Below, in pieces: positions 1-64,000 of a DNA stretch of 64,000 nt. Numbering within the stretch: the first letter of the stretch is position 1; every line of letters starts with the position of its first letter. The DNA is from Candidatus Merdiplasma excrementigallinarum (GTDB lineage: Bacteria; Bacillota; Clostridia; Lachnospirales; Lachnospiraceae), in assembly GCA_018713435.1 (NCBI GenBank), contig DVOS01000040.1, positions 1 to 64,000 on the forward strand, given 5' to 3'. The notes under the pieces were generated by a model. It searched no databases. It was given only the letters and a program-made list of their open reading frames with translations, and was not told where the DNA came from. A program made the position numbers and the translations under genes.

Positions 1-54
1 TAGAGCACTTGACTTTTAATCAAGTTGTCCGGGGTTCGAATCCCCGATGTCTCA
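1..54 (+). tRNA. tRNA-Lys (anticodon UUU), 3' part only
   Basis: The window opens inside a tRNA. The anticodon arm CTTGA-CTTTTAA-TCAAG (8-24) carries TTT at positions 34-36 of the tRNA. The T arm CGGGG-TTCGAAT-CCCCG (30-46) follows, then the acceptor 3' strand and discriminator A at 54. No CCA is encoded. The 5' acceptor strand and D arm lie outside the window. Confidence 0.9.
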
Positions 55-59
55 TCCGA

Positions 60-97
60 AACTGTTTTCTGATTTAAAATCGGAAAGCAGTTTTTTT
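60..97 (+). terminator. Rho-independent terminator of the tRNA gene
   Basis: A 12-bp stem (62-73 with 79-90, two G-U pairs) has a 5-nt loop and is followed by seven T. It sits directly after the tRNA. Confidence 0.85.
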
Positions 98-135
98 GTA
101 TGAAAAACCTGCAGGGAAAAAAGGAGGAAACGGAA

Positions 136-1185
136 ATGCTGTCATTTGCCAATGATTACAGTGAGGGAGCCCATGAAAGAATTTTAAAACGCCTGTCGGA
201 GACAAACAGGGAACAGCTGACAGGCTATGGAGAAGATCATTACTGCGAAAGCGCCGGAAAAAAGATCTGCCAGACCTGCGGCTGTCCGGAAGGCCAGGTA
301 TATTTTCTGGTGGGCGGAACTCAGACCAACGCCATTGTGATCGGCTCTCTTCTGAAACGGTATGAGGGTGTGATTTCCGCAGTTACAGGCCATGTGAACG
401 CTCATGAGGCGGGCGCGATTGAATACACCGGCCACAAAGTGCTGCCGCTGCCGGAGTATCAGGGAAAAATGAGAGCGGATGATCTGGAGAACTATCTGCG
501 GAAGTTTTATGAAGATGAAAGTCATGAGCATATGGTTTTTCCGGGTATGGTCTATATTTCCCATCCCACGGAGTACGGGACTCTCTACAGCAGAAAAGAA
601 CTGGAAGAAATTTGCGGAATCTGCCGGAAATATGAGATGCCTCTGTATCTGGACGGCGCCCGGCTGGGCTACGGCCTCATGAGCCGCCAGACAGACGTGA
701 CGCTGCAGGATATTGCCAGGTACTGCGACGTATTCTATATCGGGGGCACCAAGGTGGGGGCCCTGTGCGGGGAGGCGGTGGTATTTCCGGCAGGAAACGC
801 TCCGAAATATTTCATGACCATGGTCAAGCAGCAGGGAGGCATGCTGGCCAAGGGACGACTTCTGGGAATTCAGTTTGATGAACTGTTTACAGACGATTTG
901 TATCTGCAGCTTGGCAGACAGGGCATCGAGACGGCGGAGAGAATGAAAGAAATATTCCGGGAGCTGGACTATAAATTTTACCTGGAGTCTCCCACCAATC
1001 AGCAGTTTCTGCTTTTAGAGGACAGCGAGGCGGAGGCGCTGCGAAAGAAGGTGAATTTCAGCTTCTGGGAGAAGCCGGATGCAAACCATACGGCGGTACG
1101 GTTTGCCACCAGCTGGGCCACCACGGGGGAAATGCTGGAGAAGCTGGGAGATATTTTGCGCAATATAAAAAACGATAAGAAATGA
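136..1185 (+). CDS. Threonine aldolase / beta-eliminating lyase family PLP enzyme
   Basis: A fold-type I PLP enzyme of the low-specificity threonine aldolase family, 349 residues. The family cleaves L-threonine or allo-threonine to glycine and acetaldehyde in the cytoplasm. The Schiff-base lysine lies in YIGGTKVGA (K206) and the cofactor-ring aspartate in YLDGARLGYG (D173). The reading frame is open from 100, but AAGGAGG at 121-127 is spaced for the ATG at 136, so I start there. The gene stands alone between two terminators. The exact substrate is uncertain because Clostridia carry several divergent members of this family annotated only as beta-eliminating lyases. Confidence 0.85.
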   Translation: MLSFANDYSEGAHERILKRLSETNREQLTGYGEDHYCESAGKKICQTCGCPEGQVYFLVGGTQTNAIVIGSLLKRYEGVISAVTGHVNAHEAGAIEYTGHKVLPLPEYQGKMRADDLENYLRKFYEDESHEHMVFPGMVYISHPTEYGTLYSRKELEEICGICRKYEMPLYLDGARLGYGLMSRQTDVTLQDIARYCDVFYIGGTKVGALCGEAVVFPAGNAPKYFMTMVKQQGGMLAKGRLLGIQFDELFTDDLYLQLGRQGIETAERMKEIFRELDYKFYLESPTNQQFLLLEDSEAEALRKKVNFSFWEKPDANHTAVRFATSWATTGEMLEKLGDILRNIKNDKK

Positions 1186-1190
1186 AAAAG

Positions 1191-1216
1191 GGCAGCCTGC
1201 GTACGGCTGCCTTTTT
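1191..1216 (+). terminator. Rho-independent terminator of the lyase gene
   Basis: Perfect 7-bp stem GGCAGCC/GGCTGCC (1191-1197 with 1205-1211) with a 7-nt loop, followed by TTTTT. Confidence 0.85.
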
Positions 1217-1421
1217 CACTATAATGTATGATAGTAAGAAATTAATAAAAAAGGAGGGGTCCGGGAAAAATCCCGGTTGTATGAAAATATATGTAAAAAA
1301 GGGAGCTCCGCGGCTTGCGGTGTATGCTGTTTCCCTTTGATGAAATTTATCATAAAACCAAATCGTGTCTGTTTTGTGACCGTCTTATAAAGAAACTGTG
1401 AAAAAAAGGGAAATTTCCCTA

Positions 1422-1450
1422 TTGACAGAACTTTTCTCTCAAGGTAAAAT
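1422..1450 (+). promoter_or_regulatory. Sigma-A promoter of the tetR gene
   Basis: A consensus TTGACA (1422-1427) is followed by a 17-bp spacer and TAAAAT (1445-1450). The upstream stretch 1217-1421 holds small hairpins such as CCGGGA-AAAA-TCCCGG but no gene I can support. Confidence 0.8.
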
Positions 1451-1476
1451 ATAACAGTGATATATAACACTGTTAT
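1451..1476 (+). promoter_or_regulatory. Inverted-repeat operator for the TetR regulator
   Basis: Perfect 9-bp arms ATAACAGTG (1451-1459) and CACTGTTAT (1468-1476) are separated by 8 bp. The repeat begins directly after the -10 box and covers the expected transcription start and the proposed ATG. This position and symmetry fit autorepression by the adjacent TetR protein (inference). Confidence 0.75.
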
Positions 1477-2104
1477 GGAGGCGAGAAAGATAGGCGAAAA
1501 TCTGACAACTTTAGAACGCATCCACCAGGCCGCAAAAGCGGAGTTTTTGGAAAAAGGCTATAAAGACGCTTCTCTGCGGAATATTGTAAAATCCGTAGGC
1601 ATGACAACCGGAGCCTTTTACGGCTACTATAAAAGTAAAGAAGGGCTGTTCGAGGCTTTGGTGGGCGAACATTACGCGTATCTGCTGGATTGTTTTCAGA
1701 AAGCCCAAAAAGATTTTGCCAATCTTCCCCACCAGCAGCAGCCGGAGGTGATGGGCGATATTTCCGGGGTCTGTATGTTTGAAATGCTCCACTATGCCTA
1801 TGAGCACCTGGAAGAATGCAAGCTGATCCTCTGCTGTTCGGAGGGAACAAAATATGCCGGGCTGATTGACGAAATGGTAAAGATTGAAGTGGAAGGCACT
1901 CATGCCTATCTAAAGGTTTTAGAGGAATTGGGCCGGCCTTCCCCCCAGATTGACCCTGCGCTGGAGCATATTCTGATTACCGGCATGTTCCACACCTTTT
2001 TTGAGCTGGTGATTCACGAGATGCCGCTTAACGATGCGGAAAACTATGTGAGGGAAATGCGGGCCTTTTATACAGCCGGATGGATGAAAATTATGGGGCA
2101 GTAG
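1475..2104 (+). CDS. TetR/AcrR family transcriptional regulator
   Basis: A 209-residue TetR-type repressor. The N-terminal helix-turn-helix reads DASLRNIVKSVGMTTGAFYG followed by YYKSKEGLFEALV, typical of the family. The rest is a ligand-binding domain of low conservation. The ATG at 1475 has no Shine-Dalgarno upstream because the operator occupies that space; GTG at 1457 is in frame but would coincide with the transcription start, so translation may be leaderless or near-leaderless. It lies just upstream of two ABC exporter genes on the same strand and probably controls them as well as itself. The ligand is unknown. Confidence 0.85.
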   Translation: MEARKIGENLTTLERIHQAAKAEFLEKGYKDASLRNIVKSVGMTTGAFYGYYKSKEGLFEALVGEHYAYLLDCFQKAQKDFANLPHQQQPEVMGDISGVCMFEMLHYAYEHLEECKLILCCSEGTKYAGLIDEMVKIEVEGTHAYLKVLEELGRPSPQIDPALEHILITGMFHTFFELVIHEMPLNDAENYVREMRAFYTAGWMKIMGQ

Positions 2105-2127
2105 AGCCCTGTAATTTTTACCTATTG

Positions 2128-2143
2128 GTTAGCAATAACTAAC
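2128..2143 (+). promoter_or_regulatory. Possible second operator/promoter region before the ABC genes
   Basis: The 106-bp gap between the regulator and the ABC genes contains GTTAG-N6-CTAAC (2128-2132, 2139-2143) overlapping a weak TTGGTT element and followed by TATATAAG (2150-2157). The symmetry resembles operators of DtxR-like or other dimeric repressors. It is unlike the 1451-1476 repeat, so a second regulator may act here. Confidence 0.35.
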
Positions 2144-2211
2144 TTTCGGTATATAAGAAGAACGCATCTGCGCTCTTTTTATCATAAATAAAAGAAAAGG
2201 GGGAATCTTCT

Positions 2212-3984
2212 TTGAAAAAACAATCCAATCTGTCACGGCTGCTTGCGGCTGCAGGCGGTCACAAATACCTGCTCTATGCGTCGTGGGTGCTTTCAGCGGT
2301 CAGCGCCCTTATCGCACTGGTGCCTTTCTGCTATATCTGGAAAATCATCCGGGAAGTGCTGGAGGCTGCCCCGGATTTCAGCCGGGCGCAAAACCTGACA
2401 CACAGCGGCTTAATGGCGGTGCTGTTTGCCGTCATGGCGGTACTGGTCTATATAGGAGGACTGATGTGTTCCCACAAAGGAGCGTTTCGCATCGCCACCA
2501 ACCTTCGCCTGCAAACGATGGAACATATTGTTAAGCTGCCCCTTGGTTTTGCTGAGCAGTTCGGCAGCGGCAGGCTTCGCAAGATCGTCAATGAATCCAG
2601 CGCCGCTACCGAAACCTATCTGGCTCACCAGCTTCCCGACCGTGCCAACGCGATCGCGACACCCTGCGGCCTTTTGGCTCTGCTGCTGATTTTTGACTGG
2701 CGGCTGGGACTTTTGAGCCTCGTTCCGGTCGTACTGGGATTTTTGATTATGATGGCTATGACCGGAAAGCGGATGCAGGAAAGGATGAAAGAATACCAAA
2801 ACGCCCTTGATGACATGTCCAATGAAGCGGTGGAATATGTGCGGGGGATTCCCGTCGTCAAAACCTTCGGGCAGACCATCTTTTCCTTCAAAAAGTTCAA
2901 GGATTCCATTGATCGGTATAAGGTGTGGGTGATCGCCTACACCAAAGAGCTTCGTCTTCCCATGATGTTTTACACAACGGCCATCAACGGGGTATTTGCC
3001 GCGCTGATTGCCGGCGGGCTGATTTTTGCCAGGGGCGGCGTTACAAAAGATTTCCTGCTGGATCTCCTGTTCTATATCATCATTACGCCCATTATCTCCG
3101 TTACCCTCACCCGCATCATGTTTCAAAGTGAAAATGCCATGATCGTGGACGATGCCCTGCATAGAATCGACAGCGTGTTAGACCTGAAGCCCCTGGCAGA
3201 ACCGGCGCAGCCGGAACATCCGAGGGATGCTTCGGTACAGCTTAACCATGTTCACTTCAGCTACGACGGAGAAAACGAGGTGATCCGGGATGTTTCCCTT
3301 TCTATTCCCGCAGGGCAGAAAGTGGCCTTTGTGGGACCGTCCGGGGGAGGAAAAACCACTCTTGCCAATCTGATCTGCCGGTTCTTTGATCCGCAAAGCG
3401 GCAGTGTAACCATAGGCGGCGTGAATGTGAAAAACATTCCGAAAGAAGAACTTATGAATACCGTCTCCTTTGTGTTCCAGAACAGCCGCCTGATCAAAGC
3501 CTCGATTTTGGAAAATGTGCGTATGGGCAGGCCGGACGCGACCCGGGAAGAAATCCTGGCTGCGCTCCATAACGCCCAGTGCGGCGATATTCTTGAAAAG
3601 CTGCCCCGGGGCGCGGATACCGTGATCGGCACAAAGGGGGTTTATCTTTCAGGCGGCGAACAGCAGCGGATCGCCATTGCCCGCGTTATGCTGAAAGACG
3701 CGCCTGTTATCATCTTGGATGAGGCTACCGCTTTTGCCGACCCGGATAATGAAACCCGCGTACAGGCGGCTTTCTCCAGACTGTCCCAGGGGAAAACGGT
3801 AATTATGATCGCCCACCGGCTCTCCACGGTGACCGGAGCGGATCAAATCTATGTCATTGAAAACGGACAAATTTCAGAAAGCGGCAAGAGCCGGGAACTG
3901 CTGGAAAGAGACGGCATTTTCAGCCGGATGTGGAAGGACTATCAGCTTGCCGTTCAGTGGAAGGTTGCAAAGGAGGTACAATAA
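2212..3984 (+). CDS. ABC exporter half-transporter (permease-ATPase), first subunit
   Basis: A 590-residue half-transporter with an N-terminal six-helix membrane domain (about residues 15-310) and a C-terminal ATPase domain. The ATPase motifs are complete: Walker A GPSGGGKTT, Q-loop VFQNSRL, signature LSGGEQQR, Walker B VIILDEATAFADP and H-loop IAHRLST. The Walker B wording is typical of the YbtP/YbtQ and IrtA/IrtB-like subfamily. Translation starts at TTG 2212 behind GGGGGAA. The next gene follows after one base, so the two products most likely form a heterodimer. The substrate (drug, peptide, siderophore) cannot be told from sequence. Control by the upstream TetR protein is inferred. Confidence 0.88.
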   Translation: MKKQSNLSRLLAAAGGHKYLLYASWVLSAVSALIALVPFCYIWKIIREVLEAAPDFSRAQNLTHSGLMAVLFAVMAVLVYIGGLMCSHKGAFRIATNLRLQTMEHIVKLPLGFAEQFGSGRLRKIVNESSAATETYLAHQLPDRANAIATPCGLLALLLIFDWRLGLLSLVPVVLGFLIMMAMTGKRMQERMKEYQNALDDMSNEAVEYVRGIPVVKTFGQTIFSFKKFKDSIDRYKVWVIAYTKELRLPMMFYTTAINGVFAALIAGGLIFARGGVTKDFLLDLLFYIIITPIISVTLTRIMFQSENAMIVDDALHRIDSVLDLKPLAEPAQPEHPRDASVQLNHVHFSYDGENEVIRDVSLSIPAGQKVAFVGPSGGGKTTLANLICRFFDPQSGSVTIGGVNVKNIPKEELMNTVSFVFQNSRLIKASILENVRMGRPDATREEILAALHNAQCGDILEKLPRGADTVIGTKGVYLSGGEQQRIAIARVMLKDAPVIILDEATAFADPDNETRVQAAFSRLSQGKTVIMIAHRLSTVTGADQIYVIENGQISESGKSRELLERDGIFSRMWKDYQLAVQWKVAKEVQ

Positions 3985-3985
3985 A

Positions 3986-5719
3986 GTGATTAAAAAACTT
4001 CAAAAACGATATGCTCTTTCCGAGCAGGGGGCGAAGGATCTGGTGAAAGGCTGCCTTGCCTGCGTCCTTCAGAATCTTTCCTTTATGTTTCCTGTGAGCC
4101 TTCTGTATTTTTTAGTTGCCGATCTGATGAACGGCGGTGTTCCCGATAAAAAAATATTCTTTTATATTATCGGCTGTGCTGTATGCCTGGGCCTGATTTT
4201 CCTTACCACTTTCATTCAGTACAACGCCACGTATTTTGCCACTTATACGGAAAGCGGCGTGCGGAGAATTACGCTGGCGGAACGGCTGCGCAAAATCCCT
4301 CTGTCCTTCTTCGGGAAAAAGGATCTGGCGGATCTTACCAGCACCATCATGGCTGACTGTACCTTTCTGGAGCAGAGCTTTTCCCATTTTATACCGGAAC
4401 TGGCAGGCTCCATGATCTCCACGGTTTTCATTTCCATCAGCCTTTTTGTATTGGACTGGCGCATGGCGCTGGCGGCGCTTTGGGTACTGCCGGTGGCCTT
4501 TGCCATTGTAGGCTTCTCCGCAAAGGTGCAGGAACGGCTCAATCAAAAAGCGATGGATGTAAAGATGGCCTGCGCGGACGGGATTCAGGAGTGCATAGAG
4601 ACGGTGCGGGACCTGAAGGCCAACAATGCCGAGACAGAATACTTAAAAGGACTGGAAAAGAAAATCCGCGCTGTGGAACACCGCTCTATCCTGAATGAAT
4701 TTGGACTGGCCGCCTTTGTGGTTTCCGCATCACTGGTATTAAAGCTGGGAATTGCCACCGTTGCGCTGGCAGGTTCGATTCTGCTGATGAGCGGCAGTCT
4801 TGACGTGCTGACCTTCTTTCTGTTCCTGCTTGTCGTATCAAGGCTTTACGATCCGCTGCAGGGGGCGCTGCAAAATCTGGCGGCGGTTATCAGCACCCGC
4901 ACCAATATCGCCCGTATGAATGAAATTCTGGATCATCCCATTCAGCAGGGAGATACTGCACTTTCCAACAAGGGATATGATATTGCTTTCGATCATGTAG
5001 GCTTTGCCTACAACACGGGAGAAACCGTACTGAAAGATGTTTCCTTTACCGCAAAGCAGGGTGAAGTCACTGCTCTGGTAGGACCGTCCGGCGGCGGCAA
5101 AACAACGGTTTCCCGGCTGGCGGCAAGGTTCTGGGATGTAAGCCGGGGGAAAATCACCGTGGGCGGCATGGATATTTCCAAAATTGATCCGGAGACGCTG
5201 CTTTCTCTGTTTTCTATCGTGTTTCAGGACGTCACGCTGTTTGACAATACGATTCTGGAGAATATACGGATTGGGAATAAGAACGCAACCGACGAACAGG
5301 TATTAGAAGCGGCAAGACTTGCCAATGTGGATGAATTTGCCGAAAAGCTGCCGGATAGCTGGCATACCACGATTGGGGAAAACGGCTGCGCGCTTTCCGG
5401 AGGAGAGCGGCAGCGGATTTCCATCGCCCGGGCTTTTCTGAAAAATGCGCCGATTATCCTTTTGGATGAGGCCACCGCTTCGCTGGATGTGGAAAATGAA
5501 ACCCTGATTCAGACCGCTCTTTCCCGCCTGATTGCGGATAAGACTGTGCTGGTGATTGCCCACCGGATGCGCACTGTAGCCGGAGCAGATAAGATTGTGG
5601 TGCTCTCAGAAGGAACTGTGGCAGAAGAAGGCGCGCCGGAAAAGCTGATGAAACAAAACGGCCTGTATGCCCGTATGGTGAAGCAGCAGACAGAGGGCCA
5701 GAATTGGAAGCTGGCGTGA
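3986..5719 (+). CDS. ABC exporter half-transporter (permease-ATPase), second subunit
   Basis: A 577-residue partner of the preceding half-transporter. It has a membrane domain (about residues 15-290) and an ATPase domain with GPSGGGKTT, VFQDVTLF, LSGGERQR, IILLDEATASLD and IAHRMRT. Both subunits keep the catalytic glutamate and signature motif, so two hydrolytic sites are expected rather than one degenerate site. The frame is open upstream to 3851 inside the previous gene, but GTG 3986 lies one base past its stop and 9 bases after AGGAGG (3971-3976), which decides the start. A strong terminator follows. Confidence 0.88.
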   Translation: MIKKLQKRYALSEQGAKDLVKGCLACVLQNLSFMFPVSLLYFLVADLMNGGVPDKKIFFYIIGCAVCLGLIFLTTFIQYNATYFATYTESGVRRITLAERLRKIPLSFFGKKDLADLTSTIMADCTFLEQSFSHFIPELAGSMISTVFISISLFVLDWRMALAALWVLPVAFAIVGFSAKVQERLNQKAMDVKMACADGIQECIETVRDLKANNAETEYLKGLEKKIRAVEHRSILNEFGLAAFVVSASLVLKLGIATVALAGSILLMSGSLDVLTFFLFLLVVSRLYDPLQGALQNLAAVISTRTNIARMNEILDHPIQQGDTALSNKGYDIAFDHVGFAYNTGETVLKDVSFTAKQGEVTALVGPSGGGKTTVSRLAARFWDVSRGKITVGGMDISKIDPETLLSLFSIVFQDVTLFDNTILENIRIGNKNATDEQVLEAARLANVDEFAEKLPDSWHTTIGENGCALSGGERQRISIARAFLKNAPIILLDEATASLDVENETLIQTALSRLIADKTVLVIAHRMRTVAGADKIVVLSEGTVAEEGAPEKLMKQNGLYARMVKQQTEGQNWKLA

Positions 5720-5736
5720 ATTTCTTTCTGCTATAA

Positions 5737-5793
5737 ATAGGAGGGAAAGCTGCAAAAAAAGAGTACATTTGCAGCTTTCCCTCCTATGTTTTT
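5737..5793. terminator. Strong bidirectional terminator between convergent genes
   Basis: A perfect 20-bp stem (5737-5756 with 5768-5787) has an 11-nt loop. It is followed by G-TTTTT on the + strand and preceded by an A-rich loop side. It separates the ABC operon (+) from the TSCPD gene (-). Confidence 0.9.
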
Positions 5794-6034
5794 ACTGCGC
5801 GGCGGCTTCTTTCAGGGCTTTTGCCAGCTGATCCGGACAGGAGGTGGGCTTGAAGCCGCATTTGATGCCTTCCAGGCGGGAGATGGCCTCATGGACATCC
5901 ATGCCTTCCACCAGGCGGGCAACGCCCTGGGTGTTGCCGCTGCAGCCGCCCACGAAGCGGACGCCGGTTACTTTTCCGTCTTTTACTTCAAATTCAATGG
6001 CGCTGGAACAGACGCCGTGTGTCTTATAAACCAT
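5792..6034 (-). CDS. TSCPD domain protein (TIGR03905-like)
   Basis: A small protein of 80 residues that carries the family-defining TSCPD sequence near its C terminus (KPTSCPDQLAKAL). Two further cysteines lie in GVCSS and GGCSGN. The TSCPD module is also found at the C terminus of some ribonucleotide reductases, where cysteines bind metal or act in redox chemistry. Free-standing members have no established function. The open frame extends to 6073, but AAAGGAG eight bases before the ATG at 6034 sets the start. Confidence 0.85.
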   Translation of the reverse strand: MVYKTHGVCSSAIEFEVKDGKVTGVRFVGGCSGNTQGVARLVEGMDVHEAISRLEGIKCGFKPTSCPDQLAKALKEAAAQ

Positions 6035-6186
6035 AGGGAAATTTCTCCTTTCTATCTTCTGTGCTGGCACCATTATAGCAGATATCCCCGTATTTGCAAG
6101 GCTGGTATTTTCACCGGAACTGTGATAAGGTGGGAGGTGAGAAGAAATAAAAGGCTTAGCCGTAAATAAAAAGGAGAGAATGGAAC

Positions 6187-6912
6187 ATGGCGGAAACGGT
6201 CAGAACGTGGAATAAAATCGGCATTATCGGAGCAATGGATGTGGAAGTAGAGAAGCTGAAAGCGGATATGAAGGGAGTCAGCACAGTTGTCCGAGCAGGC
6301 ATGGAGTTCTGCGAGGGGGAACTGAAGGGAAAGCAGGCGGTAGTGGTGCGAAGCGGAATTGGCAAAGTGAACGCTGCCGTGTGTACCCAGATCCTGGCGG
6401 ATCTGTTTTCCGTGGACTGCGTGATTAATACGGGGATTGCCGGATCCCTGGACGCCCGGATTGATATTGGAGATATCGTGATTTCCACAGACGTGGCGCA
6501 TCATGATATGGACGCGGTAAATTTTGGCTATCCCCTGGGGCAGATTCCTCAGATGGATGTGTTCTCTTTCCGGGCGGATGAGGATCTGTCCCGGCTGGCA
6601 GGGGAAGTCTGCGGCCGGGTGAATCCGGAGATCAAGGTATTCCGGGGCCGGGTGGTAAGCGGCGACCAGTTTATTGCGGATAAGGAAAAAAAGGAATACA
6701 TTGTGAAGAACTTTCAGGGGCTCTGTACGGAGATGGAAGGGGCGGCGATTGCCCAGACCGCCTATTTAAACGGCCTGCCTTTTATTGTGGTGCGGGCGAT
6801 TTCGGACAAGGCGGATGACAGCGCTTCCATGGATTATCCCGCTTTTGAGAAAAAGGCGGTACAGCACAGCGTGAATCTGATCGAAGGCCTGCTGGAGGCC
6901 ATGGCCCGTTAA
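6187..6912 (+). CDS. mtnN: 5'-methylthioadenosine/S-adenosylhomocysteine nucleosidase
   Basis: A 241-residue purine nucleoside phosphorylase-fold hydrolase that cleaves the glycosidic bond of methylthioadenosine and S-adenosylhomocysteine in methionine salvage and the activated methyl cycle. Visible family features are IGIIGAMDVEVEKL at the N terminus, GIAGSLD, SGDQFIADK, the ribose-binding TEMEGAAIAQTA and the catalytic aspartate in RAISDKADD. AAGGAG at 6171-6176 precedes the ATG. It is transcribed alone as far as can be seen and has no clear terminator behind it. Confidence 0.93.
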   Translation: MAETVRTWNKIGIIGAMDVEVEKLKADMKGVSTVVRAGMEFCEGELKGKQAVVVRSGIGKVNAAVCTQILADLFSVDCVINTGIAGSLDARIDIGDIVISTDVAHHDMDAVNFGYPLGQIPQMDVFSFRADEDLSRLAGEVCGRVNPEIKVFRGRVVSGDQFIADKEKKEYIVKNFQGLCTEMEGAAIAQTAYLNGLPFIVVRAISDKADDSASMDYPAFEKKAVQHSVNLIEGLLEAMAR

Positions 6913-7052
6913 GAATTTTTATCAGGGCCGGAGGCGGCTTCAGAAGAAAGCTGAAGTGACATGAGAGTGGATTTCAGGACAGGAAACGCCGGAAAATGCA
7001 GGGCGAATTTGTCGAACGATTTTGCTTTGCAAATAAAAAAAGGGGGACTATA

Positions 7053-7124
7053 ATGGCGGTACGACTCAAAAGGAGCGGACCCGCCGCCGGGCAGGAAGGC
7101 TCTTTTAGTCAACTAATTTTTTAA
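7053..7124 (+). CDS. Possible small protein or leader peptide (23 aa)
   Basis: The 224-bp gap after mtnN holds a 23-codon frame beginning MAVRLKRSG and ending SFSQLIF. It has a well-spaced ribosome site (AGGGGG at 7041-7046). The next gene's own ribosome site (AAAGGGGG, 7123-7130) overlaps its stop codon, so translation of the two could be coupled. There is no homology argument, and it may be chance. Confidence 0.3.
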   Translation: MAVRLKRSGPAAGQEGSFSQLIF

Positions 7125-7136
7125 AGGGGGATTCCT

Positions 7137-7988
7137 ATGCTGCAATTCATCATGGATCAAAATCTTCTGCTTTACATCTGCGGGGCAGCCTGCGCCGCGG
7201 GGGTGGTAAGTCAGTTCCTGCTGAGGTACCTCTACAAAAGATTAACCGGGGAGATACAGGATACGGGCGGGCCGAAAGGCGCCTTTATCCGGCAGATGCA
7301 GCAGCGATTTCAAAACTGCGTTCATTTGAATGAGAAGATTGCCGATATTTCATCTTTTGCGGACAGAAGCATGATGGATTACCGGTTTCTTCGCATGAAC
7401 CTGCACCAGTGGAGCCGATTGGGAGGAGGGGCCCTGGCTGTCTGCCTGCTGTGCTGCGGAGCCGGTCTGTGGATGCGATACCGGAGCGGAGGAGATATTT
7501 CCCTTCAGACAAGCTACATCCTGGCCGGCATTCTTTCCCTGCTGCTGATCGGGGCGGCCTATGGGATTGCGGATAACCGGTACCGCCATATATCTTTGAA
7601 AGTCAGGCTGATGGATTACCTGCAGAATTCCGGTGCCCTGAAGGACTACCGGGAAGTGGAATTTCCTGCCTCCATGGAAGAGGAGAGGAATGAAGCGGAG
7701 GTCCAGACAGCAGCCGCCCAGGAGACGGGGGCCGTCAGCATCAGCAGGAAGCGGCACTCCGCGGGAGGGAGCGAAACCAGAGCCCAGAAGGAGAAGCGGG
7801 AGCTGAAGGACGCACTCTCCAGGACCAGGAGCGGACTGGCCCAGACGGCAGCCGCCCAGGAGAGCGGGGAGGGACAGGCCGGGAGCGGAGGTCCTTCCGG
7901 GGAGCTGAAAAAAAGTATTCTGCAGCAGATGGACCCAAAGGAGAAGGAACAGCTCCTGAAGGAGGTGCTCATGGAATTTTTGGCTTGA
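7137..7988 (+). CDS. Uncharacterised membrane protein with charged C-terminal tail
   Basis: I do not recognise a named family. The 283-residue product has three likely membrane segments (about residues 9-29, 97-116 and 124-146), then a hydrophilic tail of over 130 residues rich in Glu, Ala, Lys and Gln. The tail contains a near repeat QTAAAQE(T/S)G, also visible in the DNA as two similar 22-bp stretches near 7705 and 7846. The extreme C terminus (KEKEQLLKEVLMEFLA) looks helical. AAAGGGGG precedes the ATG. It sits between mtnN and pgi and could share a transcript with pgi (70-bp gap). A scaffold role at the membrane is only a guess. Confidence 0.6.
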   Translation: MLQFIMDQNLLLYICGAACAAGVVSQFLLRYLYKRLTGEIQDTGGPKGAFIRQMQQRFQNCVHLNEKIADISSFADRSMMDYRFLRMNLHQWSRLGGGALAVCLLCCGAGLWMRYRSGGDISLQTSYILAGILSLLLIGAAYGIADNRYRHISLKVRLMDYLQNSGALKDYREVEFPASMEEERNEAEVQTAAAQETGAVSISRKRHSAGGSETRAQKEKRELKDALSRTRSGLAQTAAAQESGEGQAGSGGPSGELKKSILQQMDPKEKEQLLKEVLMEFLA

Positions 7989-8058
7989 TAAACCGCGGCA
8001 CAGATGGTAAACTTTACTGGAAAGAACTGAAAATCAAGCAGATAAGGAGATGCCAAAG

Positions 8059-9405
8059 ATGTCAAAAGTTACGTTTGATTATTCCAGAACTGCAGGCGTG
8101 GTTCGCGAGAGTGAAATGGAGTCTATGAAGGCCATTGCGGAGTCTGCCAGAGAGCTTCTTCTCTCCAGAAAGGGAGCGGGGAATGACTTCCTGGGGTGGA
8201 TTGATCTGCCGGTGGATTATGACAAAGAGGAGTTCGCGCGTATTTTGAAGGCTGCGGAGAAGATTCAGAAGGACAGCGAAGTGCTGCTGGTGATCGGCAT
8301 CGGCGGCTCTTACCTGGGCGCCCGGGCAGCCATCGAGTTCCTGCGTCATAATTTCTACAATTCCGTTTCAAAGGAGATCCGTAAGACTCCGGAGATTTAT
8401 TTTGTGGGCAACAGCATCAGCAGTACCTACATGAGCCATCTGATGGATGTGATCGGAGACAGGGATTTCTCTGTGAATGTGATTTCCAAATCCGGCACGA
8501 CCACGGAGCCTGCCATTGCCTTCCGCATTTTCAAGGAGATGCTGGAGAACAAGTACGGCAAAGCCGAGGCGGCGAAGAGAATCTACGCCACCACCGATAA
8601 AGCCAGAGGAGCCTTAAAGACGCTGGCCACAGAGGAAGGATATGAGACCTTTGTGGTGCCGGATGACGTGGGCGGACGTTTCTCTGTCCTGACAGCTGTA
8701 GGCCTTCTGCCCATTGCGGTCAGCGGCGCGGACATCCTGAAACTGATGGAGGGTGCCGCATCCGGCAGAAAGCAGGCCCTGGAGAATGACTTTGAGCACA
8801 ACGACGCCATGCAGTACGCGGCGATTCGCAACATTCTGCACAGAAAAGGAAAGATGATCGAGATCCTGGCCAACTATGAGCCCAGCCTGCACTATGTGTC
8901 TGAGTGGTGGAAACAGTTATACGGCGAAAGTGAAGGAAAAGACCAGAAGGGTATCTACCCCGCATCTGTGGATCTGACCACAGATCTTCATTCCATGGGT
9001 CAGTTTATCCAGGACGGCAGCCGTATTATGTTTGAGACTGTCCTGAATGTGGAGGAGCCCCAGTGCCAGCTGACGATTAAGGAGGAGGCTTCGGATCTGG
9101 ACGGATTGAACTATCTGGCCGGCAAGACCGTGGACTTTGTCAATAAGAGCGCGATGAACGGAACGGTTCTGGCGCATACGGACGGCAGCGTGCCCAACCT
9201 GATGGTGACCATTCCGAGACAGGATGAGTTCTCTCTGGGAGAACTGTTCTATTTCTTTGAATTTGCCTGCGGTGTCAGCGGGTATATTCTGGGCGTGAAT
9301 CCCTTCAATCAGCCCGGCGTGGAGAGCTACAAAAAGAATATGTTTGCTCTTCTCGGAAAGCCCGGCTATGAGAAGGAGAGAGAAGAACTGCTGAAGAGAT
9401 TATAA
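8059..9405 (+). CDS. pgi: Glucose-6-phosphate isomerase
   Basis: Interconverts glucose 6-phosphate and fructose 6-phosphate in glycolysis. The 448-residue length matches the short Gram-positive form. The two family signatures are present: [16 protein letters not shown] and [16 protein letters not shown]. The phosphate-binding [10 protein letters not shown] is also seen. An in-frame ATG at 8050 directly abuts the AAGGAG at 8044-8049, so the second ATG at 8059 is the better start. A GC-rich terminator follows. Confidence 0.96.
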
Positions 9406-9431
9406 TATCCGGGGATTAAATCCCGGAAAAC

Positions 9432-9472
9432 GGGTCGGCGCGGAGATTCCGGATACCTGCGCCGGCCCTTTT
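9432..9472 (+). terminator. Terminator of pgi
   Basis: A 10-bp GC-rich stem (9432-9441 with 9459-9468, one G-U pair) has a 17-nt loop and is followed by TT-TTA. A smaller hairpin CCGGGATT/AATCCCGG-like (9408-9425) lies just before it. Confidence 0.75.
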
Positions 9473-9533
9473 ATGTACAGGGAAGGTTTTGGACATCTGA
9501 AACATCTTCCGGATAAGGGGAAAGGAGAACGGG

Positions 9534-10490
9534 ATGAAATTAGTATTTCTGGAGACGGACAGTCTGGGCGATGATATGGATCTTGGCAGCTTTGCCCGGT
9601 ACGGACAGCTGGAGCAGTACCATTTTTCCACGCTGCAGGAGACAAAAGAGCGGGTGAGGGAAGCGGATGTGGTATTTTCCAACAAGATTATGATGGATGA
9701 AGAGACGCTGGCGCTGGCGGAAAATCTGAAATATATCGGGATAACGGCCACCGGCACCAACAATGTGGATCTGGCGTATGCCGAAAAAAGGGGGATCGCC
9801 GTGACCAACGTGGCGGGCTATTCGACAGATGTGGTGGCCCAGCATACGTTTGCGCTGGCTCTGTATCTTCTGGAAAAACTGCGGTATTTCGACGACTATG
9901 TGAAATCCGGAGCGTATTCCCGTTCCCGCCTGTTCTGCCATTACGGGGAGAAATTCCGGGAGCTGGCCGGGAAAACCTGGGGGATTATCGGGCTGGGAGC
10001 AATCGGAAGCCGGGTGGCGCAGATTGCCGAGGCTTTTGGCTGCCGGGTTATTTATTATTCTACGACAGGGAAACATACCAGTTCCCGGTATGAACGGGTG
10101 GACTGGGAGACGCTGCTGCGAACTTCGGACGTGGTGTCGGTACATGCCCCTCTGACGCCTCAGACGGAAGGCATTATGAATTATGAGGCATTTCGCAGAA
10201 TGAAACCCTCCGCCCTGTTTATCAACGTGGGAAGAGGGCCGATTGTGAAAGAAGAGGATCTGGCCCGGGCTCTGAAGGAAGAGCTGATTGCGGGGGCCGG
10301 ACTGGATGTGATGACTAAGGAACCGCTTCCCGCAGACAGCCCTCTGCTGGACATACAGGACAGCAGAAAGCTGCTGATCACCCCGCATATTGCCTGGGCC
10401 AGCGTGGAAGCCAGAAGGCGGCTGATACAGGAGCTGGCCCTGAATCTGGAGGCCTGGATGCGGGGAGAGAAGAGGAACCGGATCGTTTAA
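9534..10490 (+). CDS. D-2-hydroxyacid dehydrogenase (hydroxypyruvate reductase-like)
   Basis: A 318-residue NAD(P)-dependent D-isomer-specific dehydrogenase. The Rossmann motif is GIIGLGAIGSRVAQIAEAFG, followed by NVGRGPIV with the substrate-binding arginine region and the catalytic histidine in TPHIAWAS. The sequence most resembles glycerate dehydrogenase / hydroxypyruvate reductase. The substrate could also be another 2-keto acid. AAAGGAG precedes the ATG. The stop codon abuts that of the convergent minus-strand gene with no space for a terminator. Confidence 0.87.
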   Translation: MKLVFLETDSLGDDMDLGSFARYGQLEQYHFSTLQETKERVREADVVFSNKIMMDEETLALAENLKYIGITATGTNNVDLAYAEKRGIAVTNVAGYSTDVVAQHTFALALYLLEKLRYFDDYVKSGAYSRSRLFCHYGEKFRELAGKTWGIIGLGAIGSRVAQIAEAFGCRVIYYSTTGKHTSSRYERVDWETLLRTSDVVSVHAPLTPQTEGIMNYEAFRRMKPSALFINVGRGPIVKEEDLARALKEELIAGAGLDVMTKEPLPADSPLLDIQDSRKLLITPHIAWASVEARRRLIQELALNLEAWMRGEKRNRIV

Positions 10491-10751
10491 CTATTCTTCC
10501 AGTACCTGGATTTCCAGGTAGTCAAATTCAATTTCTTCAATAAAGCTGTCCTGGTAAAAACGGGCTTTGCTGTGCCGCTTAAATTCCCGGATCGTGGCGT
10601 CCAGCCAGATGGGCTTTCCCAGATCAAAGGTAAGGCAGAGCTCGTCCAGGGCATGAAAAATTTTGTGGGTGCGGGTGTCGTCGCTTTCATCTGTGATGAC
10701 CGCATCCCGCACAAGATGGTTGTCTTTCCAGATTTTTCCCCATATTCTCAT
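10491..10751 (-). CDS. Small conserved-looking protein of unknown function (86 aa)
   Basis: I do not recognise a characterised family. The product is acidic, has no membrane segment and contains HKIFHALDELCLTFDLGKP, which suggests a compact alpha/beta fold. Its ATG overlaps the stop codon of the upstream serine-hydrolase gene by four bases (ATGA arrangement), and GGAGGAA lies just before it, so the two are translationally coupled. The coupling suggests a shared role, though one product is predicted to be cytoplasmic and the other exported. Confidence 0.65.
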   Translation of the reverse strand: MRIWGKIWKDNHLVRDAVITDESDDTRTHKIFHALDELCLTFDLGKPIWLDATIREFKRHSKARFYQDSFIEEIEFDYLEIQVLEE

Positions 10752-12169
10752 GAAAGTTCCTCCTGCCCGTCAGAGTCTGCTTCCGTGACGGGCTCCGTTT
10801 CATCCAAAGCAGGGGACGCTTCCGCTGAGTCGGGATACAGCAGCGGAAAGGCCGCTTCCAGGTCAAGCAGCTCTGACTCGGTTTCCGTCTCTTCTTCTTC
10901 GGTTTCACTTTCCGTTTCTTCGGCCTGCCGGATTTCCAGAATTTTTTCCCAGGCGGACAACTCTGCCAGCTCCTCAAAGGTATCGGACGCCTGTTCTCCA
11001 TAGTAGGCGGGATCCTGGAAAAATTCGTAAACCAGGGCGGAGATTTCCTGAATGTGGCTGATGGCTGTATCGCCGCTGTCCCAGTCCTGGGAGAGGACGC
11101 AGAGAATGTAGTCGCTTCGGTCCGCGTACACAATCGCCACGTCATTTTCCACGGTGCTCATCTCGCCGGTCTTGTTCCCCACCAGGGCATCCTCGGGAAG
11201 CCCTCCGGGAATTTTGTACCGGGTATTCTGGTTCAGCATCAGTTCCTCCACCTCATTGCAGATCTGGCGGGAGCCGAAGGTTCTGCGGTAGATTCTTTCC
11301 AGAAGAAGCCCGCAGTCGGCAGCGGAAATCTGGTTGCTGTGGTCCGGATCATTTATGGTAGCCGGATCGTTAAAGCCGTTGTACTCATGGGTCATGGCGC
11401 TGTAGCCGTGGCTGACGATGTAGTCGTTGACTTTTTCAATGCCGGCGGCATAGCTGCCGTCTCCCATCATGGCCAGAAGCCGGTTGGTGGCTTCGTTGCT
11501 GCTGTCGCAGATCATAGTGGTAAGCAGATCCGTCACTTCCTGGGTGCGTTCCAGCTCCCCGTCGGCAATGGCCTCATAGAGCGTTCCCATCACAAACAGT
11601 TTCATGACGCTGGCGGATTTCATGGGCACGTCGTTTACGGTAAAAGTATCTCCGGTGGTAAGGTTTTTCACATAGACGGACCACTGGCCGCTGTAGCTTT
11701 CTGTCAGGGAAATGACCTGACGCTCCAGCTGTTCAATGGACCGGACAGTGTAGACCGGCAGCGGGCAGCCGGGCAGCGTATCAAAGGTTAAAGGCGTCCG
11801 GCTTAACTCTGCCGCGCGGGATAAAAGGCTGTCGTGCCGGCACTCTTCCATGGACGCTTCTTTTGCCGTCATAGGGAAAAAGAAATCATCCCCCAGCCGG
11901 ACGCGCAGCTGCAGCAGATCCTTCCGGACTGCCAGCTGGGCGGGGCTCAGGGCGGCCAGCTCGGCGAAGGCGGATAAAGAATCGGAAGAAACCGTTTCTT
12001 CTGTCCCGGAAGGGCCAGCGCCGTTTTCCGTTTCGCGGACAAGCTCCGTTTCTTCGGGAAGCCCGGCGGCCAGGACGGGCCGGCTTCCTCCGGCAAGAGC
12101 GGGAAGCAGTCCCAGCCCCGCAAGCAGGGCGGCCGTCCCACGGCGGCGTATAGGTACGGATTTTTTCAT
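10748..12169 (-). CDS. Secreted class A beta-lactamase-type serine hydrolase
   Basis: A 473-residue exported protein with an N-terminal signal sequence (basic RRR, then GTAALLAGLGLLPALAGG). The penicillin-binding/beta-lactamase catalytic set is complete: S187-V-M-K190 in the active-site helix, S223-S-N225 as the SxN element and K333-T-G335. The hydrolase domain spans about residues 135-395. A preceding region of about 100 residues and an acidic, Glu/Thr-rich tail of about 75 residues flank it. These features are commoner in housekeeping envelope hydrolases of Clostridia than in resistance enzymes, so I do not infer antibiotic resistance. AGGAG lies ten bases before the ATG. The downstream 86-aa gene is coupled to it. 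Confidence 0.82.
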   Translation of the reverse strand: MKKSVPIRRRGTAALLAGLGLLPALAGGSRPVLAAGLPEETELVRETENGAGPSGTEETVSSDSLSAFAELAALSPAQLAVRKDLLQLRVRLGDDFFFPMTAKEASMEECRHDSLLSRAAELSRTPLTFDTLPGCPLPVYTVRSIEQLERQVISLTESYSGQWSVYVKNLTTGDTFTVNDVPMKSASVMKLFVMGTLYEAIADGELERTQEVTDLLTTMICDSSNEATNRLLAMMGDGSYAAGIEKVNDYIVSHGYSAMTHEYNGFNDPATINDPDHSNQISAADCGLLLERIYRRTFGSRQICNEVEELMLNQNTRYKIPGGLPEDALVGNKTGEMSTVENDVAIVYADRSDYILCVLSQDWDSGDTAISHIQEISALVYEFFQDPAYYGEQASDTFEELAELSAWEKILEIRQAEETESETEEEETETESELLDLEAAFPLLYPDSAEASPALDETEPVTEADSDGQEELS

Positions 12170-12240
12170 CTGTTATGTACTCCTGTTTAAATCACGGTAT
12201 CAGACTGTTTACGCCTTATCATACCACCCCTGCAATCCGG

Positions 12241-12269
12241 TTGTAAAGATTTTCTCCCTGTGATACACT
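12241..12269 (+). promoter_or_regulatory. Promoter of the adenosyltransferase gene
   Basis: TTGTAA (12241-12246), a 17-bp spacer and TACACT (12264-12269) with an extended -10 TGA. The predicted start near 12276 falls at the left edge of the structured element that follows. Confidence 0.6.
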
Positions 12270-12278
12270 GGAAATAAA

Positions 12279-12467
12279 GTTACTATTCACAGGTCATGGA
12301 TGGAGGCGGCTGCCGCTGCAAAGGAAATTGCAGGCAGCAGCCGCCTCCATCCATGACCGGAATCAGGAACTGCACCTCCATAAGCAAAACGTGAGCTGCA
12401 AAGCAGCGACAGACAGCGTAAGCTGGCTGGTTTTGCGCATGGAGATGCAGGACCTGTGAATCGTAAC
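12279..12467 (+). repeat. 189-bp nested inverted-repeat element filling the 5' UTR
   Basis: Outer arms of 17 bp with one mismatch (12279-12295 and 12451-12467) enclose two substructures. The first is a long hairpin with perfect 21-bp arms (12293-12313 and 12337-12357), which shares three bases with the outer arm, and an inner CTGCAA/TTGCAG pair. The second is a 12-bp stem (12370-12381 with 12439-12450, one mismatch), then GCAAAAC/GTTTTGC (12384-12390, 12430-12436), enclosing two small hairpins. No ORF lies inside. It begins at the predicted transcription start and ends 33 bp before the adenosyltransferase ATG. It could be a structured regulatory RNA or a small non-autonomous mobile repeat. 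Confidence 0.75.
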
Positions 12468-12500
12468 GGAGTGCGCGCCAAAGACATAGGGAGGCTATAA

Positions 12501-13049
12501 ATGGAAAAAAAATCTGCGAGAAAGGGAACCGGTCTGATCCATATTTACTGCGGAGACGGGAAGGGAAAAACGACCACCGGTATGGGACTCTGCCTGCGGG
12601 CAGCGGGATACGGATACAGGGTGCTGATCTATCAGTTTATGAAGGACAATTCCACCAGCGAGCGGAAAGCCCTGGCCGGGGTAAAGGGAATTACCATGCT
12701 GGAAGGACTGGCGGAAGAGAAATTCAGCTTTCAGCTGACAGAGGAGGAGCGCCGCCAGAGAAGAGAATTTTATGATGAGCAGTTCAGGAAGGTAACGGAG
12801 AAGGCGAAGAAGGAAGATTTTGACGTGCTGTTTCTGGACGAGGCGGTTTACGCGATACGGGCAGGGCTGCTGAGCGAGGATCTGACGGTAGAATTTCTGA
12901 AGCATAAACCGGATAAGCTGGAAGTTATTCTGACCGGACAGAACCCGGGAGAGAGACTGGTGGATCTGGCGGATTATGTGTCGGAAATACGGAAAATCAA
13001 GCATCCCTTTGACTGCAGACAGCCGGCCAGGGACGGCATAGAGCGGTGA
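12501..13049 (+). CDS. cobO: Cob(I)yrinic acid a,c-diamide / corrinoid adenosyltransferase
   Basis: A 182-residue enzyme of the CobA/CobO/BtuR family that transfers adenosine from ATP to reduced corrinoids to make adenosylcobalamin. The N-terminal P-loop YCGDGKGKTTTGMGLCLRA is diagnostic, and LFLDEAVYAI supplies the Walker B-like acid. GGGAGG precedes the ATG. No other cobalamin genes are adjacent, so it may serve salvage of imported corrinoid. Its leader is the 189-bp structured element, and a terminator follows 70 bp downstream. Confidence 0.9.
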   Translation: MEKKSARKGTGLIHIYCGDGKGKTTTGMGLCLRAAGYGYRVLIYQFMKDNSTSERKALAGVKGITMLEGLAEEKFSFQLTEEERRQRREFYDEQFRKVTEKAKKEDFDVLFLDEAVYAIRAGLLSEDLTVEFLKHKPDKLEVILTGQNPGERLVDLADYVSEIRKIKHPFDCRQPARDGIER

Positions 13050-13121
13050 GAACCGAAACAGGAAAAGGCAAAGGAAAAGGGAAGATGGGGAAAGCGTGAA
13101 AAACCCCTGAAAATGAGGAGT

Positions 13122-13147
13122 GCCCCGGCAGCAGCTGCCGGGGCTAT
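13122..13147 (+). terminator. Likely terminator after the adenosyltransferase gene
   Basis: Perfect 9-bp stem GCCCCGGCA/TGCCGGGGC (13122-13130 with 13136-13144) with a 5-nt loop. The T tract is weak (TATTAT). Confidence 0.55.
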
Positions 13148-13196
13148 TATGAAAAAATTTATCAATATGAGTAATGAAACCATTACGTCATATGGA

Positions 13197-13214
13197 TTGA
13201 GAATACCTTCTCAA
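13197..13214. promoter_or_regulatory. Palindrome in the deoB upstream region
   Basis: TTGAGAA-TACC-TTCTCAA, 7-bp arms. It lies in the AT-rich 280-bp stretch before deoB (13150-13430), which also contains a near-duplicate CCAAAAACGG (about 13350 and 13371). It may be an operator; no regulator is identified. Confidence 0.35.
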
Positions 13215-13430
13215 GAACTGTTTTTACTATAGCATCTATATATGAACAAAGTGTGAACAAAAAGTTAAAACATAATAAAATACACAAAAAAGAGAAAAAA
13301 TAAAATTGGATATTGTAAAAAATTCACATAGCAGAAAAGGAAGAGGCAGCCAAAAAACGGATAATAGTATCCAAAAACGGGAAAATATGTTAAACTGAAG
13401 CTGATATTATAATGAGAGGGGAAGAAAACT

Positions 13431-14606
13431 ATGAGCGTGAAAAGAGTTTTTGTAATTGTACTGGACAGCTACGGCATCGGCTGGCTGCCGGATGCGGATA
13501 AATTCGGCGATGTGGGGGCCAATACACTGGCTACCATTGTGAAATCGGAAAAATACGATACCCCCAATATGAAAAAGATGGGGCTGTTTAATATCGACGG
13601 CGTTGCCTGCGGGGAGGGTGTGGAAAATCCCATCGGTTCCTACGGACGTATGGCGGAGGCTTCCATGGGGAAGGATACCACCATCGGACACTGGGAGATT
13701 GCGGGAATGATTTCCTCTAGTCCTCTGCCCACCTATCCGGACGGGTTTCCCCAGGAAGTGCTGGCTCCTTTCTCCGAGCAGACCGGAAGAGGCGTGCTCT
13801 GCAATAAGCCCTACTCCGGCACGGATGTGATCCGGGATTACGGCGAGGAGCATCTGCGGACAGGGAACCTGATCGTGTATACATCTGCGGATTCCGTATT
13901 CCAGATTGCGGCCCATGAGGAACTGGTTCCGCTGGAGGAGCTGTACCGGGACTGCCGGATTGCCAGAGAGATTCTGCAGGGAAAGCACGGAGTGGGCCGG
14001 GTGATTGCCAGACCCTTTGTGGGAACCTGCGCGGCAGACTTTACCAGGACAAGAAACCGTCATGATTTTTCACTGATACCGCCCAGGAAAACCATGATGG
14101 TGAGCTTAAAGGAGCATGGATTTGATACCTACGGGGTAGGAAAAATCTATGATATATTCGCGGGGCAGGCCATTGACCATACGGTATCCATGACCTGCAA
14201 CGAGGACGGCATGGAAAAAACCCTGGCCTATATGGATGAGGACTTTAACGGACTGTGTTTTGTGAACCTGGTGGATTTTGATATGATGTACGGGCACAGA
14301 AACGATATTGACGGCTATGCCAACGCCGCCACTGTGTTTGACCGCCAGCTGGGCCAGTTTATGGAAAAGATGCGGGAGGACGACGTGGTGATTATTACGG
14401 CGGATCACGGATGCGATCCCGGATTTAAAGGCACGGATCATTCCAGAGAATATACGCCCATGCTGATTTACGGCGCGCCTGTAAAGGGCGGCGTTTCCAT
14501 CGGAACCAGAAGTACTTTCGCGGATATCGGCGCCACCGTGCTGGATATGCTGGGAGTGGATGAACGGCTGGACGGCACCAGCTACTGGGATCTGGTGAAA
14601 AAATAA
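13431..14606 (+). CDS. deoB: Phosphopentomutase
   Basis: A 391-residue alkaline phosphatase-superfamily mutase that interconverts ribose (or deoxyribose) 1- and 5-phosphates in nucleoside salvage. The metal and active-site motifs are present: VLDSYGIGWLPDAD at the N terminus, the phosphorylated-threonine loop GKDTTIGHWEIAG, ITADHGCDP and GTDHSREYTPML. AGAGGGGAAG precedes the ATG. No nucleoside phosphorylase or deoC gene is adjacent, so it appears to be separated from the usual salvage cluster. Confidence 0.95.
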   Translation: MSVKRVFVIVLDSYGIGWLPDADKFGDVGANTLATIVKSEKYDTPNMKKMGLFNIDGVACGEGVENPIGSYGRMAEASMGKDTTIGHWEIAGMISSSPLPTYPDGFPQEVLAPFSEQTGRGVLCNKPYSGTDVIRDYGEEHLRTGNLIVYTSADSVFQIAAHEELVPLEELYRDCRIAREILQGKHGVGRVIARPFVGTCAADFTRTRNRHDFSLIPPRKTMMVSLKEHGFDTYGVGKIYDIFAGQAIDHTVSMTCNEDGMEKTLAYMDEDFNGLCFVNLVDFDMMYGHRNDIDGYANAATVFDRQLGQFMEKMREDDVVIITADHGCDPGFKGTDHSREYTPMLIYGAPVKGGVSIGTRSTFADIGATVLDMLGVDERLDGTSYWDLVKK

Positions 14607-14639
14607 CAGGAACCTGCGGGGAAACGTCCCGGGCAGAGG

Positions 14640-14668
14640 CGTATTGCCCCTTGTACACCGACGCTATG
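14640..14668 (+). repeat. Half copy of a dispersed palindromic repeat
   Basis: This 29-bp stretch matches 57841-57869 with a single difference. The full copy at 57819-57867 is a 20-bp-arm palindrome; here only the loop and right arm remain. It lies between deoB and the pyrophosphatase gene, just before the latter's ribosome site. Confidence 0.8.
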
Positions 14669-14685
14669 AAAAAGGGAGGAAAAGT

Positions 14686-16392
14686 ATGACAGTGGAGCGG
14701 GCAGAGGAACATCTGGAGCAGCAGGGAACCATCAGAAAACGGACCGTCTGCGTGGTGGGACATAAAAATCCGGATACGGATTCCATCTGTTCTGCCATTG
14801 CCTACGCCTATCTGAAAAGCAGAACAGACGACAGCTGCAGCTACGTGGCGGCCAGGGCGGGTCAGGTATCGGCGGAGACTCAGTATGTGCTGGACTATTT
14901 TAAAATGGAACAGCCCCTTTTTCTGGACAATATCGGAACCCGGGTAAAGGATATGGAGATCCGGGAGGTGCCCGGGGTCAGAAGCCATATTTCCGTGAAA
15001 AACGCCTGGACCCTGATGCGGGGCCAGAATGTTTTTACGCTGCCCATTACCGATGAGGAGGATCATCTTCACGGCCTGATCACCATCAATGACATTGCCA
15101 AATCCTATATGGAGGAACACGACAGCTCCATCGTATCCACCGCCAGAACGCCCTACCGGAACATTCTGGAAACGCTGGAAGCCCAGATGGTAGTGGGAGA
15201 CGTGGACGACTACTTTGAGAAGGGCAAAGTGGTGATAGCGGTAGCGAACCCGGACGTAATGGAAAATTATATCGAGGAGCATGACATGGTGATTCTGGGA
15301 AACCGGTATGAATCCCAGCTGTGCGCCATTGAGATGAACGCGGGATGTCTTGTGGTGTGTCTGGGAGCTCCCGTCTCCCGAACCATTCAGCATATGGCCA
15401 GGGACCGGGGGTGCAAGGTGATTGTGACGCCCCTGGATACCTATGAGGTGGCCAGGCTGATCAACCAGAGCATGCCGGTGGACTTTTTTATGAAAAAAGA
15501 GAACCTGATTTCGTTCCGCCTGACAGACTATACGGATGAAATCCGGGAGGTTATGTCCAAGAAGCGCTACCGGGATTTCCCGATTCTGGATAAACAGGGC
15601 TGCTACGTGGGCATGATATCCCGCCGGAACCTGCTGGGAGTGCGCAAGCGGGCGGTGATTCTGGTGGACCACAATGAAATCACCCAGGCGGTGGACAATG
15701 TGCAGGATTCGGAAATCCTGGAGATTATTGACCATCACCGCATCGGCTCCCTGGAAACCATGGCGCCGGTTTATTTCCGGAACCAGCCGGTGGGATGTAC
15801 GGCTACCATTGTAGCCCAGATGTATCAGGAAAAGGGGGTGCCGGTTCCGCCTTCTATCGCGGGACTGCTCTGCGGCGCGATCCTGTCCGATACGCTGATG
15901 TTCCGTTCGCCCACCTGCACGGAGGCAGACCGGAGCGAGGCCAGAGTCCTGGCGGAGACCGCGGGCATCCAGTGCGAGGATTTTGCCCGGAAAATGTTTG
16001 CGGCGGGCAGCAGCCTGCGGGGCAGAACCCCGGAGGAAATCTTTTACCAGGATTTTAAGACGTTTGATATCGGAGACCATAAGCTGGGCATCGGCCAGGT
16101 AACCTCCATGAGCCAGGGAGAACTGGGGGAGATCAAGTCCCGGATGGGGCCGTTTCTGGAGAAGGCCTGCAGGGAGCACGGCCTGGATATGATCCTTTTC
16201 ATGCTGACCAATATTATTGAGGAGTCTACGGAAATGCTCTGCTACGGGCAGGACTGCGCAGAGCTGGTGGAAAGTGCTTTTCCGCCTGCCAAAGTGGCGG
16301 ACAATGCGGCAGTGGTGCCGGGAGTGGTATCCAGAAAGAAACAGGTGGTGCCCGCCCTGATGTGGGCCATCAGCCGCAGCAGCGAGGTGTAG
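14686..16392 (+). CDS. ppaC: Manganese-dependent inorganic pyrophosphatase with CBS and DRTGG domains
   Basis: Hydrolyses pyrophosphate to phosphate. The 568-residue protein has the split layout of the regulated family II enzyme. A DHH domain starts with VVGHKNPDTDSICSAIAYAY; an inserted CBS-DRTGG-CBS regulatory block spans about residues 65-300; the DHH domain then resumes with VDHNEI and EIIDHHRIG, and a DHHA2 domain closes the protein. CBS domains in this family bind adenine nucleotides, so control by AMP/ATP is expected. The open frame reaches 14644, but AGGGAGG nine bases before ATG 14686 fixes the start. The flavin reductase gene follows after 3 bp. Confidence 0.92.
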   Translation: MTVERAEEHLEQQGTIRKRTVCVVGHKNPDTDSICSAIAYAYLKSRTDDSCSYVAARAGQVSAETQYVLDYFKMEQPLFLDNIGTRVKDMEIREVPGVRSHISVKNAWTLMRGQNVFTLPITDEEDHLHGLITINDIAKSYMEEHDSSIVSTARTPYRNILETLEAQMVVGDVDDYFEKGKVVIAVANPDVMENYIEEHDMVILGNRYESQLCAIEMNAGCLVVCLGAPVSRTIQHMARDRGCKVIVTPLDTYEVARLINQSMPVDFFMKKENLISFRLTDYTDEIREVMSKKRYRDFPILDKQGCYVGMISRRNLLGVRKRAVILVDHNEITQAVDNVQDSEILEIIDHHRIGSLETMAPVYFRNQPVGCTATIVAQMYQEKGVPVPPSIAGLLCGAILSDTLMFRSPTCTEADRSEARVLAETAGIQCEDFARKMFAAGSSLRGRTPEEIFYQDFKTFDIGDHKLGIGQVTSMSQGELGEIKSRMGPFLEKACREHGLDMILFMLTNIIEESTEMLCYGQDCAELVESAFPPAKVADNAAVVPGVVSRKKQVVPALMWAISRSSEV

Positions 16393-16395
16393 AAG

Positions 16396-16995
16396 ATGAA
16401 ATCAGAAAAGAAAAAAACGGCGGGGACGGCCCGTCAGGTCTGGAAGCCTGGAAATATGCTGTACCTTCTCCCGGCGGTGATGGTAAGCTGCGCCCTTGCG
16501 GGAGAGCGTCCCAATATTATTACGGTGGCCTGGACAGGGACGGTGTGCAGTTCTCCTGCCATGGTGTCCATTTCCGTAAGGCCGGAGCGGCATTCCTATC
16601 ATATGATCCGGGAATCGGGAGAATTTGTGATAAACCTTACCACGGAAGAGCTGGTGCGGGCCGCGGATTACTGCGGCGTGCGGTCCGGCCGGGATGTGGA
16701 TAAATTTGAAGAGATGAGGCTGACGCCGCTGAAGGCCTCCCAAGTGGCGGCGCCCCTGATCGGGGAAAGTCCCGTAAACATTGAATGCCGGGTGGAGCAG
16801 GTGCTGGAGCTGGGAAGCCATCATATGTTCCTTGCCAGCGTGCTGGCGGTGGACGTGGATGAGAGCTGGATGAATGAGAAGGGAAAGCTGGAACTGAACA
16901 AAGCCGGGCTGGCGGTGTACTCCCACGGGGAGTATTTTGCCCTTGGAAAGCGGCTGGGAACCTTCGGTTATAGTGTAAAACGACGGAAAAATTAA
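16396..16995 (+). CDS. Flavin reductase family protein
   Basis: A 199-residue FMN-binding split-barrel protein of the flavin reductase/FlaRed type. Family features include VMVSCALAGERPNIITVAWT near the N terminus and the phosphate-contacting stretch SVRPERHSYHMIRESGEFV. Members reduce free flavin or carry bound FMN. The partner oxygenase or reductase is not nearby. The gene starts three bases after the pyrophosphatase stop with a poor ribosome site (GAGGTG), so it is probably co-transcribed and coupled. Confidence 0.85.
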   Translation: MKSEKKKTAGTARQVWKPGNMLYLLPAVMVSCALAGERPNIITVAWTGTVCSSPAMVSISVRPERHSYHMIRESGEFVINLTTEELVRAADYCGVRSGRDVDKFEEMRLTPLKASQVAAPLIGESPVNIECRVEQVLELGSHHMFLASVLAVDVDESWMNEKGKLELNKAGLAVYSHGEYFALGKRLGTFGYSVKRRKN

Positions 16996-17001
16996 TTTTT
17001 A

Positions 17002-17029
17002 TTTACAAATGTTAATTCTATGCTATAAT
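17002..17029 (+). promoter_or_regulatory. Promoter of murA
   Basis: TTTACA (17002-17007), 16-bp spacer and consensus TATAAT (17024-17029). The roughly 145-nt leader up to 17182 shows no structure I can name. Confidence 0.75.
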
Positions 17030-17182
17030 GGGAATGATTGCAAGCCGGATTCCGGCCGCATAGAAACAGATGGAATAACGAAAAATAACCGATAGAAGAT
17101 AAGAGGAAACAGCTTCGGCGTCTTTGGGGAAGGATGCCGGACATGCAGGGGAAAAGTATAAATAAATTTACAGAGGTGTTTT

Positions 17183-18475
17183 ATGGAACAGTACATTATT
17201 AAGGGCGGCAACCCGCTGGTTGGCGAAGTAGACATCAGCGGAGCGAAAAATGCGGCTCTGGGTATTCTGGCTGCGGCTATTATGACGGATGAGACGGTCC
17301 TGATTGAAAACCTGCCGGATGTAAAGGATATTAATGTGATGTTGGAGGCCATGGCAGGCATTGGCGTAAAGGTGGAGCGTATTACCCGCCATGCGGTGAT
17401 GCTCAACAGCTCCATGATCGGCGGCGTCAGCGTGGACTATGAATATATCAAAAAAATCAGAGCCTCTTACTATCTGCTGGGCGCTCTTCTGGGGAAATAT
17501 AAGAAAGCAGAGGTGCCTCTGCCCGGCGGCTGCAATATCGGAAGCCGCCCCATTGATCTTCATCTGAAGGGCTTTAAGGCTCTGGGTGCCCATGTGTCCA
17601 TCCGCAACGGTTCTATCTGCGCGGAAGCGGATCACCTGCGGGCCAGCCATATTTATCTGGATACGGTTTCCGTGGGAGCGACCATCAATATTATGATGGC
17701 AGCCGCTATGGCGGAAGGCCGCACGATTATTGAGAACTGCGCCAGAGAACCCCATGTGGTGGACGTGGCCAACTTTTTGAACAGCATGGGCGCCAACATC
17801 AAGGGCGCCGGTACGGATGTGATCCGTATCCGTGGCGTGGAAAAACTGCACGCCACCGAGTATTCCATCATTCCCGATCAGATTGAGGCGGGCACCTTTA
17901 TGTTTGCGGCTGCCGCCACCAAGGGGGATGTGATGGTGAAGAACGTAATTCCCAAACATCTGGAAGCTACTTCGGCCAAACTGCTGGAGATCGGCTGCGA
18001 GGTGGAAGAATTTGACAGCGCTGTGAGAGTTGTGGCCTCCAAGCGTCTGACCTGCACCAATGTAAAGACCCTTCCCTATCCCGGTTATCCCACGGATATG
18101 CAGCCCCAGATCGGTGTGGCCCTGGCCTTGGCCTCCGGCACCAGCATCGTGACGGAGAGCATTTTTGAGAACCGGTTTAAGTATATGGATGAACTGGCCC
18201 GCATGGGAGCTGTGGCCAAGGTAGAAGGAAATACCGCCATCATTACGGGCGTGGAAAAGCTGACGGGAGCGAGAGTCAGCGCGCCGGATCTGAGAGCGGG
18301 AGCGGCCCTGGTGATTGCAGGACTGGCTGCTGAAGGCATTACCGTTGTGGATGACATTGTCTATATCCAGCGTGGATATGAAAACTTTGATGAGAAGCTG
18401 AGGAGCCTGGGAGCTGAGATCCAGAAGATTAACAGCGAAAAGGAAGCTCAGAAGTTCCGCCTGCTAGTGGGATGA
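17183..18475 (+). CDS. murA: UDP-N-acetylglucosamine 1-carboxyvinyltransferase
   Basis: Catalyses the first committed step of peptidoglycan synthesis, adding enolpyruvate from PEP to UDP-GlcNAc. The 430-residue protein shows the EPSP-synthase-like fold with GAKNAALGILAAAI (substrate lysine and asparagine) and the flexible loop LPGGCNIGSRPIDLH, with the fosfomycin-target cysteine at C117. Later motifs include YPTDMQPQ and FENRFKYMDELARMGA. AGAGGTG lies before the ATG. It has its own promoter and a long terminator. Confidence 0.96.
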   Translation: MEQYIIKGGNPLVGEVDISGAKNAALGILAAAIMTDETVLIENLPDVKDINVMLEAMAGIGVKVERITRHAVMLNSSMIGGVSVDYEYIKKIRASYYLLGALLGKYKKAEVPLPGGCNIGSRPIDLHLKGFKALGAHVSIRNGSICAEADHLRASHIYLDTVSVGATINIMMAAAMAEGRTIIENCAREPHVVDVANFLNSMGANIKGAGTDVIRIRGVEKLHATEYSIIPDQIEAGTFMFAAAATKGDVMVKNVIPKHLEATSAKLLEIGCEVEEFDSAVRVVASKRLTCTNVKTLPYPGYPTDMQPQIGVALALASGTSIVTESIFENRFKYMDELARMGAVAKVEGNTAIITGVEKLTGARVSAPDLRAGAALVIAGLAAEGITVVDDIVYIQRGYENFDEKLRSLGAEIQKINSEKEAQKFRLLVG

Positions 18476-18518
18476 GAAATAAAGCGGCAGAGACTGCCGC
18501 GGCATGACAGAGAGAAGG

Positions 18519-18578
18519 CTCTGCTTCCGGAGTGTTTGTCCGATGCAAGATACAAACACCCCGGAAGCAGAGTTTTTT
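18519..18578 (+). terminator. Long terminator after murA
   Basis: 21-nt arms (18519-18539 and 18552-18572) pair with one mismatch, then TTTTTT. A small hairpin CGGCAG/CTGCCG lies just upstream. Confidence 0.9.
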
Positions 18579-18644
18579 AATCTGGCGCGGGGACAAAAAG
18601 AGAGGTATCTTAGCTTTGGCTATGGAAAGTAAAGGAGAGCAGGC

Positions 18645-21605
18645 ATGAGCTGGTCATGGAAAACAAAACCAAGAAGCATAATCAGAACTGTTCAGTGGTT
18701 TCCCTGTTTTGCCAGGCTGGAAGGGGAGAACTGGAATCAGAAATCCGACAGCGTCAGCCGGCGGGACGGGAAAGCAGTGCATCCGATACGGCGGACTTAT
18801 ATTTATGATGCCCACAGGGATGAGGATTCTTGGCTTTCCACTGTCTCTGCCAGAGAGTATCTGTCGGGGAAAAAGGACCTGAAAGAAACAGAAGCTAACG
18901 GCAGAATGGATAAAGGCGCTTTTGAATTTTTCGGTTTTGGCTATGTAAAAACCAGCGGAGAGATCGCGGTGACAGAAATGGGACGCCGAATCGTTCAGAA
19001 ACTGTTTGATGATGAGGATTATCTGAAACAGCTTCTGAAACTGCGCCTGCCCAATTATACATACGAACCGTGGGAAATGAAAAAAGGCCATTTTGTGTTT
19101 CCTTTTCAGCTGGTGCTGAAGGCGTTTCGGGAATTTGAAAGTTTAAACCGCAGTGAGCTGGCGCTGCTGTTTGGTTGTGATGATTCGGGACAAACAGATT
19201 CGGCGATAAAAGCCATACGCTGCTTTAAAGAGGCGTACGCAGAACTGGAAAACAAGAATGATACAGAGAAAGTAAAAAAACTGTTTGCCAAGGTGTATAA
19301 GGCACATTACGGCGCTATGCAGAACCAGGCGGACAGTTACTATGAATATGCGGAGGCTTTCTCCAGATCCCTAGTCTACACGGGTCTGTTTTCTGTTTCT
19401 GGCCGGAGCATTGCCTCTAAGCTGAGAGTGGCGGTTCATTCCGCTGAGAAGGTAAAGATGCTACAGGAAAAATATATATTTTCCTGGCCCCGGACTTTTG
19501 CGGATCTGGATGATTATATGGCATGGTTTGGCAGCTGCGCCGGTGTATCCCTGCCCTGGGAGAAACCGAATGAGCGCAGGATCATCATTTTGTCGAAAGC
19601 AAGGCTGCTTCTGGAGCAGGAGCAGAAGGAAGGAGCTGGGCTTTCCAGAGAGAGAATCCGGGAAATTATAGATCTGGCGTCTTCCACGGAAAAGGTAGAG
19701 GAACTGAAGGATTATGAGACGATCCTGAGCAATGCGATTGCATCCCGGAATGAAGAATACTTTATTCGGGTACAGTCTAAGACCGGAGAGGAGCGTCAGG
19801 CAATTTTAGACCGCTTTTCTAATATTTTGGATAATGATGATATGAGCGCGCTCTGGCTGGAAGTGAATACATGGAAGTCTTTAATTGCGGTAAATGGCCG
19901 CCATAAAGTGAAACGGAACTTCCGGATTGAGGAAGATTTGACGCCTAAAAGCTTTGCCCCCGGCGTGGGAAATACACCGGATATGGAAGTTTATGGGGAT
20001 AACTTTGTCATTGTGCCGGAAGTGTCTTTGATGACCGGGGTACGCCAGTGGGAGCATGAGGGCTCCAGTGTGATCGACCATGTGCTGGAGTTTATACGGG
20101 AATATGGAAACAGGCGGGTTCTGGGGCTGTTTCTTTCTTCCCGTATACATCATCGGACGATGTGGCAGTTTTTCGTTTTAAACCGTGAAAGCTGGATGGG
20201 AGCGCCTGTGCCGGTGATCCCCCTTACAATTAAACAGTATAAGGCGGTTCTGTCCTATCTCTACCGGAAAGAAGGGAGCATGGAGGATCTGGAGAAGCTT
20301 CTGGAGAAAATGACGGAAAAGGCTTATCAGTGCGGGAATTATCAGGAGTGGGAAAAATGTATAGACGCCTGCATTCCGGAGTGGATGGAGGAGACTGATC
20401 GGATGCGGCGGGAAAAAGGCAGCATGCGGGCCCGGGAGGAGAGACTGGCGCCGCTTCTGAAATATCCGGGCGGAAAGGAAAAAGAACTGAAATATATTCT
20501 CCCCAGCCTGCCCCAAGGCTGCCGGGACTATTATGAACCCTTTGTGGGAGGCGGCGCGGTGTACTTTGCCGTCCGGGCCGGCCGCAGCTTTATCAATGAC
20601 AAATCTACGGAGCTGGCGAGCCTGTACCGCATGGTGCAGAAACAGAATCCGGAATTTCTGCGGAAAGCCTGGGAGATGGAGCACTGCTGGGAAACGCTGA
20701 ACCGGGTCACGGCAGACTGTATGGAGGAACTGACGGGTATTTACACGGATTGCCGAAAAAAGAGCGCAAAAACGTTGGGACGTCTTGCGGATGAGTTCCT
20801 TAAAAGGCGGGGGACAGAATTTGAAGCAGTCATGAAAACCTGCTTTTTGCAGAAGATAGAGGAATTTGTGCCTCAGCTGGGAAAAAGCCTGAAGGACAAG
20901 ATGGAGCGCATGAGAAAGCTGGAGAAGCAGAGGGGGAAATTAAGCGGGGAGGATCTGGTTTTGAACCTGGAGGGAGCGGTAAAAAACGCCGCCTACATCC
21001 ATTTTCGTTCTCTTTATAACCGGACCGGGGAACTTAAGATCGGTGAGCCCCATGCCACGGCCCTGTATTTTTTTATCCGGGAATACTGCTATTCCTCCAT
21101 GTTCCGCTATAACCGGGACGGGAAATTTAACGTGCCCTACGGAGGGATTTCCTATAATAAAAAATTTATGACCAAAAAGATACAGTATTTTCAGGAGAAG
21201 GAACTGGCAGAGCACCTGGCCGGGACGGTTGTGGAAAATCTGGATTTTGAAGAATTTTTCCGAATCCATGAACCGGGAGAAGAAGATTTTGTATTTCTGG
21301 ACCCGCCCTATGACTCGGAGTTTAGCACTTACGCCGGAAACGAATTTGACCGCCGGGACCAGGAGCGGCTTGCCGATTTCCTTCTGAAGCGGTGCCGGGC
21401 CCGTTTTATGCTGGTTATTAAGAATACGGACTTTATCCGATCTCTTTATCCTGAGGGAAAGAAAACGGCGGGAGGCCGGAAACTGTATGTGGGAATGTTT
21501 GATAAAAAGTATGTAGTCAGCTTTCGGGACCGGAATGACAAGTCGGCCCAGCATCTGATGATTACCAATTATCCGCTGCCCTATGAAGCGGAAAGTCCTT
21601 CTTGA
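18645..21605 (+). CDS. Fused AlwI-type restriction endonuclease and D12 adenine methyltransferase
   Basis: A single 986-residue chain that appears to hold a complete restriction-modification system. Residues 1 to about 595 resemble the AlwI/BstNBI family of type IIS nucleases: the LWLEVNTWKSLIAV helix region, then the PD-(D/E)xK-like core with GDNFVIVPEVSLMTGVRQWE, where E459 is the likely catalytic acid. From about residue 602 a D12-class (Dam-like) N6-adenine methylase begins with LLKYPGGKEKELKYIL. It has the AdoMet loop YEPFVGGGAVYF (about 628-640), DPPY at 886-889 and KNTDFIRSLYP. AAAGGAG precedes the ATG. There is no separate methylase, specificity or nickase gene beside it. AlwI itself reads GGATC, which contains GATC; target identity here is inference. 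No stop codon or frameshift separates the halves. Confidence 0.85.
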   Translation: MSWSWKTKPRSIIRTVQWFPCFARLEGENWNQKSDSVSRRDGKAVHPIRRTYIYDAHRDEDSWLSTVSAREYLSGKKDLKETEANGRMDKGAFEFFGFGYVKTSGEIAVTEMGRRIVQKLFDDEDYLKQLLKLRLPNYTYEPWEMKKGHFVFPFQLVLKAFREFESLNRSELALLFGCDDSGQTDSAIKAIRCFKEAYAELENKNDTEKVKKLFAKVYKAHYGAMQNQADSYYEYAEAFSRSLVYTGLFSVSGRSIASKLRVAVHSAEKVKMLQEKYIFSWPRTFADLDDYMAWFGSCAGVSLPWEKPNERRIIILSKARLLLEQEQKEGAGLSRERIREIIDLASSTEKVEELKDYETILSNAIASRNEEYFIRVQSKTGEERQAILDRFSNILDNDDMSALWLEVNTWKSLIAVNGRHKVKRNFRIEEDLTPKSFAPGVGNTPDMEVYGDNFVIVPEVSLMTGVRQWEHEGSSVIDHVLEFIREYGNRRVLGLFLSSRIHHRTMWQFFVLNRESWMGAPVPVIPLTIKQYKAVLSYLYRKEGSMEDLEKLLEKMTEKAYQCGNYQEWEKCIDACIPEWMEETDRMRREKGSMRAREERLAPLLKYPGGKEKELKYILPSLPQGCRDYYEPFVGGGAVYFAVRAGRSFINDKSTELASLYRMVQKQNPEFLRKAWEMEHCWETLNRVTADCMEELTGIYTDCRKKSAKTLGRLADEFLKRRGTEFEAVMKTCFLQKIEEFVPQLGKSLKDKMERMRKLEKQRGKLSGEDLVLNLEGAVKNAAYIHFRSLYNRTGELKIGEPHATALYFFIREYCYSSMFRYNRDGKFNVPYGGISYNKKFMTKKIQYFQEKELAEHLAGTVVENLDFEEFFRIHEPGEEDFVFLDPPYDSEFSTYAGNEFDRRDQERLADFLLKRCRARFMLVIKNTDFIRSLYPEGKKTAGGRKLYVGMFDKKYVVSFRDRNDKSAQHLMITNYPLPYEAESPS

Positions 21606-21669
21606 ATTATGCGGGTCAAAACTTTATAATGGATACCAAGGATTAAACAGATAAAGCGGAGGATAGACT

Positions 21670-23961
21670 ATGATTAAATTATATGACGGCGGCGTTTACC
21701 TGGTGAACGGCACAGATATTGTGGAAGATGGCCGGGATGCGGCTGCGGTTCTGACACAGAAAACAGGAAGCGCGCCCGCAAAGGAGGAAGCGGCGAAAGA
21801 GACGATTGCCTACTCCATTCTGAAGTCCCATAACACTTCAGGAAACATGGAAAAGCTGAAAATTAAGTTTGACAAGCTGACTTCCCATGATATTACTTTT
21901 GTAGGGATTATCCAGACGGCCAGAGCGTCAGGCCTGGAAAAGTTTCCCATTCCCTATGTGCTGACCAACTGCCACAACTCCCTGTGCGCTGTGGGCGGCA
22001 CCATCAATGAAGATGACCATATGTTTGGCTTAAGCTGCGCCAAGCGGTACGGCGGCGTGTATGTGCCCCCTCATCAGGCGGTGATCCATCAGTACGCCAG
22101 AGAGATGCTGGCCTGCGGCGGCCAGATGATTCTGGGTTCGGACTCCCATACCCGCTACGGAGCTTTGGGCACCATGGCTATGGGAGAGGGAGGACCGGAA
22201 CTGGTGAAACAGCTCCTGTCCCAGACCTATGATATCAATATGCCCGGCGTGATCGGCATTTACCTGACCGGCTCTCCCGCAAAGGGAGTGGGCCCTCAGG
22301 ACGTGGCCCTGGCTATTATCGGAGCCGTATTCGGAAACGGGTATGTAAACAATAAGGTGATGGAGTTTGTGGGGCCGGGCGTTTCCAATCTGAGCGCGGA
22401 TTTCCGCATCGGCGTGGACGTGATGACCACGGAGACTACCTGTCTGTCCTCCATCTGGAGAACGGACGACACCATAAAAGAGTTCTATGAGATTCACGGC
22501 AGAAGCGGCGATTATAAAGAACTGAATCCGGGACCTGTGGCCTACTACGACGGCATGGTCTATGTGGATCTGGATCAGGTGAAACCCATGATCGCCATGC
22601 CCTTCCATCCCAGCAATACCTACACCATCGAGGAACTGAAGGCCAATCTGGCGGATATACTGGACGATGTGGAGAAACGGGCCAGAGTGAGTCTGGATGG
22701 AGCCGTGGACTTTACCCTGAAGGATAAGGTACATAACGGACAGCTCTATGTGGACCAGGGGATTATTGCCGGATGTGCCGGCGGCGGCTACGAAAACATC
22801 TGTGACGCGGCGGATATTCTGCGGGATAAATTCATCGGCAGCGATGAGTTCACGCTGAGCGTTTATCCGGCCAGCACACCTATTTATATGGAACTGGCGA
22901 AAAACGGAAGGCTGGCAGACCTGATCCGGTCCGGCGCCGTGGTGAAGACTGCTTTCTGCGGCCCCTGCTTCGGCGCGGGTGACACTCCGGCCAACAACGG
23001 TTTCAGTATCCGTCATTCCACCAGAAACTTCCCCAACCGGGAGGGTTCCAAGCTCCAGAGCGGACAGATTGCCTCCGTGGCGCTGATGGACGCCCGTTCC
23101 ATCGCGGCTACAGCTGCCAATAAGGGCTATCTGACAGCCGCGACTGAGATGGATACGGAATTTACGCATCCGGCCTACTTCTTCGACAGCAGTATCTATG
23201 CCAACCGGGTATTTGACAGCAAAGGCGCGGCGGATCCCACGGTGGAGATCAAGATGGGGCCCAACATCAAAGACTGGCCCGCTATGTGCGAACTGCCGGA
23301 AAACCTGATTCTGAAAGTGGTTTCCGAGATTCATGATCCGGTAACCACCACAGACGAGCTGATCCCCTCCGGCGAGACCTCCTCTTACCGCTCCAATCCG
23401 CTGGGACTGGCAGAATTTACTCTTTCCAGAAAGGATCCCGCCTATGTGGGACTGGCGAAAGAGGTGCAGAAGGGTCAGAAAGCGCTGGAGGCAGGAGAAG
23501 ATCCGGTGAAGGCTCTTCCGGAGCTGGCTTCTGTGCTGAATGCAGTGAGAGCCGCTTATCCGGAGGTAAATGAAAAGAATATGGGCATCGGTTCCACCAT
23601 CTTTGCGGTGAAGCCCGGAGACGGTTCTGCCAGAGAGCAGGCGGCTTCCTGCCAGAAGGTGCTGGGCGGCTGGGCCAACATTGCCAACAGCTACGCCACC
23701 AAGCGGTACCGCTCCAACCTGATCAACTGGGGTATGCTGCCCTTCCTGATTCCGGAAGGAGATCTGCCTTTTGCCAACCACGATTATCTGTTCATTCCCG
23801 GCATCCGCCAGGCAGTGAAGGATAAAGCGTCTCAGGTAAAAGCCTGGGTGGTGAAAGACGGAGGCATGAAGGAGTTCGTGCTGAACCTGGGGGAGATGAC
23901 GGACGATGAGCGCCAGATTATTCTGGACGGCTGTCTGATCAATTATAACCGGGTGAAATAG
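21670..23961 (+). CDS. Aconitase-family hydratase
   Basis: A 763-residue iron-sulfur hydro-lyase of the aconitase superfamily, closest in layout to the stand-alone hydratases such as YbhJ and clostridial enzymes of similar length. Likely cluster cysteines are in [12 protein letters not shown] and [13 protein letters not shown]. Substrate-site motifs [20 protein letters not shown] and [15 protein letters not shown] are present. The swivel domain is at the C terminus. Citrate/isocitrate interconversion is the default guess, but the subfamily is not assayed well enough to be sure. GCGGAGG precedes the ATG. A strong terminator follows. Confidence 0.82.
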
Positions 23962-23988
23962 ATTGTGAAGCTGTAAAAATCTACTATC

Positions 23989-24041
23989 AAGCGATAGCCG
24001 TTCTTAACTTTCGAAGAGAGCAGAACGGCTATCGCTTATTT
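23989..24041 (+). terminator. Terminator after the hydratase gene
   Basis: Perfect 16-bp arms (23989-24004 and 24022-24037) with a 17-nt loop, then ATTTTA. Confidence 0.85.
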
Positions 24042-24165
24042 TACAGGAAACTTCGTTCCTGATGAAATAAGAACGCTCCGCGGGATGCGCACTCGCGCGA
24101 AGCAGAAACTTGTCGCAGAGGCGACCGCGCTCGGCGCTAGAGTTCCGCGCAGCGGAACTCTTTGC
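24041..24165. repeat. Structured hairpin-rich segment after the terminator
   Basis: Several short perfect hairpins follow each other: AGGAA/TTCCT at 24041-24056, GTCGC/GCGAC near 24113-24125, and GAGTTCCGC/GCGGAACTC at 24140-24160. The segment is GC-rich between AT-rich flanks and has no ORF. It resembles an intergenic structured repeat; I cannot name it. Confidence 0.45.
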
Positions 24166-24259
24166 CCTGTGTATAAGCCAGAATTGCACAATAACATGAC
24201 AGAATAAAATGGCGATAATGATATAATTTCAGAAATTTAAAAAATTATAAATAAAATAG

Positions 24260-24288
24260 TTGACAAATCAAAACAATGATGGTAGTAT
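24260..24288 (+). promoter_or_regulatory. Consensus promoter in a gene-poor AT-rich stretch
   Basis: TTGACA (24260-24265), 17-bp spacer and TAGTAT (24283-24288). It drives into the short frame at 24418. Confidence 0.7.
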
Positions 24289-24417
24289 ACAGATAACAAC
24301 AAAACACCTTAACTACATAACTAGACCAAATGTTATTTAGTTGTTTGTTACAGGTGGAGTTGCTAAAATAGATTTTCTCAGTAATATTTGAAAATCGGAA
24401 AAAGGAGGTCGGGTCCC

Positions 24418-24504
24418 ATGGACATTGCAGAATTTTATCTTCAATATAACAGTGGTGCAGTAAAAGGTTCCTGCAAAAAAGACCTCAGGTGCCAGTTTTC
24501 ATAA
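24418..24504 (+). pseudogene. Short frame (28 aa), probable remnant of a lost gene
   Basis: A strong ribosome site (AAAGGAGGTC) and an upstream consensus promoter introduce a frame beginning MDIAEFYLQYNSG that stops after 28 codons. The region up to about 24870 is AT-rich and has only broken frames with peptide-like runs such as VPHLHEVIRDIDGKKL separated by stops. This looks like a decayed gene whose expression signals survive, though a real short peptide is possible. I do not recognise the ancestral protein. Confidence 0.4.
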
Positions 24505-24885
24505 GAGATCGAATTTCACGATAAATCGGAGAGGGAATTGAAAAAAGGCCGGAGGCACCTTTACTCGTTATATTGAACAGAAAAAAAGGTACCACATTTA
24601 CATGAAGTTATAAGAGATATTGATGGAAAGAAACTACAGTAGTTACCAGAAATCAAAATTTTTTATAATTCCGGTAAAAGGACGGAATAAATATTATGAG
24701 AATAGTTTTGGATGTCTGAAAAGTCAGATGTTTGAAGCGCCTTTGTAATATAATACCAGAAAGATATCGAAGGATATCTATCAAATAGAAAAGCAGGAAA
24801 ATCACCCTCCGATTGATAACATAAAATACATCGACAACAAAGGAAAAAACAAACTATTAAAAACTGAATATTTAAAATGAAAATA

Positions 24886-24923
24886 AAAAACAGGAAATCG
24901 CAGCAAAGCGGTTTCCTGTTTTT
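24886..24923 (-). terminator. Terminator of the folate operon
   Basis: The stem 24886-24901 with 24908-24923 (one wobble) is read on the minus strand after folBK. It is followed there by a T-rich run (complement of 24880-24889). The plus-strand side also ends in TTTTT, so it may work both ways. Confidence 0.75.
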
Positions 24924-24984
24924 GTGGTGGTGCGCCCGGAGGGCGGCCGCCGTGCCTGCACGAGCGGACGTCCGGCGGGCGGAA

Positions 24985-25794
24985 TCACAGTTGTTCCAGC
25001 AGCTCTTCCACGGTTTTTTTGTATATGGGATGGCGCACCCAGGGAGCGATCTGAGCCAGAGGTTTCAGCACAAAATCCCGTTTGTGCATCTCAATGTGGG
25101 GGATATGCAGCTGGGGAGTATCCAGGATTTCATCGTCATAGAGAAGTATATCCAGGTCCAGGGTCCGAGGGCCCCAGCGGATAACACGCTTCCGGTCCGC
25201 CTCCGCCTCAATCTCATGGAGACGGTCCAGCAGTTCAAAGGGAGTCAGCAGCGTGCGGATCCGCATGGCGCCGTTCAGGAAATCATCCTGTTCCACACCG
25301 CCGTAAGGGGCGGTCACAATAAAATCGGATACGGCTTCCACCGCGCAGCCTTTTGTCCGGGCCAGTCCGTCTACGCCCATATTCAGATAAGCCTGTTTGT
25401 CCCCCATATTGGAGCCCAGGGCTATGTAAGCGGTATGCCATCCCCGGGTAATCTCCACGGATACCGTTTCCAGAGGAAGACCCACGGGAGCCCAGGGCTT
25501 TTTAATCTCCAGCTGTACCTGCTCCAGAAGAGGCCGGGTGAGAAGCAGCTCTTCGGCCAGCCCTTCCGCCACCGTCTCCAGGAGCTTGCAGGTATGATTT
25601 TCCATGTATTCTTTGATCTGCCGGCTCACCTCTCCGTAATGGATGGACTTTGTCAGGTCATCGGTTTTGCCGGCCTCTCTGGTGTGGGTAAAAAGAATGG
25701 CCGACACCACAAATTTTTGTCCCAGACGGTTTTCCTCCGGGAAAACGCCGTGGTTTGCAAAAATTTCCAGATTTTTAATGTAGATACGATCCAT
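24985..25794 (-). CDS. folBK: Bifunctional dihydroneopterin aldolase / HPPK
   Basis: A 269-residue fusion covering two folate steps. Residues 1 to about 117 are FolB (MDRIYIKNLEIFANHGVFPEE start, Lys and Glu of the aldolase core), which releases glycolaldehyde from dihydroneopterin. From about 120 (TAYIALGSNMGDK) the HPPK domain begins; it transfers pyrophosphate from ATP to the pterin. It carries GPRTLDLDILLYDDE with the magnesium aspartates and LHIPH...RDFVLKPLAQI. It is the last gene of the folE-HD-folP-folBK operon, 17 bp after folP, with AAAGGAGG before the ATG. Confidence 0.93.
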   Translation of the reverse strand: MDRIYIKNLEIFANHGVFPEENRLGQKFVVSAILFTHTREAGKTDDLTKSIHYGEVSRQIKEYMENHTCKLLETVAEGLAEELLLTRPLLEQVQLEIKKPWAPVGLPLETVSVEITRGWHTAYIALGSNMGDKQAYLNMGVDGLARTKGCAVEAVSDFIVTAPYGGVEQDDFLNGAMRIRTLLTPFELLDRLHEIEAEADRKRVIRWGPRTLDLDILLYDDEILDTPQLHIPHIEMHKRDFVLKPLAQIAPWVRHPIYKKTVEELLEQL

Positions 25795-25811
25795 AGAGGG
25801 ATCCTCCTTTT

Positions 25812-26633
25812 TTACCTGTCAGGTTTGCGATGATCCAGAATCGCTCTGGTCATGAGAATGGCTCTGCGGTTGGCTTCCACATCGTGGACCCGCACGAAGG
25901 CGCAGCCTTTTTCCACCGCCATCACCGTGGTCACCAGGGTGCCCTCCAGGCGCTGGCCGGCAGGCAGATCCAGGGTCAGGCCGATCACGGATTTTTTGGA
26001 TGTGCCAAGAAGAAGGGGATAGCCCAGGGCGTGGAACCGCTCCAGATGATGGATGGTTTCCAGATTCATCTCATAGGTTTTGCCAAAGCCGATGCCCGGA
26101 TCCAGTATGATTTTGTCCGGTGAGACCCCGGCGTCCAGAGCCGTCTGGACGCAGCGGGCCGTCTCCCGGAGCACATCCGGGAAAAAATCCCGGTATACGG
26201 CCTGGTCTTTATTGTGCATCAGGCAGCAGGCCGCGCCGTACCGGGCGGTGAGGGGGGCCATTTTTTCGTCGTACTGAAACCCCCAGATATCGTTGATCAG
26301 ATGGGCGCCTGCCTGCAGGGCGGTTTCGGCTACCGCCGACTTGTAGGTATCCACAGAGACAGGGATGTCAAACCGCTGCCGGATGGCTTCGATCACGGGA
26401 GCGATGCGGGCGGCCTCCTCCTCGTCGGAAATCCGGAGATGGCCCGGGCGGGTGGATTCACCGCCTACGTCAATGATATCCGCTCCCTGACGGATCATTT
26501 CCTCCGTATGGGCCAGGGCGGCGTCCAGGCTGTTCCATTTTCCGCCGTCGGAGAAGGAATCAGGGGTTACGTTCAGAATCGCCATAATGTAAGTATGGCT
26601 GCGGGTGTCAAATTCTCGGTTTCCGATTTTCAT
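25812..26633 (-). CDS. folP: Dihydropteroate synthase
   Basis: Condenses hydroxymethyldihydropterin pyrophosphate with p-aminobenzoate; the sulfonamide target. The 273-residue TIM barrel shows the two signatures: IMAILNVTPDSFSDGGKW near the N terminus and IDVGGESTRPGH, then DPGIGFGKT and the GTSKKSVIG loop. AGGAAAG precedes the ATG. It is third in the folate operon, between the HD gene and folBK. Confidence 0.95.
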   Translation of the reverse strand: MKIGNREFDTRSHTYIMAILNVTPDSFSDGGKWNSLDAALAHTEEMIRQGADIIDVGGESTRPGHLRISDEEEAARIAPVIEAIRQRFDIPVSVDTYKSAVAETALQAGAHLINDIWGFQYDEKMAPLTARYGAACCLMHNKDQAVYRDFFPDVLRETARCVQTALDAGVSPDKIILDPGIGFGKTYEMNLETIHHLERFHALGYPLLLGTSKKSVIGLTLDLPAGQRLEGTLVTTVMAVEKGCAFVRVHDVEANRRAILMTRAILDHRKPDR

Positions 26634-26696
26634 GATGTCTTTCCTTTCCGGTCCGGAAGCGGCAAAAAGCCGTCGGGCCTGTGCTGCCGCAAAAGT

Positions 26697-27173
26697 CTAA
26701 TACTTTATGGTGAGATTCTTTTTTTCAGGGGACCAGTCACATTCCTCCCTGGCCCGGCACAGAAAGCAGCACCGGGACAGTTTGTCCGCCCGGTAAAAAG
26801 CGGCGTTCACAGGGTCGGAATGCTCTTTGCGGCGGTGAGAGCCGATCATGTCCAGAATCTGCCGGGTCTCCCGGAGGGAAAAACCGCAGGCGGGCAGAAT
26901 CTGCTCTGCAAGTTCCGCACTGGCCTGTTCATGGGGGATCTGTTCCTCATACTGGCGGAAGCGCCCGATGTCGTGAAGAAGAGCCGCCCCGTACACGACG
27001 GGGCGGGATACGTCAAGTCCCTGTTCCAAAACCTGGATCCAGGCAAGCCTGGCCACGTCCAGAAAGTGTTCCGGGGTGTGGCGGCAGAATATTCGGTTTT
27101 CTTCCAGCGCGCGGATCCGGGAGAGGCACTGCTGATAGAGGGGGTGTTCCCAGATTTTCTGTATCCGTTCCAT
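26697..27173 (-). CDS. HD-domain phosphohydrolase encoded in the folate operon
   Basis: A 158-residue HD-superfamily protein. Metal ligands are visible as H32/H36 (CRHTPEHF), H67-D68 in ALLHDIGRF, H81 and D130 (RADKLSR). A cysteine cluster CCFLCRAREEC lies near the C terminus. HD proteins hydrolyse phosphate esters or anhydrides of nucleotides and similar molecules. The gene begins three bases after folE and precedes folP, so its product may act on a pterin phosphate between those enzymes. The dephosphorylation of dihydroneopterin triphosphate has no other candidate in this operon. That role is inference. Confidence 0.8.
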   Translation of the reverse strand: MERIQKIWEHPLYQQCLSRIRALEENRIFCRHTPEHFLDVARLAWIQVLEQGLDVSRPVVYGAALLHDIGRFRQYEEQIPHEQASAELAEQILPACGFSLRETRQILDMIGSHRRKEHSDPVNAAFYRADKLSRCCFLCRAREECDWSPEKKNLTIKY

Positions 27174-27176
27174 CGA

Positions 27177-27734
27177 TCAGCCTCTTACCATCTGCAGAAA
27201 CATTTTCTGCTTTTCATAATCGTCTTTCATACAGCCCCTGGTGGCGGTGGTAACGGTTTTAGAGCCGGGCTTTTTGATGCCCCGCATGGTCATGCAGGTG
27301 TGCTCCGCTTCCAGCATCACCATGACTCCCCTGGGCTTCAGGCACCGTTCCAGGGCGTCCGCGATCTGAACCGTCATTTTTTCCTGTATCTGGGGGCGTC
27401 TGGCGTAGACCTCCACTGTGCGGGCCAGCTTGCTTAAGCCCACCACCTTGCCGTCCGGTATATAGGCGATATGGGCTTTCCCGTAGAAGGGAAGCAGATG
27501 GTGCTCGCAGGTGGAATAGAAGGTGATATCTTTTTCGATCACCATCTCGCTGTCCTGGGCGGAAAACTGTTTGGCCAGATATTTATCCGCTTCCTTTTCC
27601 AGTCCTCCGTAGATTTCTTTGCACATACGGGCAATTCTGTCGGGAGTTTCCAGAAGTCCTTCGCGGTTTACATCTTCCCCGATCCCCTCCAGAAGCAGGC
27701 GGATCCCCTGTTTGATTTTTTCTTCGTCCATCAT
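27177..27734 (-). CDS. folE: GTP cyclohydrolase I
   Basis: First enzyme of folate synthesis; converts GTP to 7,8-dihydroneopterin triphosphate. The 185-residue protein has the zinc and active-site set of the type IA enzyme: [41 protein letters not shown] and [10 protein letters not shown]. The frame is open upstream to 27824 across the riboswitch terminator, but AAAGGAG 11 bases before the ATG at 27734 sets the start. First gene of the operon, under the THF riboswitch. Confidence 0.95.
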
Positions 27735-27789
27735 AAAAAAGCAGACTCCTTTCTTTTTTCTGGCTGTGCGGAGACTGCTTTTATTTTGT

Positions 27790-27850
27790 AAAAAAGCATC
27801 TCCATTGTGAGAACATATGACCAATCCATGCCTAACACAATACGAGATGC
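27790..27850 (-). terminator. Riboswitch-controlled terminator before folE
   Basis: On the minus strand GCATCTC-G-TATTGTG pairs with CACAAT-G-GAGATGC (27836-27850 with 27796-27809) and is followed by TTTTTT. It lies between the THF aptamer and folE and is the likely off-state structure. Confidence 0.75.
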
Positions 27851-27854
27851 GATC

Positions 27855-27957
27855 TTATATTGCTGCAACGGGTGCGGTTTCCATATCGTAAGAACCGGGT
27901 CTTTCGTTTCGGCGACAACTCCCCATCCGCCAAACACTTGACGCATGGAAACCTATT
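27855..27957 (-). ncRNA. THF (tetrahydrofolate) riboswitch, class I
   Basis: Read on the minus strand, P1 pairs GGTTTCCAT with ATGGAAACC (27953-27945 with 27884-27876). Inside it are GCGTCAAGTG, GGATGGGGAGTTG and CGAAACGAAAG, which match the conserved core of class I THF aptamers as I recall them from the S. mutans and E. siraeum RNAs. Position directly before folE and a downstream terminator fit the known role: folate binding represses the biosynthetic operon. A 71-codon frame across this stretch is a shadow. Confidence 0.85.
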
Positions 27958-27989
27958 TTGCATATTATTCTGTTCTGTTTGTTTCCCCC

Positions 27990-28017
27990 ATTATATCACA
28001 ATCGAGATAAAGTACAA
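27990..28017 (-). promoter_or_regulatory. Promoter of the folate operon
   Basis: On the minus strand TTGTAC (28017-28012), 16-bp spacer and consensus TATAAT (27995-27990). Transcription would start about 25 bases before the THF aptamer. Confidence 0.75.
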
Positions 28018-28045
28018 GCCCTGATTTGCGGGGGAACCGGAGGCT

Positions 28046-28876
28046 TCAGGCCAGCCGGTTCACCAGCCAGGGAATGGTGGCTTCAAAGTCTACGCCGTAG
28101 CTGCGGGAATCCGGATTTTCCATCGTAACCCGGATGGTTTCCACCACATAGTCGCAGGCGATCTGAAGGGACTCCTCCAGGGATTTGCCCCGCATCAGGG
28201 CGCCGGTGACGGTGCTGGCGAAAACGTCGCCTGTTCCGTGGTAGGCGATGGGAAGATGTTCGGTGTCATACCGGAAAAAGCGGTTTTCTTCTTTGTCGTA
28301 TCCCATGACGCCAAGCCGTCCGGGAGCCAGGGATACGCCGGTAAGCACCGCGTAGCGGGGCCCCAGCTGGGACAGGGCTTTCAGCATTTCCTCCGGATAG
28401 GTTCTGTCGTATTTTTCCCTGTAGGGCAGACCGGTAAGCAAAGACGCCTCCGTGATGTTGGGAAGCAGGATGTCCGCCTGCCGGCAGAGCTCCCTCATCT
28501 GTCCGGGAAAATCCGGGGAGAAGGCGGGGTAGAGCTTTCCATTGTCTGCCATGGCGGGATCCACGATCACAGGGGTTCCCTCCCGGCGGAACGTCTGGAA
28601 AAAGCGGCTGACCAGACTGATCTGGCGGCCGGAGGCCAGATAACCGGTGTAGATGGCGTCAAAGTCCAGATCCTGGGAGACCCAGTGCCGGGAAATGGGC
28701 TCTATCTCGTCTGTCAGATCCGCGCAGGTGGGAGAGGGAAACATGGTGTGGGTGGAAAGAACGGCGGTGGGGAGAATGGCCGTCTCAACTCCCATGGCAG
28801 AGATAATGGGCAGAGCCACGGTGAGAGAACATTTTCCCACGCAGGAAATATCCTGGATCGTTACGATTCGTTTCAT
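28046..28876 (-). CDS. pdxY: Pyridoxamine/pyridoxal kinase
   Basis: A 276-residue ribokinase-superfamily kinase of the PdxK/PdxY type, phosphorylating B6 vitamers for PLP salvage. Features are IQDISCVGKCSLTVALPIIS at the N terminus, VDPAMADNGKLY, LLPNITEASLLTG and the anion-hole loop AYHGTGDVFAS with the catalytic aspartate. GGAGGC precedes the ATG. It is divergent from a MocR-type regulator 143 bp away, the usual layout for PdxR-controlled B6 salvage genes. Confidence 0.9.
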   Translation of the reverse strand: MKRIVTIQDISCVGKCSLTVALPIISAMGVETAILPTAVLSTHTMFPSPTCADLTDEIEPISRHWVSQDLDFDAIYTGYLASGRQISLVSRFFQTFRREGTPVIVDPAMADNGKLYPAFSPDFPGQMRELCRQADILLPNITEASLLTGLPYREKYDRTYPEEMLKALSQLGPRYAVLTGVSLAPGRLGVMGYDKEENRFFRYDTEHLPIAYHGTGDVFASTVTGALMRGKSLEESLQIACDYVVETIRVTMENPDSRSYGVDFEATIPWLVNRLA

Positions 28877-28917
28877 ATAAAAGAGCCTCCTTATTTAAAG
28901 CGTTCTATGCTAAAATC

Positions 28918-28947
28918 TTTACAGGTGAATCTATCAGGTATTATAAT
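28918..28947 (+). promoter_or_regulatory. Promoter in the divergent pdxY-pdxR region
   Basis: On the + strand TTTACA (28918-28923), 18-bp spacer and TATAAT (28942-28947), reading toward the MocR gene. A minus-strand promoter for the kinase must overlap here but is less clear. Confidence 0.6.
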
Positions 28948-29019
28948 GTAAACTGACTTTAATAAAATATCCAATTTGATTAAAAATAACCATGCCAGAT
29001 TTAGGGAGGAGAGAGGGAG

Positions 29020-30465
29020 ATGCTTACCTACTCATTTCAGAATATGGGAAAGGACAGCCTGTATGAGTATCTGTACAAATGTATCCGAAGCGACATCCTG
29101 GCGGGACGGATCCGGCCCGGGGAAAAGCTGCCTTCCAAGCGCAGTTTTGCCAGAAATCTGGGGGTCAGCGTAGTGACCGTGGAAAGCGCCTATGCCCAGC
29201 TGGCGGCGGAAGGCTATATTGATTCCAGGCCCCGCTCCGGCTATTACGCGGCCCATATCAGCCAGGAGCTGCTGACGCCCTCCGGAGCAGGTCCGCGGGA
29301 GCCCGGGCCGGCGCCAACGCGCCGGGAGCTTCCAGAGCGGGCGGAGGGGGAAGAAGCCGCTGAGGAAAAAACGGAAATAGACCTTGTCAGCGGTTCCACA
29401 GATCCGGCCCAGTTTCCCTTTACCATATGGGCCAGGCTGATGCGGACTGTTCTGGCGGATCGGAGGCGGGAGCTGATGGCAAGAGCTCCGGGAGGAGGCG
29501 TGCCGGCGCTGCGGCAGGCCATCGCGGACTATCTGCGCCAGTACCAGGGGATGGACATCGGCTGGGAGCAGGTGATTGTGGGAGCAGGGACAGAGTATCT
29601 GTACAGCCTTCTGATTCAGCTCCTGGGCCGGGACAAGATCTATGCTCTGGAGGATCCGGGCTATGGGAAGACTGCCAGAGTGTACGAGAGCCACGGAGTA
29701 GAAACGGTTTACATTCCCATGGATCAGGCGGGGGTGCAGACGGGTCGGCTGCGGGAGAGCGAAGCGGCCGTCATGCACATTTCCCCCTCCCACCATTTTC
29801 CCACCGGCGTGACAACCTCCATCAGCCGGCGGTATGAACTGCTGGCCTGGGCGGGAGAGAGGCCGGAGCGCTGCATCATTGAGGATGACTACGACTGTGA
29901 GTTCCGGCTGGCGGGGCGGCCGATCCCTTCCCTCCAGAGCATTGACCGGCAGGGACGGGTCATCTATATGAATACCTTTACCAGAAGCCTGACGCCCACC
30001 ATCCGGATCAGCTATATGGTGCTTCCCAAGCGGCTGGGAGAGGAATTCCAGCGAAAACTGGGATTTTACTCCTGCACCGTCCCCAATTTTGAACAGTATA
30101 CCCTGGCGGAATTTATACGGAGAGGCTACTTCGAAAAACAGATTAACCGTATGAGAAATTATTACCGGGCAAGGCGGGATGAACTGCTGGACGCCCTGGG
30201 AAAAAGCCCGCTGGGAGAGCAGGTTTCCATCGAAGGCGCGGATGCGGGCCTTCACTTTCTGATGCGGGTAAAGACGGACCGGACGGACGGGGAACTGACG
30301 GAGCGGGCCGCCGGGCAGGGAGTAAAGCTTTCCTGCCTGTCCCAGTACTGCCATGGAACCGTTCCGGACCGGAGTGTGAGGGGGCAGGTGATCGTCAATT
30401 ACCCGGGACTGACGCCCGGCCGGGCAGATGAGACGGTGCGGCGCCTGGAGCGGGCCTGGCTTTGA
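29020..30465 (+). CDS. MocR/PdxR-type regulator (GntR HTH fused to aminotransferase fold)
   Basis: A 481-residue fusion: a winged-helix GntR domain (about 8-75, with KLPSKRSFARNLGVSVVTVE) and a fold-type I aminotransferase-like domain (about 110-480, with EDPGYG, SPSHHFPTG and EDDYDCEF). PdxR members sense PLP and regulate B6 genes, here probably the divergent pyridoxamine kinase. The segment that normally reads T-F-S-K-S-L is TFTRSL, so the Schiff-base lysine is replaced by arginine (R322, codon AGA at 29983-29985). PLP could not bind covalently at this site in the usual way. GGAGGAGAG precedes the ATG. Confidence 0.87.
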   Translation: MLTYSFQNMGKDSLYEYLYKCIRSDILAGRIRPGEKLPSKRSFARNLGVSVVTVESAYAQLAAEGYIDSRPRSGYYAAHISQELLTPSGAGPREPGPAPTRRELPERAEGEEAAEEKTEIDLVSGSTDPAQFPFTIWARLMRTVLADRRRELMARAPGGGVPALRQAIADYLRQYQGMDIGWEQVIVGAGTEYLYSLLIQLLGRDKIYALEDPGYGKTARVYESHGVETVYIPMDQAGVQTGRLRESEAAVMHISPSHHFPTGVTTSISRRYELLAWAGERPERCIIEDDYDCEFRLAGRPIPSLQSIDRQGRVIYMNTFTRSLTPTIRISYMVLPKRLGEEFQRKLGFYSCTVPNFEQYTLAEFIRRGYFEKQINRMRNYYRARRDELLDALGKSPLGEQVSIEGADAGLHFLMRVKTDRTDGELTERAAGQGVKLSCLSQYCHGTVPDRSVRGQVIVNYPGLTPGRADETVRRLERAWL

Positions 30466-30501
30466 AAAAAGGGAGAAAAAGAGAGATTTTGCCGCAGCGG
30501 C

Positions 30502-30530
30502 TGGAAATCGGGCGGGAAAAGTGTTATAGT
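30502..30530 (+). promoter_or_regulatory. Promoter of trkA-trkH
   Basis: Extended -10 TGTTATAGT (TATAGT 30525-30530) with TGGAAA (30502-30507) at 17 bp. Confidence 0.6.
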
Positions 30531-30576
30531 GAGTCAGCTGCAAAAGAAAAATGAAGATTTTCAGGGGGAGAACATC

Positions 30577-31938
30577 GTGAGGATCATTATTGTAGGCTGT
30601 GGGAAAGTAGGAGAGACACTGGCGGCGGAGCTGAGCCAGGAAGGCGACGACATTACGGTGATTGACCGGAAAGAGGACAAGGTGGAGCGCCTGTGCAATG
30701 CCTATGACATTATGGGCTGTACGGGAAACGGCGCAGGCTATTCCACCCAGCTGGAGGCGGGAATTAAGGAGGCGGATCTGCTGATCGCCGTGACAGGAAG
30801 CGATGAGCTGAATCTGCTGTGCTGCCTGCTGGCCAGAAAGGCGGGAAACTGCCAGACCATTGCCAGAGTGAGAACGCCGGAGTACAGCAGCGAACTGCGC
30901 TATCTAAAGGAGGAGCTGGGCCTTGCCATGGTTTTGAACCAGGAGCTGGCCACGGCCATGGAGCTGGCCAGGGTGCTGAAATTTCCTTCGGCGATTGACA
31001 TTGATACTTTCGCGAAAGGGCGGGTGGATCTGCTTCGCTTCCGGATTCCGGCAGACTCGCCGCTGGATCAGATGACATTGAATGAGATGCACAGCAGGCT
31101 GAAGAGCAATGTGCTGGTGTGCACCCTGGAACACGGAGGCGAGATTCTGATTCCCACCGGCGACAGCAGGATGGAGGCGGGGGACGTGATTTCCATTGTG
31201 GCCGCCTCCCGGGAGGAAACCCCGTTTTTCCGGAAGATCGGACTTCAGACCAATCAGGTAAAAAATGTGCTGATCGTGGGAGGCGGACAGATCTCCTATT
31301 ATCTGGCCCGGCTGCTGTGCCCGGCAGGGATCCGGGTGAAGATTATAGAGCGGCAGATGAAGCGCTGCGAGGAGCTGTGTGAACTTCTGCCAAAAGCCAC
31401 CATCATCCACGGAGACGGCACCAACCGGCAGCTTCTGGAGGAAGAAGGGATCGAGCAGACGGAAGGATTCGTGGCCCTCACGGATATCGACGAGGAAAAT
31501 GTAATCCTGTCCCTGTACGCGAAAAAATGCGGCTGCCGGAAGGTCATTACCAAGGTAAACCGGCTGTCCTTTGACGAGGTGATCGACAGCCTGGATCTGG
31601 ACACCAGGGTCTGTCCCCGGGATATAACGGCGGAGAGCATTCTCCAGTATGTGCGGTCCGTGAAAAATTCCATCGGAAGCAATGTGGAGACACTGCACAG
31701 GATCAGCGACAACCAGGCGGAGGCGCTGGAGTTTGTGATCCGGGACAATTTCCGGATGACGGAGGTGTCCCTGCAGGACCTGCCCCTGAAGCCGGGGATC
31801 CTGATTGCCTCCATCAACCGGGGCGGGCAGATTATCCTGCCCAGGGGAAAAGACGTGATCCGGGAAGGGGACACGGTGATCGTGATTACCACCCGGAAGG
31901 GACTAAATGACATCAATGATATTCTTCAGATCAAATAG
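30577..31938 (+). CDS. trkA: Trk potassium uptake system regulatory subunit TrkA
   Basis: A 453-residue peripheral membrane protein that gates the TrkH channel in response to nucleotides. It has two tandem RCK units: a first Rossmann fold (IIIVGCGKVGETLAAELSQ) with TrkA_C, and a second one starting VLIVGGGQISYYLARLL with its own TrkA_C. The frame is open from 30529, but GGGGGAG eight bases before GTG 30577 and the protein's natural N terminus decide the start. trkH follows after 10 bp. Confidence 0.92.
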   Translation: MRIIIVGCGKVGETLAAELSQEGDDITVIDRKEDKVERLCNAYDIMGCTGNGAGYSTQLEAGIKEADLLIAVTGSDELNLLCCLLARKAGNCQTIARVRTPEYSSELRYLKEELGLAMVLNQELATAMELARVLKFPSAIDIDTFAKGRVDLLRFRIPADSPLDQMTLNEMHSRLKSNVLVCTLEHGGEILIPTGDSRMEAGDVISIVAASREETPFFRKIGLQTNQVKNVLIVGGGQISYYLARLLCPAGIRVKIIERQMKRCEELCELLPKATIIHGDGTNRQLLEEEGIEQTEGFVALTDIDEENVILSLYAKKCGCRKVITKVNRLSFDEVIDSLDLDTRVCPRDITAESILQYVRSVKNSIGSNVETLHRISDNQAEALEFVIRDNFRMTEVSLQDLPLKPGILIASINRGGQIILPRGKDVIREGDTVIVITTRKGLNDINDILQIK

Positions 31939-31948
31939 GAGCTGTGCC

Positions 31949-33385
31949 ATGAATTACCGGATGATGATATATATGCTGGGCTGGGTGCTGAACTTTGAGG
32001 CGGTTTTTATGGTGCCCTCCCTGGCGGTGGGCCTGCTTTACCGGGAAACGGAGAGCGCCGCCCTTCTGCTTGCCATCCTGCTGTGCGCATTTCTGGGCGG
32101 GCTGGCGGTATGCCGCAAACCGCCCCGGCAGAAATTTTATGCCAGGGAAGGATTTATCACCGTAGCCCTGGCCTGGTTTGTGCTGAGTATTTTCGGGGCG
32201 TTTCCCTTCCGGATTTCCGGGTGCATCCCTTCCATGATCGATGCGGTGTTTGAGACGGCCTCCGGCTTTACCACCACCGGCGCCAGCATTCTCTCGGATG
32301 TGGAAGCCCTTCCCCGCTGTATGCTTTTCTGGAGGAGCTTTACCCACTGGATCGGGGGTATGGGAATCCTGGTGTTTGTGATTGCCATCCTGCCTCTGGC
32401 GGGAGGCAGCAATATGTACCTGATGAAGGCGGAAAGCCCGGGACCTTCTGTAAAGAAGCTGGTGCCCAAAGTAAAAAGAACCGCCATTATGCTGTATATG
32501 CTGTATGTGGCCCTCACACTGGTGGAGCTGGTGCTTCTGCTGGCGGGCCGCATGCCCCTGCTGGACGCTTTGACCATTACCTTCGGCACCGCCGGTACGG
32601 GGGGCTTCGGGATCAAAAATGACAGCATGGCCAGCTACTCTACTTACCTGCAGATGGTGGTGACGGTGTTCATGATCCTGTTCGGCGTTAATTTCAACGT
32701 CTATTACCTGATCTACAAGAAGCGGTTCAGGGAGATACTGAAAAACTCGGAGGTATTTGTGTACCTGGCCATTATAGCGGTATCCATCGGCCTGATCAGC
32801 ATCAATATCAGCGGCATGTATGCCAGCGCGGGCACGGCGGTGAAGGACGCAGCCTTCCAGGTGGGCTCCATTATTACCACCACCGGCTATTCCAGCGCTG
32901 ACTTTGACCTGTGGCCCGCTTTTTCCAAATCCATTTTGGTGCTGCTGATGTTTATCGGCTCCTGCGCGGGAAGCACGGGCGGCGGCATCAAGGTTTCCCG
33001 GGTTATGATTATGTTTAAAACGGTGATCAAGGAGCTGGACTATATTATCCATCCCAACAATGTGAAAAAGATTACCATGGACGGAAAACAGGTGGAGCAT
33101 ACGGTGCTGCGCTCCATCAATGTGTTTGTGATGGCGTACCTGATGGTTTTTGTGGCCTCCGTTCTGCTGATCTCCCTGGACAATTTTGACCTGACCACAA
33201 ACTTCACGGCGGTGGCCGCGACCCTGAACAACATCGGACCGGGACTGGGCGGCGTGGGACCCATGGCAAATTTTGGCTCCTATTCCGGATTTTCCAAGAT
33301 TGTCATGACATTTGACATGATTGCGGGACGGCTGGAGCTGTTTCCGGTGCTGATTTTGTTCTCCTGGCGGACCTGGAAGAAGTAG
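31949..33385 (+). CDS. trkH: TrkH-type potassium channel/transporter subunit
   Basis: A 478-residue integral membrane protein of the Trk/Ktr/HKT family with about ten membrane segments. The four pore loops are seen as TASGFTTTGAS, FGTAGTGGFG, ITTTGYSSADFD and NNIGPGLGGVG. It forms the K+ pathway with TrkA. AGGAGC precedes ATG 31949; the frame runs back to 31907 inside trkA but without a ribosome site. It ends in a short basic tail (SWRTWKK). Confidence 0.92.
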   Translation: MNYRMMIYMLGWVLNFEAVFMVPSLAVGLLYRETESAALLLAILLCAFLGGLAVCRKPPRQKFYAREGFITVALAWFVLSIFGAFPFRISGCIPSMIDAVFETASGFTTTGASILSDVEALPRCMLFWRSFTHWIGGMGILVFVIAILPLAGGSNMYLMKAESPGPSVKKLVPKVKRTAIMLYMLYVALTLVELVLLLAGRMPLLDALTITFGTAGTGGFGIKNDSMASYSTYLQMVVTVFMILFGVNFNVYYLIYKKRFREILKNSEVFVYLAIIAVSIGLISINISGMYASAGTAVKDAAFQVGSIITTTGYSSADFDLWPAFSKSILVLLMFIGSCAGSTGGGIKVSRVMIMFKTVIKELDYIIHPNNVKKITMDGKQVEHTVLRSINVFVMAYLMVFVASVLLISLDNFDLTTNFTAVAATLNNIGPGLGGVGPMANFGSYSGFSKIVMTFDMIAGRLELFPVLILFSWRTWKK

Positions 33386-33463
33386 AAATCGGGGAAAAAA
33401 CCGGAAATCTTTAAAAAATTTGATTTTTTTCATGAAAATTCGTCCTTTTTCGACCGGTAACTT

Positions 33464-33492
33464 TTGACTTTGAAATACAGGTATGTTACACT
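33464..33492 (+). promoter_or_regulatory. Promoter of the TPR/AAA+ gene
   Basis: TTGACT (33464-33469), 17-bp spacer and TACACT (33487-33492). It rules out translation from the TTG at 33464 and supports the TTG at 33575. Confidence 0.65.
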
Positions 33493-33574
33493 GAATAAAA
33501 AGTCCGGCAATAAGGGGCATTCTGTGCCTTTTGCCCGGAACTTTCCAAAAAAGCCGGAACACGAGGTGGGTAAG

Positions 33575-36121
33575 TTGGATAAAAAGGAATATAACCTTAA
33601 GCTTGAAGAAATAGACAAATATGTAAATCAGGGAAATTACAGCGAGGCGGCCAGGGTCGCGGACAGCATTGACTGGAGAAGAGTGCGGAACGTGCGCACC
33701 CTCTGCATGGTCAGCGAGATCTACGAAGCGGACAACCGGTATGAGGACAGCAAGGAACTGCTGCTGAGAGCTTACCGCCGTTCTCCCATGGGCAGAACCA
33801 TTTTGTACCGGCTGGTGGAGGTCACGATTCAGCTGAAGCAGTTTGACGAGGCCATCGAGTTTTATGCGGAGTACGTGCAGAGTGCGCCCAACGACAACAG
33901 CCGCTATATTCTGAAATATAAGATTTACCGGGGCAGAGGATCCTCCCTGGAAGAACAGATCGATATCCTGAAGGAGTACCTGGATCAGGAATACACGGAA
34001 AAATGGGCCTATGAGCTGGCAAAACTGTACCAGCAGGCGGGGAAAACCCAGGAGTGCCTGGCCACCTGCGATGACCTGGTTCTCTGGTTCCACAGCGGCA
34101 AATATGTGATCAAGGCCCTGGAACTGAAAAAACGGTACGCGCCTCTCACACCCAAGCAGCAGGAAATTTATGACCGCCGCTTCGATTTGCAGGAAGAGGA
34201 CGATATCTATGCGGACGAGGAAGAACTGGGCCGGGAAAAGCAGATCGTGGAGACCGGCAGCGACGATTCCCTGGCGGAGAACATCTTAGCGGATACGGAA
34301 AAAGAGATTGCCAAAACCGTGGCGGAGGCAGCAGACCAGACGGCCCAGGAGGAAGCTTCTGCCGAAGAGGAGCAGAAAACGCCGTCAGAGGCGCCGACCC
34401 CGGAGGAAACGAGCGGGGAAGATGTGCCGGAGGAAGAAGAGGAGCCGGAGGATCCGGAAGAAGCCAGGCAGGAGGATGAAGGGAGGCAGGAGCCGGAGAC
34501 GGACCAGACAGAGGAGCGCCGACCCCGGAAGGATCTGCATTCCGATCTGATTAAGAGTATGCGGGAGATTGTTTCCGGCGTCAGACACCGGGTACAGCCT
34601 GACCCGGAGGAAGAGATGGCGGATCAGGTGATCGAGCAGTCCAAGGAAGAACAGGAGGCTGCACAGGCATCCAGAGAAAAAGAAATTTCTATCAAAATCC
34701 CCAAAATGGATATTGAAGATAAGAGCCGGGAGAATATCGCTTCCAAACTTTCCATAGACGACATTCTCCTTTCCATGGGCGAAAAGGGAGACGCGATCCG
34801 CCAGGCGGCGGCAAAGGCCTCCAGAGAAAACCAGAACCCGAACACGCCGGCAGGCGTGATATCCGCCATGGATGAAGCGCTGATGAACATGGGCGTGGAC
34901 GTGCACGGACAGAAGGAAAAAAAGCCCGAAGAGCCTGTACAGGAACCGGCTGAGACTGCCAGGAAGGAACCGGAAGAAAAAACCCAGGAGTTAGGGGAGG
35001 AGGAAATTATTTCCGCCAAGACCAGAAGGATCCCTACGGATGAGATTGCGGAAATCCATGCCTCCTACGGGCTGGAGCCGGAGGAAGAAGAGGAATTCCT
35101 GGATGAAGAAGAGTCTTTCCAGGAAGAGGAAGAACCGGTAAGAGCGGAGGATATTCCGGAGCCGGAGGATGAAAGGGCAGAAGAGCTCCGGCAGGAAGCC
35201 GAAGCAGAAACGGTTAAAGCGCCCGAGGAGCAGGTACAGGAAAGACCGGTCCGCCAGCGGCAGCAGAAACCTTCTGTTTCCGGGAGAAGCCAGGAGGCTT
35301 CCGTTCCAGAACGCCGGAGTACCAGAAGCCAGAAGGTGCAGGAGATGCCCCGGCGGCGCAGATACCCGGGTCCCATGCTGAAAGAGTATCAGAAGGGGCT
35401 GTTTGCCGGTTTCCTGGATATTCAAAACCTGGAATCCCAGATTGCCTCAGCCATTGCGCTGGCGGAGCAGAAGGGGGAAGATCGGACTTCCAGAACCGGA
35501 AATATTCTGATCTTCGGGGATCACGGCTGCGGAAAAACCACCATTGGAGTGGGCATTGCGAAAGCCATTGCCCAGGATAGGGGAATCCAGTTTGTAAAAA
35601 TGGCGAAAATTTATGCGGCGGATCTGAACCGAAAGGATATAGCCTCCACCATCGCCAAGATTGCGGGAGGCGTCCTGATTGTGGAGGAGGCCGGTGACCT
35701 GGAGGATGCTATTGTGGATCAGCTGACGACCGCCATGGAATTTCGCACGGACGGTCTGATTATCATCCTGGAGGACGAGCAGCGCTACCTGCACGACCTG
35801 CTGATGCGCCATCCCAGATTTACCATGAAATTTACCTCCCAGATTTTTATCCCCACCTTTACGATTGACGAACTGGTGCGGTTTGGAGAAATCTACGCGG
35901 GACAGCATGATTATGTGTTCAGCGAGGGAGCGGCCGCGGCTCTGTATGACCGGATCGGAAACGTATCCTCCCAGGGGGACGCGGTGTCCATCACCAATGT
36001 GATTGAGCTGGTAGACCGGGCTATCCGAAAGGCCAATAAATTTTTCCGGAAGATGGGCTCCGGGAAGAAACGATATGATGAAAATGACTGCGTGATACTG
36101 CAGGAGAAAGATTTCCGGTAA
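33575..36121 (+). CDS. TPR-repeat protein with long acidic linker and C-terminal AAA+ ATPase domain
   Basis: An 848-residue protein with three parts. Residues 1 to about 200 are helical TPR-like repeats (YSEAARVADSIDW, FDEAIEFYAEYVQ). About 200-600 is low-complexity, very rich in Glu, Pro and Gln. About 605-848 is an AAA+ domain of the CbbX/SpoVK type with Walker A GDHGCGKTTIG near 647 and Walker B-like GGVLIVEEAGD near 700. I know no named function. The start is TTG 33575, eight bases after GAGGTGG and about 75 bases after the promoter. The layout suggests a remodelling ATPase tethered to a protein-binding domain by a flexible acidic arm (inference). Confidence 0.75.
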   Translation: MDKKEYNLKLEEIDKYVNQGNYSEAARVADSIDWRRVRNVRTLCMVSEIYEADNRYEDSKELLLRAYRRSPMGRTILYRLVEVTIQLKQFDEAIEFYAEYVQSAPNDNSRYILKYKIYRGRGSSLEEQIDILKEYLDQEYTEKWAYELAKLYQQAGKTQECLATCDDLVLWFHSGKYVIKALELKKRYAPLTPKQQEIYDRRFDLQEEDDIYADEEELGREKQIVETGSDDSLAENILADTEKEIAKTVAEAADQTAQEEASAEEEQKTPSEAPTPEETSGEDVPEEEEEPEDPEEARQEDEGRQEPETDQTEERRPRKDLHSDLIKSMREIVSGVRHRVQPDPEEEMADQVIEQSKEEQEAAQASREKEISIKIPKMDIEDKSRENIASKLSIDDILLSMGEKGDAIRQAAAKASRENQNPNTPAGVISAMDEALMNMGVDVHGQKEKKPEEPVQEPAETARKEPEEKTQELGEEEIISAKTRRIPTDEIAEIHASYGLEPEEEEEFLDEEESFQEEEEPVRAEDIPEPEDERAEELRQEAEAETVKAPEEQVQERPVRQRQQKPSVSGRSQEASVPERRSTRSQKVQEMPRRRRYPGPMLKEYQKGLFAGFLDIQNLESQIASAIALAEQKGEDRTSRTGNILIFGDHGCGKTTIGVGIAKAIAQDRGIQFVKMAKIYAADLNRKDIASTIAKIAGGVLIVEEAGDLEDAIVDQLTTAMEFRTDGLIIILEDEQRYLHDLLMRHPRFTMKFTSQIFIPTFTIDELVRFGEIYAGQHDYVFSEGAAAALYDRIGNVSSQGDAVSITNVIELVDRAIRKANKFFRKMGSGKKRYDENDCVILQEKDFR

Positions 36122-36134
36122 GGCAGCCAGAAGT

Positions 36135-36261
36135 AAAAGCTTCCTGGCATCCATGTGTACACATGTCCGAGACAGATGTCCCGTACAGAGCGGATTACTC
36201 CGATCTGTGCGGACAGATGTCGTAAGGACAAGGTGAATACAGGATGCCAGGAAGCTTTTTT
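36135..36261 (+). terminator. Terminator with an 89-nt structured loop
   Basis: Perfect 18-bp arms (36135-36152 and 36242-36259) close on TTTTTT, but the loop is 89 nt. It contains GTGTACAC, an inner hairpin ACAGA-GCGGA/TCCGA-TCTGT and a direct repeat GACAGATGTC (36171-36180, 36212-36221). It ends the AAA+ gene. Confidence 0.75.
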
Positions 36262-36276
36262 ATGCGTATATTTAGA

Positions 36277-36305
36277 TTGACTTTATATATACCGAACGGT
36301 ATAAT
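36277..36305 (+). promoter_or_regulatory. Promoter and TetR operator
   Basis: TTGACT (36277-36282), 17-bp spacer and consensus TATAAT (36300-36305). The perfect palindrome ATACCG-AA-CGGTAT (36289-36302) lies in the spacer and overlaps the -10, as expected for an autoregulating TetR repressor. Confidence 0.8.
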
Positions 36306-36328
36306 GGTGGAAAGAACGGGGGCATTCT

Positions 36329-36901
36329 ATGGATAACAGGGAAAAAATCTTACAGTGCGCGGAAGAATTGTTCTACTCCCGGGGATATGACGCGGCAGGG
36401 GTGCAGGAGATCGTGGAAATGGCAGGTGTGACAAAGCCCACCCTCTACTATTATTTCGGGAGCAAGCGGGGGCTTTTGGAGGCCATTCTGGAGGCCAAGT
36501 CCGGGAAACTGCACAGAAGCATTGCCAGGGAGACCGGGAAGGCCGGGGATGTGAGAGGCAAGCTGCACGCTCTGGCAGGGGTGCTGTGCCGCTTTTTCCT
36601 TGAGGAGAGAAAATTTTATATGCTGCTGATGGCCCTGTTCTACTCGGCCAGAGAAAACGAGGCGTATCAGACGGTGCAGCCCTACCTGGTGGAGTTTTAC
36701 TGCAGTGTGCGGCAGGTGTTTGAGCAGGCTGCTTTTGAACTGGGAAACATGCGGGGCAGGCAGGAACAGTTTGCCATCAGCTTTATCGGAGCGGTCCATC
36801 AGTATCTGGTGTTTGCCTGGGATAAGGGGACGCTGGAGGATAAGGGAACGGAGCAGATGGAAGAACTGGTGAACCAGTATTTGTACGGTATTTTTTCATA
36901 G
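36329..36901 (+). CDS. TetR/AcrR family transcriptional regulator
   Basis: A 190-residue TetR-type repressor with the N-terminal helix-turn-helix DAAGVQEIVEMAGVTKPTLY followed by YYFGSKRGLLEAIL. Its C-terminal domain is helical and unremarkable. A perfect 14-bp palindrome sits in its own promoter. The next gene, an alpha-amylase family enzyme, starts 46 bp downstream and may share the transcript. The ligand is unknown. Confidence 0.87.
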   Translation: MDNREKILQCAEELFYSRGYDAAGVQEIVEMAGVTKPTLYYYFGSKRGLLEAILEAKSGKLHRSIARETGKAGDVRGKLHALAGVLCRFFLEERKFYMLLMALFYSARENEAYQTVQPYLVEFYCSVRQVFEQAAFELGNMRGRQEQFAISFIGAVHQYLVFAWDKGTLEDKGTEQMEELVNQYLYGIFS

Positions 36902-36947
36902 ATGATTTCAGAATAGAAATGAATTGCAGCAGGAGGAATAAAACAAT

Positions 36948-38300
36948 ATGAGCAAATGGTATGAGACGGCCGTGTTTTATCACATTTATCCCCTGGGGCT
37001 TTGCGGCGCCCCCAGAGAAAACAGAGGAGAGGGCGTGGAGCATCGGCTGCCGGGGCTGGAAGAGTGGCTGCCCCACATAGCGGATCTTGGCTGCCAGGGC
37101 CTGTATATCGGTCCCCTCTTTGAATCGTCCGGACACGGCTACGATACGAAGGACTATAAACAGGTGGACCGGAGGCTGGGGGATAACGAAGATCTGAAGC
37201 ACTTCGTAAAGAAGGCCCATGAACTGGGGATCCGGGTTGTGGTGGACGGCGTGTTTAACCATACGGGCAGAGAATTCTTTGCCTTTGAGGATATCCGGCG
37301 CAGCCGGGAAGGCTCCCGCTACTGCGGCTGGTACAAGGGCATCAACTTTGGCTGGAACAGCGCTTTCAACGACGGATTCGGCTATGAATCCTGGCGAAAC
37401 TGCGGGGATCTGGTCAATCTGAACCTGCAGAATCCGGAAGTGAAACAGTATCTTTTCGATGTGATCCGCTTCTGGATCCATGAATTTGACATTGACGGCA
37501 TCCGGCTGGACTGCGCGGACTGCCTGGACTTTGCGTTTATGAAGGAGATGCGCCGGATTACAGAGCAGGAGAAGGAAGACTTCTGGCTGATGGGCGAGGT
37601 GATCCACGGAGATTACAGCCGCTGGGCCAATCCGGAAATGCTGCACTCCGTAACCAATTACGAACTGCACAAGGGGCTGTATTCCGGCCATAATGACCAC
37701 AATTATTTTGAGATCGCCCACACGATCCGCCGCCAGTTTGAGGAGAACGGAGGCATCTACCGGGGCAGAATCCTGTACAGCTTTGTGGATAATCATGATG
37801 TGTCCAGAATTGTGAACAAGCTGAATGACAGGGGGCATTTAAAGCCGGTGTACACCCTTCTCTACACACTGCCTGGTCTTCCGTCTGTCTATTACGGATC
37901 CGAGTGGGGGATTCAGGGACGGAAGGAAGAGGGGGATCCCGCCCTCCGGCCGGCCATTGAACTGGAGGAGATCCAGAAGAATCCTCCCGTGCCGGGACTG
38001 GAAGAGTTTGTGGCGCTTCTGGGGAAATGCCGGCGGGAGTATCCGGTGATCGGCCAGGGCCGGTACCGGGAACTGGCGCTGACCAACCGGCAGTACGCCT
38101 TTGCCCGCATCGGCGAGGGGGAGGCTGCGGTGATCGCGGTCAACAATGATGAAAATCCGGCTCAGATGCGCATCCGCCTGCCTCTGGCAGCCGGAAAGAT
38201 TGTGGAAGCCCTCTCGGGAGAGCCGGCACAGGCCTCGGGCGGCGAGCTGGAGGTAAATTTGCCGGCGGATGGCTGCGCCATCTTCATCTGTACAGAATAA
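36948..38300 (+). CDS. Alpha-amylase family glycoside hydrolase (GH13), intracellular
   Basis: A 450-residue GH13 TIM-barrel enzyme without signal peptide, so it acts on cytoplasmic alpha-glucans. The four GH13 regions are present: VVVDGVFNHTG, GIRLDCADC (nucleophile D188), LMGEVIHGDY (acid E217) and FVDNHDVSRI (D284). The length suits maltogenic or cyclodextrin-type hydrolases. The C-terminal beta domain is short. AGGAGG precedes the ATG. glgB follows 79 bp later, so the pair likely belongs to glycogen or maltodextrin handling. Confidence 0.88.
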   Translation: MSKWYETAVFYHIYPLGLCGAPRENRGEGVEHRLPGLEEWLPHIADLGCQGLYIGPLFESSGHGYDTKDYKQVDRRLGDNEDLKHFVKKAHELGIRVVVDGVFNHTGREFFAFEDIRRSREGSRYCGWYKGINFGWNSAFNDGFGYESWRNCGDLVNLNLQNPEVKQYLFDVIRFWIHEFDIDGIRLDCADCLDFAFMKEMRRITEQEKEDFWLMGEVIHGDYSRWANPEMLHSVTNYELHKGLYSGHNDHNYFEIAHTIRRQFEENGGIYRGRILYSFVDNHDVSRIVNKLNDRGHLKPVYTLLYTLPGLPSVYYGSEWGIQGRKEEGDPALRPAIELEEIQKNPPVPGLEEFVALLGKCRREYPVIGQGRYRELALTNRQYAFARIGEGEAAVIAVNNDENPAQMRIRLPLAAGKIVEALSGEPAQASGGELEVNLPADGCAIFICTE

Positions 38301-38379
38301 TCATTTCCCGGGACGAAAAGGCAGAAGGAACGCCCGGGAAGATTTGAAAAAATAGAAGAGAAACAGGGAGAGTGGAATC

Positions 38380-40344
38380 ATGAAGAAAAAGGTGGAAGAG
38401 AAACGGGCCGGGGGCAGGCCTGCCGGGGCAAAAAAGACAGAAGAAAAAAAGGAAGAGTTCATTACCGAGCTGGATCAGTACCTGTTTGGCCAGGGTGTAC
38501 ATTATGACATCTACGAAAAGCTGGGCGCCCATCCCTGGAAGAAGGGAGGAAGAAACGGCATAAACTTTGCCGTGTGGGCTCCCAACGCGGAAAGCGTGTA
38601 CCTAATCGGCAGCTTCAACAACTGGGATGAGAGCGCCTGCCCCATGACCAGGCTGGAGCCGCTGGGTATTTATGAAGTGTTCCTGACGGAGGCCAGGAAG
38701 GGGGATCTGTATAAGTTCCTGATTCATACCCAGGACGGCAAAAAGCTGTATAAAGCGGATCCCTTTGCCAATACGGCCGAGATGCGGCCCGGAACCGCTT
38801 CCAAAGTAGCGGATATCGGAAAGATCAGCTGGAGCGACCATGAGTGGATGGAGAAGCGGGCCGCCTATATCCCGGATACAAATCCCATCGCCATCTACGA
38901 GGTTCATCCCGGAAGCTGGAAGAAACATCCCCACGGGGAGGACGAGGACGGCTTTTACAATTACCGGGAGTTTGCCCGGTCTCTGACCGAGTATGTGAAG
39001 GATATGGGGTACACCCATGTGGAACTGATGGGGATTGCGGAACATCCCTTTGACGGGTCCTGGGGCTACCAGGTTACCGGATATTTCGCTCCCACCTCCC
39101 GCTACGGCACGCCGGAAGATTTTGCTTACATGGTAAACTATTTTCACCGGAACAAGATCGGCGTCATTCTGGACTGGGTGCCCGCCCACTTCCCCAGGGA
39201 CGCCCACGGCCTGGCGGAATTTGACGGCACCTGCCTGTACGAGTACGCGGATCCCAGAAAGGGAGAGCATCCCGACTGGGGCACAAAGGTATTCGACTAT
39301 GGAAAGAATGAGGTAAAGAATTTCCTCATTTCCAACGCCCTTTTCTGGCTGGAGCAGTATCATGTGGACGGACTGCGGGTGGACGCGGTGGCTTCCATGC
39401 TGTATCTGGACTATGGCCGTCAGGACGGCCAGTGGGTACCCAACAAATACGGCGACAATAAAAATCTGGAAGCCATAGAATTTTTCAAGCATCTGAACAG
39501 TGTAGCCCACGGGAGATACCCGGGAGCTATGGTGATTGCGGAGGAATCCACGGCCTGGCCCAAGGTGACGGCGCCGCCGGAGTATGACGGCCTGGGCTTT
39601 ACCCTGAAGTGGAATATGGGCTGGATGCACGATTTCCTGGAATATATGAAGCTGGATCCCTATTTCCGGAAATATAATCATAACAAGATGACCTTTGCCA
39701 TGACCTACGCTTATTCGGAACGGTATATTCTGGTGCTCTCCCATGATGAGGTGGTGCATCTGAAGTGCTCGATGATCAACAAGATGCCGGGGCTTTACGA
39801 TGACAAGTTCGCCAATCTGAAGGCAGGGTACACCTTTATGATCGGGCATCCCGGCAAGAAACTGCTGTTTATGGGACAGGATTTTGCCCAGTTCCAGGAG
39901 TGGAGCGAAGCCAGGGAACTGGACTGGTATTTGTTGGCGGAGGATAAGCATCAGCAGATGCAGAATTATGTGCGGGCCCTGCTTCACCTCTACCGCAGCA
40001 GTACTGCTCTGTACCAGACAGACTGCCATCCCAACGGTTTTGAGTGGGTCAACGCGGATGATGGAGACAGAAGCATTTACAGCTTTATGCGCCATTCGGA
40101 CAATGGGAAAAATAACCTGCTGTTTGTGATTAACTTTACGCCGGTGGCCAGGCCGGACTACCGGGTGGGCGTAAACCGCAGGAAGCAGTACCGCCTGATC
40201 CTGAACAGCGATGAGATTCAGTACGGCGGCCACGGCATGGAGCAGCCGGTCATCTACAAGGCGGTGAAGCAGGAGTGCGACGGAAAGCCCTACTCCTTTG
40301 CCTACAATCTGCCGGCTTACGGAGTGGCTGTGTTTAAATTCTAA
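38380..40344 (+). CDS. glgB: 1,4-alpha-glucan branching enzyme
   Basis: Introduces alpha-1,6 branches in glycogen. The 654-residue GH13 protein carries an N-terminal CBM48 domain (GINFAVWAPNAESVYLIGSF) and the barrel motifs DWVPAHFPRD, DGLRVDAVASMLYLDY, VIAEESTAWP and LSHDEVVH. The C-terminal beta domain ends at PAYGVAVFKF. A lysine/glutamate-rich extension of about 30 residues precedes the usual start; the RBS (CAGGGAGAG) supports the annotated ATG. No other glycogen synthesis gene is in the window. Confidence 0.94.
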   Translation: MKKKVEEKRAGGRPAGAKKTEEKKEEFITELDQYLFGQGVHYDIYEKLGAHPWKKGGRNGINFAVWAPNAESVYLIGSFNNWDESACPMTRLEPLGIYEVFLTEARKGDLYKFLIHTQDGKKLYKADPFANTAEMRPGTASKVADIGKISWSDHEWMEKRAAYIPDTNPIAIYEVHPGSWKKHPHGEDEDGFYNYREFARSLTEYVKDMGYTHVELMGIAEHPFDGSWGYQVTGYFAPTSRYGTPEDFAYMVNYFHRNKIGVILDWVPAHFPRDAHGLAEFDGTCLYEYADPRKGEHPDWGTKVFDYGKNEVKNFLISNALFWLEQYHVDGLRVDAVASMLYLDYGRQDGQWVPNKYGDNKNLEAIEFFKHLNSVAHGRYPGAMVIAEESTAWPKVTAPPEYDGLGFTLKWNMGWMHDFLEYMKLDPYFRKYNHNKMTFAMTYAYSERYILVLSHDEVVHLKCSMINKMPGLYDDKFANLKAGYTFMIGHPGKKLLFMGQDFAQFQEWSEARELDWYLLAEDKHQQMQNYVRALLHLYRSSTALYQTDCHPNGFEWVNADDGDRSIYSFMRHSDNGKNNLLFVINFTPVARPDYRVGVNRRKQYRLILNSDEIQYGGHGMEQPVIYKAVKQECDGKPYSFAYNLPAYGVAVFKF

Positions 40345-40371
40345 GGCATTTCCTCACATTTTTATAAAGGC

Positions 40372-40419
40372 AGGGTGCGGTTCATCATGAATTTCATGAT
40401 TTTGCGACACCCTCCTTTT
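40372..40419 (+). terminator. Terminator-like hairpin with ATCATGA loop (family copy A)
   Basis: AGGGTG/CACCCT stem (40372-40377 with 40408-40413) encloses the near-palindrome ATCATGA-ATT-TCATGAT (40384-40400) and is followed by CCTTTTC. Copies B and C at 45382 and 53116 share the inner motif. Confidence 0.7.
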
Positions 40420-40435
40420 CTATTTGGGGAAACTG

Positions 40436-40444
40436 TGGTATGAT
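40436..40444 (+). promoter_or_regulatory. Extended -10 promoter of the gdpP operon
   Basis: TGGTATGAT (TATGAT 40439-40444), no convincing -35. Confidence 0.45.
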
Positions 40445-40460
40445 AACAGAGTGAAAAAGT

Positions 40461-40496
40461 CCCCGCGGACAGGCCGAAAGGGCCTGTTTTTGCGGG
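40461..40496 (+). terminator. Possible attenuator in the gdpP leader
   Basis: CAGGCC-GAAAG-GGCCTG (40470-40475 with 40481-40486) followed by TTTTT, nested in a CCCGC/GCGGG stem. It lies between the extended -10 and the gdpP start, so it could end transcription early. No antiterminator form is evident. Confidence 0.45.
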
Positions 40497-40547
40497 AAAA
40501 CGGCAGAGCCGGGAATGAACCGGCAGCTGCTTCCGGGGAGACACAGA

Positions 40548-42602
40548 ATGATGAAAAGCAAATTTAAGGTGAAATACAGCGGAACGCTGAAGCTGCATTG
40601 GCAGTGGAACGTGATTCTGGCCCTGACCCTTCTGGTGCTGGACGTAGCCATTCTGGCCATGGATTACAGAGCCGGACTGGTGACGCTGGCTTTCAGCGCG
40701 GTTTATTTTCTGGGTGTTCTGGGCATGTATTTTCATTATAAGCCCAGGATCCTCAGAGGCCTGGTAAATTTTGCCACCGGGTACGGCCAGGTGCAGAAGC
40801 AGATTCTGCAGGAATTTGAGATTCCCGCCGCTCTTCTGGAACCGGACGGGAAGATCCTGTGGATGAACGACCGCATGTATGAACTGACGGAAAAGAGCGG
40901 CAGATATAAGAAAAACATCTCCACCCTGTTTCCGGAAATCAACCGGGGGGTGCTGCCCAATACGGCCTGGGAGAAGGATATTCGGCTGGGCTATAAAGAA
41001 GGGGAATACCGGGCCCATGTCCAGAGAATCTCCATTAATTCCTTGGTGGACGAGGCGGAGCTGGTAAACCGGGACGATAAGGATACCTACCTCTACATGG
41101 TTTACCTGTTCGATGAGACAGACCTTCGCCGCTATATGGAAGAAAACAGAGACCAGAAGCCGGTGGTGGGCCTGGTTTACATTGACAATTATGAAGAAAC
41201 CATGGACCGGGCGGACGAAGTGCGCCAGTCCCTTCTGAATGTGCTGGTGGACCGGAAGATCAACAAGTACTTTGCGGAAGTGAAGGGCCTGGCCAAGAAG
41301 ATGGAGAAGGACAAGTACCTGGTGATTCTGAACCAGAAGAGTCTGGATACCCTGGAGGAGGACCGGTTCTCCATCCTGGAAGGCGTCAAGACCATCAACA
41401 TTGGCAGTGAGCAGGGCATGACCATCAGCGTGGGCATCGGCATCGGGGGCGGCAGCTACCTGGAAAATTATGAGTATGCCAGAAGCGCCATGGAGATGGC
41501 CCTTGGCCGGGGCGGCGATCAGGCTGTGATAAAAGACGGCAATAAGATGAGCTTTTACGGGGGAAAATCTCAGCAGAACGAGAAAAACACCAGAGTGAGA
41601 GCCCGGGTGAAGGCGCAGGCCATCCGGGAGATTATCAGTTCCAAGGAAATGGTGGTGGCCATGGGCCACGGCATGACGGACATGGATTCCCTGGGAGCCT
41701 GCATCGGCGTGTACCGGGCGGCCAGAACCCTGGGCAAGCCGGCACACATTGTGCTGGGTGAGCCCAACAGCAGTATCCGGGCCTGGGTGAAGCAGCTGAA
41801 GGAGAGCAAGGACTATGAGGAGGATCTGTTTATCACCCATGAGCAGGCCATTGATCTGGTAGATCAGAATACAGCCCTGCTGGTGGTGGACACCAACCGT
41901 CCCAGCATGACGGAGTGCCGGGAGATTCTCGGGCAGACCAATACGATTGTGGTGGTGGATCATCATCGCCAGACCACAGAAAAGATTGAGAATGCCTCTC
42001 TGGCCTATATTGAGCCCTCCGCCTCCTCCGCCTGCGAGATGATCGCGGAGATTCTGCAGTATTTCGAGGAGAGCGTGAGACTGAAAAATCTGGAAGCAGA
42101 CTGTATGTATGCGGGGATCATTATTGATACCAACAATTTTGTGGCCAAGACCGGGGTGCGGACCTTTGAGGCAGCCGCTTTCCTGCGCCGCTGCGGCGCG
42201 GATGTAACCCGGGTGCGCAAAGCCCTCCGGGATGATATGGAGAGCTATAAGGCCAGGGCGGAGGCTGTGCGCCACGCGGAAGCCTATATGGAAAATTACG
42301 CCATCAGCGTCTGCCCTGCCCAGGGGCTGGAGAGCCCCAACGTGGTGGGAGCCCAGGCTGCCAACGAGCTGCTGAATATTATCGGGGTGAAGGCGTCCTT
42401 CGTATTTACCCAGTGCGATGAGAGGATTTTTATCAGCGCCAGATCCATTGACGAGGTGAACGTCCAGATCATCATGGAGCGTCTGGGAGGCGGCGGCCAT
42501 ATCAATATCGCCGGAGCCCAGTTATCCGGCGTAACCATGGAGGAGGCCGTGCAGCGGCTGAAGGATGTGCTGCGGGCCATGACAGAGGAAGGAGCAATCT
42601 GA
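40548..42602 (+). CDS. gdpP: Cyclic-di-AMP phosphodiesterase, GdpP/YybT family
   Basis: A membrane-bound hydrolase of c-di-AMP, 684 residues from ATG 40548. Two membrane segments (about 20-60) precede a degenerate PAS-like domain, a modified GGDEF domain (about 180-300) and the DHH-DHHA1 catalytic domain. The catalytic metal ligands are visible in MGHGMTDMDSLGACIG, VVDTNRPSM and VVVVDHHRQT, and GGGGHINIAGAQ marks DHHA1. The frame is open from 40515, but GGGGAGA lies just before the double ATG at 40548/40551. It is the first gene of the conserved gdpP-rplI-dnaB cluster; rplI starts one base after its stop. Confidence 0.93.
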   Translation: MMKSKFKVKYSGTLKLHWQWNVILALTLLVLDVAILAMDYRAGLVTLAFSAVYFLGVLGMYFHYKPRILRGLVNFATGYGQVQKQILQEFEIPAALLEPDGKILWMNDRMYELTEKSGRYKKNISTLFPEINRGVLPNTAWEKDIRLGYKEGEYRAHVQRISINSLVDEAELVNRDDKDTYLYMVYLFDETDLRRYMEENRDQKPVVGLVYIDNYEETMDRADEVRQSLLNVLVDRKINKYFAEVKGLAKKMEKDKYLVILNQKSLDTLEEDRFSILEGVKTINIGSEQGMTISVGIGIGGGSYLENYEYARSAMEMALGRGGDQAVIKDGNKMSFYGGKSQQNEKNTRVRARVKAQAIREIISSKEMVVAMGHGMTDMDSLGACIGVYRAARTLGKPAHIVLGEPNSSIRAWVKQLKESKDYEEDLFITHEQAIDLVDQNTALLVVDTNRPSMTECREILGQTNTIVVVDHHRQTTEKIENASLAYIEPSASSACEMIAEILQYFEESVRLKNLEADCMYAGIIIDTNNFVAKTGVRTFEAAAFLRRCGADVTRVRKALRDDMESYKARAEAVRHAEAYMENYAISVCPAQGLESPNVVGAQAANELLNIIGVKASFVFTQCDERIFISARSIDEVNVQIIMERLGGGGHINIAGAQLSGVTMEEAVQRLKDVLRAMTEEGAI

Positions 42603-42603
42603 T

Positions 42604-43050
42604 ATGAAAGTAATTTTACTGACGGATGTAAAGAATGTGGGAAAAAAAGGCCAGGTGGTGGAGGTCAGCGACAGCTACGCCAGAAACGTGCTGATTAAGA
42701 AAAAGCAGGGACTGGAAGCCACCGGAAAAAATATGAATGACCTGAAGCTGCAGAAAGCCAACGATGAGAAGGTGGCGGCCCAGAACCTGGCGGACGCCAG
42801 AGTCCTGGCGGAGCAGATCGAAAAATCTTCCATTGTCCTGAAGGTGAAGGTGGGAGAGGGCGGCAAGCTGTTCGGCTCCATTTCCACCAAGGAGATCGCG
42901 GAGGCGGTAAAGGAACAGCTGGACCTGGAAGTGGACAAGAAAAAAATCCAGATCACCAATCCCATCAAGTCTACCGGGGAGATGGATGTGCCCATCAAGC
43001 TCCACACGAAAGTGACGGCCCGGCTGAAGGTGCATGTGGAAAGCCTTTGA
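42604..43050 (+). CDS. rplI: 50S ribosomal protein bL9
   Basis: A 148-residue ribosomal protein. The N-terminal domain begins MKVILLTDVKNVGKKGQVVEV with the glycine-rich loop and N(V)LIKKKQGLEAT, joined by a long helix to a C-terminal RNA-binding domain. The gene is one base past gdpP and likely translated by coupling (GGAGCAATCTG before it). dnaB follows 45 bp later. Confidence 0.96.
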   Translation: MKVILLTDVKNVGKKGQVVEVSDSYARNVLIKKKQGLEATGKNMNDLKLQKANDEKVAAQNLADARVLAEQIEKSSIVLKVKVGEGGKLFGSISTKEIAEAVKEQLDLEVDKKKIQITNPIKSTGEMDVPIKLHTKVTARLKVHVESL

Positions 43051-43095
43051 GAAGAAAACGATTGAGGCAGAAAACGACAGAAGGAACGGATACAG

Positions 43096-44424
43096 ATGGA
43101 AGAAACGCTGATTAAGAGAGTGATGCCTCACAGCGTGGAGGCGGAGCAGTCCGTCATCGGAGCCATGATGATTGACCAGGAGGCAATCACCGTGGCTTCT
43201 GAATTATTAACCAGTGAGGACTTTTACCAGAAACAGTACGGCGTGCTTTTTGACGCCATGACCGGCCTTTATAATGAGGGGAAACCGGTGGATACAGTGA
43301 CCCTGCAGAATCGCCTGAAGGAGATGGACGTGGGGCCGGAACTTGCCAGCCTGGAACTGATCCGGGATCTGATTACGGCCGTGCCCACTTCCGCCAATGT
43401 GCGCTATTACGCCCAGATCGTGCAGGACAAGGCCACGCTGCGCCGCCTGATTCGGGTGAACGAGGAGATTGCCAATACCTGCTACGGCGGGAAAGAGAAG
43501 GTGGAAGATATTCTGGAGGATACGGAGAAGCGGATTTTCCAGGTCCTGCAGAAAAAATCCACGGATGACTTTGTGCCCATCAAGGATATTGTGCTGAAAG
43601 CCCTGGATAAGATTGAGATGGCCAGCCGAAACAAGGGAAGCGTTACCGGTCTGGCTACCGGCTTTATTGACCTGGATTACAAAACCTCCGGGTTTCAGCC
43701 TTCGGACCTGATCCTGGTGGCGGCCCGTCCCTCCATGGGAAAAACCGCCTTTGTGCTGAACATTGCGGAGTATATGGCGTTCCGGAACAACGCCACCGTA
43801 GCCATATTCAGTCTGGAGATGTCCAAGGAACAGCTGGTGAACCGTCTGTTTTCCCTGGAGTCCCGGGTGGACGCCCAGCTTCTTCGAAACGGAAACTTAA
43901 GCGATACCGACTGGGCCAACCTGATCGAGGGCGCCGGCATTATCGGGCGGTCCAACCTGATTATTGATGATACGCCGGGCATTTCCGTGTCGGAGCTTCG
44001 CAGCAAGTGCAGAAAGTACAAGCTGGAGCACAATCTGGATATCGTGATGATCGACTACCTGCAGCTGATGCAGGGAGGAAAGAAAAGTGAATCCAGGCAG
44101 CAGGAGATATCGGATATCTCCCGGTCTTTAAAAGAGATTGCCAGGGAACTGCAGGTTCCGGTGGTGGCGCTCTCCCAGCTCTCCCGGGCGGTAGAGCAGC
44201 GGCCGGATCACCGGCCCATTCTCTCGGATCTGCGTGAGTCGGGAGCCATTGAGCAGGATGCCGACGTGGTAATGTTTTTATACCGGGAGGACTATTATAA
44301 TAAGGATACGGAGCGCAAGGACGTGGCGGAGGTGATTATCGCCAAACAGAGAAACGGCCCCATCGGCACGGTGGAACTGGCCTGGCTGCCTCAGTATACC
44401 AAATTTGCGAATATGCAGAAATAA
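43096..44424 (+). CDS. dnaB: Replicative DNA helicase
   Basis: A 442-residue hexameric helicase that unwinds the fork. The N-terminal domain (MPHSVEAEQSVIGAMM) is followed by a RecA-like ATPase with Walker A ARPSMGKTAFVLNIAE, Walker B VMIDYLQLM, ALSQLSRAVEQRPDHRP and the LRESGAIEQDADVV arginine-finger region. It needs loading by DnaI/DnaC-type factors. Third gene of gdpP-rplI-dnaB. Confidence 0.97.
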   Translation: MEETLIKRVMPHSVEAEQSVIGAMMIDQEAITVASELLTSEDFYQKQYGVLFDAMTGLYNEGKPVDTVTLQNRLKEMDVGPELASLELIRDLITAVPTSANVRYYAQIVQDKATLRRLIRVNEEIANTCYGGKEKVEDILEDTEKRIFQVLQKKSTDDFVPIKDIVLKALDKIEMASRNKGSVTGLATGFIDLDYKTSGFQPSDLILVAARPSMGKTAFVLNIAEYMAFRNNATVAIFSLEMSKEQLVNRLFSLESRVDAQLLRNGNLSDTDWANLIEGAGIIGRSNLIIDDTPGISVSELRSKCRKYKLEHNLDIVMIDYLQLMQGGKKSESRQQEISDISRSLKEIARELQVPVVALSQLSRAVEQRPDHRPILSDLRESGAIEQDADVVMFLYREDYYNKDTERKDVAEVIIAKQRNGPIGTVELAWLPQYTKFANMQK

Positions 44425-44530
44425 ACGGAATATTCTTTTCATATCTGGAAACCCTATCTATAGACGAGTGAAGGGAAACGTGCCGCTTCGGCAGAGAGGA
44501 GACTCGCAAATATAGACAGAGGTGAAAGGT

Positions 44531-45370
44531 ATGGAGAAAAAAGATTGGAAACAGAAATGGAAAATTAAAAACAGCGGAACGGCCTTTGGCCTGTGCCTGG
44601 TGGGGGTGGCAGCCTTCTCGGTGCTGTTTGCCACGGGGCAGGTGAAGCAGGCGCAGCGGGAGAAAGAGCAGATTGCCGCTGAGCAGCTGGCCCAGGCGGA
44701 GCAGACGGACGACGGGATCCTGCCGGAAGCGCCGGATCAGGAAGGGCTGGCCGCAGCCCGCTCCCTGGAGGAGATGTCGGAGGGAATGGAAGTTTCCGCT
44801 TCCGATGAGGTGACAGCCCGGATGGAAGAGGAGGCGGAACCGGTCACGGAGACAGAACCGCAGACAGAGGCGGCGCAGGCTTCGGCGGGGGAAAACCTGC
44901 AGGCGGACACGGAAGCCCGGGAGGCTCAGAGCCAGGATATTCTGCCGTCCCTGGAATTTGGCGAGACGGATACCCTGACCTGGCCGGTGGCGGGCAGTGT
45001 GGTGCTGGACTACAGTATGGACGGGAGCATTTATTTCCCCACGCTGAATCAGTATAAGTACAATCCGGCCCTGGTGATCGGCGCCGGCACGGGCTCTCAG
45101 GTGGCAGCGGCGGCGGAGGGCATCGTGGAGAGTATTTATACGGATGATGAGACGGGAACCACCCTGACCATGGATATCGGAGGCGGTTATCAGCTGACCT
45201 ACGGACAGCTGACGGATCTGGTCGTGTCCGAGGGGCAGCTGGTAGAGGAGGGCGCTCTGATCGGCTGCGTGGCGGAACCCACCAAATATTACTGCGTGGA
45301 GGGAAGCAACCTGTTCTTTGAGATGACAAAGGATGGGGTTCCGGTAGACCCGGTGCTCTATCTGGAATAA
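44531..45370 (+). CDS. SpoIIQ-like degenerate M23/LytM protein
   Basis: A 279-residue protein with one N-terminal membrane segment (about 17-36), a Glu/Ala/Thr-rich linker and a C-terminal LytM/M23-like domain (about 150-278). The fold is recognisable from NPALVIGAGTGSQVAAAAEG, GGGYQLTYGQL and NLFFEMTKDGVPVDPVLYL. The zinc-binding histidines expected in H-x3-D and H-x-H are absent (N, Q and N stand in their places). A non-catalytic binding role, as in SpoIIQ at the spore engulfment channel, is likely. Start ATG 44531 follows AGAGGTGAAAGG. Confidence 0.75.
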   Translation: MEKKDWKQKWKIKNSGTAFGLCLVGVAAFSVLFATGQVKQAQREKEQIAAEQLAQAEQTDDGILPEAPDQEGLAAARSLEEMSEGMEVSASDEVTARMEEEAEPVTETEPQTEAAQASAGENLQADTEAREAQSQDILPSLEFGETDTLTWPVAGSVVLDYSMDGSIYFPTLNQYKYNPALVIGAGTGSQVAAAAEGIVESIYTDDETGTTLTMDIGGGYQLTYGQLTDLVVSEGQLVEEGALIGCVAEPTKYYCVEGSNLFFEMTKDGVPVDPVLYLE

Positions 45371-45381
45371 GAGGAAAACAG

Positions 45382-45437
45382 GAGGAGGGTGCCGGTTCGG
45401 TCATGAACCCCATGATTTCGCGGCGCCCGCCTCTTTT
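45382..45437 (+). terminator. Terminator with CATGA loop (family copy B)
   Basis: 13-bp imperfect GC-rich stem (45382-45394 with 45421-45433) encloses TCATGA-ACCC-CATGA and is followed by TTTTC. It ends the SpoIIQ-like gene. The stretch 45438-45709 shows a TATAAT at 45492-45497 but no gene. Confidence 0.75.
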
Positions 45438-45709
45438 CTGATTCCGGCCGCCGCTGCCTTCCGGGGATTCACAGACCGGGAGGCTTCCGCTTATAATAAT
45501 ACAGATGGATCATGGTCTCTGCCGCAGGATACGCAATCGTGACGAAAAGAACCACAGACCTAAAACTGTTTTGCCGGGGATCCACGGCCTGAGTAAAATA
45601 CCTGCTTTGCCGATTGCTTTTTATAGAGCAGGCGGGGAAGGCGCCGCTCCATCGCGGATGGCAGGATTTTGGGACGCCTTCCTCTTCTGCACAGGGAGGA
45701 AAAACAGAA

Positions 45710-46006
45710 ATGGAACAGTATGTGTATATCGTAGAATGCCGGGACCACAGCCTTTACACGGGGTGGACAACCCATCTGCAGGAGCGGATTGAAGCCCATA
45801 ACCGGGGGCGGGGAGCCAAGTACACCCGGAGCCGGGGGCCGGTGAAGCTGGTGTACTGGGAAACCTGGGAGACAAAGGAGGAGGCTCTGCGGCGGGAGGC
45901 GGCCATCAAAAAAATGAGCCGCAGCCAGAAGCTGCAGCTCATAGGGACAGGCCCGGGGCCGGCAGAACTTACGCCACCGGCATCAGGGCCACAAAATGAT
46001 ACATGA
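45710..46006 (+). CDS. GIY-YIG nuclease-superfamily protein (YhbQ/UPF0213 type)
   Basis: A 98-residue single-domain GIY-YIG protein. The motif appears as YVYIVECRDHSLYTGWT, followed by the catalytic arginine region and the glutamate in the EALRREAAIK helix. YhbQ-type proteins have weak or unknown nuclease activity. The frame is open back to 45614, but AGGGAGG before ATG 45710 is decisive. Its last 38 bases overlap the end of the convergent hemolysin III gene. Confidence 0.87.
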   Translation: MEQYVYIVECRDHSLYTGWTTHLQERIEAHNRGRGAKYTRSRGPVKLVYWETWETKEEALRREAAIKKMSRSQKLQLIGTGPGPAELTPPASGPQNDT

Positions 46007-46655
46007 GAAACAGGTGGCAGGCACTGCCGCCCATCACAAACAGATGGAAAATCTCGTGGGTGCCGAAATACCGGTGCCTGGCGTTAAACAGGGGGAGCTT
46101 TAACGCGTAAATGACGCCGCCTGCCGTGTAGATCAGACCGCCTGCCAGCAGCCAGCCGAAGGCCGCCGGGGAGAGGCTGTTGATAATCTGGGTAAAGGCC
46201 AGTACGCAGACCCAGCCCATGGCAATATAGAGGGCGGAGGAAAACCATTTGGGGCAGTTGATCCAGCAGGCCTTCAGGATGATACCGGCCAGGGCAATGC
46301 CCCATACCAGGGCGCAGAGCAGATAGCCGGTCCGGCCCCGGAGCACGATCAGGCATACGGGGGTGTAGGTGCCGGCGATCAGCACGAAGATCATCATATG
46401 GTCCGCCTTTTTCAAAATTCGGTTGATCCGGGGAGACCGGTCCAGCCAGTGGTAGGTGGTGCTGGCCGCATAAAGCAGCACCATGCTGACCAGAAAAATA
46501 CCCAGTGAGATCACATGAACCCGGTCAGGATTGGAAGCGGCCCGGATCATAATGGGGACGGCCGCGAAGAGCGCCATCAGCATGCCGATAAAGTGGGTGA
46601 TAGCGCTTCCGGGATCCTTCATCTGCCTGATTTCTTTTTCAATTTTTGCTGCCAT
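45969..46655 (-). CDS. Hemolysin III / PAQR family membrane protein
   Basis: A 228-residue, seven-helix protein of the YqfA/YplQ (PAQR-related) group. The conserved metal-site motifs are seen: the STTYHW histidine, KADHMMIFVLIAGTYTP and the C-terminal GTHEIFHLFVMGGSACH. The haemolysin name is historical; membrane homeostasis functions are suspected. GGGAGG abuts an upstream ATG at 46661 and is correctly spaced for ATG 46655. Confidence 0.88.
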   Translation of the reverse strand: MAAKIEKEIRQMKDPGSAITHFIGMLMALFAAVPIMIRAASNPDRVHVISLGIFLVSMVLLYAASTTYHWLDRSPRINRILKKADHMMIFVLIAGTYTPVCLIVLRGRTGYLLCALVWGIALAGIILKACWINCPKWFSSALYIAMGWVCVLAFTQIINSLSPAAFGWLLAGGLIYTAGGVIYALKLPLFNARHRYFGTHEIFHLFVMGGSACHLFLMYHFVALMPVA

Positions 46656-46713
46656 AGCCATACCTCCCTGTTGTCAATATTATGATTTATATAGATATTA
46701 CATCTTGCTATTA

Positions 46714-46754
46714 ATTATACCACATAACATAGTATTTAATACTACATTATGTGG
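46714..46754 (-). promoter_or_regulatory. Promoter/operator of the hemolysin III family gene
   Basis: On the minus strand TATAAT at 46719-46714. Immediately upstream is a 35-bp interrupted palindrome (46720-46754) with arms CCACATAA..TAGTATT and its complement, two mismatches, covering the -35 area. It looks like an operator site. Confidence 0.5.
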
Positions 46755-46811
46755 TTATCTTACTCCAAAATCATAGAAAAGGCAATAAAAAAATGAAAAA
46801 AGAATTTTTTC

Positions 46812-46840
46812 TTGACAGAGAAAAATGGGGCTGATATATT
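46812..46840 (+). promoter_or_regulatory. Promoter of perR with overlapping Fur-type box
   Basis: TTGACA (46812-46817), 17-bp spacer and TATATT (46835-46840). Downstream, 46839-46866 is an AT-rich stretch with Fur/PerR-box character (TAATTATCATTATT), consistent with autoregulation. Confidence 0.75.
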
Positions 46841-46877
46841 AATAGTAATATTAATTATCATTATTGGAGGATCTCTT

Positions 46878-47276
46878 ATGAGCACATTAAAGTACAGCAG
46901 ACAGAGAGAATCCATCAAAAATTTTCTGGCCGGGCGGAAGGATCATCCCACCGCCGAGACCATATACAGCTCGCTTCGTCAGGAACAGCCCAGGATCAGT
47001 CTGGGAACTGTGTACCGCAACCTGTCCCTTCTGACGGAGCTGGGGGAGATACGAAAGATTTCTACAGATGACGGCCCGGATCATTTTGATGGAGATATTT
47101 CACAGCACCATCATTTTATTTGCAGGCAGTGCCATCAGGTCAGTGATCTGCACATGGAAAACATTGACTATATTCTGGATACGGCTAAAAAGAATTTTCA
47201 GGGTCAGATTGAAGGATATGTGGCAAACTTTTACGGATTATGTGAAGAATGCAAAAAAACAGGAAACAGGCCTTGA
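46878..47276 (+). CDS. perR: Peroxide-responsive Fur-family regulator (PerR-like)
   Basis: A 132-residue Fur-family repressor. The N-terminal winged helix ends in LGTVYRNLSLLTELGEIR. Metal ligands match PerR: the histidine in DHPTAETIY, then HFDGDISQHHHF with Asp and two His. The structural zinc site is FICRQCHQV with CEECKK at the C terminus. GGAGG precedes ATG 46878, which is after the promoter, so the TTG at 46812 cannot be used. The rubrerythrin gene follows and its promoter overlaps the perR stop codon. Confidence 0.88.
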   Translation: MSTLKYSRQRESIKNFLAGRKDHPTAETIYSSLRQEQPRISLGTVYRNLSLLTELGEIRKISTDDGPDHFDGDISQHHHFICRQCHQVSDLHMENIDYILDTAKKNFQGQIEGYVANFYGLCEECKKTGNRP

Positions 47277-47322
47277 CAGGAGGCGGAAAACATGGTAATG
47301 TAATTTCAGTAATAATTACTGA
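47273..47322 (+). promoter_or_regulatory. Rubrerythrin promoter with perfect PerR-type palindrome
   Basis: TTGACA (47273-47278, containing the perR TGA stop) with 17-bp spacer and TAATGT (47296-47301). Directly downstream TCAGTAAT-A-ATTACTGA (47306-47322) is a perfect 8-1-8 palindrome with the symmetry of Fur/PerR boxes, over the transcription start. Confidence 0.8.
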
Positions 47323-47407
47323 TTACATTAATAAGACTGGTATTTAAGCAAATCTTAAATATTCAACACGGCAACAAAAAACTAAAAATATAAAGGAGAA
47401 GAAAACT

Positions 47408-47953
47408 ATGGCAAAATTTGTATGTAAAGTTTGTGGATATGTTTATGAGGGAGATGCCGCACCGGCTGTATGTCCTATCTGTAAGGCTCCCGCTGAGAAG
47501 TTTGAGGAAGTAAAAGAAGGAACCATGACCTGGGCCTGCGAGCATGAAGTAGGTATTGCCAAGGGTGTAAGCGAAGAGATCCTGTCCGGACTTCGCGCCA
47601 ACTTCGAGGGCGAGTGCTCTGAGGTTGGTATGTATCTGGCTATGGCAAGAGTTGCCCATAGAGAAGGTTATCCGGAGATCGGCCTGTACTGGGAGAAGGC
47701 TGCTTATGAGGAAGCGGAGCACGCTGCCAAGTTTGCGGAACTGCTGGGCGAGGTTGTAACTTCCAGCACCAAGAAGAACCTGGAGATGAGAGTGGAGGCC
47801 GAGAACGGCGCTACCGCCGGCAAGCTGGAGCTGGCTAAGATGGCCAAGGAGCAGAATCTGGACGCAATTCATGATACCGTTCATGAGATGGCGAAGGATG
47901 AGGCAAGACATGGAAGAGCGTTCCAGGGCCTGCTGGATCGTTACTTCAAATAA
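47408..47953 (+). CDS. rbr: Reverse rubrerythrin (rubredoxin domain first)
   Basis: A 181-residue peroxide reductase of anaerobes. The rubredoxin iron site is N-terminal ([12 protein letters not shown] and [12 protein letters not shown]), followed by a ferritin-like diiron domain with E(C)[26 protein letters not shown] and DEARHGRAF. In the reverse type, electrons from the rubredoxin site reduce hydrogen peroxide at the diiron centre. AAAGGAG precedes the ATG. Adjacent perR and the palindrome at the promoter indicate peroxide control. Confidence 0.93.
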
Positions 47954-47980
47954 AAATAAGAGAATCATAAGTTAAAGAAA

Positions 47981-48019
47981 GGGCTGCCGGGAAGCGTTGC
48001 TTTTATGGCAGCTCTTTTT
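47981..48019 (+). terminator. Terminator of the rubrerythrin gene
   Basis: GGGCTGCC/GGCAGCTC stem (47981-47988 with 48007-48014, one wobble) followed by TTTTT. Confidence 0.7.
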
Positions 48020-48050
48020 ATATGAAAAAAGCAATGTTTTCTGTAAATGC

Positions 48051-48079
48051 TGTCTTTTTTTGCCGGGATCTGTTATAAT
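48051..48079 (+). promoter_or_regulatory. Promoter of the poly-G surface-protein gene
   Basis: Extended -10 TGTTATAAT (TATAAT 48074-48079). The -35 TGTCTT at 48051-48056 is poor. Confidence 0.55.
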
Positions 48080-48134
48080 CTGGATAAAAACAGCGCGCAT
48101 GTATATGCCGGTCCGATTGAAAGGAGGACAAGCG

Positions 48135-50973
48135 ATGAGAAAGAAAGTACTTGCCATGCTTCTGACAGCAACCGTATTTGCCGCCAATATTTCCTGGGGG
48201 GGGGGTACTGACCCGGGGAGAAGAGACGGCTGCGGTAATGGAAATGATGGAAAATACGGAAACTGAAAGCGAAGGACAGACAGAGGTGTCTGAGCCGGAA
48301 AGTGAAAGCCCGGAGGGAGAGAGTGAGCCGGGAAGCGAAGACCTGACGGGAGAGAGCGAACCGGAAAGCGAAGGCCTGACGGGAGAGAGCGAACCGGAGA
48401 GTGAAGGCCTGACGGGAGAGAGTGAACCGGAGAGCGAAGAGCCCGGGGAGGAAGCGGAACCGGAGAGCGAGACAGAAAACGTAACGGTTCCGGAAGAGAG
48501 TGAATGGGAGAGTGAAAGCGCAGAGCTGGGAAACGTACCGCCGACAGAGGCCGCGGAGACCGGGCTGGAAGGAATGCCGGAACTGGCAGGAGGAACTGCC
48601 CGAAAGTTAGCATATTACTGTGTGGCGTTCTATGTGGCAATGGAAGGGGATATCAGCGCGGATCTGAGCGGGCTGACATTTTATCTGTATGAGCAGAAGC
48701 CGGGGCAGGCGCGGACACTTCTGCAGACGAAGACCAGCTATAATGGGAGTACCGGGTGCCAGGTTATGTTTCAGGTTCAAATAGAAGAAACTGAGATTTC
48801 CAGCAATACTTATACAGTGGAACTGGCAGATAATCCTTCCTATGAGATGGAGCCGGTGAACGTTATCCCCGATAAATCTTATTCCCCTCAGTATACCATA
48901 AATGTAAACCGAAAGCCTGTGCCGCCGGACAATGCGGAGGCTTCGGTGAGCACGGTTTCTTCATGGAGCGGGACGGGAAGCGCGGAGGATCCGTTCGCGG
49001 GATCCTGCACGGTAGACACCAATACGGGAACTCTGGCGGTCAGAGCGGTCAGTGAAAAAGCAACTCTTACTTATGAGGGAAGCGCTTACGCAGGCAGCAT
49101 GACGCTCCAGCTTCAGTACGAGACCCATACGTATGCTTTTACTGTGACATCTGAGGACGGTACCGTGACGAACCATTATGCGCTGACTGTAACCCGGCCT
49201 AAATATCAGCCTATTCCGCCCCAGACCCTGGTGGGGGGCCTGACTTCCGCACCGGGAGCAGCAGACGGAAAGATTACAGGGCTGGAAAAGGGAAAGGTGT
49301 ATGAATACCGGAAAAAAGGCGAGACTTCCTATATACAGGTGTCGGAGGGAAGCACGGAAATTACAGGGCTTGCGGCGGGCACGTACTATGTGCGGTTTGC
49401 GGAGACGGAAAGCCGTTATCCCAGTTCTGACAGTACAGTTAAGGTAAAAGATCCTGTAGAGCGTCAGGTGACGGCAGGAAAGGTGGATCCGGAGATACAG
49501 TTCGTAAGCCTGCCGGGAACTGTCTATGAGGGCCAGGCGCTTACCTTCCAGATACAGATCCCCGCCAATCGTCTGGTGGATGTTATCCGCCTCCATATAG
49601 GAAATAAAACCCTGGATCTCGGCGGAGCCAACGCGGTTTACGCGGAAGACGGGAACGGGAATCACATTGTGACGGTAACCTATTCCGGGGCAGAGATTAA
49701 TAATGATGTGGTAATTGATATTACCCTGAAAGCAGGCGAGTACTATGCGGTAGATACACAGAGCCTGTCAGAGATTGAGAATGTCACAGTCACTTTTGAC
49801 CAGACTCCCGTGTGGGAGGGCAAAAAGAATTATTTCCCCGTTGGCACAATGCTGAAAGCAACGGCTGCCCTGCCGGATAACTGGAAAGGTCTTGGGGAAT
49901 TGACCAGACTGGAGGCAGTGAGGGCGGACAATGGGGAAACATTGGGAGGAACGCTGGTTTCTTCTGATAAAAATACATGGACGCTGGAGTTTGAGGTAAG
50001 TGCCGACGCCGTGATATACTGCGATGCGCAGCCCTACCCCGGCGATGTGTCAGAACTGACGAAGCTGCTGGCGGCAATCGGGGATCTGAACCGGTATGTG
50101 GATAATGTATACCGGGAAAATGTTGAAGAGCAGCTGGAGCTGTCCGACGTGATGATGGGACTTACCATGAAAGAGCAGGATACGATTGACGCCTATACGA
50201 ATGTGCTGAAAGCTTTGTATACGCTGCTGACACTCAGACTGGATCTGAGCGATAATGCGGACACAGTAATCAGCCTGGACAATCCGGTCTATATTTACGA
50301 TGGAAATCCCTGGAAACCAAACGTGACAGTGACCTATCAGGGAACGGCTCTGACAGAGGGACAGGATTTTCGGGTGATTTATCCCCAGGATATGACCGCA
50401 CCCGGAATCAAGACCATTACGATCGAGTTTCTGGGACGCTATATCGGGTCTGACACGGTGGAAGGAAAAATCCTGCAGCAATATGTGCTGTATGCGGAGG
50501 CCGGCGAACACGGACAGATTACTCCGTCGGGACAGGTTTATGTAGTGGAAGGCGAATCACAGCAGTTTGTGATACAGGCAGATTCCGGATACCATATTTC
50601 TGAAATTTTAGTGGATGGTACGCCTCTTGAACTGTCCGGAGAGACACAGTACACATATACATTTGAAAATGTGCAGAAGGACGGTTCTGTCAGGGCAGCG
50701 TTCGCTGAGGATGAAGCGGAGACAGAAGAGACGGAGACAGAGGAGACAGAAACGGAAGAGACGGAAACAGAAGCGGAGACAGAACTGACCGGCGAGAAAA
50801 CCGACAGCAAGCCGCAGAACACCGCTGCGGCAGCGGGCCAGAACAGTTCCGCTTCAGAAGCCGTGGATACAGCGGACCGCACGCCGGTTGAAATGAGTCT
50901 GTTTGCCATGGCGGCAAGCCTGCTTCTGGCGCTGACTTTGCTCTGGATTAGACGGAATGAAAACAGAGAGTGA
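48135..50973 (+). CDS. Large secreted Ig-like surface protein, frame broken at a G10 tract
   Basis: A ribosome site (AAAGGAGG) and ATG 48135 begin a signal peptide (MRKKVLAMLLTATVFAANIS). Inside it is a run of ten G (48196-48205). As sequenced, this frame stops at 48264-48266 after 43 codons; the long frame continues in +1 to 50973. Nine G would join them into a 945-residue protein. The mature part has acidic 11-residue repeats, a cadherin-like beta-sandwich region, further beta domains (IYDGNPWKPNVTVTY, YAEAGEHGQITPSGQ), an EETETEETE tail and a C-terminal membrane helix MSLFAMAASLLLALTLLWI with a basic end. No LPxTG is seen. Either a slipped-strand switch or an assembly error. Confidence 0.8.
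48196..48205 (+). repeat. Poly-G tract (10 G) in the signal-peptide coding region
   Basis: Ten consecutive G between codons 21 and 24 of the surface protein. Homopolymers of this length are prone to slipped-strand mispairing. Ten G is out of frame and nine or twelve would be in frame. Confidence 0.9.
48340..48438 (+). repeat. Three tandem 33-bp repeats in the surface protein gene
   Basis: Copies at 48340-48372, 48373-48405 and 48406-48438 encode (D/G)LTGESEPESE three times. They differ by a few bases. Less regular versions flank them on both sides. Confidence 0.9.
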
Positions 50974-51021
50974 TCCGGGCAAATAGAAAACAGAAAACCA
51001 TATTTTAAATAAGAAGCGTTA

Positions 51022-51118
51022 TGAGGGTGCTGCAAAAAAGAGTGCATATGCATCCGGGACATCCAGGTGTACACATGTCCCGGATGCGATGAAATCTTTT
51101 TGCAGCATTCCTTTTGTT
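51022..51118 (+). terminator. Terminator with nested palindromic insert
   Basis: An outer imperfect stem pairs GGGTGCTGCAAAAAAGA with TCTTTTTGCAGCATTCC and is followed by TTTTG. Inside, GCATCCGGGACAT/ATGTCCCGGATGC forms a perfect 13-bp stem around CCAGGTGTACAC. The inner GTGTACACATGTCC also occurs in the terminator at 36135-36261. Confidence 0.7.
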
Positions 51119-51241
51119 AATGAAACTGTAACAATTTGGAACATCACATCTTAAAATGCACTTCGAAACTGGCGAAAAACCGCTGGAAATCCCCGGAATC
51201 TCTTTAAAATTAAGGAAAAATTAAAAAATATTACAAAAGCC

Positions 51242-51270
51242 TTGACATAATTATTGCGATTTGATATGAT
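51242..51270 (+). promoter_or_regulatory. Promoter of the NlpC/P60 gene
   Basis: Consensus TTGACA (51242-51247), 17-bp spacer and TATGAT (51265-51270). Confidence 0.8.
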
Positions 51271-51331
51271 AGCCCTGTAATAAATGTAACAAATTCGTAA
51301 TAATTAGAAATAAATCGGGAGGCTGATATAA

Positions 51332-53083
51332 ATGATGAAAAAGGGGATCGCAAGATTTACGGCATTCTGCATGGCAGCGGGCATGACCCTGGGCGGAAGC
51401 GGCATTGTTTCTTACGCTACAGGCGCGGATGTTTCCCTGGTAGGTGTGAGCAGCACAACCAGAGCCGCAGTTCCGGCAGAGAGTGAGACAGAAGAGACAC
51501 AGACTGAGGAAAGCGCGGACGCGGCAGGGGAGACCACGGAAGCAGCCCAGACAGAAGAAACGGCAGCTCAGACAGAGGCTGCGGCAGAGGAGACGGAGGC
51601 TGCGGCGGAAACAGAAGCGGCTGCGGAGACGGAGGCAGAGACGGAGCCGGTGCTGGACACCAGCATGGTAAATACCACAGGCTTTGCGAAGTGCAATGAG
51701 TATGTGAATATCCGTTCCACGCCCGATATGGAAGGGGAAGTGGTCGGAAAGCTTTCCAATAATGCGGCGGTTTACATCGTGAGTGTTGATGAGAACGGCT
51801 GGTATAAGGTACAGTCAGGAAACGCGGAAGGCTATGTAGCCTCCCAGTACATAGCAACGGGCGCTCTGGCCCAGGAGACCGCCTCCGATGTGGGCTACCA
51901 TGTGGCAGAGGTTGGCGCCGAGGTGCTGAACGTGCGGGCGGATGCCAGCGAAGACTCCGCCATTGTCACAACAGTGACCAACTCCCAGGAAGTGGAAGTT
52001 GTGGAAGACTGTGGCGAATGGCTGAAGGTTGCGGTTGACTCTGACTGCTACGGCTATGTGTCCGCGGATTATGTAAATACGGAAGTACAGTATAAAGTAG
52101 CTGAGACGATCGAGGAAGAGCAGGCCAGACTGGAAGCGGAGTATGAGGCATACCTGGCTGAGCAGGCCCAGGCGGAAGCCGAATACCAGGCCTATCTGGA
52201 ACAGCAGGCAGCGCAGGCCCAGGCTGACGCGGACGCCGCTTATCAGGCACAGCTGCAGGCGGAGGCAGACGCAGCTTACCAGGCTCAGGTTGAGGCAGAG
52301 GCAGCCGCTCAGGCGGCAGCGGACGCGGCGGCTTCCCAGGCGGCAGACGCCCAGGCAGCGGCAGACGCTCAGTACCAGGCATATCTGGAAGCTCAGGCAG
52401 CGGCAGACGCGGCAACCCAGCAGGCGGATGTGCAGGCTGTGTATGATACGGCAGCGCAGGCCCAGGCGGAGTACCAGGCATATCTGGATGCTCAGGCAGC
52501 AGCAGACGCTCAGGCGGCGGCAGATGCCAACGCGGCAGCCCAGGCTCAGGCGGAAGCGGATGCGGCGGCTCAGGCAGCGGCAGACGCCCAGGCAGCAGCG
52601 GATGCCCAGGCAGCTCAGGAGAGCCAGGAATATTATGAGGAAGAATCTTACGATGAGGTGTATGTAGAAGAAGTGACAGACGACGGAAGCTACTACGAGG
52701 ATACTTCAGCGGATACGTCCACCAGCTCAGGCGGACAGTATATTGTGGATTACGCGGTGCAGTTTGTGGGCAACCCCTATGTATACGGCGGTACCAGCCT
52801 GACAAACGGCGCGGACTGTTCCGGATTTACCCAGTCCGTATTCGCCAACTACGGCATCGGCCTTCCCAGAACCGCTGCGGAGCAGTATAACAGCGGTACG
52901 CCGGTAGATCTGGGATCCATTCAGGCAGGAGACCTGCTGTTCTACAGCAATGGCGGCGGCATCGGCCATGTGAGCATCTATATGGGCAACGGCCAGGTGG
53001 TTCACGCCAGCAGCTCCACTACCGGTATCATCATCTCCGATTACGGTTACAGAACTCCCGTGGGAGCCAGACGTTACTGGTAG
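51332..53083 (+). CDS. Secreted SH3-coiled-coil-NlpC/P60 peptidoglycan hydrolase
   Basis: A 583-residue cell-wall enzyme that probably cuts stem peptides (D-Glu to diamino acid bonds). Order of parts: signal peptide (residues 1-30), a Glu/Thr/Ala-rich stretch, two bacterial SH3 domains (about 112-172 and 187-250; NIRSTPDMEGEVVG and NVRADASEDSAIV), a long Ala/Gln/Asp-rich region predicted as coiled coil (about 255-430), an acidic spacer and a C-terminal NlpC/P60 domain. The catalytic Cys is in GADCSGFTQS and the His in GIGHVSIYMG, with VVHASS following. GGGAGG precedes the double ATG. The low-complexity part has repeated codons (CAGGCGGCAGAC) prone to copy-number change. Confidence 0.92.
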   Translation: MMKKGIARFTAFCMAAGMTLGGSGIVSYATGADVSLVGVSSTTRAAVPAESETEETQTEESADAAGETTEAAQTEETAAQTEAAAEETEAAAETEAAAETEAETEPVLDTSMVNTTGFAKCNEYVNIRSTPDMEGEVVGKLSNNAAVYIVSVDENGWYKVQSGNAEGYVASQYIATGALAQETASDVGYHVAEVGAEVLNVRADASEDSAIVTTVTNSQEVEVVEDCGEWLKVAVDSDCYGYVSADYVNTEVQYKVAETIEEEQARLEAEYEAYLAEQAQAEAEYQAYLEQQAAQAQADADAAYQAQLQAEADAAYQAQVEAEAAAQAAADAAASQAADAQAAADAQYQAYLEAQAAADAATQQADVQAVYDTAAQAQAEYQAYLDAQAAADAQAAADANAAAQAQAEADAAAQAAADAQAAADAQAAQESQEYYEEESYDEVYVEEVTDDGSYYEDTSADTSTSSGGQYIVDYAVQFVGNPYVYGGTSLTNGADCSGFTQSVFANYGIGLPRTAAEQYNSGTPVDLGSIQAGDLLFYSNGGGIGHVSIYMGNGQVVHASSSTTGIIISDYGYRTPVGARRYW

Positions 53084-53115
53084 GAGACCAGACAACAGAA
53101 TACAGAAATTATTTC

Positions 53116-53169
53116 AGAGAGTGTCGCAATATCATGAGATTCATGATGGAGCGATGCTCTCTTTCTTTT
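53116..53169 (+). terminator. Terminator with ATCATGA loop (family copy C)
   Basis: A 12-bp stem (53116-53127 with 53151-53162, two G-U pairs) encloses ATCATGA-GAT-TCATGAT (53131-53147) and ends in TTCTTTTT. It ends the NlpC/P60 gene. Confidence 0.8.
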
Positions 53170-53410
53170 TGCAGAAAACGCCGTTCTCTGTGAAAGAAAA
53201 ACGCTTCCTGGGATGGGGGCGAGAGGAGCCTATTTGTCAGCCGAAACACCTGAATGGACGGAATCGTGGCATTACAGAAGGAATGTTCAGAAAATTCTTT
53301 TTCTCAAATCAGGTTGGAATCAAACCGTAAATTCAGAAAATGAAAAATATGTACAAAATCCATGTAAAATCTCCGGAAAAGGCGAAAAAAGGAAAAAGCT
53401 GTCCGCAAAG

Positions 53411-53492
53411 TTATCCACATTTATCCACAGCCCTTTGTGGACGGAAACAGGGCGAAACTGAGTTATACACCAACTTATCCACATTATCCACA
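53411..53492. other. Cluster of DnaA boxes
   Basis: Four perfect TTATCCACA sites on the + strand at 53411-53419, 53421-53429, 53475-53483 and 53484-53492. Near matches lie at 53463-53471 (TTATACACC) and, on the minus strand, 53436-53444. The pairs are spaced 10 and 9 bp. An AT-rich stretch follows (53510-53670). The whole 53170-53680 gap has no gene. No dnaA or dnaN is nearby and gene orientation does not switch, so a DnaA-binding regulatory or titration site is likelier than the origin. Confidence 0.8.
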
Positions 53493-53695
53493 CTATGGGA
53501 GGGTGAAAAGGGGGAAAAAGAAAGAACGAACGTTTTGTGTATTGTGATAAAAATAGGATTTCCGGAGAAAAACCGGAAACAGCCCTTGACATTTAAATCG
53601 TGAATAAATGGGAATAAATTACAGAATTTTTAACAAAATTGTAAAAAAAGAATCAATATTCTGGGTTACAATAGAAGCCATACAGGAGGTTGGAC

Positions 53696-54235
53696 ATGGT
53701 TACCAGAGATCACCACGCCCTTGCCAGGGCATTAACCCAAAAACTGAATATCAGCAAATGGAAAAAGGCGGCGTTTGCCCTGGGGAACATTGAACCGGAC
53801 TACAACCGGATTTCCTATATGGGACACAGAAGCGAATACTTTTCCAACGGCCACAGCTACCAGTGCAGGAAGAAATGGATTTTTTCATTTATGGAAAAAC
53901 CGTATCGGAATACGCTGCTGTGGTGGTACCGGGCGGGAAAGGCGTTCCACTATATGGCGGATTCTTTTTCCAGGCCTCACAATTCGGAGTTTGGCTATTC
54001 TTCCGGGGAGCATGTGAAATATGAGAAAGAGCTGCACGAGATTTTTAAGCGAAGCCTGAAGGGAAACCCATGGAAAATCCCCCGGGTGGAACCGGATTTC
54101 AGAAGCTGGCTGGAAACCAGGCATCTGCGGTATCTGGCCCGCACCAGGGGGATACAGGATGACTGCTTTTATATTTTTACCACGGTGGAAGCCGCCTGGG
54201 AGTGGCTGGTGGAAACAAAACTGCCTCAGCCGTAG
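53696..54235 (+). CDS. Zinc-dependent phospholipase C-like protein
   Basis: A 179-residue protein of the bacterial zinc-dependent phospholipase C superfamily. Histidine and aspartate ligands fit the family in DHHALARAL, FALGNIEPDYN, NGHSYQC, AFHYMADSFSRPHN and the E(H)VKYEKELHE helix. It lacks a signal peptide, so a role on exported lipids is not supported; many short clostridial members are uncharacterised. AGGAGG at 53684-53689 selects ATG 53696 over the in-frame TTG at 53690. Confidence 0.78.
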   Translation: MVTRDHHALARALTQKLNISKWKKAAFALGNIEPDYNRISYMGHRSEYFSNGHSYQCRKKWIFSFMEKPYRNTLLWWYRAGKAFHYMADSFSRPHNSEFGYSSGEHVKYEKELHEIFKRSLKGNPWKIPRVEPDFRSWLETRHLRYLARTRGIQDDCFYIFTTVEAAWEWLVETKLPQP

Positions 54236-54254
54236 AAGGGGCTGTCCGCCGGGT

Positions 54255-55754
54255 TTACAGATGGTAGAGCTCGGTATATTTCTCTTTGAAATAGTTTAAC
54301 AGGGGCGCGGCGGACAGTTCCCGGCCGCATACCTGCCGGATTACTTCGGCGGGAAGCCGCAGGCCGCCGTACCAGTGGATATGGCTGCCCAGCCAGCGGG
54401 TGACGGTTTTGACTTCGCCCTGGGCCAGCAGGCTGTCCAGAGAGCCCAGATCCCGGGTGATGGCTTCCAGGAACATGCCGTCGTAAATATTTCCCAGCAG
54501 ATAGGAGGGGAAATAGCCGAAGGAGCCGTCGGACCAGTGCATATCCTGGAGGATGCCGCGGGCATCGTCCGGGGGCGTAATCTGCAGGTAATCCTTCATT
54601 TTCCGGTTCCAGAGGGCGGGCAGTTCCTTTACCGGGACATGATCCCGGAAGATGGCCTGCTCGATTTCGTACCGGATTATAATATGAAGGCCGTAGGTTA
54701 CTTCATCCGCGTCGGTGCGGATCAGGCTGTTCTGCACATGGTTGATTTCCCGGTAAAACTCGTCCAGAGAAATGTGCTGCAGGCCGGGAAGCAGTTCCTG
54801 CACCCGTCCGTAGATGGGAATCCAGAAATTCCGGTTCCGCCCCAGGATGTTTTCATAGAAACGGGACTGGCTCTCGTGGATGCCCATATACCGGCAGTCG
54901 TCCGCCGGCGTGCCTTCCAGCGCCGGATTTACATTTTGGCCGAAAATGCCGTGGCCGCCTTCGTGAATGGCGGAAAAGATGGCACTGATGGGATTTTCGG
55001 GATCGTAGTTGTTGGTAAGCCGCACGTCGTTCCGGGAGAAAGCCATGGTGAAGGGATGCTCGCTTTGGGAGGTGACGCCCGCGTCCGGATTGAAGCCCAT
55101 ATAGTCCAGGAGAAGATCCTGGACTTTTTTCTGGTCATCCGGATCGTAATAGCCCCGGAATTTTTCACTGTCCGGCTGGGGGGCCGCCAGAATTTTCTGC
55201 ACCAGCGGGATCAGCCCTTCTTTCAGTTCTTCAAAAATCCGGTCGATGGCGGCGGAATCCATACCCTCCTCATACTGGTTCAGCAGCACGTCGTACACTT
55301 CTTTTCCCGGGTGGGTATAGCCGCACTGCTCCTTTGTCATCTCAATCATATTTTCCAGATGGGGAGCAAACAGGGAGAAGTCGGAAGCTTTTTTCGCTTC
55401 CTGCCAGGCCTGCATGGAGGCGCTGCGGGCAGTGACAAAAGCCTCGTAAAAATCCCGGGGGATCCTTCTGCTCTCATCTAATTCCCGCTTCATGGTCCGG
55501 ACCGTAAACTGCATGGCCTCATCCAGCTGTTCATACTCCTCCGGCGCAGCCAGCGCTTCCAGGAGCTTTTGCAGCTCATCGGAAGTGGAGAGGGCAAAGG
55601 CCTCCGAGGAAAACCAGGTGAGGGCGTCGGCCATGGACTGGTAGCCAAGCCTGGGAGTGGCGGTGTACATATCCCAGCTCAGCAGGGAGTTGATCCGGTT
55701 GTAACGGTTCAGTTTTTTCAGGTACTCTCTGAAAGCTTCCAGAGTCTGACTCAT
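54255..55754 (-). CDS. M32 family metallocarboxypeptidase
   Basis: A 499-residue cytoplasmic carboxypeptidase (Taq carboxypeptidase family) that removes C-terminal residues from peptides. The zinc motif is HEGGHGIFG, with the glutamate ligand in HESQSRFYENILGR. Family motifs DVRLTNNYDPENP and the C-terminal HWSDGSFGYFPSYLLGNIYD are present. AAGGAGG before ATG 55754 decides the start; the frame is open back to 55871 through part of the tRNA gene. It lies 20 bp from the convergent phospholipase-like gene. Confidence 0.94.
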   Translation of the reverse strand: MSQTLEAFREYLKKLNRYNRINSLLSWDMYTATPRLGYQSMADALTWFSSEAFALSTSDELQKLLEALAAPEEYEQLDEAMQFTVRTMKRELDESRRIPRDFYEAFVTARSASMQAWQEAKKASDFSLFAPHLENMIEMTKEQCGYTHPGKEVYDVLLNQYEEGMDSAAIDRIFEELKEGLIPLVQKILAAPQPDSEKFRGYYDPDDQKKVQDLLLDYMGFNPDAGVTSQSEHPFTMAFSRNDVRLTNNYDPENPISAIFSAIHEGGHGIFGQNVNPALEGTPADDCRYMGIHESQSRFYENILGRNRNFWIPIYGRVQELLPGLQHISLDEFYREINHVQNSLIRTDADEVTYGLHIIIRYEIEQAIFRDHVPVKELPALWNRKMKDYLQITPPDDARGILQDMHWSDGSFGYFPSYLLGNIYDGMFLEAITRDLGSLDSLLAQGEVKTVTRWLGSHIHWYGGLRLPAEVIRQVCGRELSAAPLLNYFKEKYTELYHL

Positions 55755-55789
55755 AGTAAAACCTCCTTTTGACAAATATTTCAGAACAT

Positions 55790-55843
55790 AAAAAAAGCAC
55801 CGACCCCACAGCTCCTGCGTCTGCAAAATCAGTACTTTCAGTG
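55790..55843 (-). terminator. Possible terminator of the tRNA-Lys gene
   Basis: On the minus strand GCACTGA pairs with TCGGTGC (one wobble) around a 34-nt loop, then TTTTTT. The 5' arm overlaps the tRNA acceptor end. Confidence 0.5.
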
Positions 55844-55914
55844 CGCCTTCAGGGGCTCGAACCCTGGACACCCTGATTAAGAGTCAGGTGCTCTACCAAC
55901 TGAGCTAAAGGCGC
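55842..55914 (-). tRNA. tRNA-Lys (anticodon CUU)
   Basis: A complete cloverleaf on the minus strand: acceptor GCGCCTT/AAGGCGC, D arm AGCTCAGTTGGTAGAGC, anticodon arm CCTGA-CTCTTAA-TCAGG with CTT, T arm CAGGG-TTCGAGC-CCTGA. CCA is not encoded. Confidence 0.95.
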
Positions 55915-56115
55915 ATTTTTTAGTTACCGTTCCAGCGAACAATAAACATTATATTACAGTGTTTTTTAAAAAGCAAGTGTTTTTTTACAAAAAAATTATA
56001 TTTTTTTATGGAAGATTCAGGGCGGTTAGGAGTATAATGTGGTATAAACGCGAGCATACTCCCCGGGAACGGAATTGCTGCCGTGGGAGAGCCGCCGTGC
56101 GAAAGGAAAACAGAA

Positions 56116-57357
56116 ATGACAGAACAGGAAAAAACAGAAAAGGGACAGGAGGAAACCAGGCGCAGAACCATGCGGCACGCCACGCCTCCCGGAGAAAACC
56201 ATAAATTTGTAAAGAACGATCAGTATTTTACCGTGTGTATTTACACCTTCGTGCTGGTGGTAGCCAGCGCGCTGGCCATCAAGGCCATTGTGTCCTTTGA
56301 CCAGACCAGAGTGTTTTTCGGCGGACTGGTGAGAGCCATCGGGCCTTTCCTGATCGCCCTGCTGATTGCCTATGTGCTGAATCCCTTTGTGAAAGCCATG
56401 AATCGGCTGATACGAAAGCTTTTTCCCAGAATGAAGGCAAGGCCCTCCATGGTGCTTTCCATGATCCTGGTGTATATTCTGGGCCTGGGACTGATTATCA
56501 CCCTGCTGGTGTTTGTGCTGCCGGAGATGGTACGGAACCTGGTGGATCTGATCAATCAGATTCCGGCGGTTTATCAGGGGCTGATGGATTTCCTGGAAAA
56601 TCTGCAGGATCAGTTCCCCACGGCGGATTTCAGCTCTATTATTACCATGCTCCAGGATACCCAGTCGGATCTGATGACAGGCTTAAGCGATATTGCGGGA
56701 GACCTGATCCCGGTGCTGTACACGGCTTCCGTCTCCGTAGTGGCCTGGGTGGGAAATTTTCTGATCGCCCTGATCGTATCCGTCTATATGCTGTATGGAA
56801 AGACTTCCCTGAAACGGCTGATTAAAATTGTGCTGTGCGGTTTTATCCCCAGGGAAAAGCTGCCCGGCGTGAAGAAAGTTATGATGGAGTGCAACCAGAT
56901 TTTCAGCAGATATCTGGTGAGCAAGATGATTGACTCCTTTATTGTGGGCGTGCTCTGCGGCATTTTTATGTCCATTCTGCGGATACCCTATGCGCTTCTC
57001 ATCAGCGTGGTGATGGCCATTGTGAATATGATCCCTTACTTTGGCCCCTTTATCGGAGCCATTCCGGGCTTCATCATCATCCTGTGCGTGGATCCCATAA
57101 AGGCTGTGATTTTTGCGGTTCTGATTCTCTGCCTGCAGCAGTTTGACAGCCTGATCATGGAACCGAAGATCGTGGGAAATTATACCGGCATCAAGCCTAT
57201 CTGGATTATATTTGCCGTTACCATCGGAGGAAAATTCTTCGGGGTGGCCGGCATGTTCCTGGGGGTTCCGGTGATGGCTACCCTGACTTATCTGGCGGAG
57301 CTGTATATGCGCCGCCGGCTGGAGAAAAAAGGGATCGCCATGGAGGAGATCCAGTAG
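56116..57357 (+). CDS. AI-2E family transporter
   Basis: A 413-residue membrane protein of the AI-2E (YdiK/PerM/TqsA) family with about eight membrane segments. It begins with a short charged cytoplasmic stretch. Family marks include GPFLIALLIAYVLNPFVK, the central variable segment (about 140-210), and MIPYFGPFIGAIPGFIIIL with GVAGMFLGVPVMATL near the C terminus. Known members export autoinducer-2 or act as Na+/H+ antiporters; the substrate here is unknown. AAAGGAAAA precedes ATG 56116; the GTG at 56083 lacks a site. Confidence 0.9.
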   Translation: MTEQEKTEKGQEETRRRTMRHATPPGENHKFVKNDQYFTVCIYTFVLVVASALAIKAIVSFDQTRVFFGGLVRAIGPFLIALLIAYVLNPFVKAMNRLIRKLFPRMKARPSMVLSMILVYILGLGLIITLLVFVLPEMVRNLVDLINQIPAVYQGLMDFLENLQDQFPTADFSSIITMLQDTQSDLMTGLSDIAGDLIPVLYTASVSVVAWVGNFLIALIVSVYMLYGKTSLKRLIKIVLCGFIPREKLPGVKKVMMECNQIFSRYLVSKMIDSFIVGVLCGIFMSILRIPYALLISVVMAIVNMIPYFGPFIGAIPGFIIILCVDPIKAVIFAVLILCLQQFDSLIMEPKIVGNYTGIKPIWIIFAVTIGGKFFGVAGMFLGVPVMATLTYLAELYMRRRLEKKGIAMEEIQ

Positions 57358-57398
57358 AAGATACAGTAAAGATTCCGCCCTGAATTTGCCGTGGATCC

Positions 57399-57522
57399 GG
57401 CCGCAGGTGTGAACCCGGGGTTTGAAACCGGCTGCAGCCGTGAATCCGTGGTGTAAAACCGGCCGCACCCGTGAATCTGGGGTGCAAAACCGTTCGCAGC
57501 CGTGAATCCGGGGTGCAAAATG
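57399..57522 (+). repeat. Four tandem 31-bp imperfect repeats
   Basis: Units at 57399-57429, 57430-57460, 57461-57491 and 57492-57522 follow the pattern GGCYGCAGCCGTGAATCCG + GGGTGCAAAACC. There is no gene in 57358-58104. Confidence 0.9.
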
Positions 57523-57528
57523 GGGTTA

Positions 57529-57774
57529 TACGGTCAGAATTGAAAAAGCAAATTTTGGACCGTAGAGAAACCGGGCCTGTACGGCCAGGAGTGGAAAAAT
57601 TGAATTCTGAACCGTAAAAGGATCCGAATATGTACGGTCGGAATAAAGAGAGCTTGCTTTAAAGCCGTAAAACGTTTCTGCGTGGACAGCCGGAAATCAG
57701 AAATTTGGAAATATAACCGTAAAAATTAAGAGATTAATACGGTGGAAATACAAAAAATTGAAATTGCAGCTGTA
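57529..57774 (+). repeat. Tandem array of five degenerate hairpin units, period about 52 bp
   Basis: Units begin at 57529, 57580, 57633, about 57685 and 57738 (spacing 51-53). Each opens with TACGGTC or a variant and closes about 30 bases later with GACCGTA or a variant, so each can form its own stem (57529-57564, 57580-57616, 57633-57669, 57738-57774 clearest). The inner sequences diverge strongly while the stem ends persist. It directly follows the 31-bp repeats. Confidence 0.8.
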
Positions 57775-57818
57775 AAAGAGAACCGGCTGCAGCCGGAAAG
57801 CAGGTCATGAGCGGAAAC

Positions 57819-57867
57819 TAGCGTCGGTGTACAAGGGGACCGTATTGCCCCTTGTATACCGACGCTA
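57819..57867. repeat. Full copy of a dispersed palindromic repeat
   Basis: 20-bp arms (57819-57838 and 57848-57867) pair with one wobble around ACCGTATTG. The right half recurs at 14640-14668 with one difference. Confidence 0.85.
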
Positions 57868-57970
57868 TGTCCCTGTCATATACTGAAGTAAGAGAGAACA
57901 GAAAAGGCAGGGAAAAGAAGTGACAGGCAAAAGCAGGTTAAAAGAAAAATTATATCGTGTCACATATGAT

Positions 57971-57997
57971 AAGCCCGGCCTGAACCGCCGGGCTTTT
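57971..57997 (+). terminator. Isolated terminator hairpin
   Basis: Perfect 9-bp stem AAGCCCGGC/GCCGGGCTT (57971-57979 with 57987-57995) followed by TT. No annotated gene ends just before it, so it may end a small RNA or the long AI-2E transcript. Confidence 0.6.
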
Positions 57998-58104
57998 GCT
58001 GTCAGAAAATCTTTAAATGAAGTAAGCCGAATCCTCCAGGGAAAGGAGGAAAAACAAAGGTGCAGCCGGTAGGGTCTTTTTTGTGATTTCGCCCAGGCGG
58101 TTTT

Positions 58105-58752
58105 TTACCGGCGCAGAATGACCTTGTGGATCGGATTGCCTTTGGCGGAAAAACGCTCTTCATACTCCGTCATCACGTTTCCCTCCATCATGGCAGGGTC
58201 ATGGTGCAGATCCCAGGTGAGCTGTTCCACAGTCCAGCCGGCCTCCTCGGCCTGCTCCAGAGAAAATTTGAAGAGATCCCGGTTGTCGGTTTTGAATTCA
58301 ATCCGGCCTTCCGGCGCCAGGATCTGATCGTAGCGGGCCAGGAATTCTTTGCTGGGAAGACGCCGCTTGGCATGGCGGTCTTTGGGCCAGGGGTCGGAAA
58401 AATTCAGATAGATGCCGGCTGCCTCGCCGGGAGCAAAAACCTGGGGCAGATCCTCCGCTTCCATCCGAAGAAAGTAAAGATTGTGCAGATCCGTCATCTG
58501 CTCCCGTTTTTCCAACGCCCGGATCAGGACGCTGGAATATTTTTCGATGCCGATAAAATTGCGGTCCGGGTGCATGGACGCCATCCGGGTGATAAACTGC
58601 CCTTTTCCCATTCCCACTTCTATATATATAGGAAGAGAATTGCCGAACACTTCATTCCAATGGCCTTTCTTTTTTGTCATCACATCCTCGTGGATCACAA
58701 AGTCACTGGAGGCGATGGCCTCCCGGGAACCGGGTATGTTTCTTAAACGCAT
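58105..58752 (-). CDS. trmB: tRNA (guanine-N7-)-methyltransferase
   Basis: Methylates G46 of tRNA with S-adenosylmethionine. The 215-residue Rossmann-fold protein has the AdoMet loop IEVGMGKGQFITRMA, FIGIEKYSSVL, and the TrmB signature YLNFSDPWPKDRHAKRRL, then FKTDNRDLF and TEYEERFSAKGNPIHK. AAGGAG precedes the ATG. Confidence 0.96.
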   Translation of the reverse strand: MRLRNIPGSREAIASSDFVIHEDVMTKKKGHWNEVFGNSLPIYIEVGMGKGQFITRMASMHPDRNFIGIEKYSSVLIRALEKREQMTDLHNLYFLRMEAEDLPQVFAPGEAAGIYLNFSDPWPKDRHAKRRLPSKEFLARYDQILAPEGRIEFKTDNRDLFKFSLEQAEEAGWTVEQLTWDLHHDPAMMEGNVMTEYEERFSAKGNPIHKVILRR

Positions 58753-58779
58753 GTAAAATCTCCTTGCTGTAATATGGAA

Positions 58780-58957
58780 ATAGCTCCGGTCAGCAGGCCC
58801 CGGCCCGCCTTCTATCGAAGGCTGTGCGCTGCTGGCGCAGCTTCCGGCCGGGGCTGAGGGGCGTTCCGCCCCTCCTCCGGAAAGCTTCCGACAGTCCTTC
58901 GCACATAAATGTGCGCGGCCTGCCGTAACCTTTCCTTCTGCTGACCGGAATCGCTAT
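58780..58957. repeat. 178-bp multi-hairpin element with long closing stem
   Basis: The closing stem pairs TCCGGTCAGCAG with CTGCTGACCGGA (58785-58796 with 58938-58949), extended by ATAGC/GCTAT (58780-58784, 58953-58957) beyond a 3-nt bulge. Inside are GCCCCGGCC/GGCCGGGGC (58797-58805, 58846-58854) holding two hairpins, AGGGGCGTTCCGCCCCT (58857-58873), GGAAAGCTTCC and CGCACATAAATGTGCG. There is no ORF. It may be a structured RNA or a mobile repeat; I do not recognise a family. Confidence 0.75.
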
Positions 58958-58994
58958 ACACATTTTCTCAAAGTTTGGGGATTTGTCAAGTACA

Positions 58995-59024
58995 TTGTCA
59001 GGGGCTTTGTGATATTATTATGAT
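58995..59024 (+). promoter_or_regulatory. Promoter of a short transcript before the V-ATPase operon
   Basis: TTGTCA (58995-59000) and TATGAT (59019-59024), 18-bp spacer. Confidence 0.5.
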
Positions 59025-59063
59025 ATGGCTGGTATATAAAAGAAGCATTTTACAAGGAGGAAA

Positions 59064-59087
59064 ATGTCAAATAGAATGAGCAGTTGA
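59064..59087 (+). CDS. Possible 7-codon leader peptide
   Basis: ATG 59064 behind a strong AAGGAGG (59054-59060) opens MSNRMSS and a stop. It lies between a promoter and a terminator-like hairpin. Too short to judge by content; the good ribosome site is the only support. Confidence 0.3.
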   Translation: MSNRMSS

Positions 59088-59096
59088 GAAGGAAAA

Positions 59097-59138
59097 CCGC
59101 CGGCAGAAAAAATCTGACGGCGTTGTTGCATTTTTTTT
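59097..59138 (+). terminator. Terminator-like hairpin before the V-ATPase operon
   Basis: CGCCGGCAGA/TCTGACGGCG stem (59098-59107 with 59113-59122, one mismatch). The T8 run at 59131-59138 lies several bases past the stem. Confidence 0.5.
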
Positions 59139-59153
59139 AAAAGGGTGTATAAT
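59126..59153 (+). promoter_or_regulatory. Promoter of the V-type ATPase operon
   Basis: TTGCAT (59126-59131), 16-bp spacer and consensus TATAAT (59148-59153). The start would be about 20 bases before the first gene. Confidence 0.65.
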
Positions 59154-59179
59154 TCCTACAAGGCAGAGGAGGTGATTGC

Positions 59180-59503
59180 GTGGGCCAGATGGATAATGTG
59201 GTTGCCCGCCTTTCTGATATTGATGCGGCGGCCAAAAAAATCATGGACCAGGCCGCATTGAAGAAAAAGGACATGGAGGCGGAAAACCGTCAGCGTCAGA
59301 AAGCGTTTGACCAGGAACTGGAGAGCAAAACGAAAGAGACGCTGGAGGAACTGAGCCAGCGGCTGGAAGAGCGCAGCGGCAGACAGCTGGAAAAACTGAA
59401 GGAAGAGAATGGCCGGTCTCTGGAAGCACTGGAGAAGACCTTTGCCGGAAGCAGACAGATGCTGGCTGATGAATTATTTCAGAAACTGATTGAGGTGTCA
59501 TAA
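59180..59503 (+). CDS. V-type ATP synthase peripheral stalk subunit (G/H type)
   Basis: A 107-residue, fully helical, highly charged protein predicted as coiled coil (KKKDMEAENRQRQKAFDQEL), fitting the small peripheral-stalk subunit that pairs with subunit E. Identification rests on size, composition and being first in the operon. Start GTG 59180 follows GAGGAGGTG by five bases; ATG 59189 is a possible alternative. Subunit C follows after 2 bp. Confidence 0.75.
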   Translation: MGQMDNVVARLSDIDAAAKKIMDQAALKKKDMEAENRQRQKAFDQELESKTKETLEELSQRLEERSGRQLEKLKEENGRSLEALEKTFAGSRQMLADELFQKLIEVS

Positions 59504-59505
59504 AA

Positions 59506-60534
59506 ATGGGAGACTTGTTAGCGTACAGCGGCGTTTCCACAAAACTCCGGGCCATGCAGAGCCGCCTGTTTACCAGGGAGCAGTGCCTGGAGCTGGCGGC
59601 CTCAAAAAACGTGACGGAGGCAGTGAACTACCTGCGTCAGCACCCGGCCTATCACGATGCGTTTGCCCGCTATGAGGGAGAGGATCTCCACCGGGAGAAA
59701 ATCGAGAGTATACTGGATCAGACAGTGAGCATTGATTTTCAGAAGATTTACCGGTTCTGCGGGGCAAAACAGAGGCGATTTCTGGATATGTATTTCCAGA
59801 AATATGAAGTGAAGGTGCTGAAGCGGTGCCTGAGCATGATTTTTGACCACCGGGACGTCTCCATTGACCTGAGCTATTTTGAGGACTTTTTCAGTCAGCA
59901 TTCCAAAATGGACCCGGAACGGCTGGCGGAGTGCAAAAGCGTGGATATGCTTCTGGCCGCCGTGGCGGATACGCGTTATGCATCCTGCATTGCCAAGGTG
60001 AAAGACCGGCAGGGCAGCAGCATGTGGGACTACGGCGTGGCACTGAATTACGAATATTTCATGAATTTCTGGAAACAGAGAAAAAAATATCTGAAAGGGG
60101 ATGCTCTGGATATTATTACGGAAGCCTACGGGACCAAGATGGAACTGCTGAACATTCAGTGGATTGCCCGGGGAAAGAAGTACTTTAATATGCAGCCCCA
60201 TCAGCTTCGGGCGCTGACCCTTCCCGTGGGAGTCCATATGAGCAAAAAACAGCTGCGGGCTCTGGAGGAAGCGCCTACTATGGAAGAGTTTGAACATGTG
60301 CTCTCCGCTACTTACTACGGGCGTCATTATCCCGGGTTTGACGTGGACCACATGGAACAGATGTATGTGAAGATCCGAAAGGATATACAGCATAGAAACG
60401 GACGCAGGGAGCCATACTCTCTGGCGGCGGTGATTTCCTACATTTTTGATAAAGAGTGCGAGATCGACCGGCTCACCAGTATTCTGGAGTGTGTGCGTTA
60501 CGGCCTGGATGCCCAGACCGTTCTTGGTCTGTGA
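59506..60534 (+). CDS. ntpC: V-type ATP synthase subunit C (AC39/NtpC)
   Basis: A 342-residue helical subunit that joins the rotor top to the membrane ring. It has the three-part repeat of the AC39 family (AYSGVSTKLRAMQSRLFTRE at the N terminus; the central LYF-like FMNFWKQRKKYLKGDALDI; C-terminal DKECEIDRLTSILECVRYG). It follows the stalk gene by two bases and precedes subunit I. Confidence 0.88.
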   Translation: MGDLLAYSGVSTKLRAMQSRLFTREQCLELAASKNVTEAVNYLRQHPAYHDAFARYEGEDLHREKIESILDQTVSIDFQKIYRFCGAKQRRFLDMYFQKYEVKVLKRCLSMIFDHRDVSIDLSYFEDFFSQHSKMDPERLAECKSVDMLLAAVADTRYASCIAKVKDRQGSSMWDYGVALNYEYFMNFWKQRKKYLKGDALDIITEAYGTKMELLNIQWIARGKKYFNMQPHQLRALTLPVGVHMSKKQLRALEEAPTMEEFEHVLSATYYGRHYPGFDVDHMEQMYVKIRKDIQHRNGRREPYSLAAVISYIFDKECEIDRLTSILECVRYGLDAQTVLGL

Positions 60535-60550
60535 GGGGGTGGATTAAGAG

Positions 60551-62503
60551 TTGATTGTAAAAATGAAATTTTTGAGCATCACCGGACCCCGGGCGGATAT
60601 TGACCGGGTGGTCAGTGATTATCTCTCCAGATATGAGATCCATCTGGAGAATGCCCTGTCGGAATTGCAGACCGTACAGAATCTGCGCTCCTTTATCGAG
60701 ATTAATCCGTATAAGGAGTGGCTGACAAAGCTGGATGGCTTTATCCAGATTTTAAATCTGCAGAACGGGGCGGCTCCCAAGGGATGTATTTCCCTGGAAA
60801 AAGCACTGGACACAGTGAAGGATCTGGACGCGAAAGTCAGTGACTACACGGCCAAAAAGATGGACTACCAGGACGAGCGGGACAAGAAGGAAGCTTCCTT
60901 AAAGAAGCTGGAGCCCTTCCGGGAATTTCCTTACGACCTGGAGCAGGTGATGAATTTCCAGTTTATTAAATACCGGTTCGGCCGGGTCAGCCGGCTGTAC
61001 CTGAACAAGCTGCAGGCTTATGTGAACGAGGAGATCGATACGGTTTTCTACCGCTGCAATGAGGACGACCAGTATATCTGGGGCATTTATTTTGTGCCTA
61101 ACTCCGAGGTGCGCAGGGTGGATGCCGTGTACTCTTCCATGCACTTTGAACGGTATTTCCTGCCCAATGAATATGCGGGAGTACCAAATGAGGTGTACAA
61201 GCAGATGAAGGAAGAGATTGCCGCCATTGATGAGAAGATCGCAGACTGCGATAAAAAAATCCGCCAGGCTCTGGAAAATTCCAGCCAGGAACTGCTGCTG
61301 GCCCGGAAGAAGATTTCTTCCCTTTCCACTAACTTTGATGTGCGCAAGCTGGCGGCCTGCACGGCGGGAGACGATAAGGATCCGGTTTACTACATTCTCT
61401 GCGGCTGGATGACGGAGGACGATGCCAACGCTTTTCTGGATGAGATCAAGGATGACAAAAACCTGCTCTGTATGGTGGAGGATTCCGATAACCAGGTGCT
61501 CCACGAGCCGCCTACTAAACTGAAGAATCCCAAGATTGTAAAGCCTTTCGAGATGTTTATCAGGATGTACGGCCTGCCGGCTTACAATGAATTTGACCCC
61601 ACGATCTTTGTGGCGCTCACGTACGCCTTTATTTTCGGCGCCATGTTCGGAGACGTAGGACAGGGGCTGTGCCTGGCCATCGGCGGCGCCCTGCTGTACC
61701 ACTTTAAGAAGATCGATGTGGCGGGCTGTATCGGCTGCGCCGGTATCTTTTCCACGATTTTTGGCTTCCTGTACGGCAGCTTTTTCGGATTTGAAGATGT
61801 GCTGCCGGCTCTGTGGCTGAAGCCCAAGGAGGCCATGGCTACGCTGCCCTTTGTGGGAACCCTGAATACGGTGTTTGTGGTGGCCATTGCCTTCGGCATG
61901 TTCCTGATTTTGCTGACCATGGTGTTTCACATTATTAACGGCTTTAGGGCAAAAGATGTGGAGGGAACCTTCTTTGACACCAACGGAATCGCGGGACTGG
62001 TTTTCTACGGCGCAGTAGTAACGGTGATTTTCCTGTTCATGACAGGCCATACGCTGCCGGGAGCCGTCGTGCTGGCGGTGATGTTCGGACTGCCCCTGCT
62101 GGTTATCTTTTTCAAGGAGCCTCTCTCCAAACTGGCAGAGCACCGGTCGGACGCCATGCCCCAGGGAAAGGGCATGTTCCTGCTTACCAGCTTTTTTGAG
62201 CTGTTTGAAGTAATTTTAAGTTATTTTTCCAATACCCTGTCCTTTGTCCGTATCGGCGCTTTTGCGGTCAGCCACGCGGCCATGATGGAAGTGGTGCTGA
62301 TGCTGGCGGGATATGAAGGGGGCGGGCTGGGCTCCACCAACTGGATTGTGGTGGTGCTGGGAAACCTGTTTGTGTGCGGCATGGAAGGCCTGATTGTAGG
62401 CATACAGGTGCTGAGACTGGAATATTATGAGATGTTCAGCCGTTTTTATAAAGGAAGCGGAAAACCCTTCGTTCCCTTTGTAAAAAAATCCGGAGAAAAA
62501 TAA
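60551..62503 (+). CDS. ntpI: V-type ATP synthase subunit I (a subunit)
   Basis: The 650-residue stator/ion-channel subunit. The cytoplasmic half (about 1-340) has coiled-coil arms; the membrane half begins near PAYNEFDPTIFVALTYAFIFG and has seven to eight helices. The essential arginine region is SFVRIGAFAVSHAAMMEVV. The start is TTG 60551, seven bases after GGGGGTGG. Confidence 0.92.
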   Translation: MIVKMKFLSITGPRADIDRVVSDYLSRYEIHLENALSELQTVQNLRSFIEINPYKEWLTKLDGFIQILNLQNGAAPKGCISLEKALDTVKDLDAKVSDYTAKKMDYQDERDKKEASLKKLEPFREFPYDLEQVMNFQFIKYRFGRVSRLYLNKLQAYVNEEIDTVFYRCNEDDQYIWGIYFVPNSEVRRVDAVYSSMHFERYFLPNEYAGVPNEVYKQMKEEIAAIDEKIADCDKKIRQALENSSQELLLARKKISSLSTNFDVRKLAACTAGDDKDPVYYILCGWMTEDDANAFLDEIKDDKNLLCMVEDSDNQVLHEPPTKLKNPKIVKPFEMFIRMYGLPAYNEFDPTIFVALTYAFIFGAMFGDVGQGLCLAIGGALLYHFKKIDVAGCIGCAGIFSTIFGFLYGSFFGFEDVLPALWLKPKEAMATLPFVGTLNTVFVVAIAFGMFLILLTMVFHIINGFRAKDVEGTFFDTNGIAGLVFYGAVVTVIFLFMTGHTLPGAVVLAVMFGLPLLVIFFKEPLSKLAEHRSDAMPQGKGMFLLTSFFELFEVILSYFSNTLSFVRIGAFAVSHAAMMEVVLMLAGYEGGGLGSTNWIVVVLGNLFVCGMEGLIVGIQVLRLEYYEMFSRFYKGSGKPFVPFVKKSGEK

Positions 62504-62534
62504 AGGACTTGTAAGACTTTAGGAGGAAAAAGAA

Positions 62535-62978
62535 ATGTCTGATGTAACGAAAATTATTTTAATTGCAGCGCTGATCCTGAGCATTATCGTGCCCATAGGA
62601 GCTTTCCTGATCGGAGAGAAAAACCGGGGAAGATTTAAAACCTCCCTGGGCGTAAACTGCTTCTTCTTTTTCGGAACCATGGCCATTGCCGCCATTATGG
62701 CTTTCACCGGCGACAACACGGTAGCCGTGGCAGCTGAGACCGCGGCTGAGGCAGGCTCCGGCCTGGCCACCGGCCTGGGCTACATCGCAGCCGGCCTGGT
62801 AACCGGACTTTCCTGTATCGGCGGCGGTATCGCCGTAGCCAGCGCGGCCAGCGCAGCGCTGGGAGCCATCAGTGAGGACGGCAGCATCTTCGGTAAGTCC
62901 ATGATCTTCGTGGCCATGGCAGAAGGTATCGCACTGTACGGACTGATTATTTCCTTCATGATCCTGGGTACTCTCTAA
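62535..62978 (+). CDS. ntpK: V-type ATP synthase subunit K (c ring)
   Basis: A 147-residue proteolipid with four membrane segments, so it is a duplicated hairpin. Only the last carries the ion-binding glutamate (AMAEGIALYG); the second helix (FFFFGTMAIAAIMAF) has none, as in E. hirae NtpK. Ring stoichiometry and Na+ or H+ use cannot be told reliably, although the NtpK-like layout is compatible with Na+. AGGAGG precedes the ATG. Confidence 0.92.
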   Translation: MSDVTKIILIAALILSIIVPIGAFLIGEKNRGRFKTSLGVNCFFFFGTMAIAAIMAFTGDNTVAVAAETAAEAGSGLATGLGYIAAGLVTGLSCIGGGIAVASAASAALGAISEDGSIFGKSMIFVAMAEGIALYGLIISFMILGTL

Positions 62979-63002
62979 GGATCAGAAGATCGGGTGATTT
63001 CT

Positions 63003-63311
63003 ATGAAAATGTATCTGATCAGCGATAATGTGGACACCCTGACCGGCATGCGTCTGGCAGGAGTGGAGGGCTGTGTGGTTCATGAACGCCAGGAACTGAA
63101 GGAGGCGCTGGAGCGCACTCTGGAGAATCCCCAGGTGGGGATTATCCTGCTGACGGAAAAGTTCGGCAGGGAATTTCCGGAAATCATTGACGATGTGAGA
63201 CTGAACCGGAAGTTCCCCCTCCTGGTGGAGATACCGGACCGGCATGGAACGGGCCGCAGGCCTGATTTTATTACAGCTTACGTAAATGAGGCCATCGGCC
63301 TGAAACTTTAG
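63003..63311 (+). CDS. ntpF: V-type ATP synthase subunit F
   Basis: A 102-residue Rossmann-like subunit of the central stalk (KMYLISDNVDTLTGMRLAGV, GIILLTEKFGREFPEIID, PLLVEIPDRHG). ATG 63003 follows GGGTGA; GTG at 62994 is in frame but too near the previous stop signal region to be preferred. It sits between K and E. Confidence 0.87.
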   Translation: MKMYLISDNVDTLTGMRLAGVEGCVVHERQELKEALERTLENPQVGIILLTEKFGREFPEIIDDVRLNRKFPLLVEIPDRHGTGRRPDFITAYVNEAIGLKL

Positions 63312-63327
63312 AAAGAAGGTGGTTCGT

Positions 63328-63915
63328 TTGACCAGTGAAGAAAAGCTGAAACATTTTGAAGATTCTGTCATCGGCAGAGCCAACGAACTGAGCCGTGAAA
63401 TGCTGAAAGAGTATCAGGAATCTCTGGATAAGGAGGAGGAGGCCTATCAGGCTGAAAAAAATCAGCAGGCTCTTTTCCGGATCAAGACGGAGATTGAAAA
63501 TCTGAAGCGGGAAGTGAACACCTCCCTGGCCAGAGAACAGTTAAATATCAAGCATCAGATGACAAAGCGCAGCCAGGAGCTGACCGATCTGCTGTTTACG
63601 GAAGTAAAGGAGCGGGTGGAGGAGTTCCGCCGGACCGCCGCGTATGAAGAACTGCTGGAAAAGCAGATTGGCCATATCCAGAAAATCGCCAGGGATCGGG
63701 ACATGGAGATTTTTATCAGCCCCCTGGACGCGGACAAACAGGAGAAGCTGGAGAAAGCTACGGGGGCCAAAGTGCAGACCGCGCAGGAAGCCTTTCTGGG
63801 AGGCGTCCGGGGCTACGTGGATCACCGGAGGATGCTGGTGGACTATTCTTTCGACAGCCGACTGGCAGAGCTGAAGGAGAATTTTACATTTGAGGGAGGT
63901 ACATCCCATGAGTAA
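63328..63915 (+). CDS. ntpE: V-type ATP synthase subunit E
   Basis: The peripheral stalk subunit E, 195 residues from TTG 63328. It has a long N-terminal coiled coil (KLKHFEDSVIGRANELSREM) and a C-terminal alpha/beta head ending GGVRGYVDHRRMLVDYSFDS. AAGGTGG covers the in-frame GTG at 63319 and is spaced for the TTG. Its last eight bases overlap the start of subunit A. Confidence 0.9.
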   Translation: MTSEEKLKHFEDSVIGRANELSREMLKEYQESLDKEEEAYQAEKNQQALFRIKTEIENLKREVNTSLAREQLNIKHQMTKRSQELTDLLFTEVKERVEEFRRTAAYEELLEKQIGHIQKIARDRDMEIFISPLDADKQEKLEKATGAKVQTAQEAFLGGVRGYVDHRRMLVDYSFDSRLAELKENFTFEGGTSHE

Positions 63916-64000
63916 GACAGGCGTCATTTACGGAATCAACGGCCCTGTAATTTATGTAAAAGGAAATACGGGTTTTCAGATGCACGAGATGGTGTATGTG
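63908..64000 (+). CDS. ntpA: V-type ATP synthase subunit A, 5' end only
   Basis: The first 31 codons of the catalytic subunit (SKTGVIYGINGPVIYVKG, the beta-barrel start). GGGAGG lies seven bases before ATG 63908. The gene runs off the window. Confidence 0.9.
   Translation, partial: MSKTGVIYGINGPVIYVKGNTGFQMHEMVYV

Follow-up and report, generated by a model that had tools for sequence, protein, structure and literature searches.

Analysis of the window, a 64,000-nucleotide stretch of DNA, revealed a gene on the plus strand (18645 to 21605) that encodes an AlwI-type nuclease and a Dam-like methylase in one chain. Judged from its sequence, the product is likely a self-sufficient enzyme of Type IIC/IIS whose chain holds two distinct DNA-reading modules, and we consider it probable (about 0.72) that it is a self-contained restriction-modification enzyme that would cut unmethylated asymmetric GATC-containing sites and methylate both strands of the same sites. 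At the level of sequence comparison, the data establish the presence of both domains and of their catalytic residues, the occurrence of the fusion in three diverged proteins, and its kinship with two-gene systems in which the nuclease gene (R) is followed by the methylase gene (M). Type IIC combined enzymes are already known; here an AlwI-type nuclease precedes a Dam-like methylase, and this R-then-M arrangement appears to be a new variant.

A single frame encodes a nuclease and a methylase

The frame begins with the ATG at position 18645, its stop codon ends at 21605, and its 986 codons contain no internal stop, exactly as a preliminary description of the window had stated. The start codon is supported by an AAAGGAG ribosome site at 18631 to 18637, seven bases ahead of the ATG, and by the N-terminal consensus MSWxWxTKPRSI of standalone relatives. 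A hairpin with a T-run, read by eye at 18519 to 18578 on the plus strand, follows the upstream murA-type gene, and the fusion gene therefore likely represents a separate transcription unit. Both RE_AlwI (PF09491) and MethyltransfD12 (PF02086) matched the same protein above their cut-offs, which bore out the earlier assignment of an AlwI/BstNBI-family nuclease to the N-terminal part and of a D12 methylase to the C-terminal part and identified the frame as a single-chain restriction-modification gene. In addition, PADLOC matched the N-terminal half to its Type II nicking/restriction enzyme models and the C-terminal half to its Type II methylase models. The catalytic residues of both halves were kept on alignment, as detailed below.

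The nuclease half (residues 1 to 580; 18645 to 20384, plus strand) comprises an N-terminal DNA-recognition part and a C-terminal cleavage part of the PD-(D/E)xK type. PF09491 covered residues 97 to 535 and scored 123.2 bits (cut-off of 23.1; E value of 1.8e-35), and a PEVSLM motif was found at residue 458. Alignment to N.BspD6I predicted an active site composed of E406, D446, E459, V460, and E472 (19860 to 20060, plus strand), and the five residues were invariant across the 53 chosen sequences of alignment A4, that is, the window protein (P0001) and 52 of the 120 listed matches (the best 120 of 1,001) of a search with the nuclease. In N.BspD6I, the corresponding active-site residues are E418, D456, E469, V470, and E482. 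The E418A and D456A variants of Nt.BspD6I are described as catalytically deficient (PMC6261011). The overall fold of the half is BspD6I-like, the same as that of N.BspD6I, and the profile, active-site residues, and fold are thus held in common with the AlwI/BspD6I(BstNBI) Type IIS nucleases. Nevertheless, the described family members are separate proteins, whereas the nuclease here is fused to a methylase.

The methylase half (residues 594 to 986; 20424 to 21602, plus strand) is a D12 Dam-like methylase, matched by PF02086 with 113.4 bits against a cut-off of 22 (E value of 1.9e-32, Pfam) and by the NCBIfam Dam model TIGR00571 with 142.7 against 114.85. The three motifs named in the preliminary description were all present: YPGGKEK at residue 607, motif I (FVGGG) at residues 633 to 637 (20541 to 20555, plus strand), and motif IV (DPPY) at residues 886 to 889 (21300 to 21311, plus strand). 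The F and GGG of motif I and the entire DPPY were invariant in the 17 sequences of alignment A2, as were Y816, M819, R821, P831, and Y837 of the predicted target-recognition block (residues 816 to 837; 21090 to 21155, plus strand). This block aligned to Dam and DpnM; for 7m6b, the other D12 structure, the sequence alignment did not cover this stretch. In contrast to the alpha-class adenine methylases Dam and DpnM, the methylase half is approximately 100 to 110 residues longer, contains a long helical insert, and sits at the C terminus of a nuclease. The two halves are connected by a 13-residue linker (residues 581 to 593; 20385 to 20423, plus strand). A full-length structure model (pTM of 0.59) was left unused for the methylase half and for the domain arrangement; the methylase half was poorly predicted because only three rows of the underlying alignment cover it.

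The fusion is rare and recurs in diverged proteins

The same fusion was found in P0002 (1,014 amino acids, a cluster of 11 sequences) and P0003 (1,108 amino acids), which in the multiple alignment were 74% and 75% identical to P0001, respectively. Conservation across the three fusions was about equal for both halves (74 to 76%), and the linkers measured 13 (P0001), 42 (P0002), and 75 (P0003) residues. P0002 and P0003 were the only two proteins with both domains among the 120 listed of 1,001 matches in a search of 5.8 billion proteins, in which the 7,996 candidates sharing most words were scored; the remaining 118 listed matches were nuclease-only proteins of 581 to 627 amino acids. When the nuclease part of P0003 served as the query, in a search that admits proteins of about 609 amino acids or more and scored approximately 8,000 candidates with most shared words, 13 proteins were returned, and the D12 domain was present in P0002 and P0003 alone. 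Searching long proteins with the methylase half yielded, among the 120 listed of 835 matches, P0002, P0003, 116 proteins with a beta-class domain (PF01555), and the proteins P0124 and P0123; the length filter of this search favours proteins with an extra beta-class methylase domain. P0124 (629 amino acids) carries the D12 methylase with an HNH nuclease domain and P0123 (579 amino acids) joins it to a serine-resolvase domain, and both are possibly further odd fusions of the D12 methylase.

Within the phylum, PF09491 was detected in 7 of 398 sampled genomes, the frame being 990 long in the genome of the window and 574 to 687 long in the other six. The DNA encoding P0002 was not found in two genome searches (397 and 395 genomes). 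Among phage and plasmid records, 226 and 2,040, respectively, contained a match, none of them covering 80% of the query in one place, and a scan of viral contigs revealed no relative of the nuclease; a phage or plasmid origin was therefore rejected. The PHROGs scan assigned five methylase or unknown families to the methylase half and nothing to the nuclease half.

Apparent insertion site and probable origin of the fusion

The gene lies between a murA-type gene on the left (17183 to 18475) and an aconitase-type gene on the right (21670 to 23961), both on the plus strand and named by eye. In three related genomes (G004, G006, and G008), the murA-type gene directly precedes the aconitase-type gene and the fusion gene is absent. 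On the left, homology to these empty sites ends at 18456 to 18479; on the right, it restarts at 21600 to 21601 in the comparison with G006 or G004 and at 21669 in that with G008. In its own genome, the fusion gene thus looks like a clean insert. At the 13 other aconitase loci of the genus, murA adjoined in 3 and was not seen within the available flank in 10.

Among 20 genomic loci of the same nuclease clade, a relative of the same methylase adjoined the unfused nuclease in 17. The order was R then M in six of these (L043, L044, L045, L055, L056, and L059) and M then R in 11, among which were one contig-end fragment, two loci with a frame break, and one deletion chimera. No methylase was adjacent at the other three loci: L046 ends soon after the nuclease, the nuclease of L054 is broken, and in L042, from the same-genus draft genome G004, an intact nuclease stands by itself. 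R and M also lay side by side, in that order, in G698 and G616, two additional genomes of Lachnospiraceae type. The spacer between R and M measured 71 to 124 bp in five loci (L043, L044, L045, L055, and L059). The Lachnospiraceae pairs L043 (labelled Eubacteriales), L044, L045, and L059 have nucleases of the same clade with 54 to 62% identity to the one described here and methylases 54 to 59% identical to the methylase half, but consist of two genes and a spacer instead of a single frame.

G004 apparently harbours an unlinked restriction-modification pair, with the nuclease (L042:6001-7776) and the methylase (L062:6773-7939) on different large contigs. Its methylase, 59% identical to the methylase half, lies on a 146-kb contig after a symporter-like gene and before a 209-amino-acid opposite frame and a glutamate-synthase-like gene (neighbours named by eye); the draft carries an estimated contamination of 3%, and the split of R and M might be a binning error.

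In trees of both halves, the three fusions formed one clade (SH-aLRT of 100 for R and for M), and in the R tree this clade fell within a 19-row group (SH-aLRT of 97) in which the members of known order are R then M, L042 apart. The trees are consistent with one fusion event within an R-then-M group, in which a single R-then-M pair probably became joined when its stop codon and spacer were lost. The trees were built from chosen rows (30 for R and 34 for M) by quick searches with SH-aLRT as their only support measure, and both flag long branches. The R tree was computed without L053 (chimera), L054 (broken nuclease), and L056, and the M tree without L047 (end fragment), L053, and L056, with no neighbouring methylase in L042, L046, and L054. 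Alignments A4 and A5 were used; the mixed alignment A3, which combined R-only, M-only, and fused rows, was dropped, as its M-only rows seemingly lay on nuclease columns.

In L048 (4858-5986) and L058 (1061-2191) of related Bacillota, the methylase beside an intact nuclease is frame-broken at the same place, motif I (FVGGG), which may reflect decay, a shared loss, or a frameshift signal. In Treponema, L053 (5305-7503) is a 732-codon deletion chimera that joins a methylase start without DPPY to a nuclease missing its first 88 residues.

Site specificity and alternative readings

The preliminary description had proposed that one GATC methylase could protect both strands of GGATC. The same point is made in a review, according to which a single GATC methylase guards GGATC on both strands and a Dam-type methylase protects AlwI sites (PMC4081073). 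Thirteen loci have an intact D12 gene, and in 11 of them the fetched DNA contained no second DPPY-type methylase, which suggests that one methylase is usually enough for this nuclease clade; a single methylase per locus would fit a palindromic target. Judged by the recognition block, the methylase target is most plausibly GATC; GGATC as the nuclease site is a guess that would follow from the review's statement on AlwI sites. Site avoidance was dropped as a hint to specificity, as the ratios in the 64-kb window were uninformative, neither supporting nor excluding a site: GATC and GGATC were not avoided (observed/expected of 1.00 and 1.05), and GAGTC stood at 0.76. CTAG was strongly under-represented in the window (positions 1 to 64000), with 6 sites and an observed/expected ratio of 0.18.

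Methylases 55 to 57% identical to the methylase half were also seen ahead of a TdeIII-type nuclease (L004:1492-2655, L005:1492-2673, and L064:4235-5041), which in L064 was identified by PF09520 (4.2e-44) and in the other case looked alike by eye; one methylase type may thus serve two unrelated nucleases. Together with the beta-class-linked relatives described next, these loci make GATC less than certain.

An active restriction-modification enzyme whose site is not GATC-based is a less probable reading, although one with several observations on its side. The methylase would then protect one strand of an asymmetric site (for example, an SfaNI- or MlyI-like one), and the greA-linked D12 methylase that is the second D12 gene of the genome, or another enzyme, would protect the other strand. 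AlwI-family nucleases have several specificities, namely GGATC, GAGTC, and the SfaNI-like GCATC (PMC9799307), and the D12 half of MhoVII adds CATC methylation only (PMC12898733). Two of the 13 loci in which the D12 gene is intact (L052 and L061, Bacteroidota) have an additional beta-class methylase next to the nuclease, and the frequent beta-class domain among the long proteins points the same way, within the limits of the length filter. Against this reading stand the 11 loci lacking a second DPPY-type methylase and the alignment of the recognition block with the GATC methylases Dam and DpnM, whereas this stretch gave no sequence alignment in 7m6b.

It is rather unlikely that one half is inactive or nearly so, which would leave a methylase only or a nickase with site specificity in the manner of N.BspD6I. 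That enzyme (N.BspD6I/BstNBI) is the closest relative of solved structure and only nicks without its small subunit (PMC4081073), and a whole-protein search of the genome of the window (73% complete) returned the fusion and the greA-linked D12 methylase and no second AlwI-type cleavage domain; yet all compared active-site residues were kept in the 53 chosen sequences, and the two halves are about equally conserved among the three fusions. Far less probable still is that the single frame is an artefact, created when a sequencing or assembly error removed the stop codon of an ordinary pair. The likely parent arrangement is indeed R then M with the spacer given above, and the assembly consists of 78 contigs. 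However, P0002 and P0003 are diverged and fused too, and the frame was kept while the length of the linker varied, so that an assembly slip or read-through does not explain the fusion and was rejected.

Relation to known combined enzymes

The nearest known kind, which the preliminary description had not mentioned, is represented by the Type IIC combined enzymes, which likewise carry nuclease and methylase domains in one chain. Type IIG enzymes use one target-reading domain for both cutting and methylation. Their methylase is of the gamma class (NPPY/F/W; PMC4081073), which is not the case here, where the methylase is of the D12 class with DPPY. According to the same review, most Type IIC enzymes also have a gamma-class methylase, and BtgZI has one of the alpha class, as in the fusion described here; in BtgZI, however, the methylase comes first and the nuclease last, the reverse of the present order. 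A further difference from Type IIC enzymes, including BtgZI, is that the nuclease here has its own recognition part.

The AlwI system proper has two methylases in one chain, one per strand, which are joined to each other and not to the nuclease (PMC4081073). The earlier statement that known AlwI-family enzymes have separate methylases held for the unfused relatives, with their separate methylase gene. The fusion chain carries one D12 domain and the other D12 gene of the genome stands alone; given that AlwI uses two joined methylases, the fusion is not AlwI fused to its methylase. In the laboratory fusion RM.Eco29kI, a complete nuclease is likewise tethered to a methylase that is itself complete (PMC3039593), but this protein is engineered, of Type IIP, and has a C5-cytosine methylase, whereas the fusion described here is natural, AlwI-type, and Dam-like. 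Both activities of RM.Eco29kI reportedly survived, but in vitro the protein cut faster than it methylated, and its protection against phage was reduced 100-fold (PMC3039593); accordingly, the natural fusion need not be well balanced either. Our search of the open literature, covering titles and the starts of abstracts, with REBASE and most subscription papers outside its scope, showed no natural AlwI-type/D12 fusion among the entries listed.

Arguments about the origin of Type IIC enzymes have drawn on an engineered fusion. In nature, a single enzyme family is now seen to contain adjacent pairs, a separate-contig pair, and a fusion, with two of these states within the same genus, which makes this origin testable; the fusion is probably an example of the route by which one class of combined enzymes comes about. 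The nuclease clade also departs from the known AlwI system, which uses two methylases: of 13 intact loci, 11 showed just one Dam-like methylase. One gene that supplies two reading modules would make a compact tool and would offer a way to study how cells survive a fixed 1:1 dose of nuclease and methylase.

Proposed working of the fused enzyme

If the enzyme is the self-contained restriction-modification protein that we favour, both halves would be active. The nuclease half would bind DNA through its own BspD6I-like N-terminal reading part and cut with its single cleavage site, while the methylase half would read DNA by its own recognition block. In AlwI and FokI, two chains are reported to meet for a double-strand cut, and two chains of the fusion would presumably come together likewise. 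We infer that the methylase reads a palindromic core (GATC), whereby a single methylase would protect both strands. With two separate reading modules, the fusion would tether nuclease and methylase in a fixed 1:1 ratio rather than form an integrated machine. Such a fused system could not accumulate methylase ahead of nuclease, and the second Dam-like methylase, of a kind that is often encoded beside greA in the genus, may help the host to survive. A free methylase from the internal start described below may be another such aid.

A more elaborate scheme, which we regard as doubtful, would have two products made from the one gene, the full fusion and a free methylase started at an internal ATG (codon 587), with marking outpacing cutting. 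The greA-linked Dam-like methylase would serve as a standing antidote, letting the pair fuse here and drift to unlinked loci in the same-genus genome; if this were true, the setting in which Type IIC enzymes arise would be a host already protected by an orphan Dam. The candidate internal start consists of GGAGGAG followed nine bases on by the in-frame ATG (20387 to 20405, plus strand), and its anti-SD pairing amounts to -10.1 kcal/mol, compared with -9.6 at the gene start. Pairing as strong was found at 59 of 1,186 plus-strand ATGs in the window and at 3 of 57 in-frame starts. P0002 and P0003 lack M at the position of this ATG, and their conserved block begins with V.

The second D12 methylase (G000:C4:35961-37082; L002:1507-2661) directly follows greA and is 45% identical to the methylase half; no nuclease gene was seen within 1.5 kb on either side of it. 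The recognition block of this greA-linked methylase keeps the same residues, and a D12 gene adjoins greA in 9 of 10 examined same-genus loci, its own included, two other D12 places (G004 and G008) having been left out of this count.
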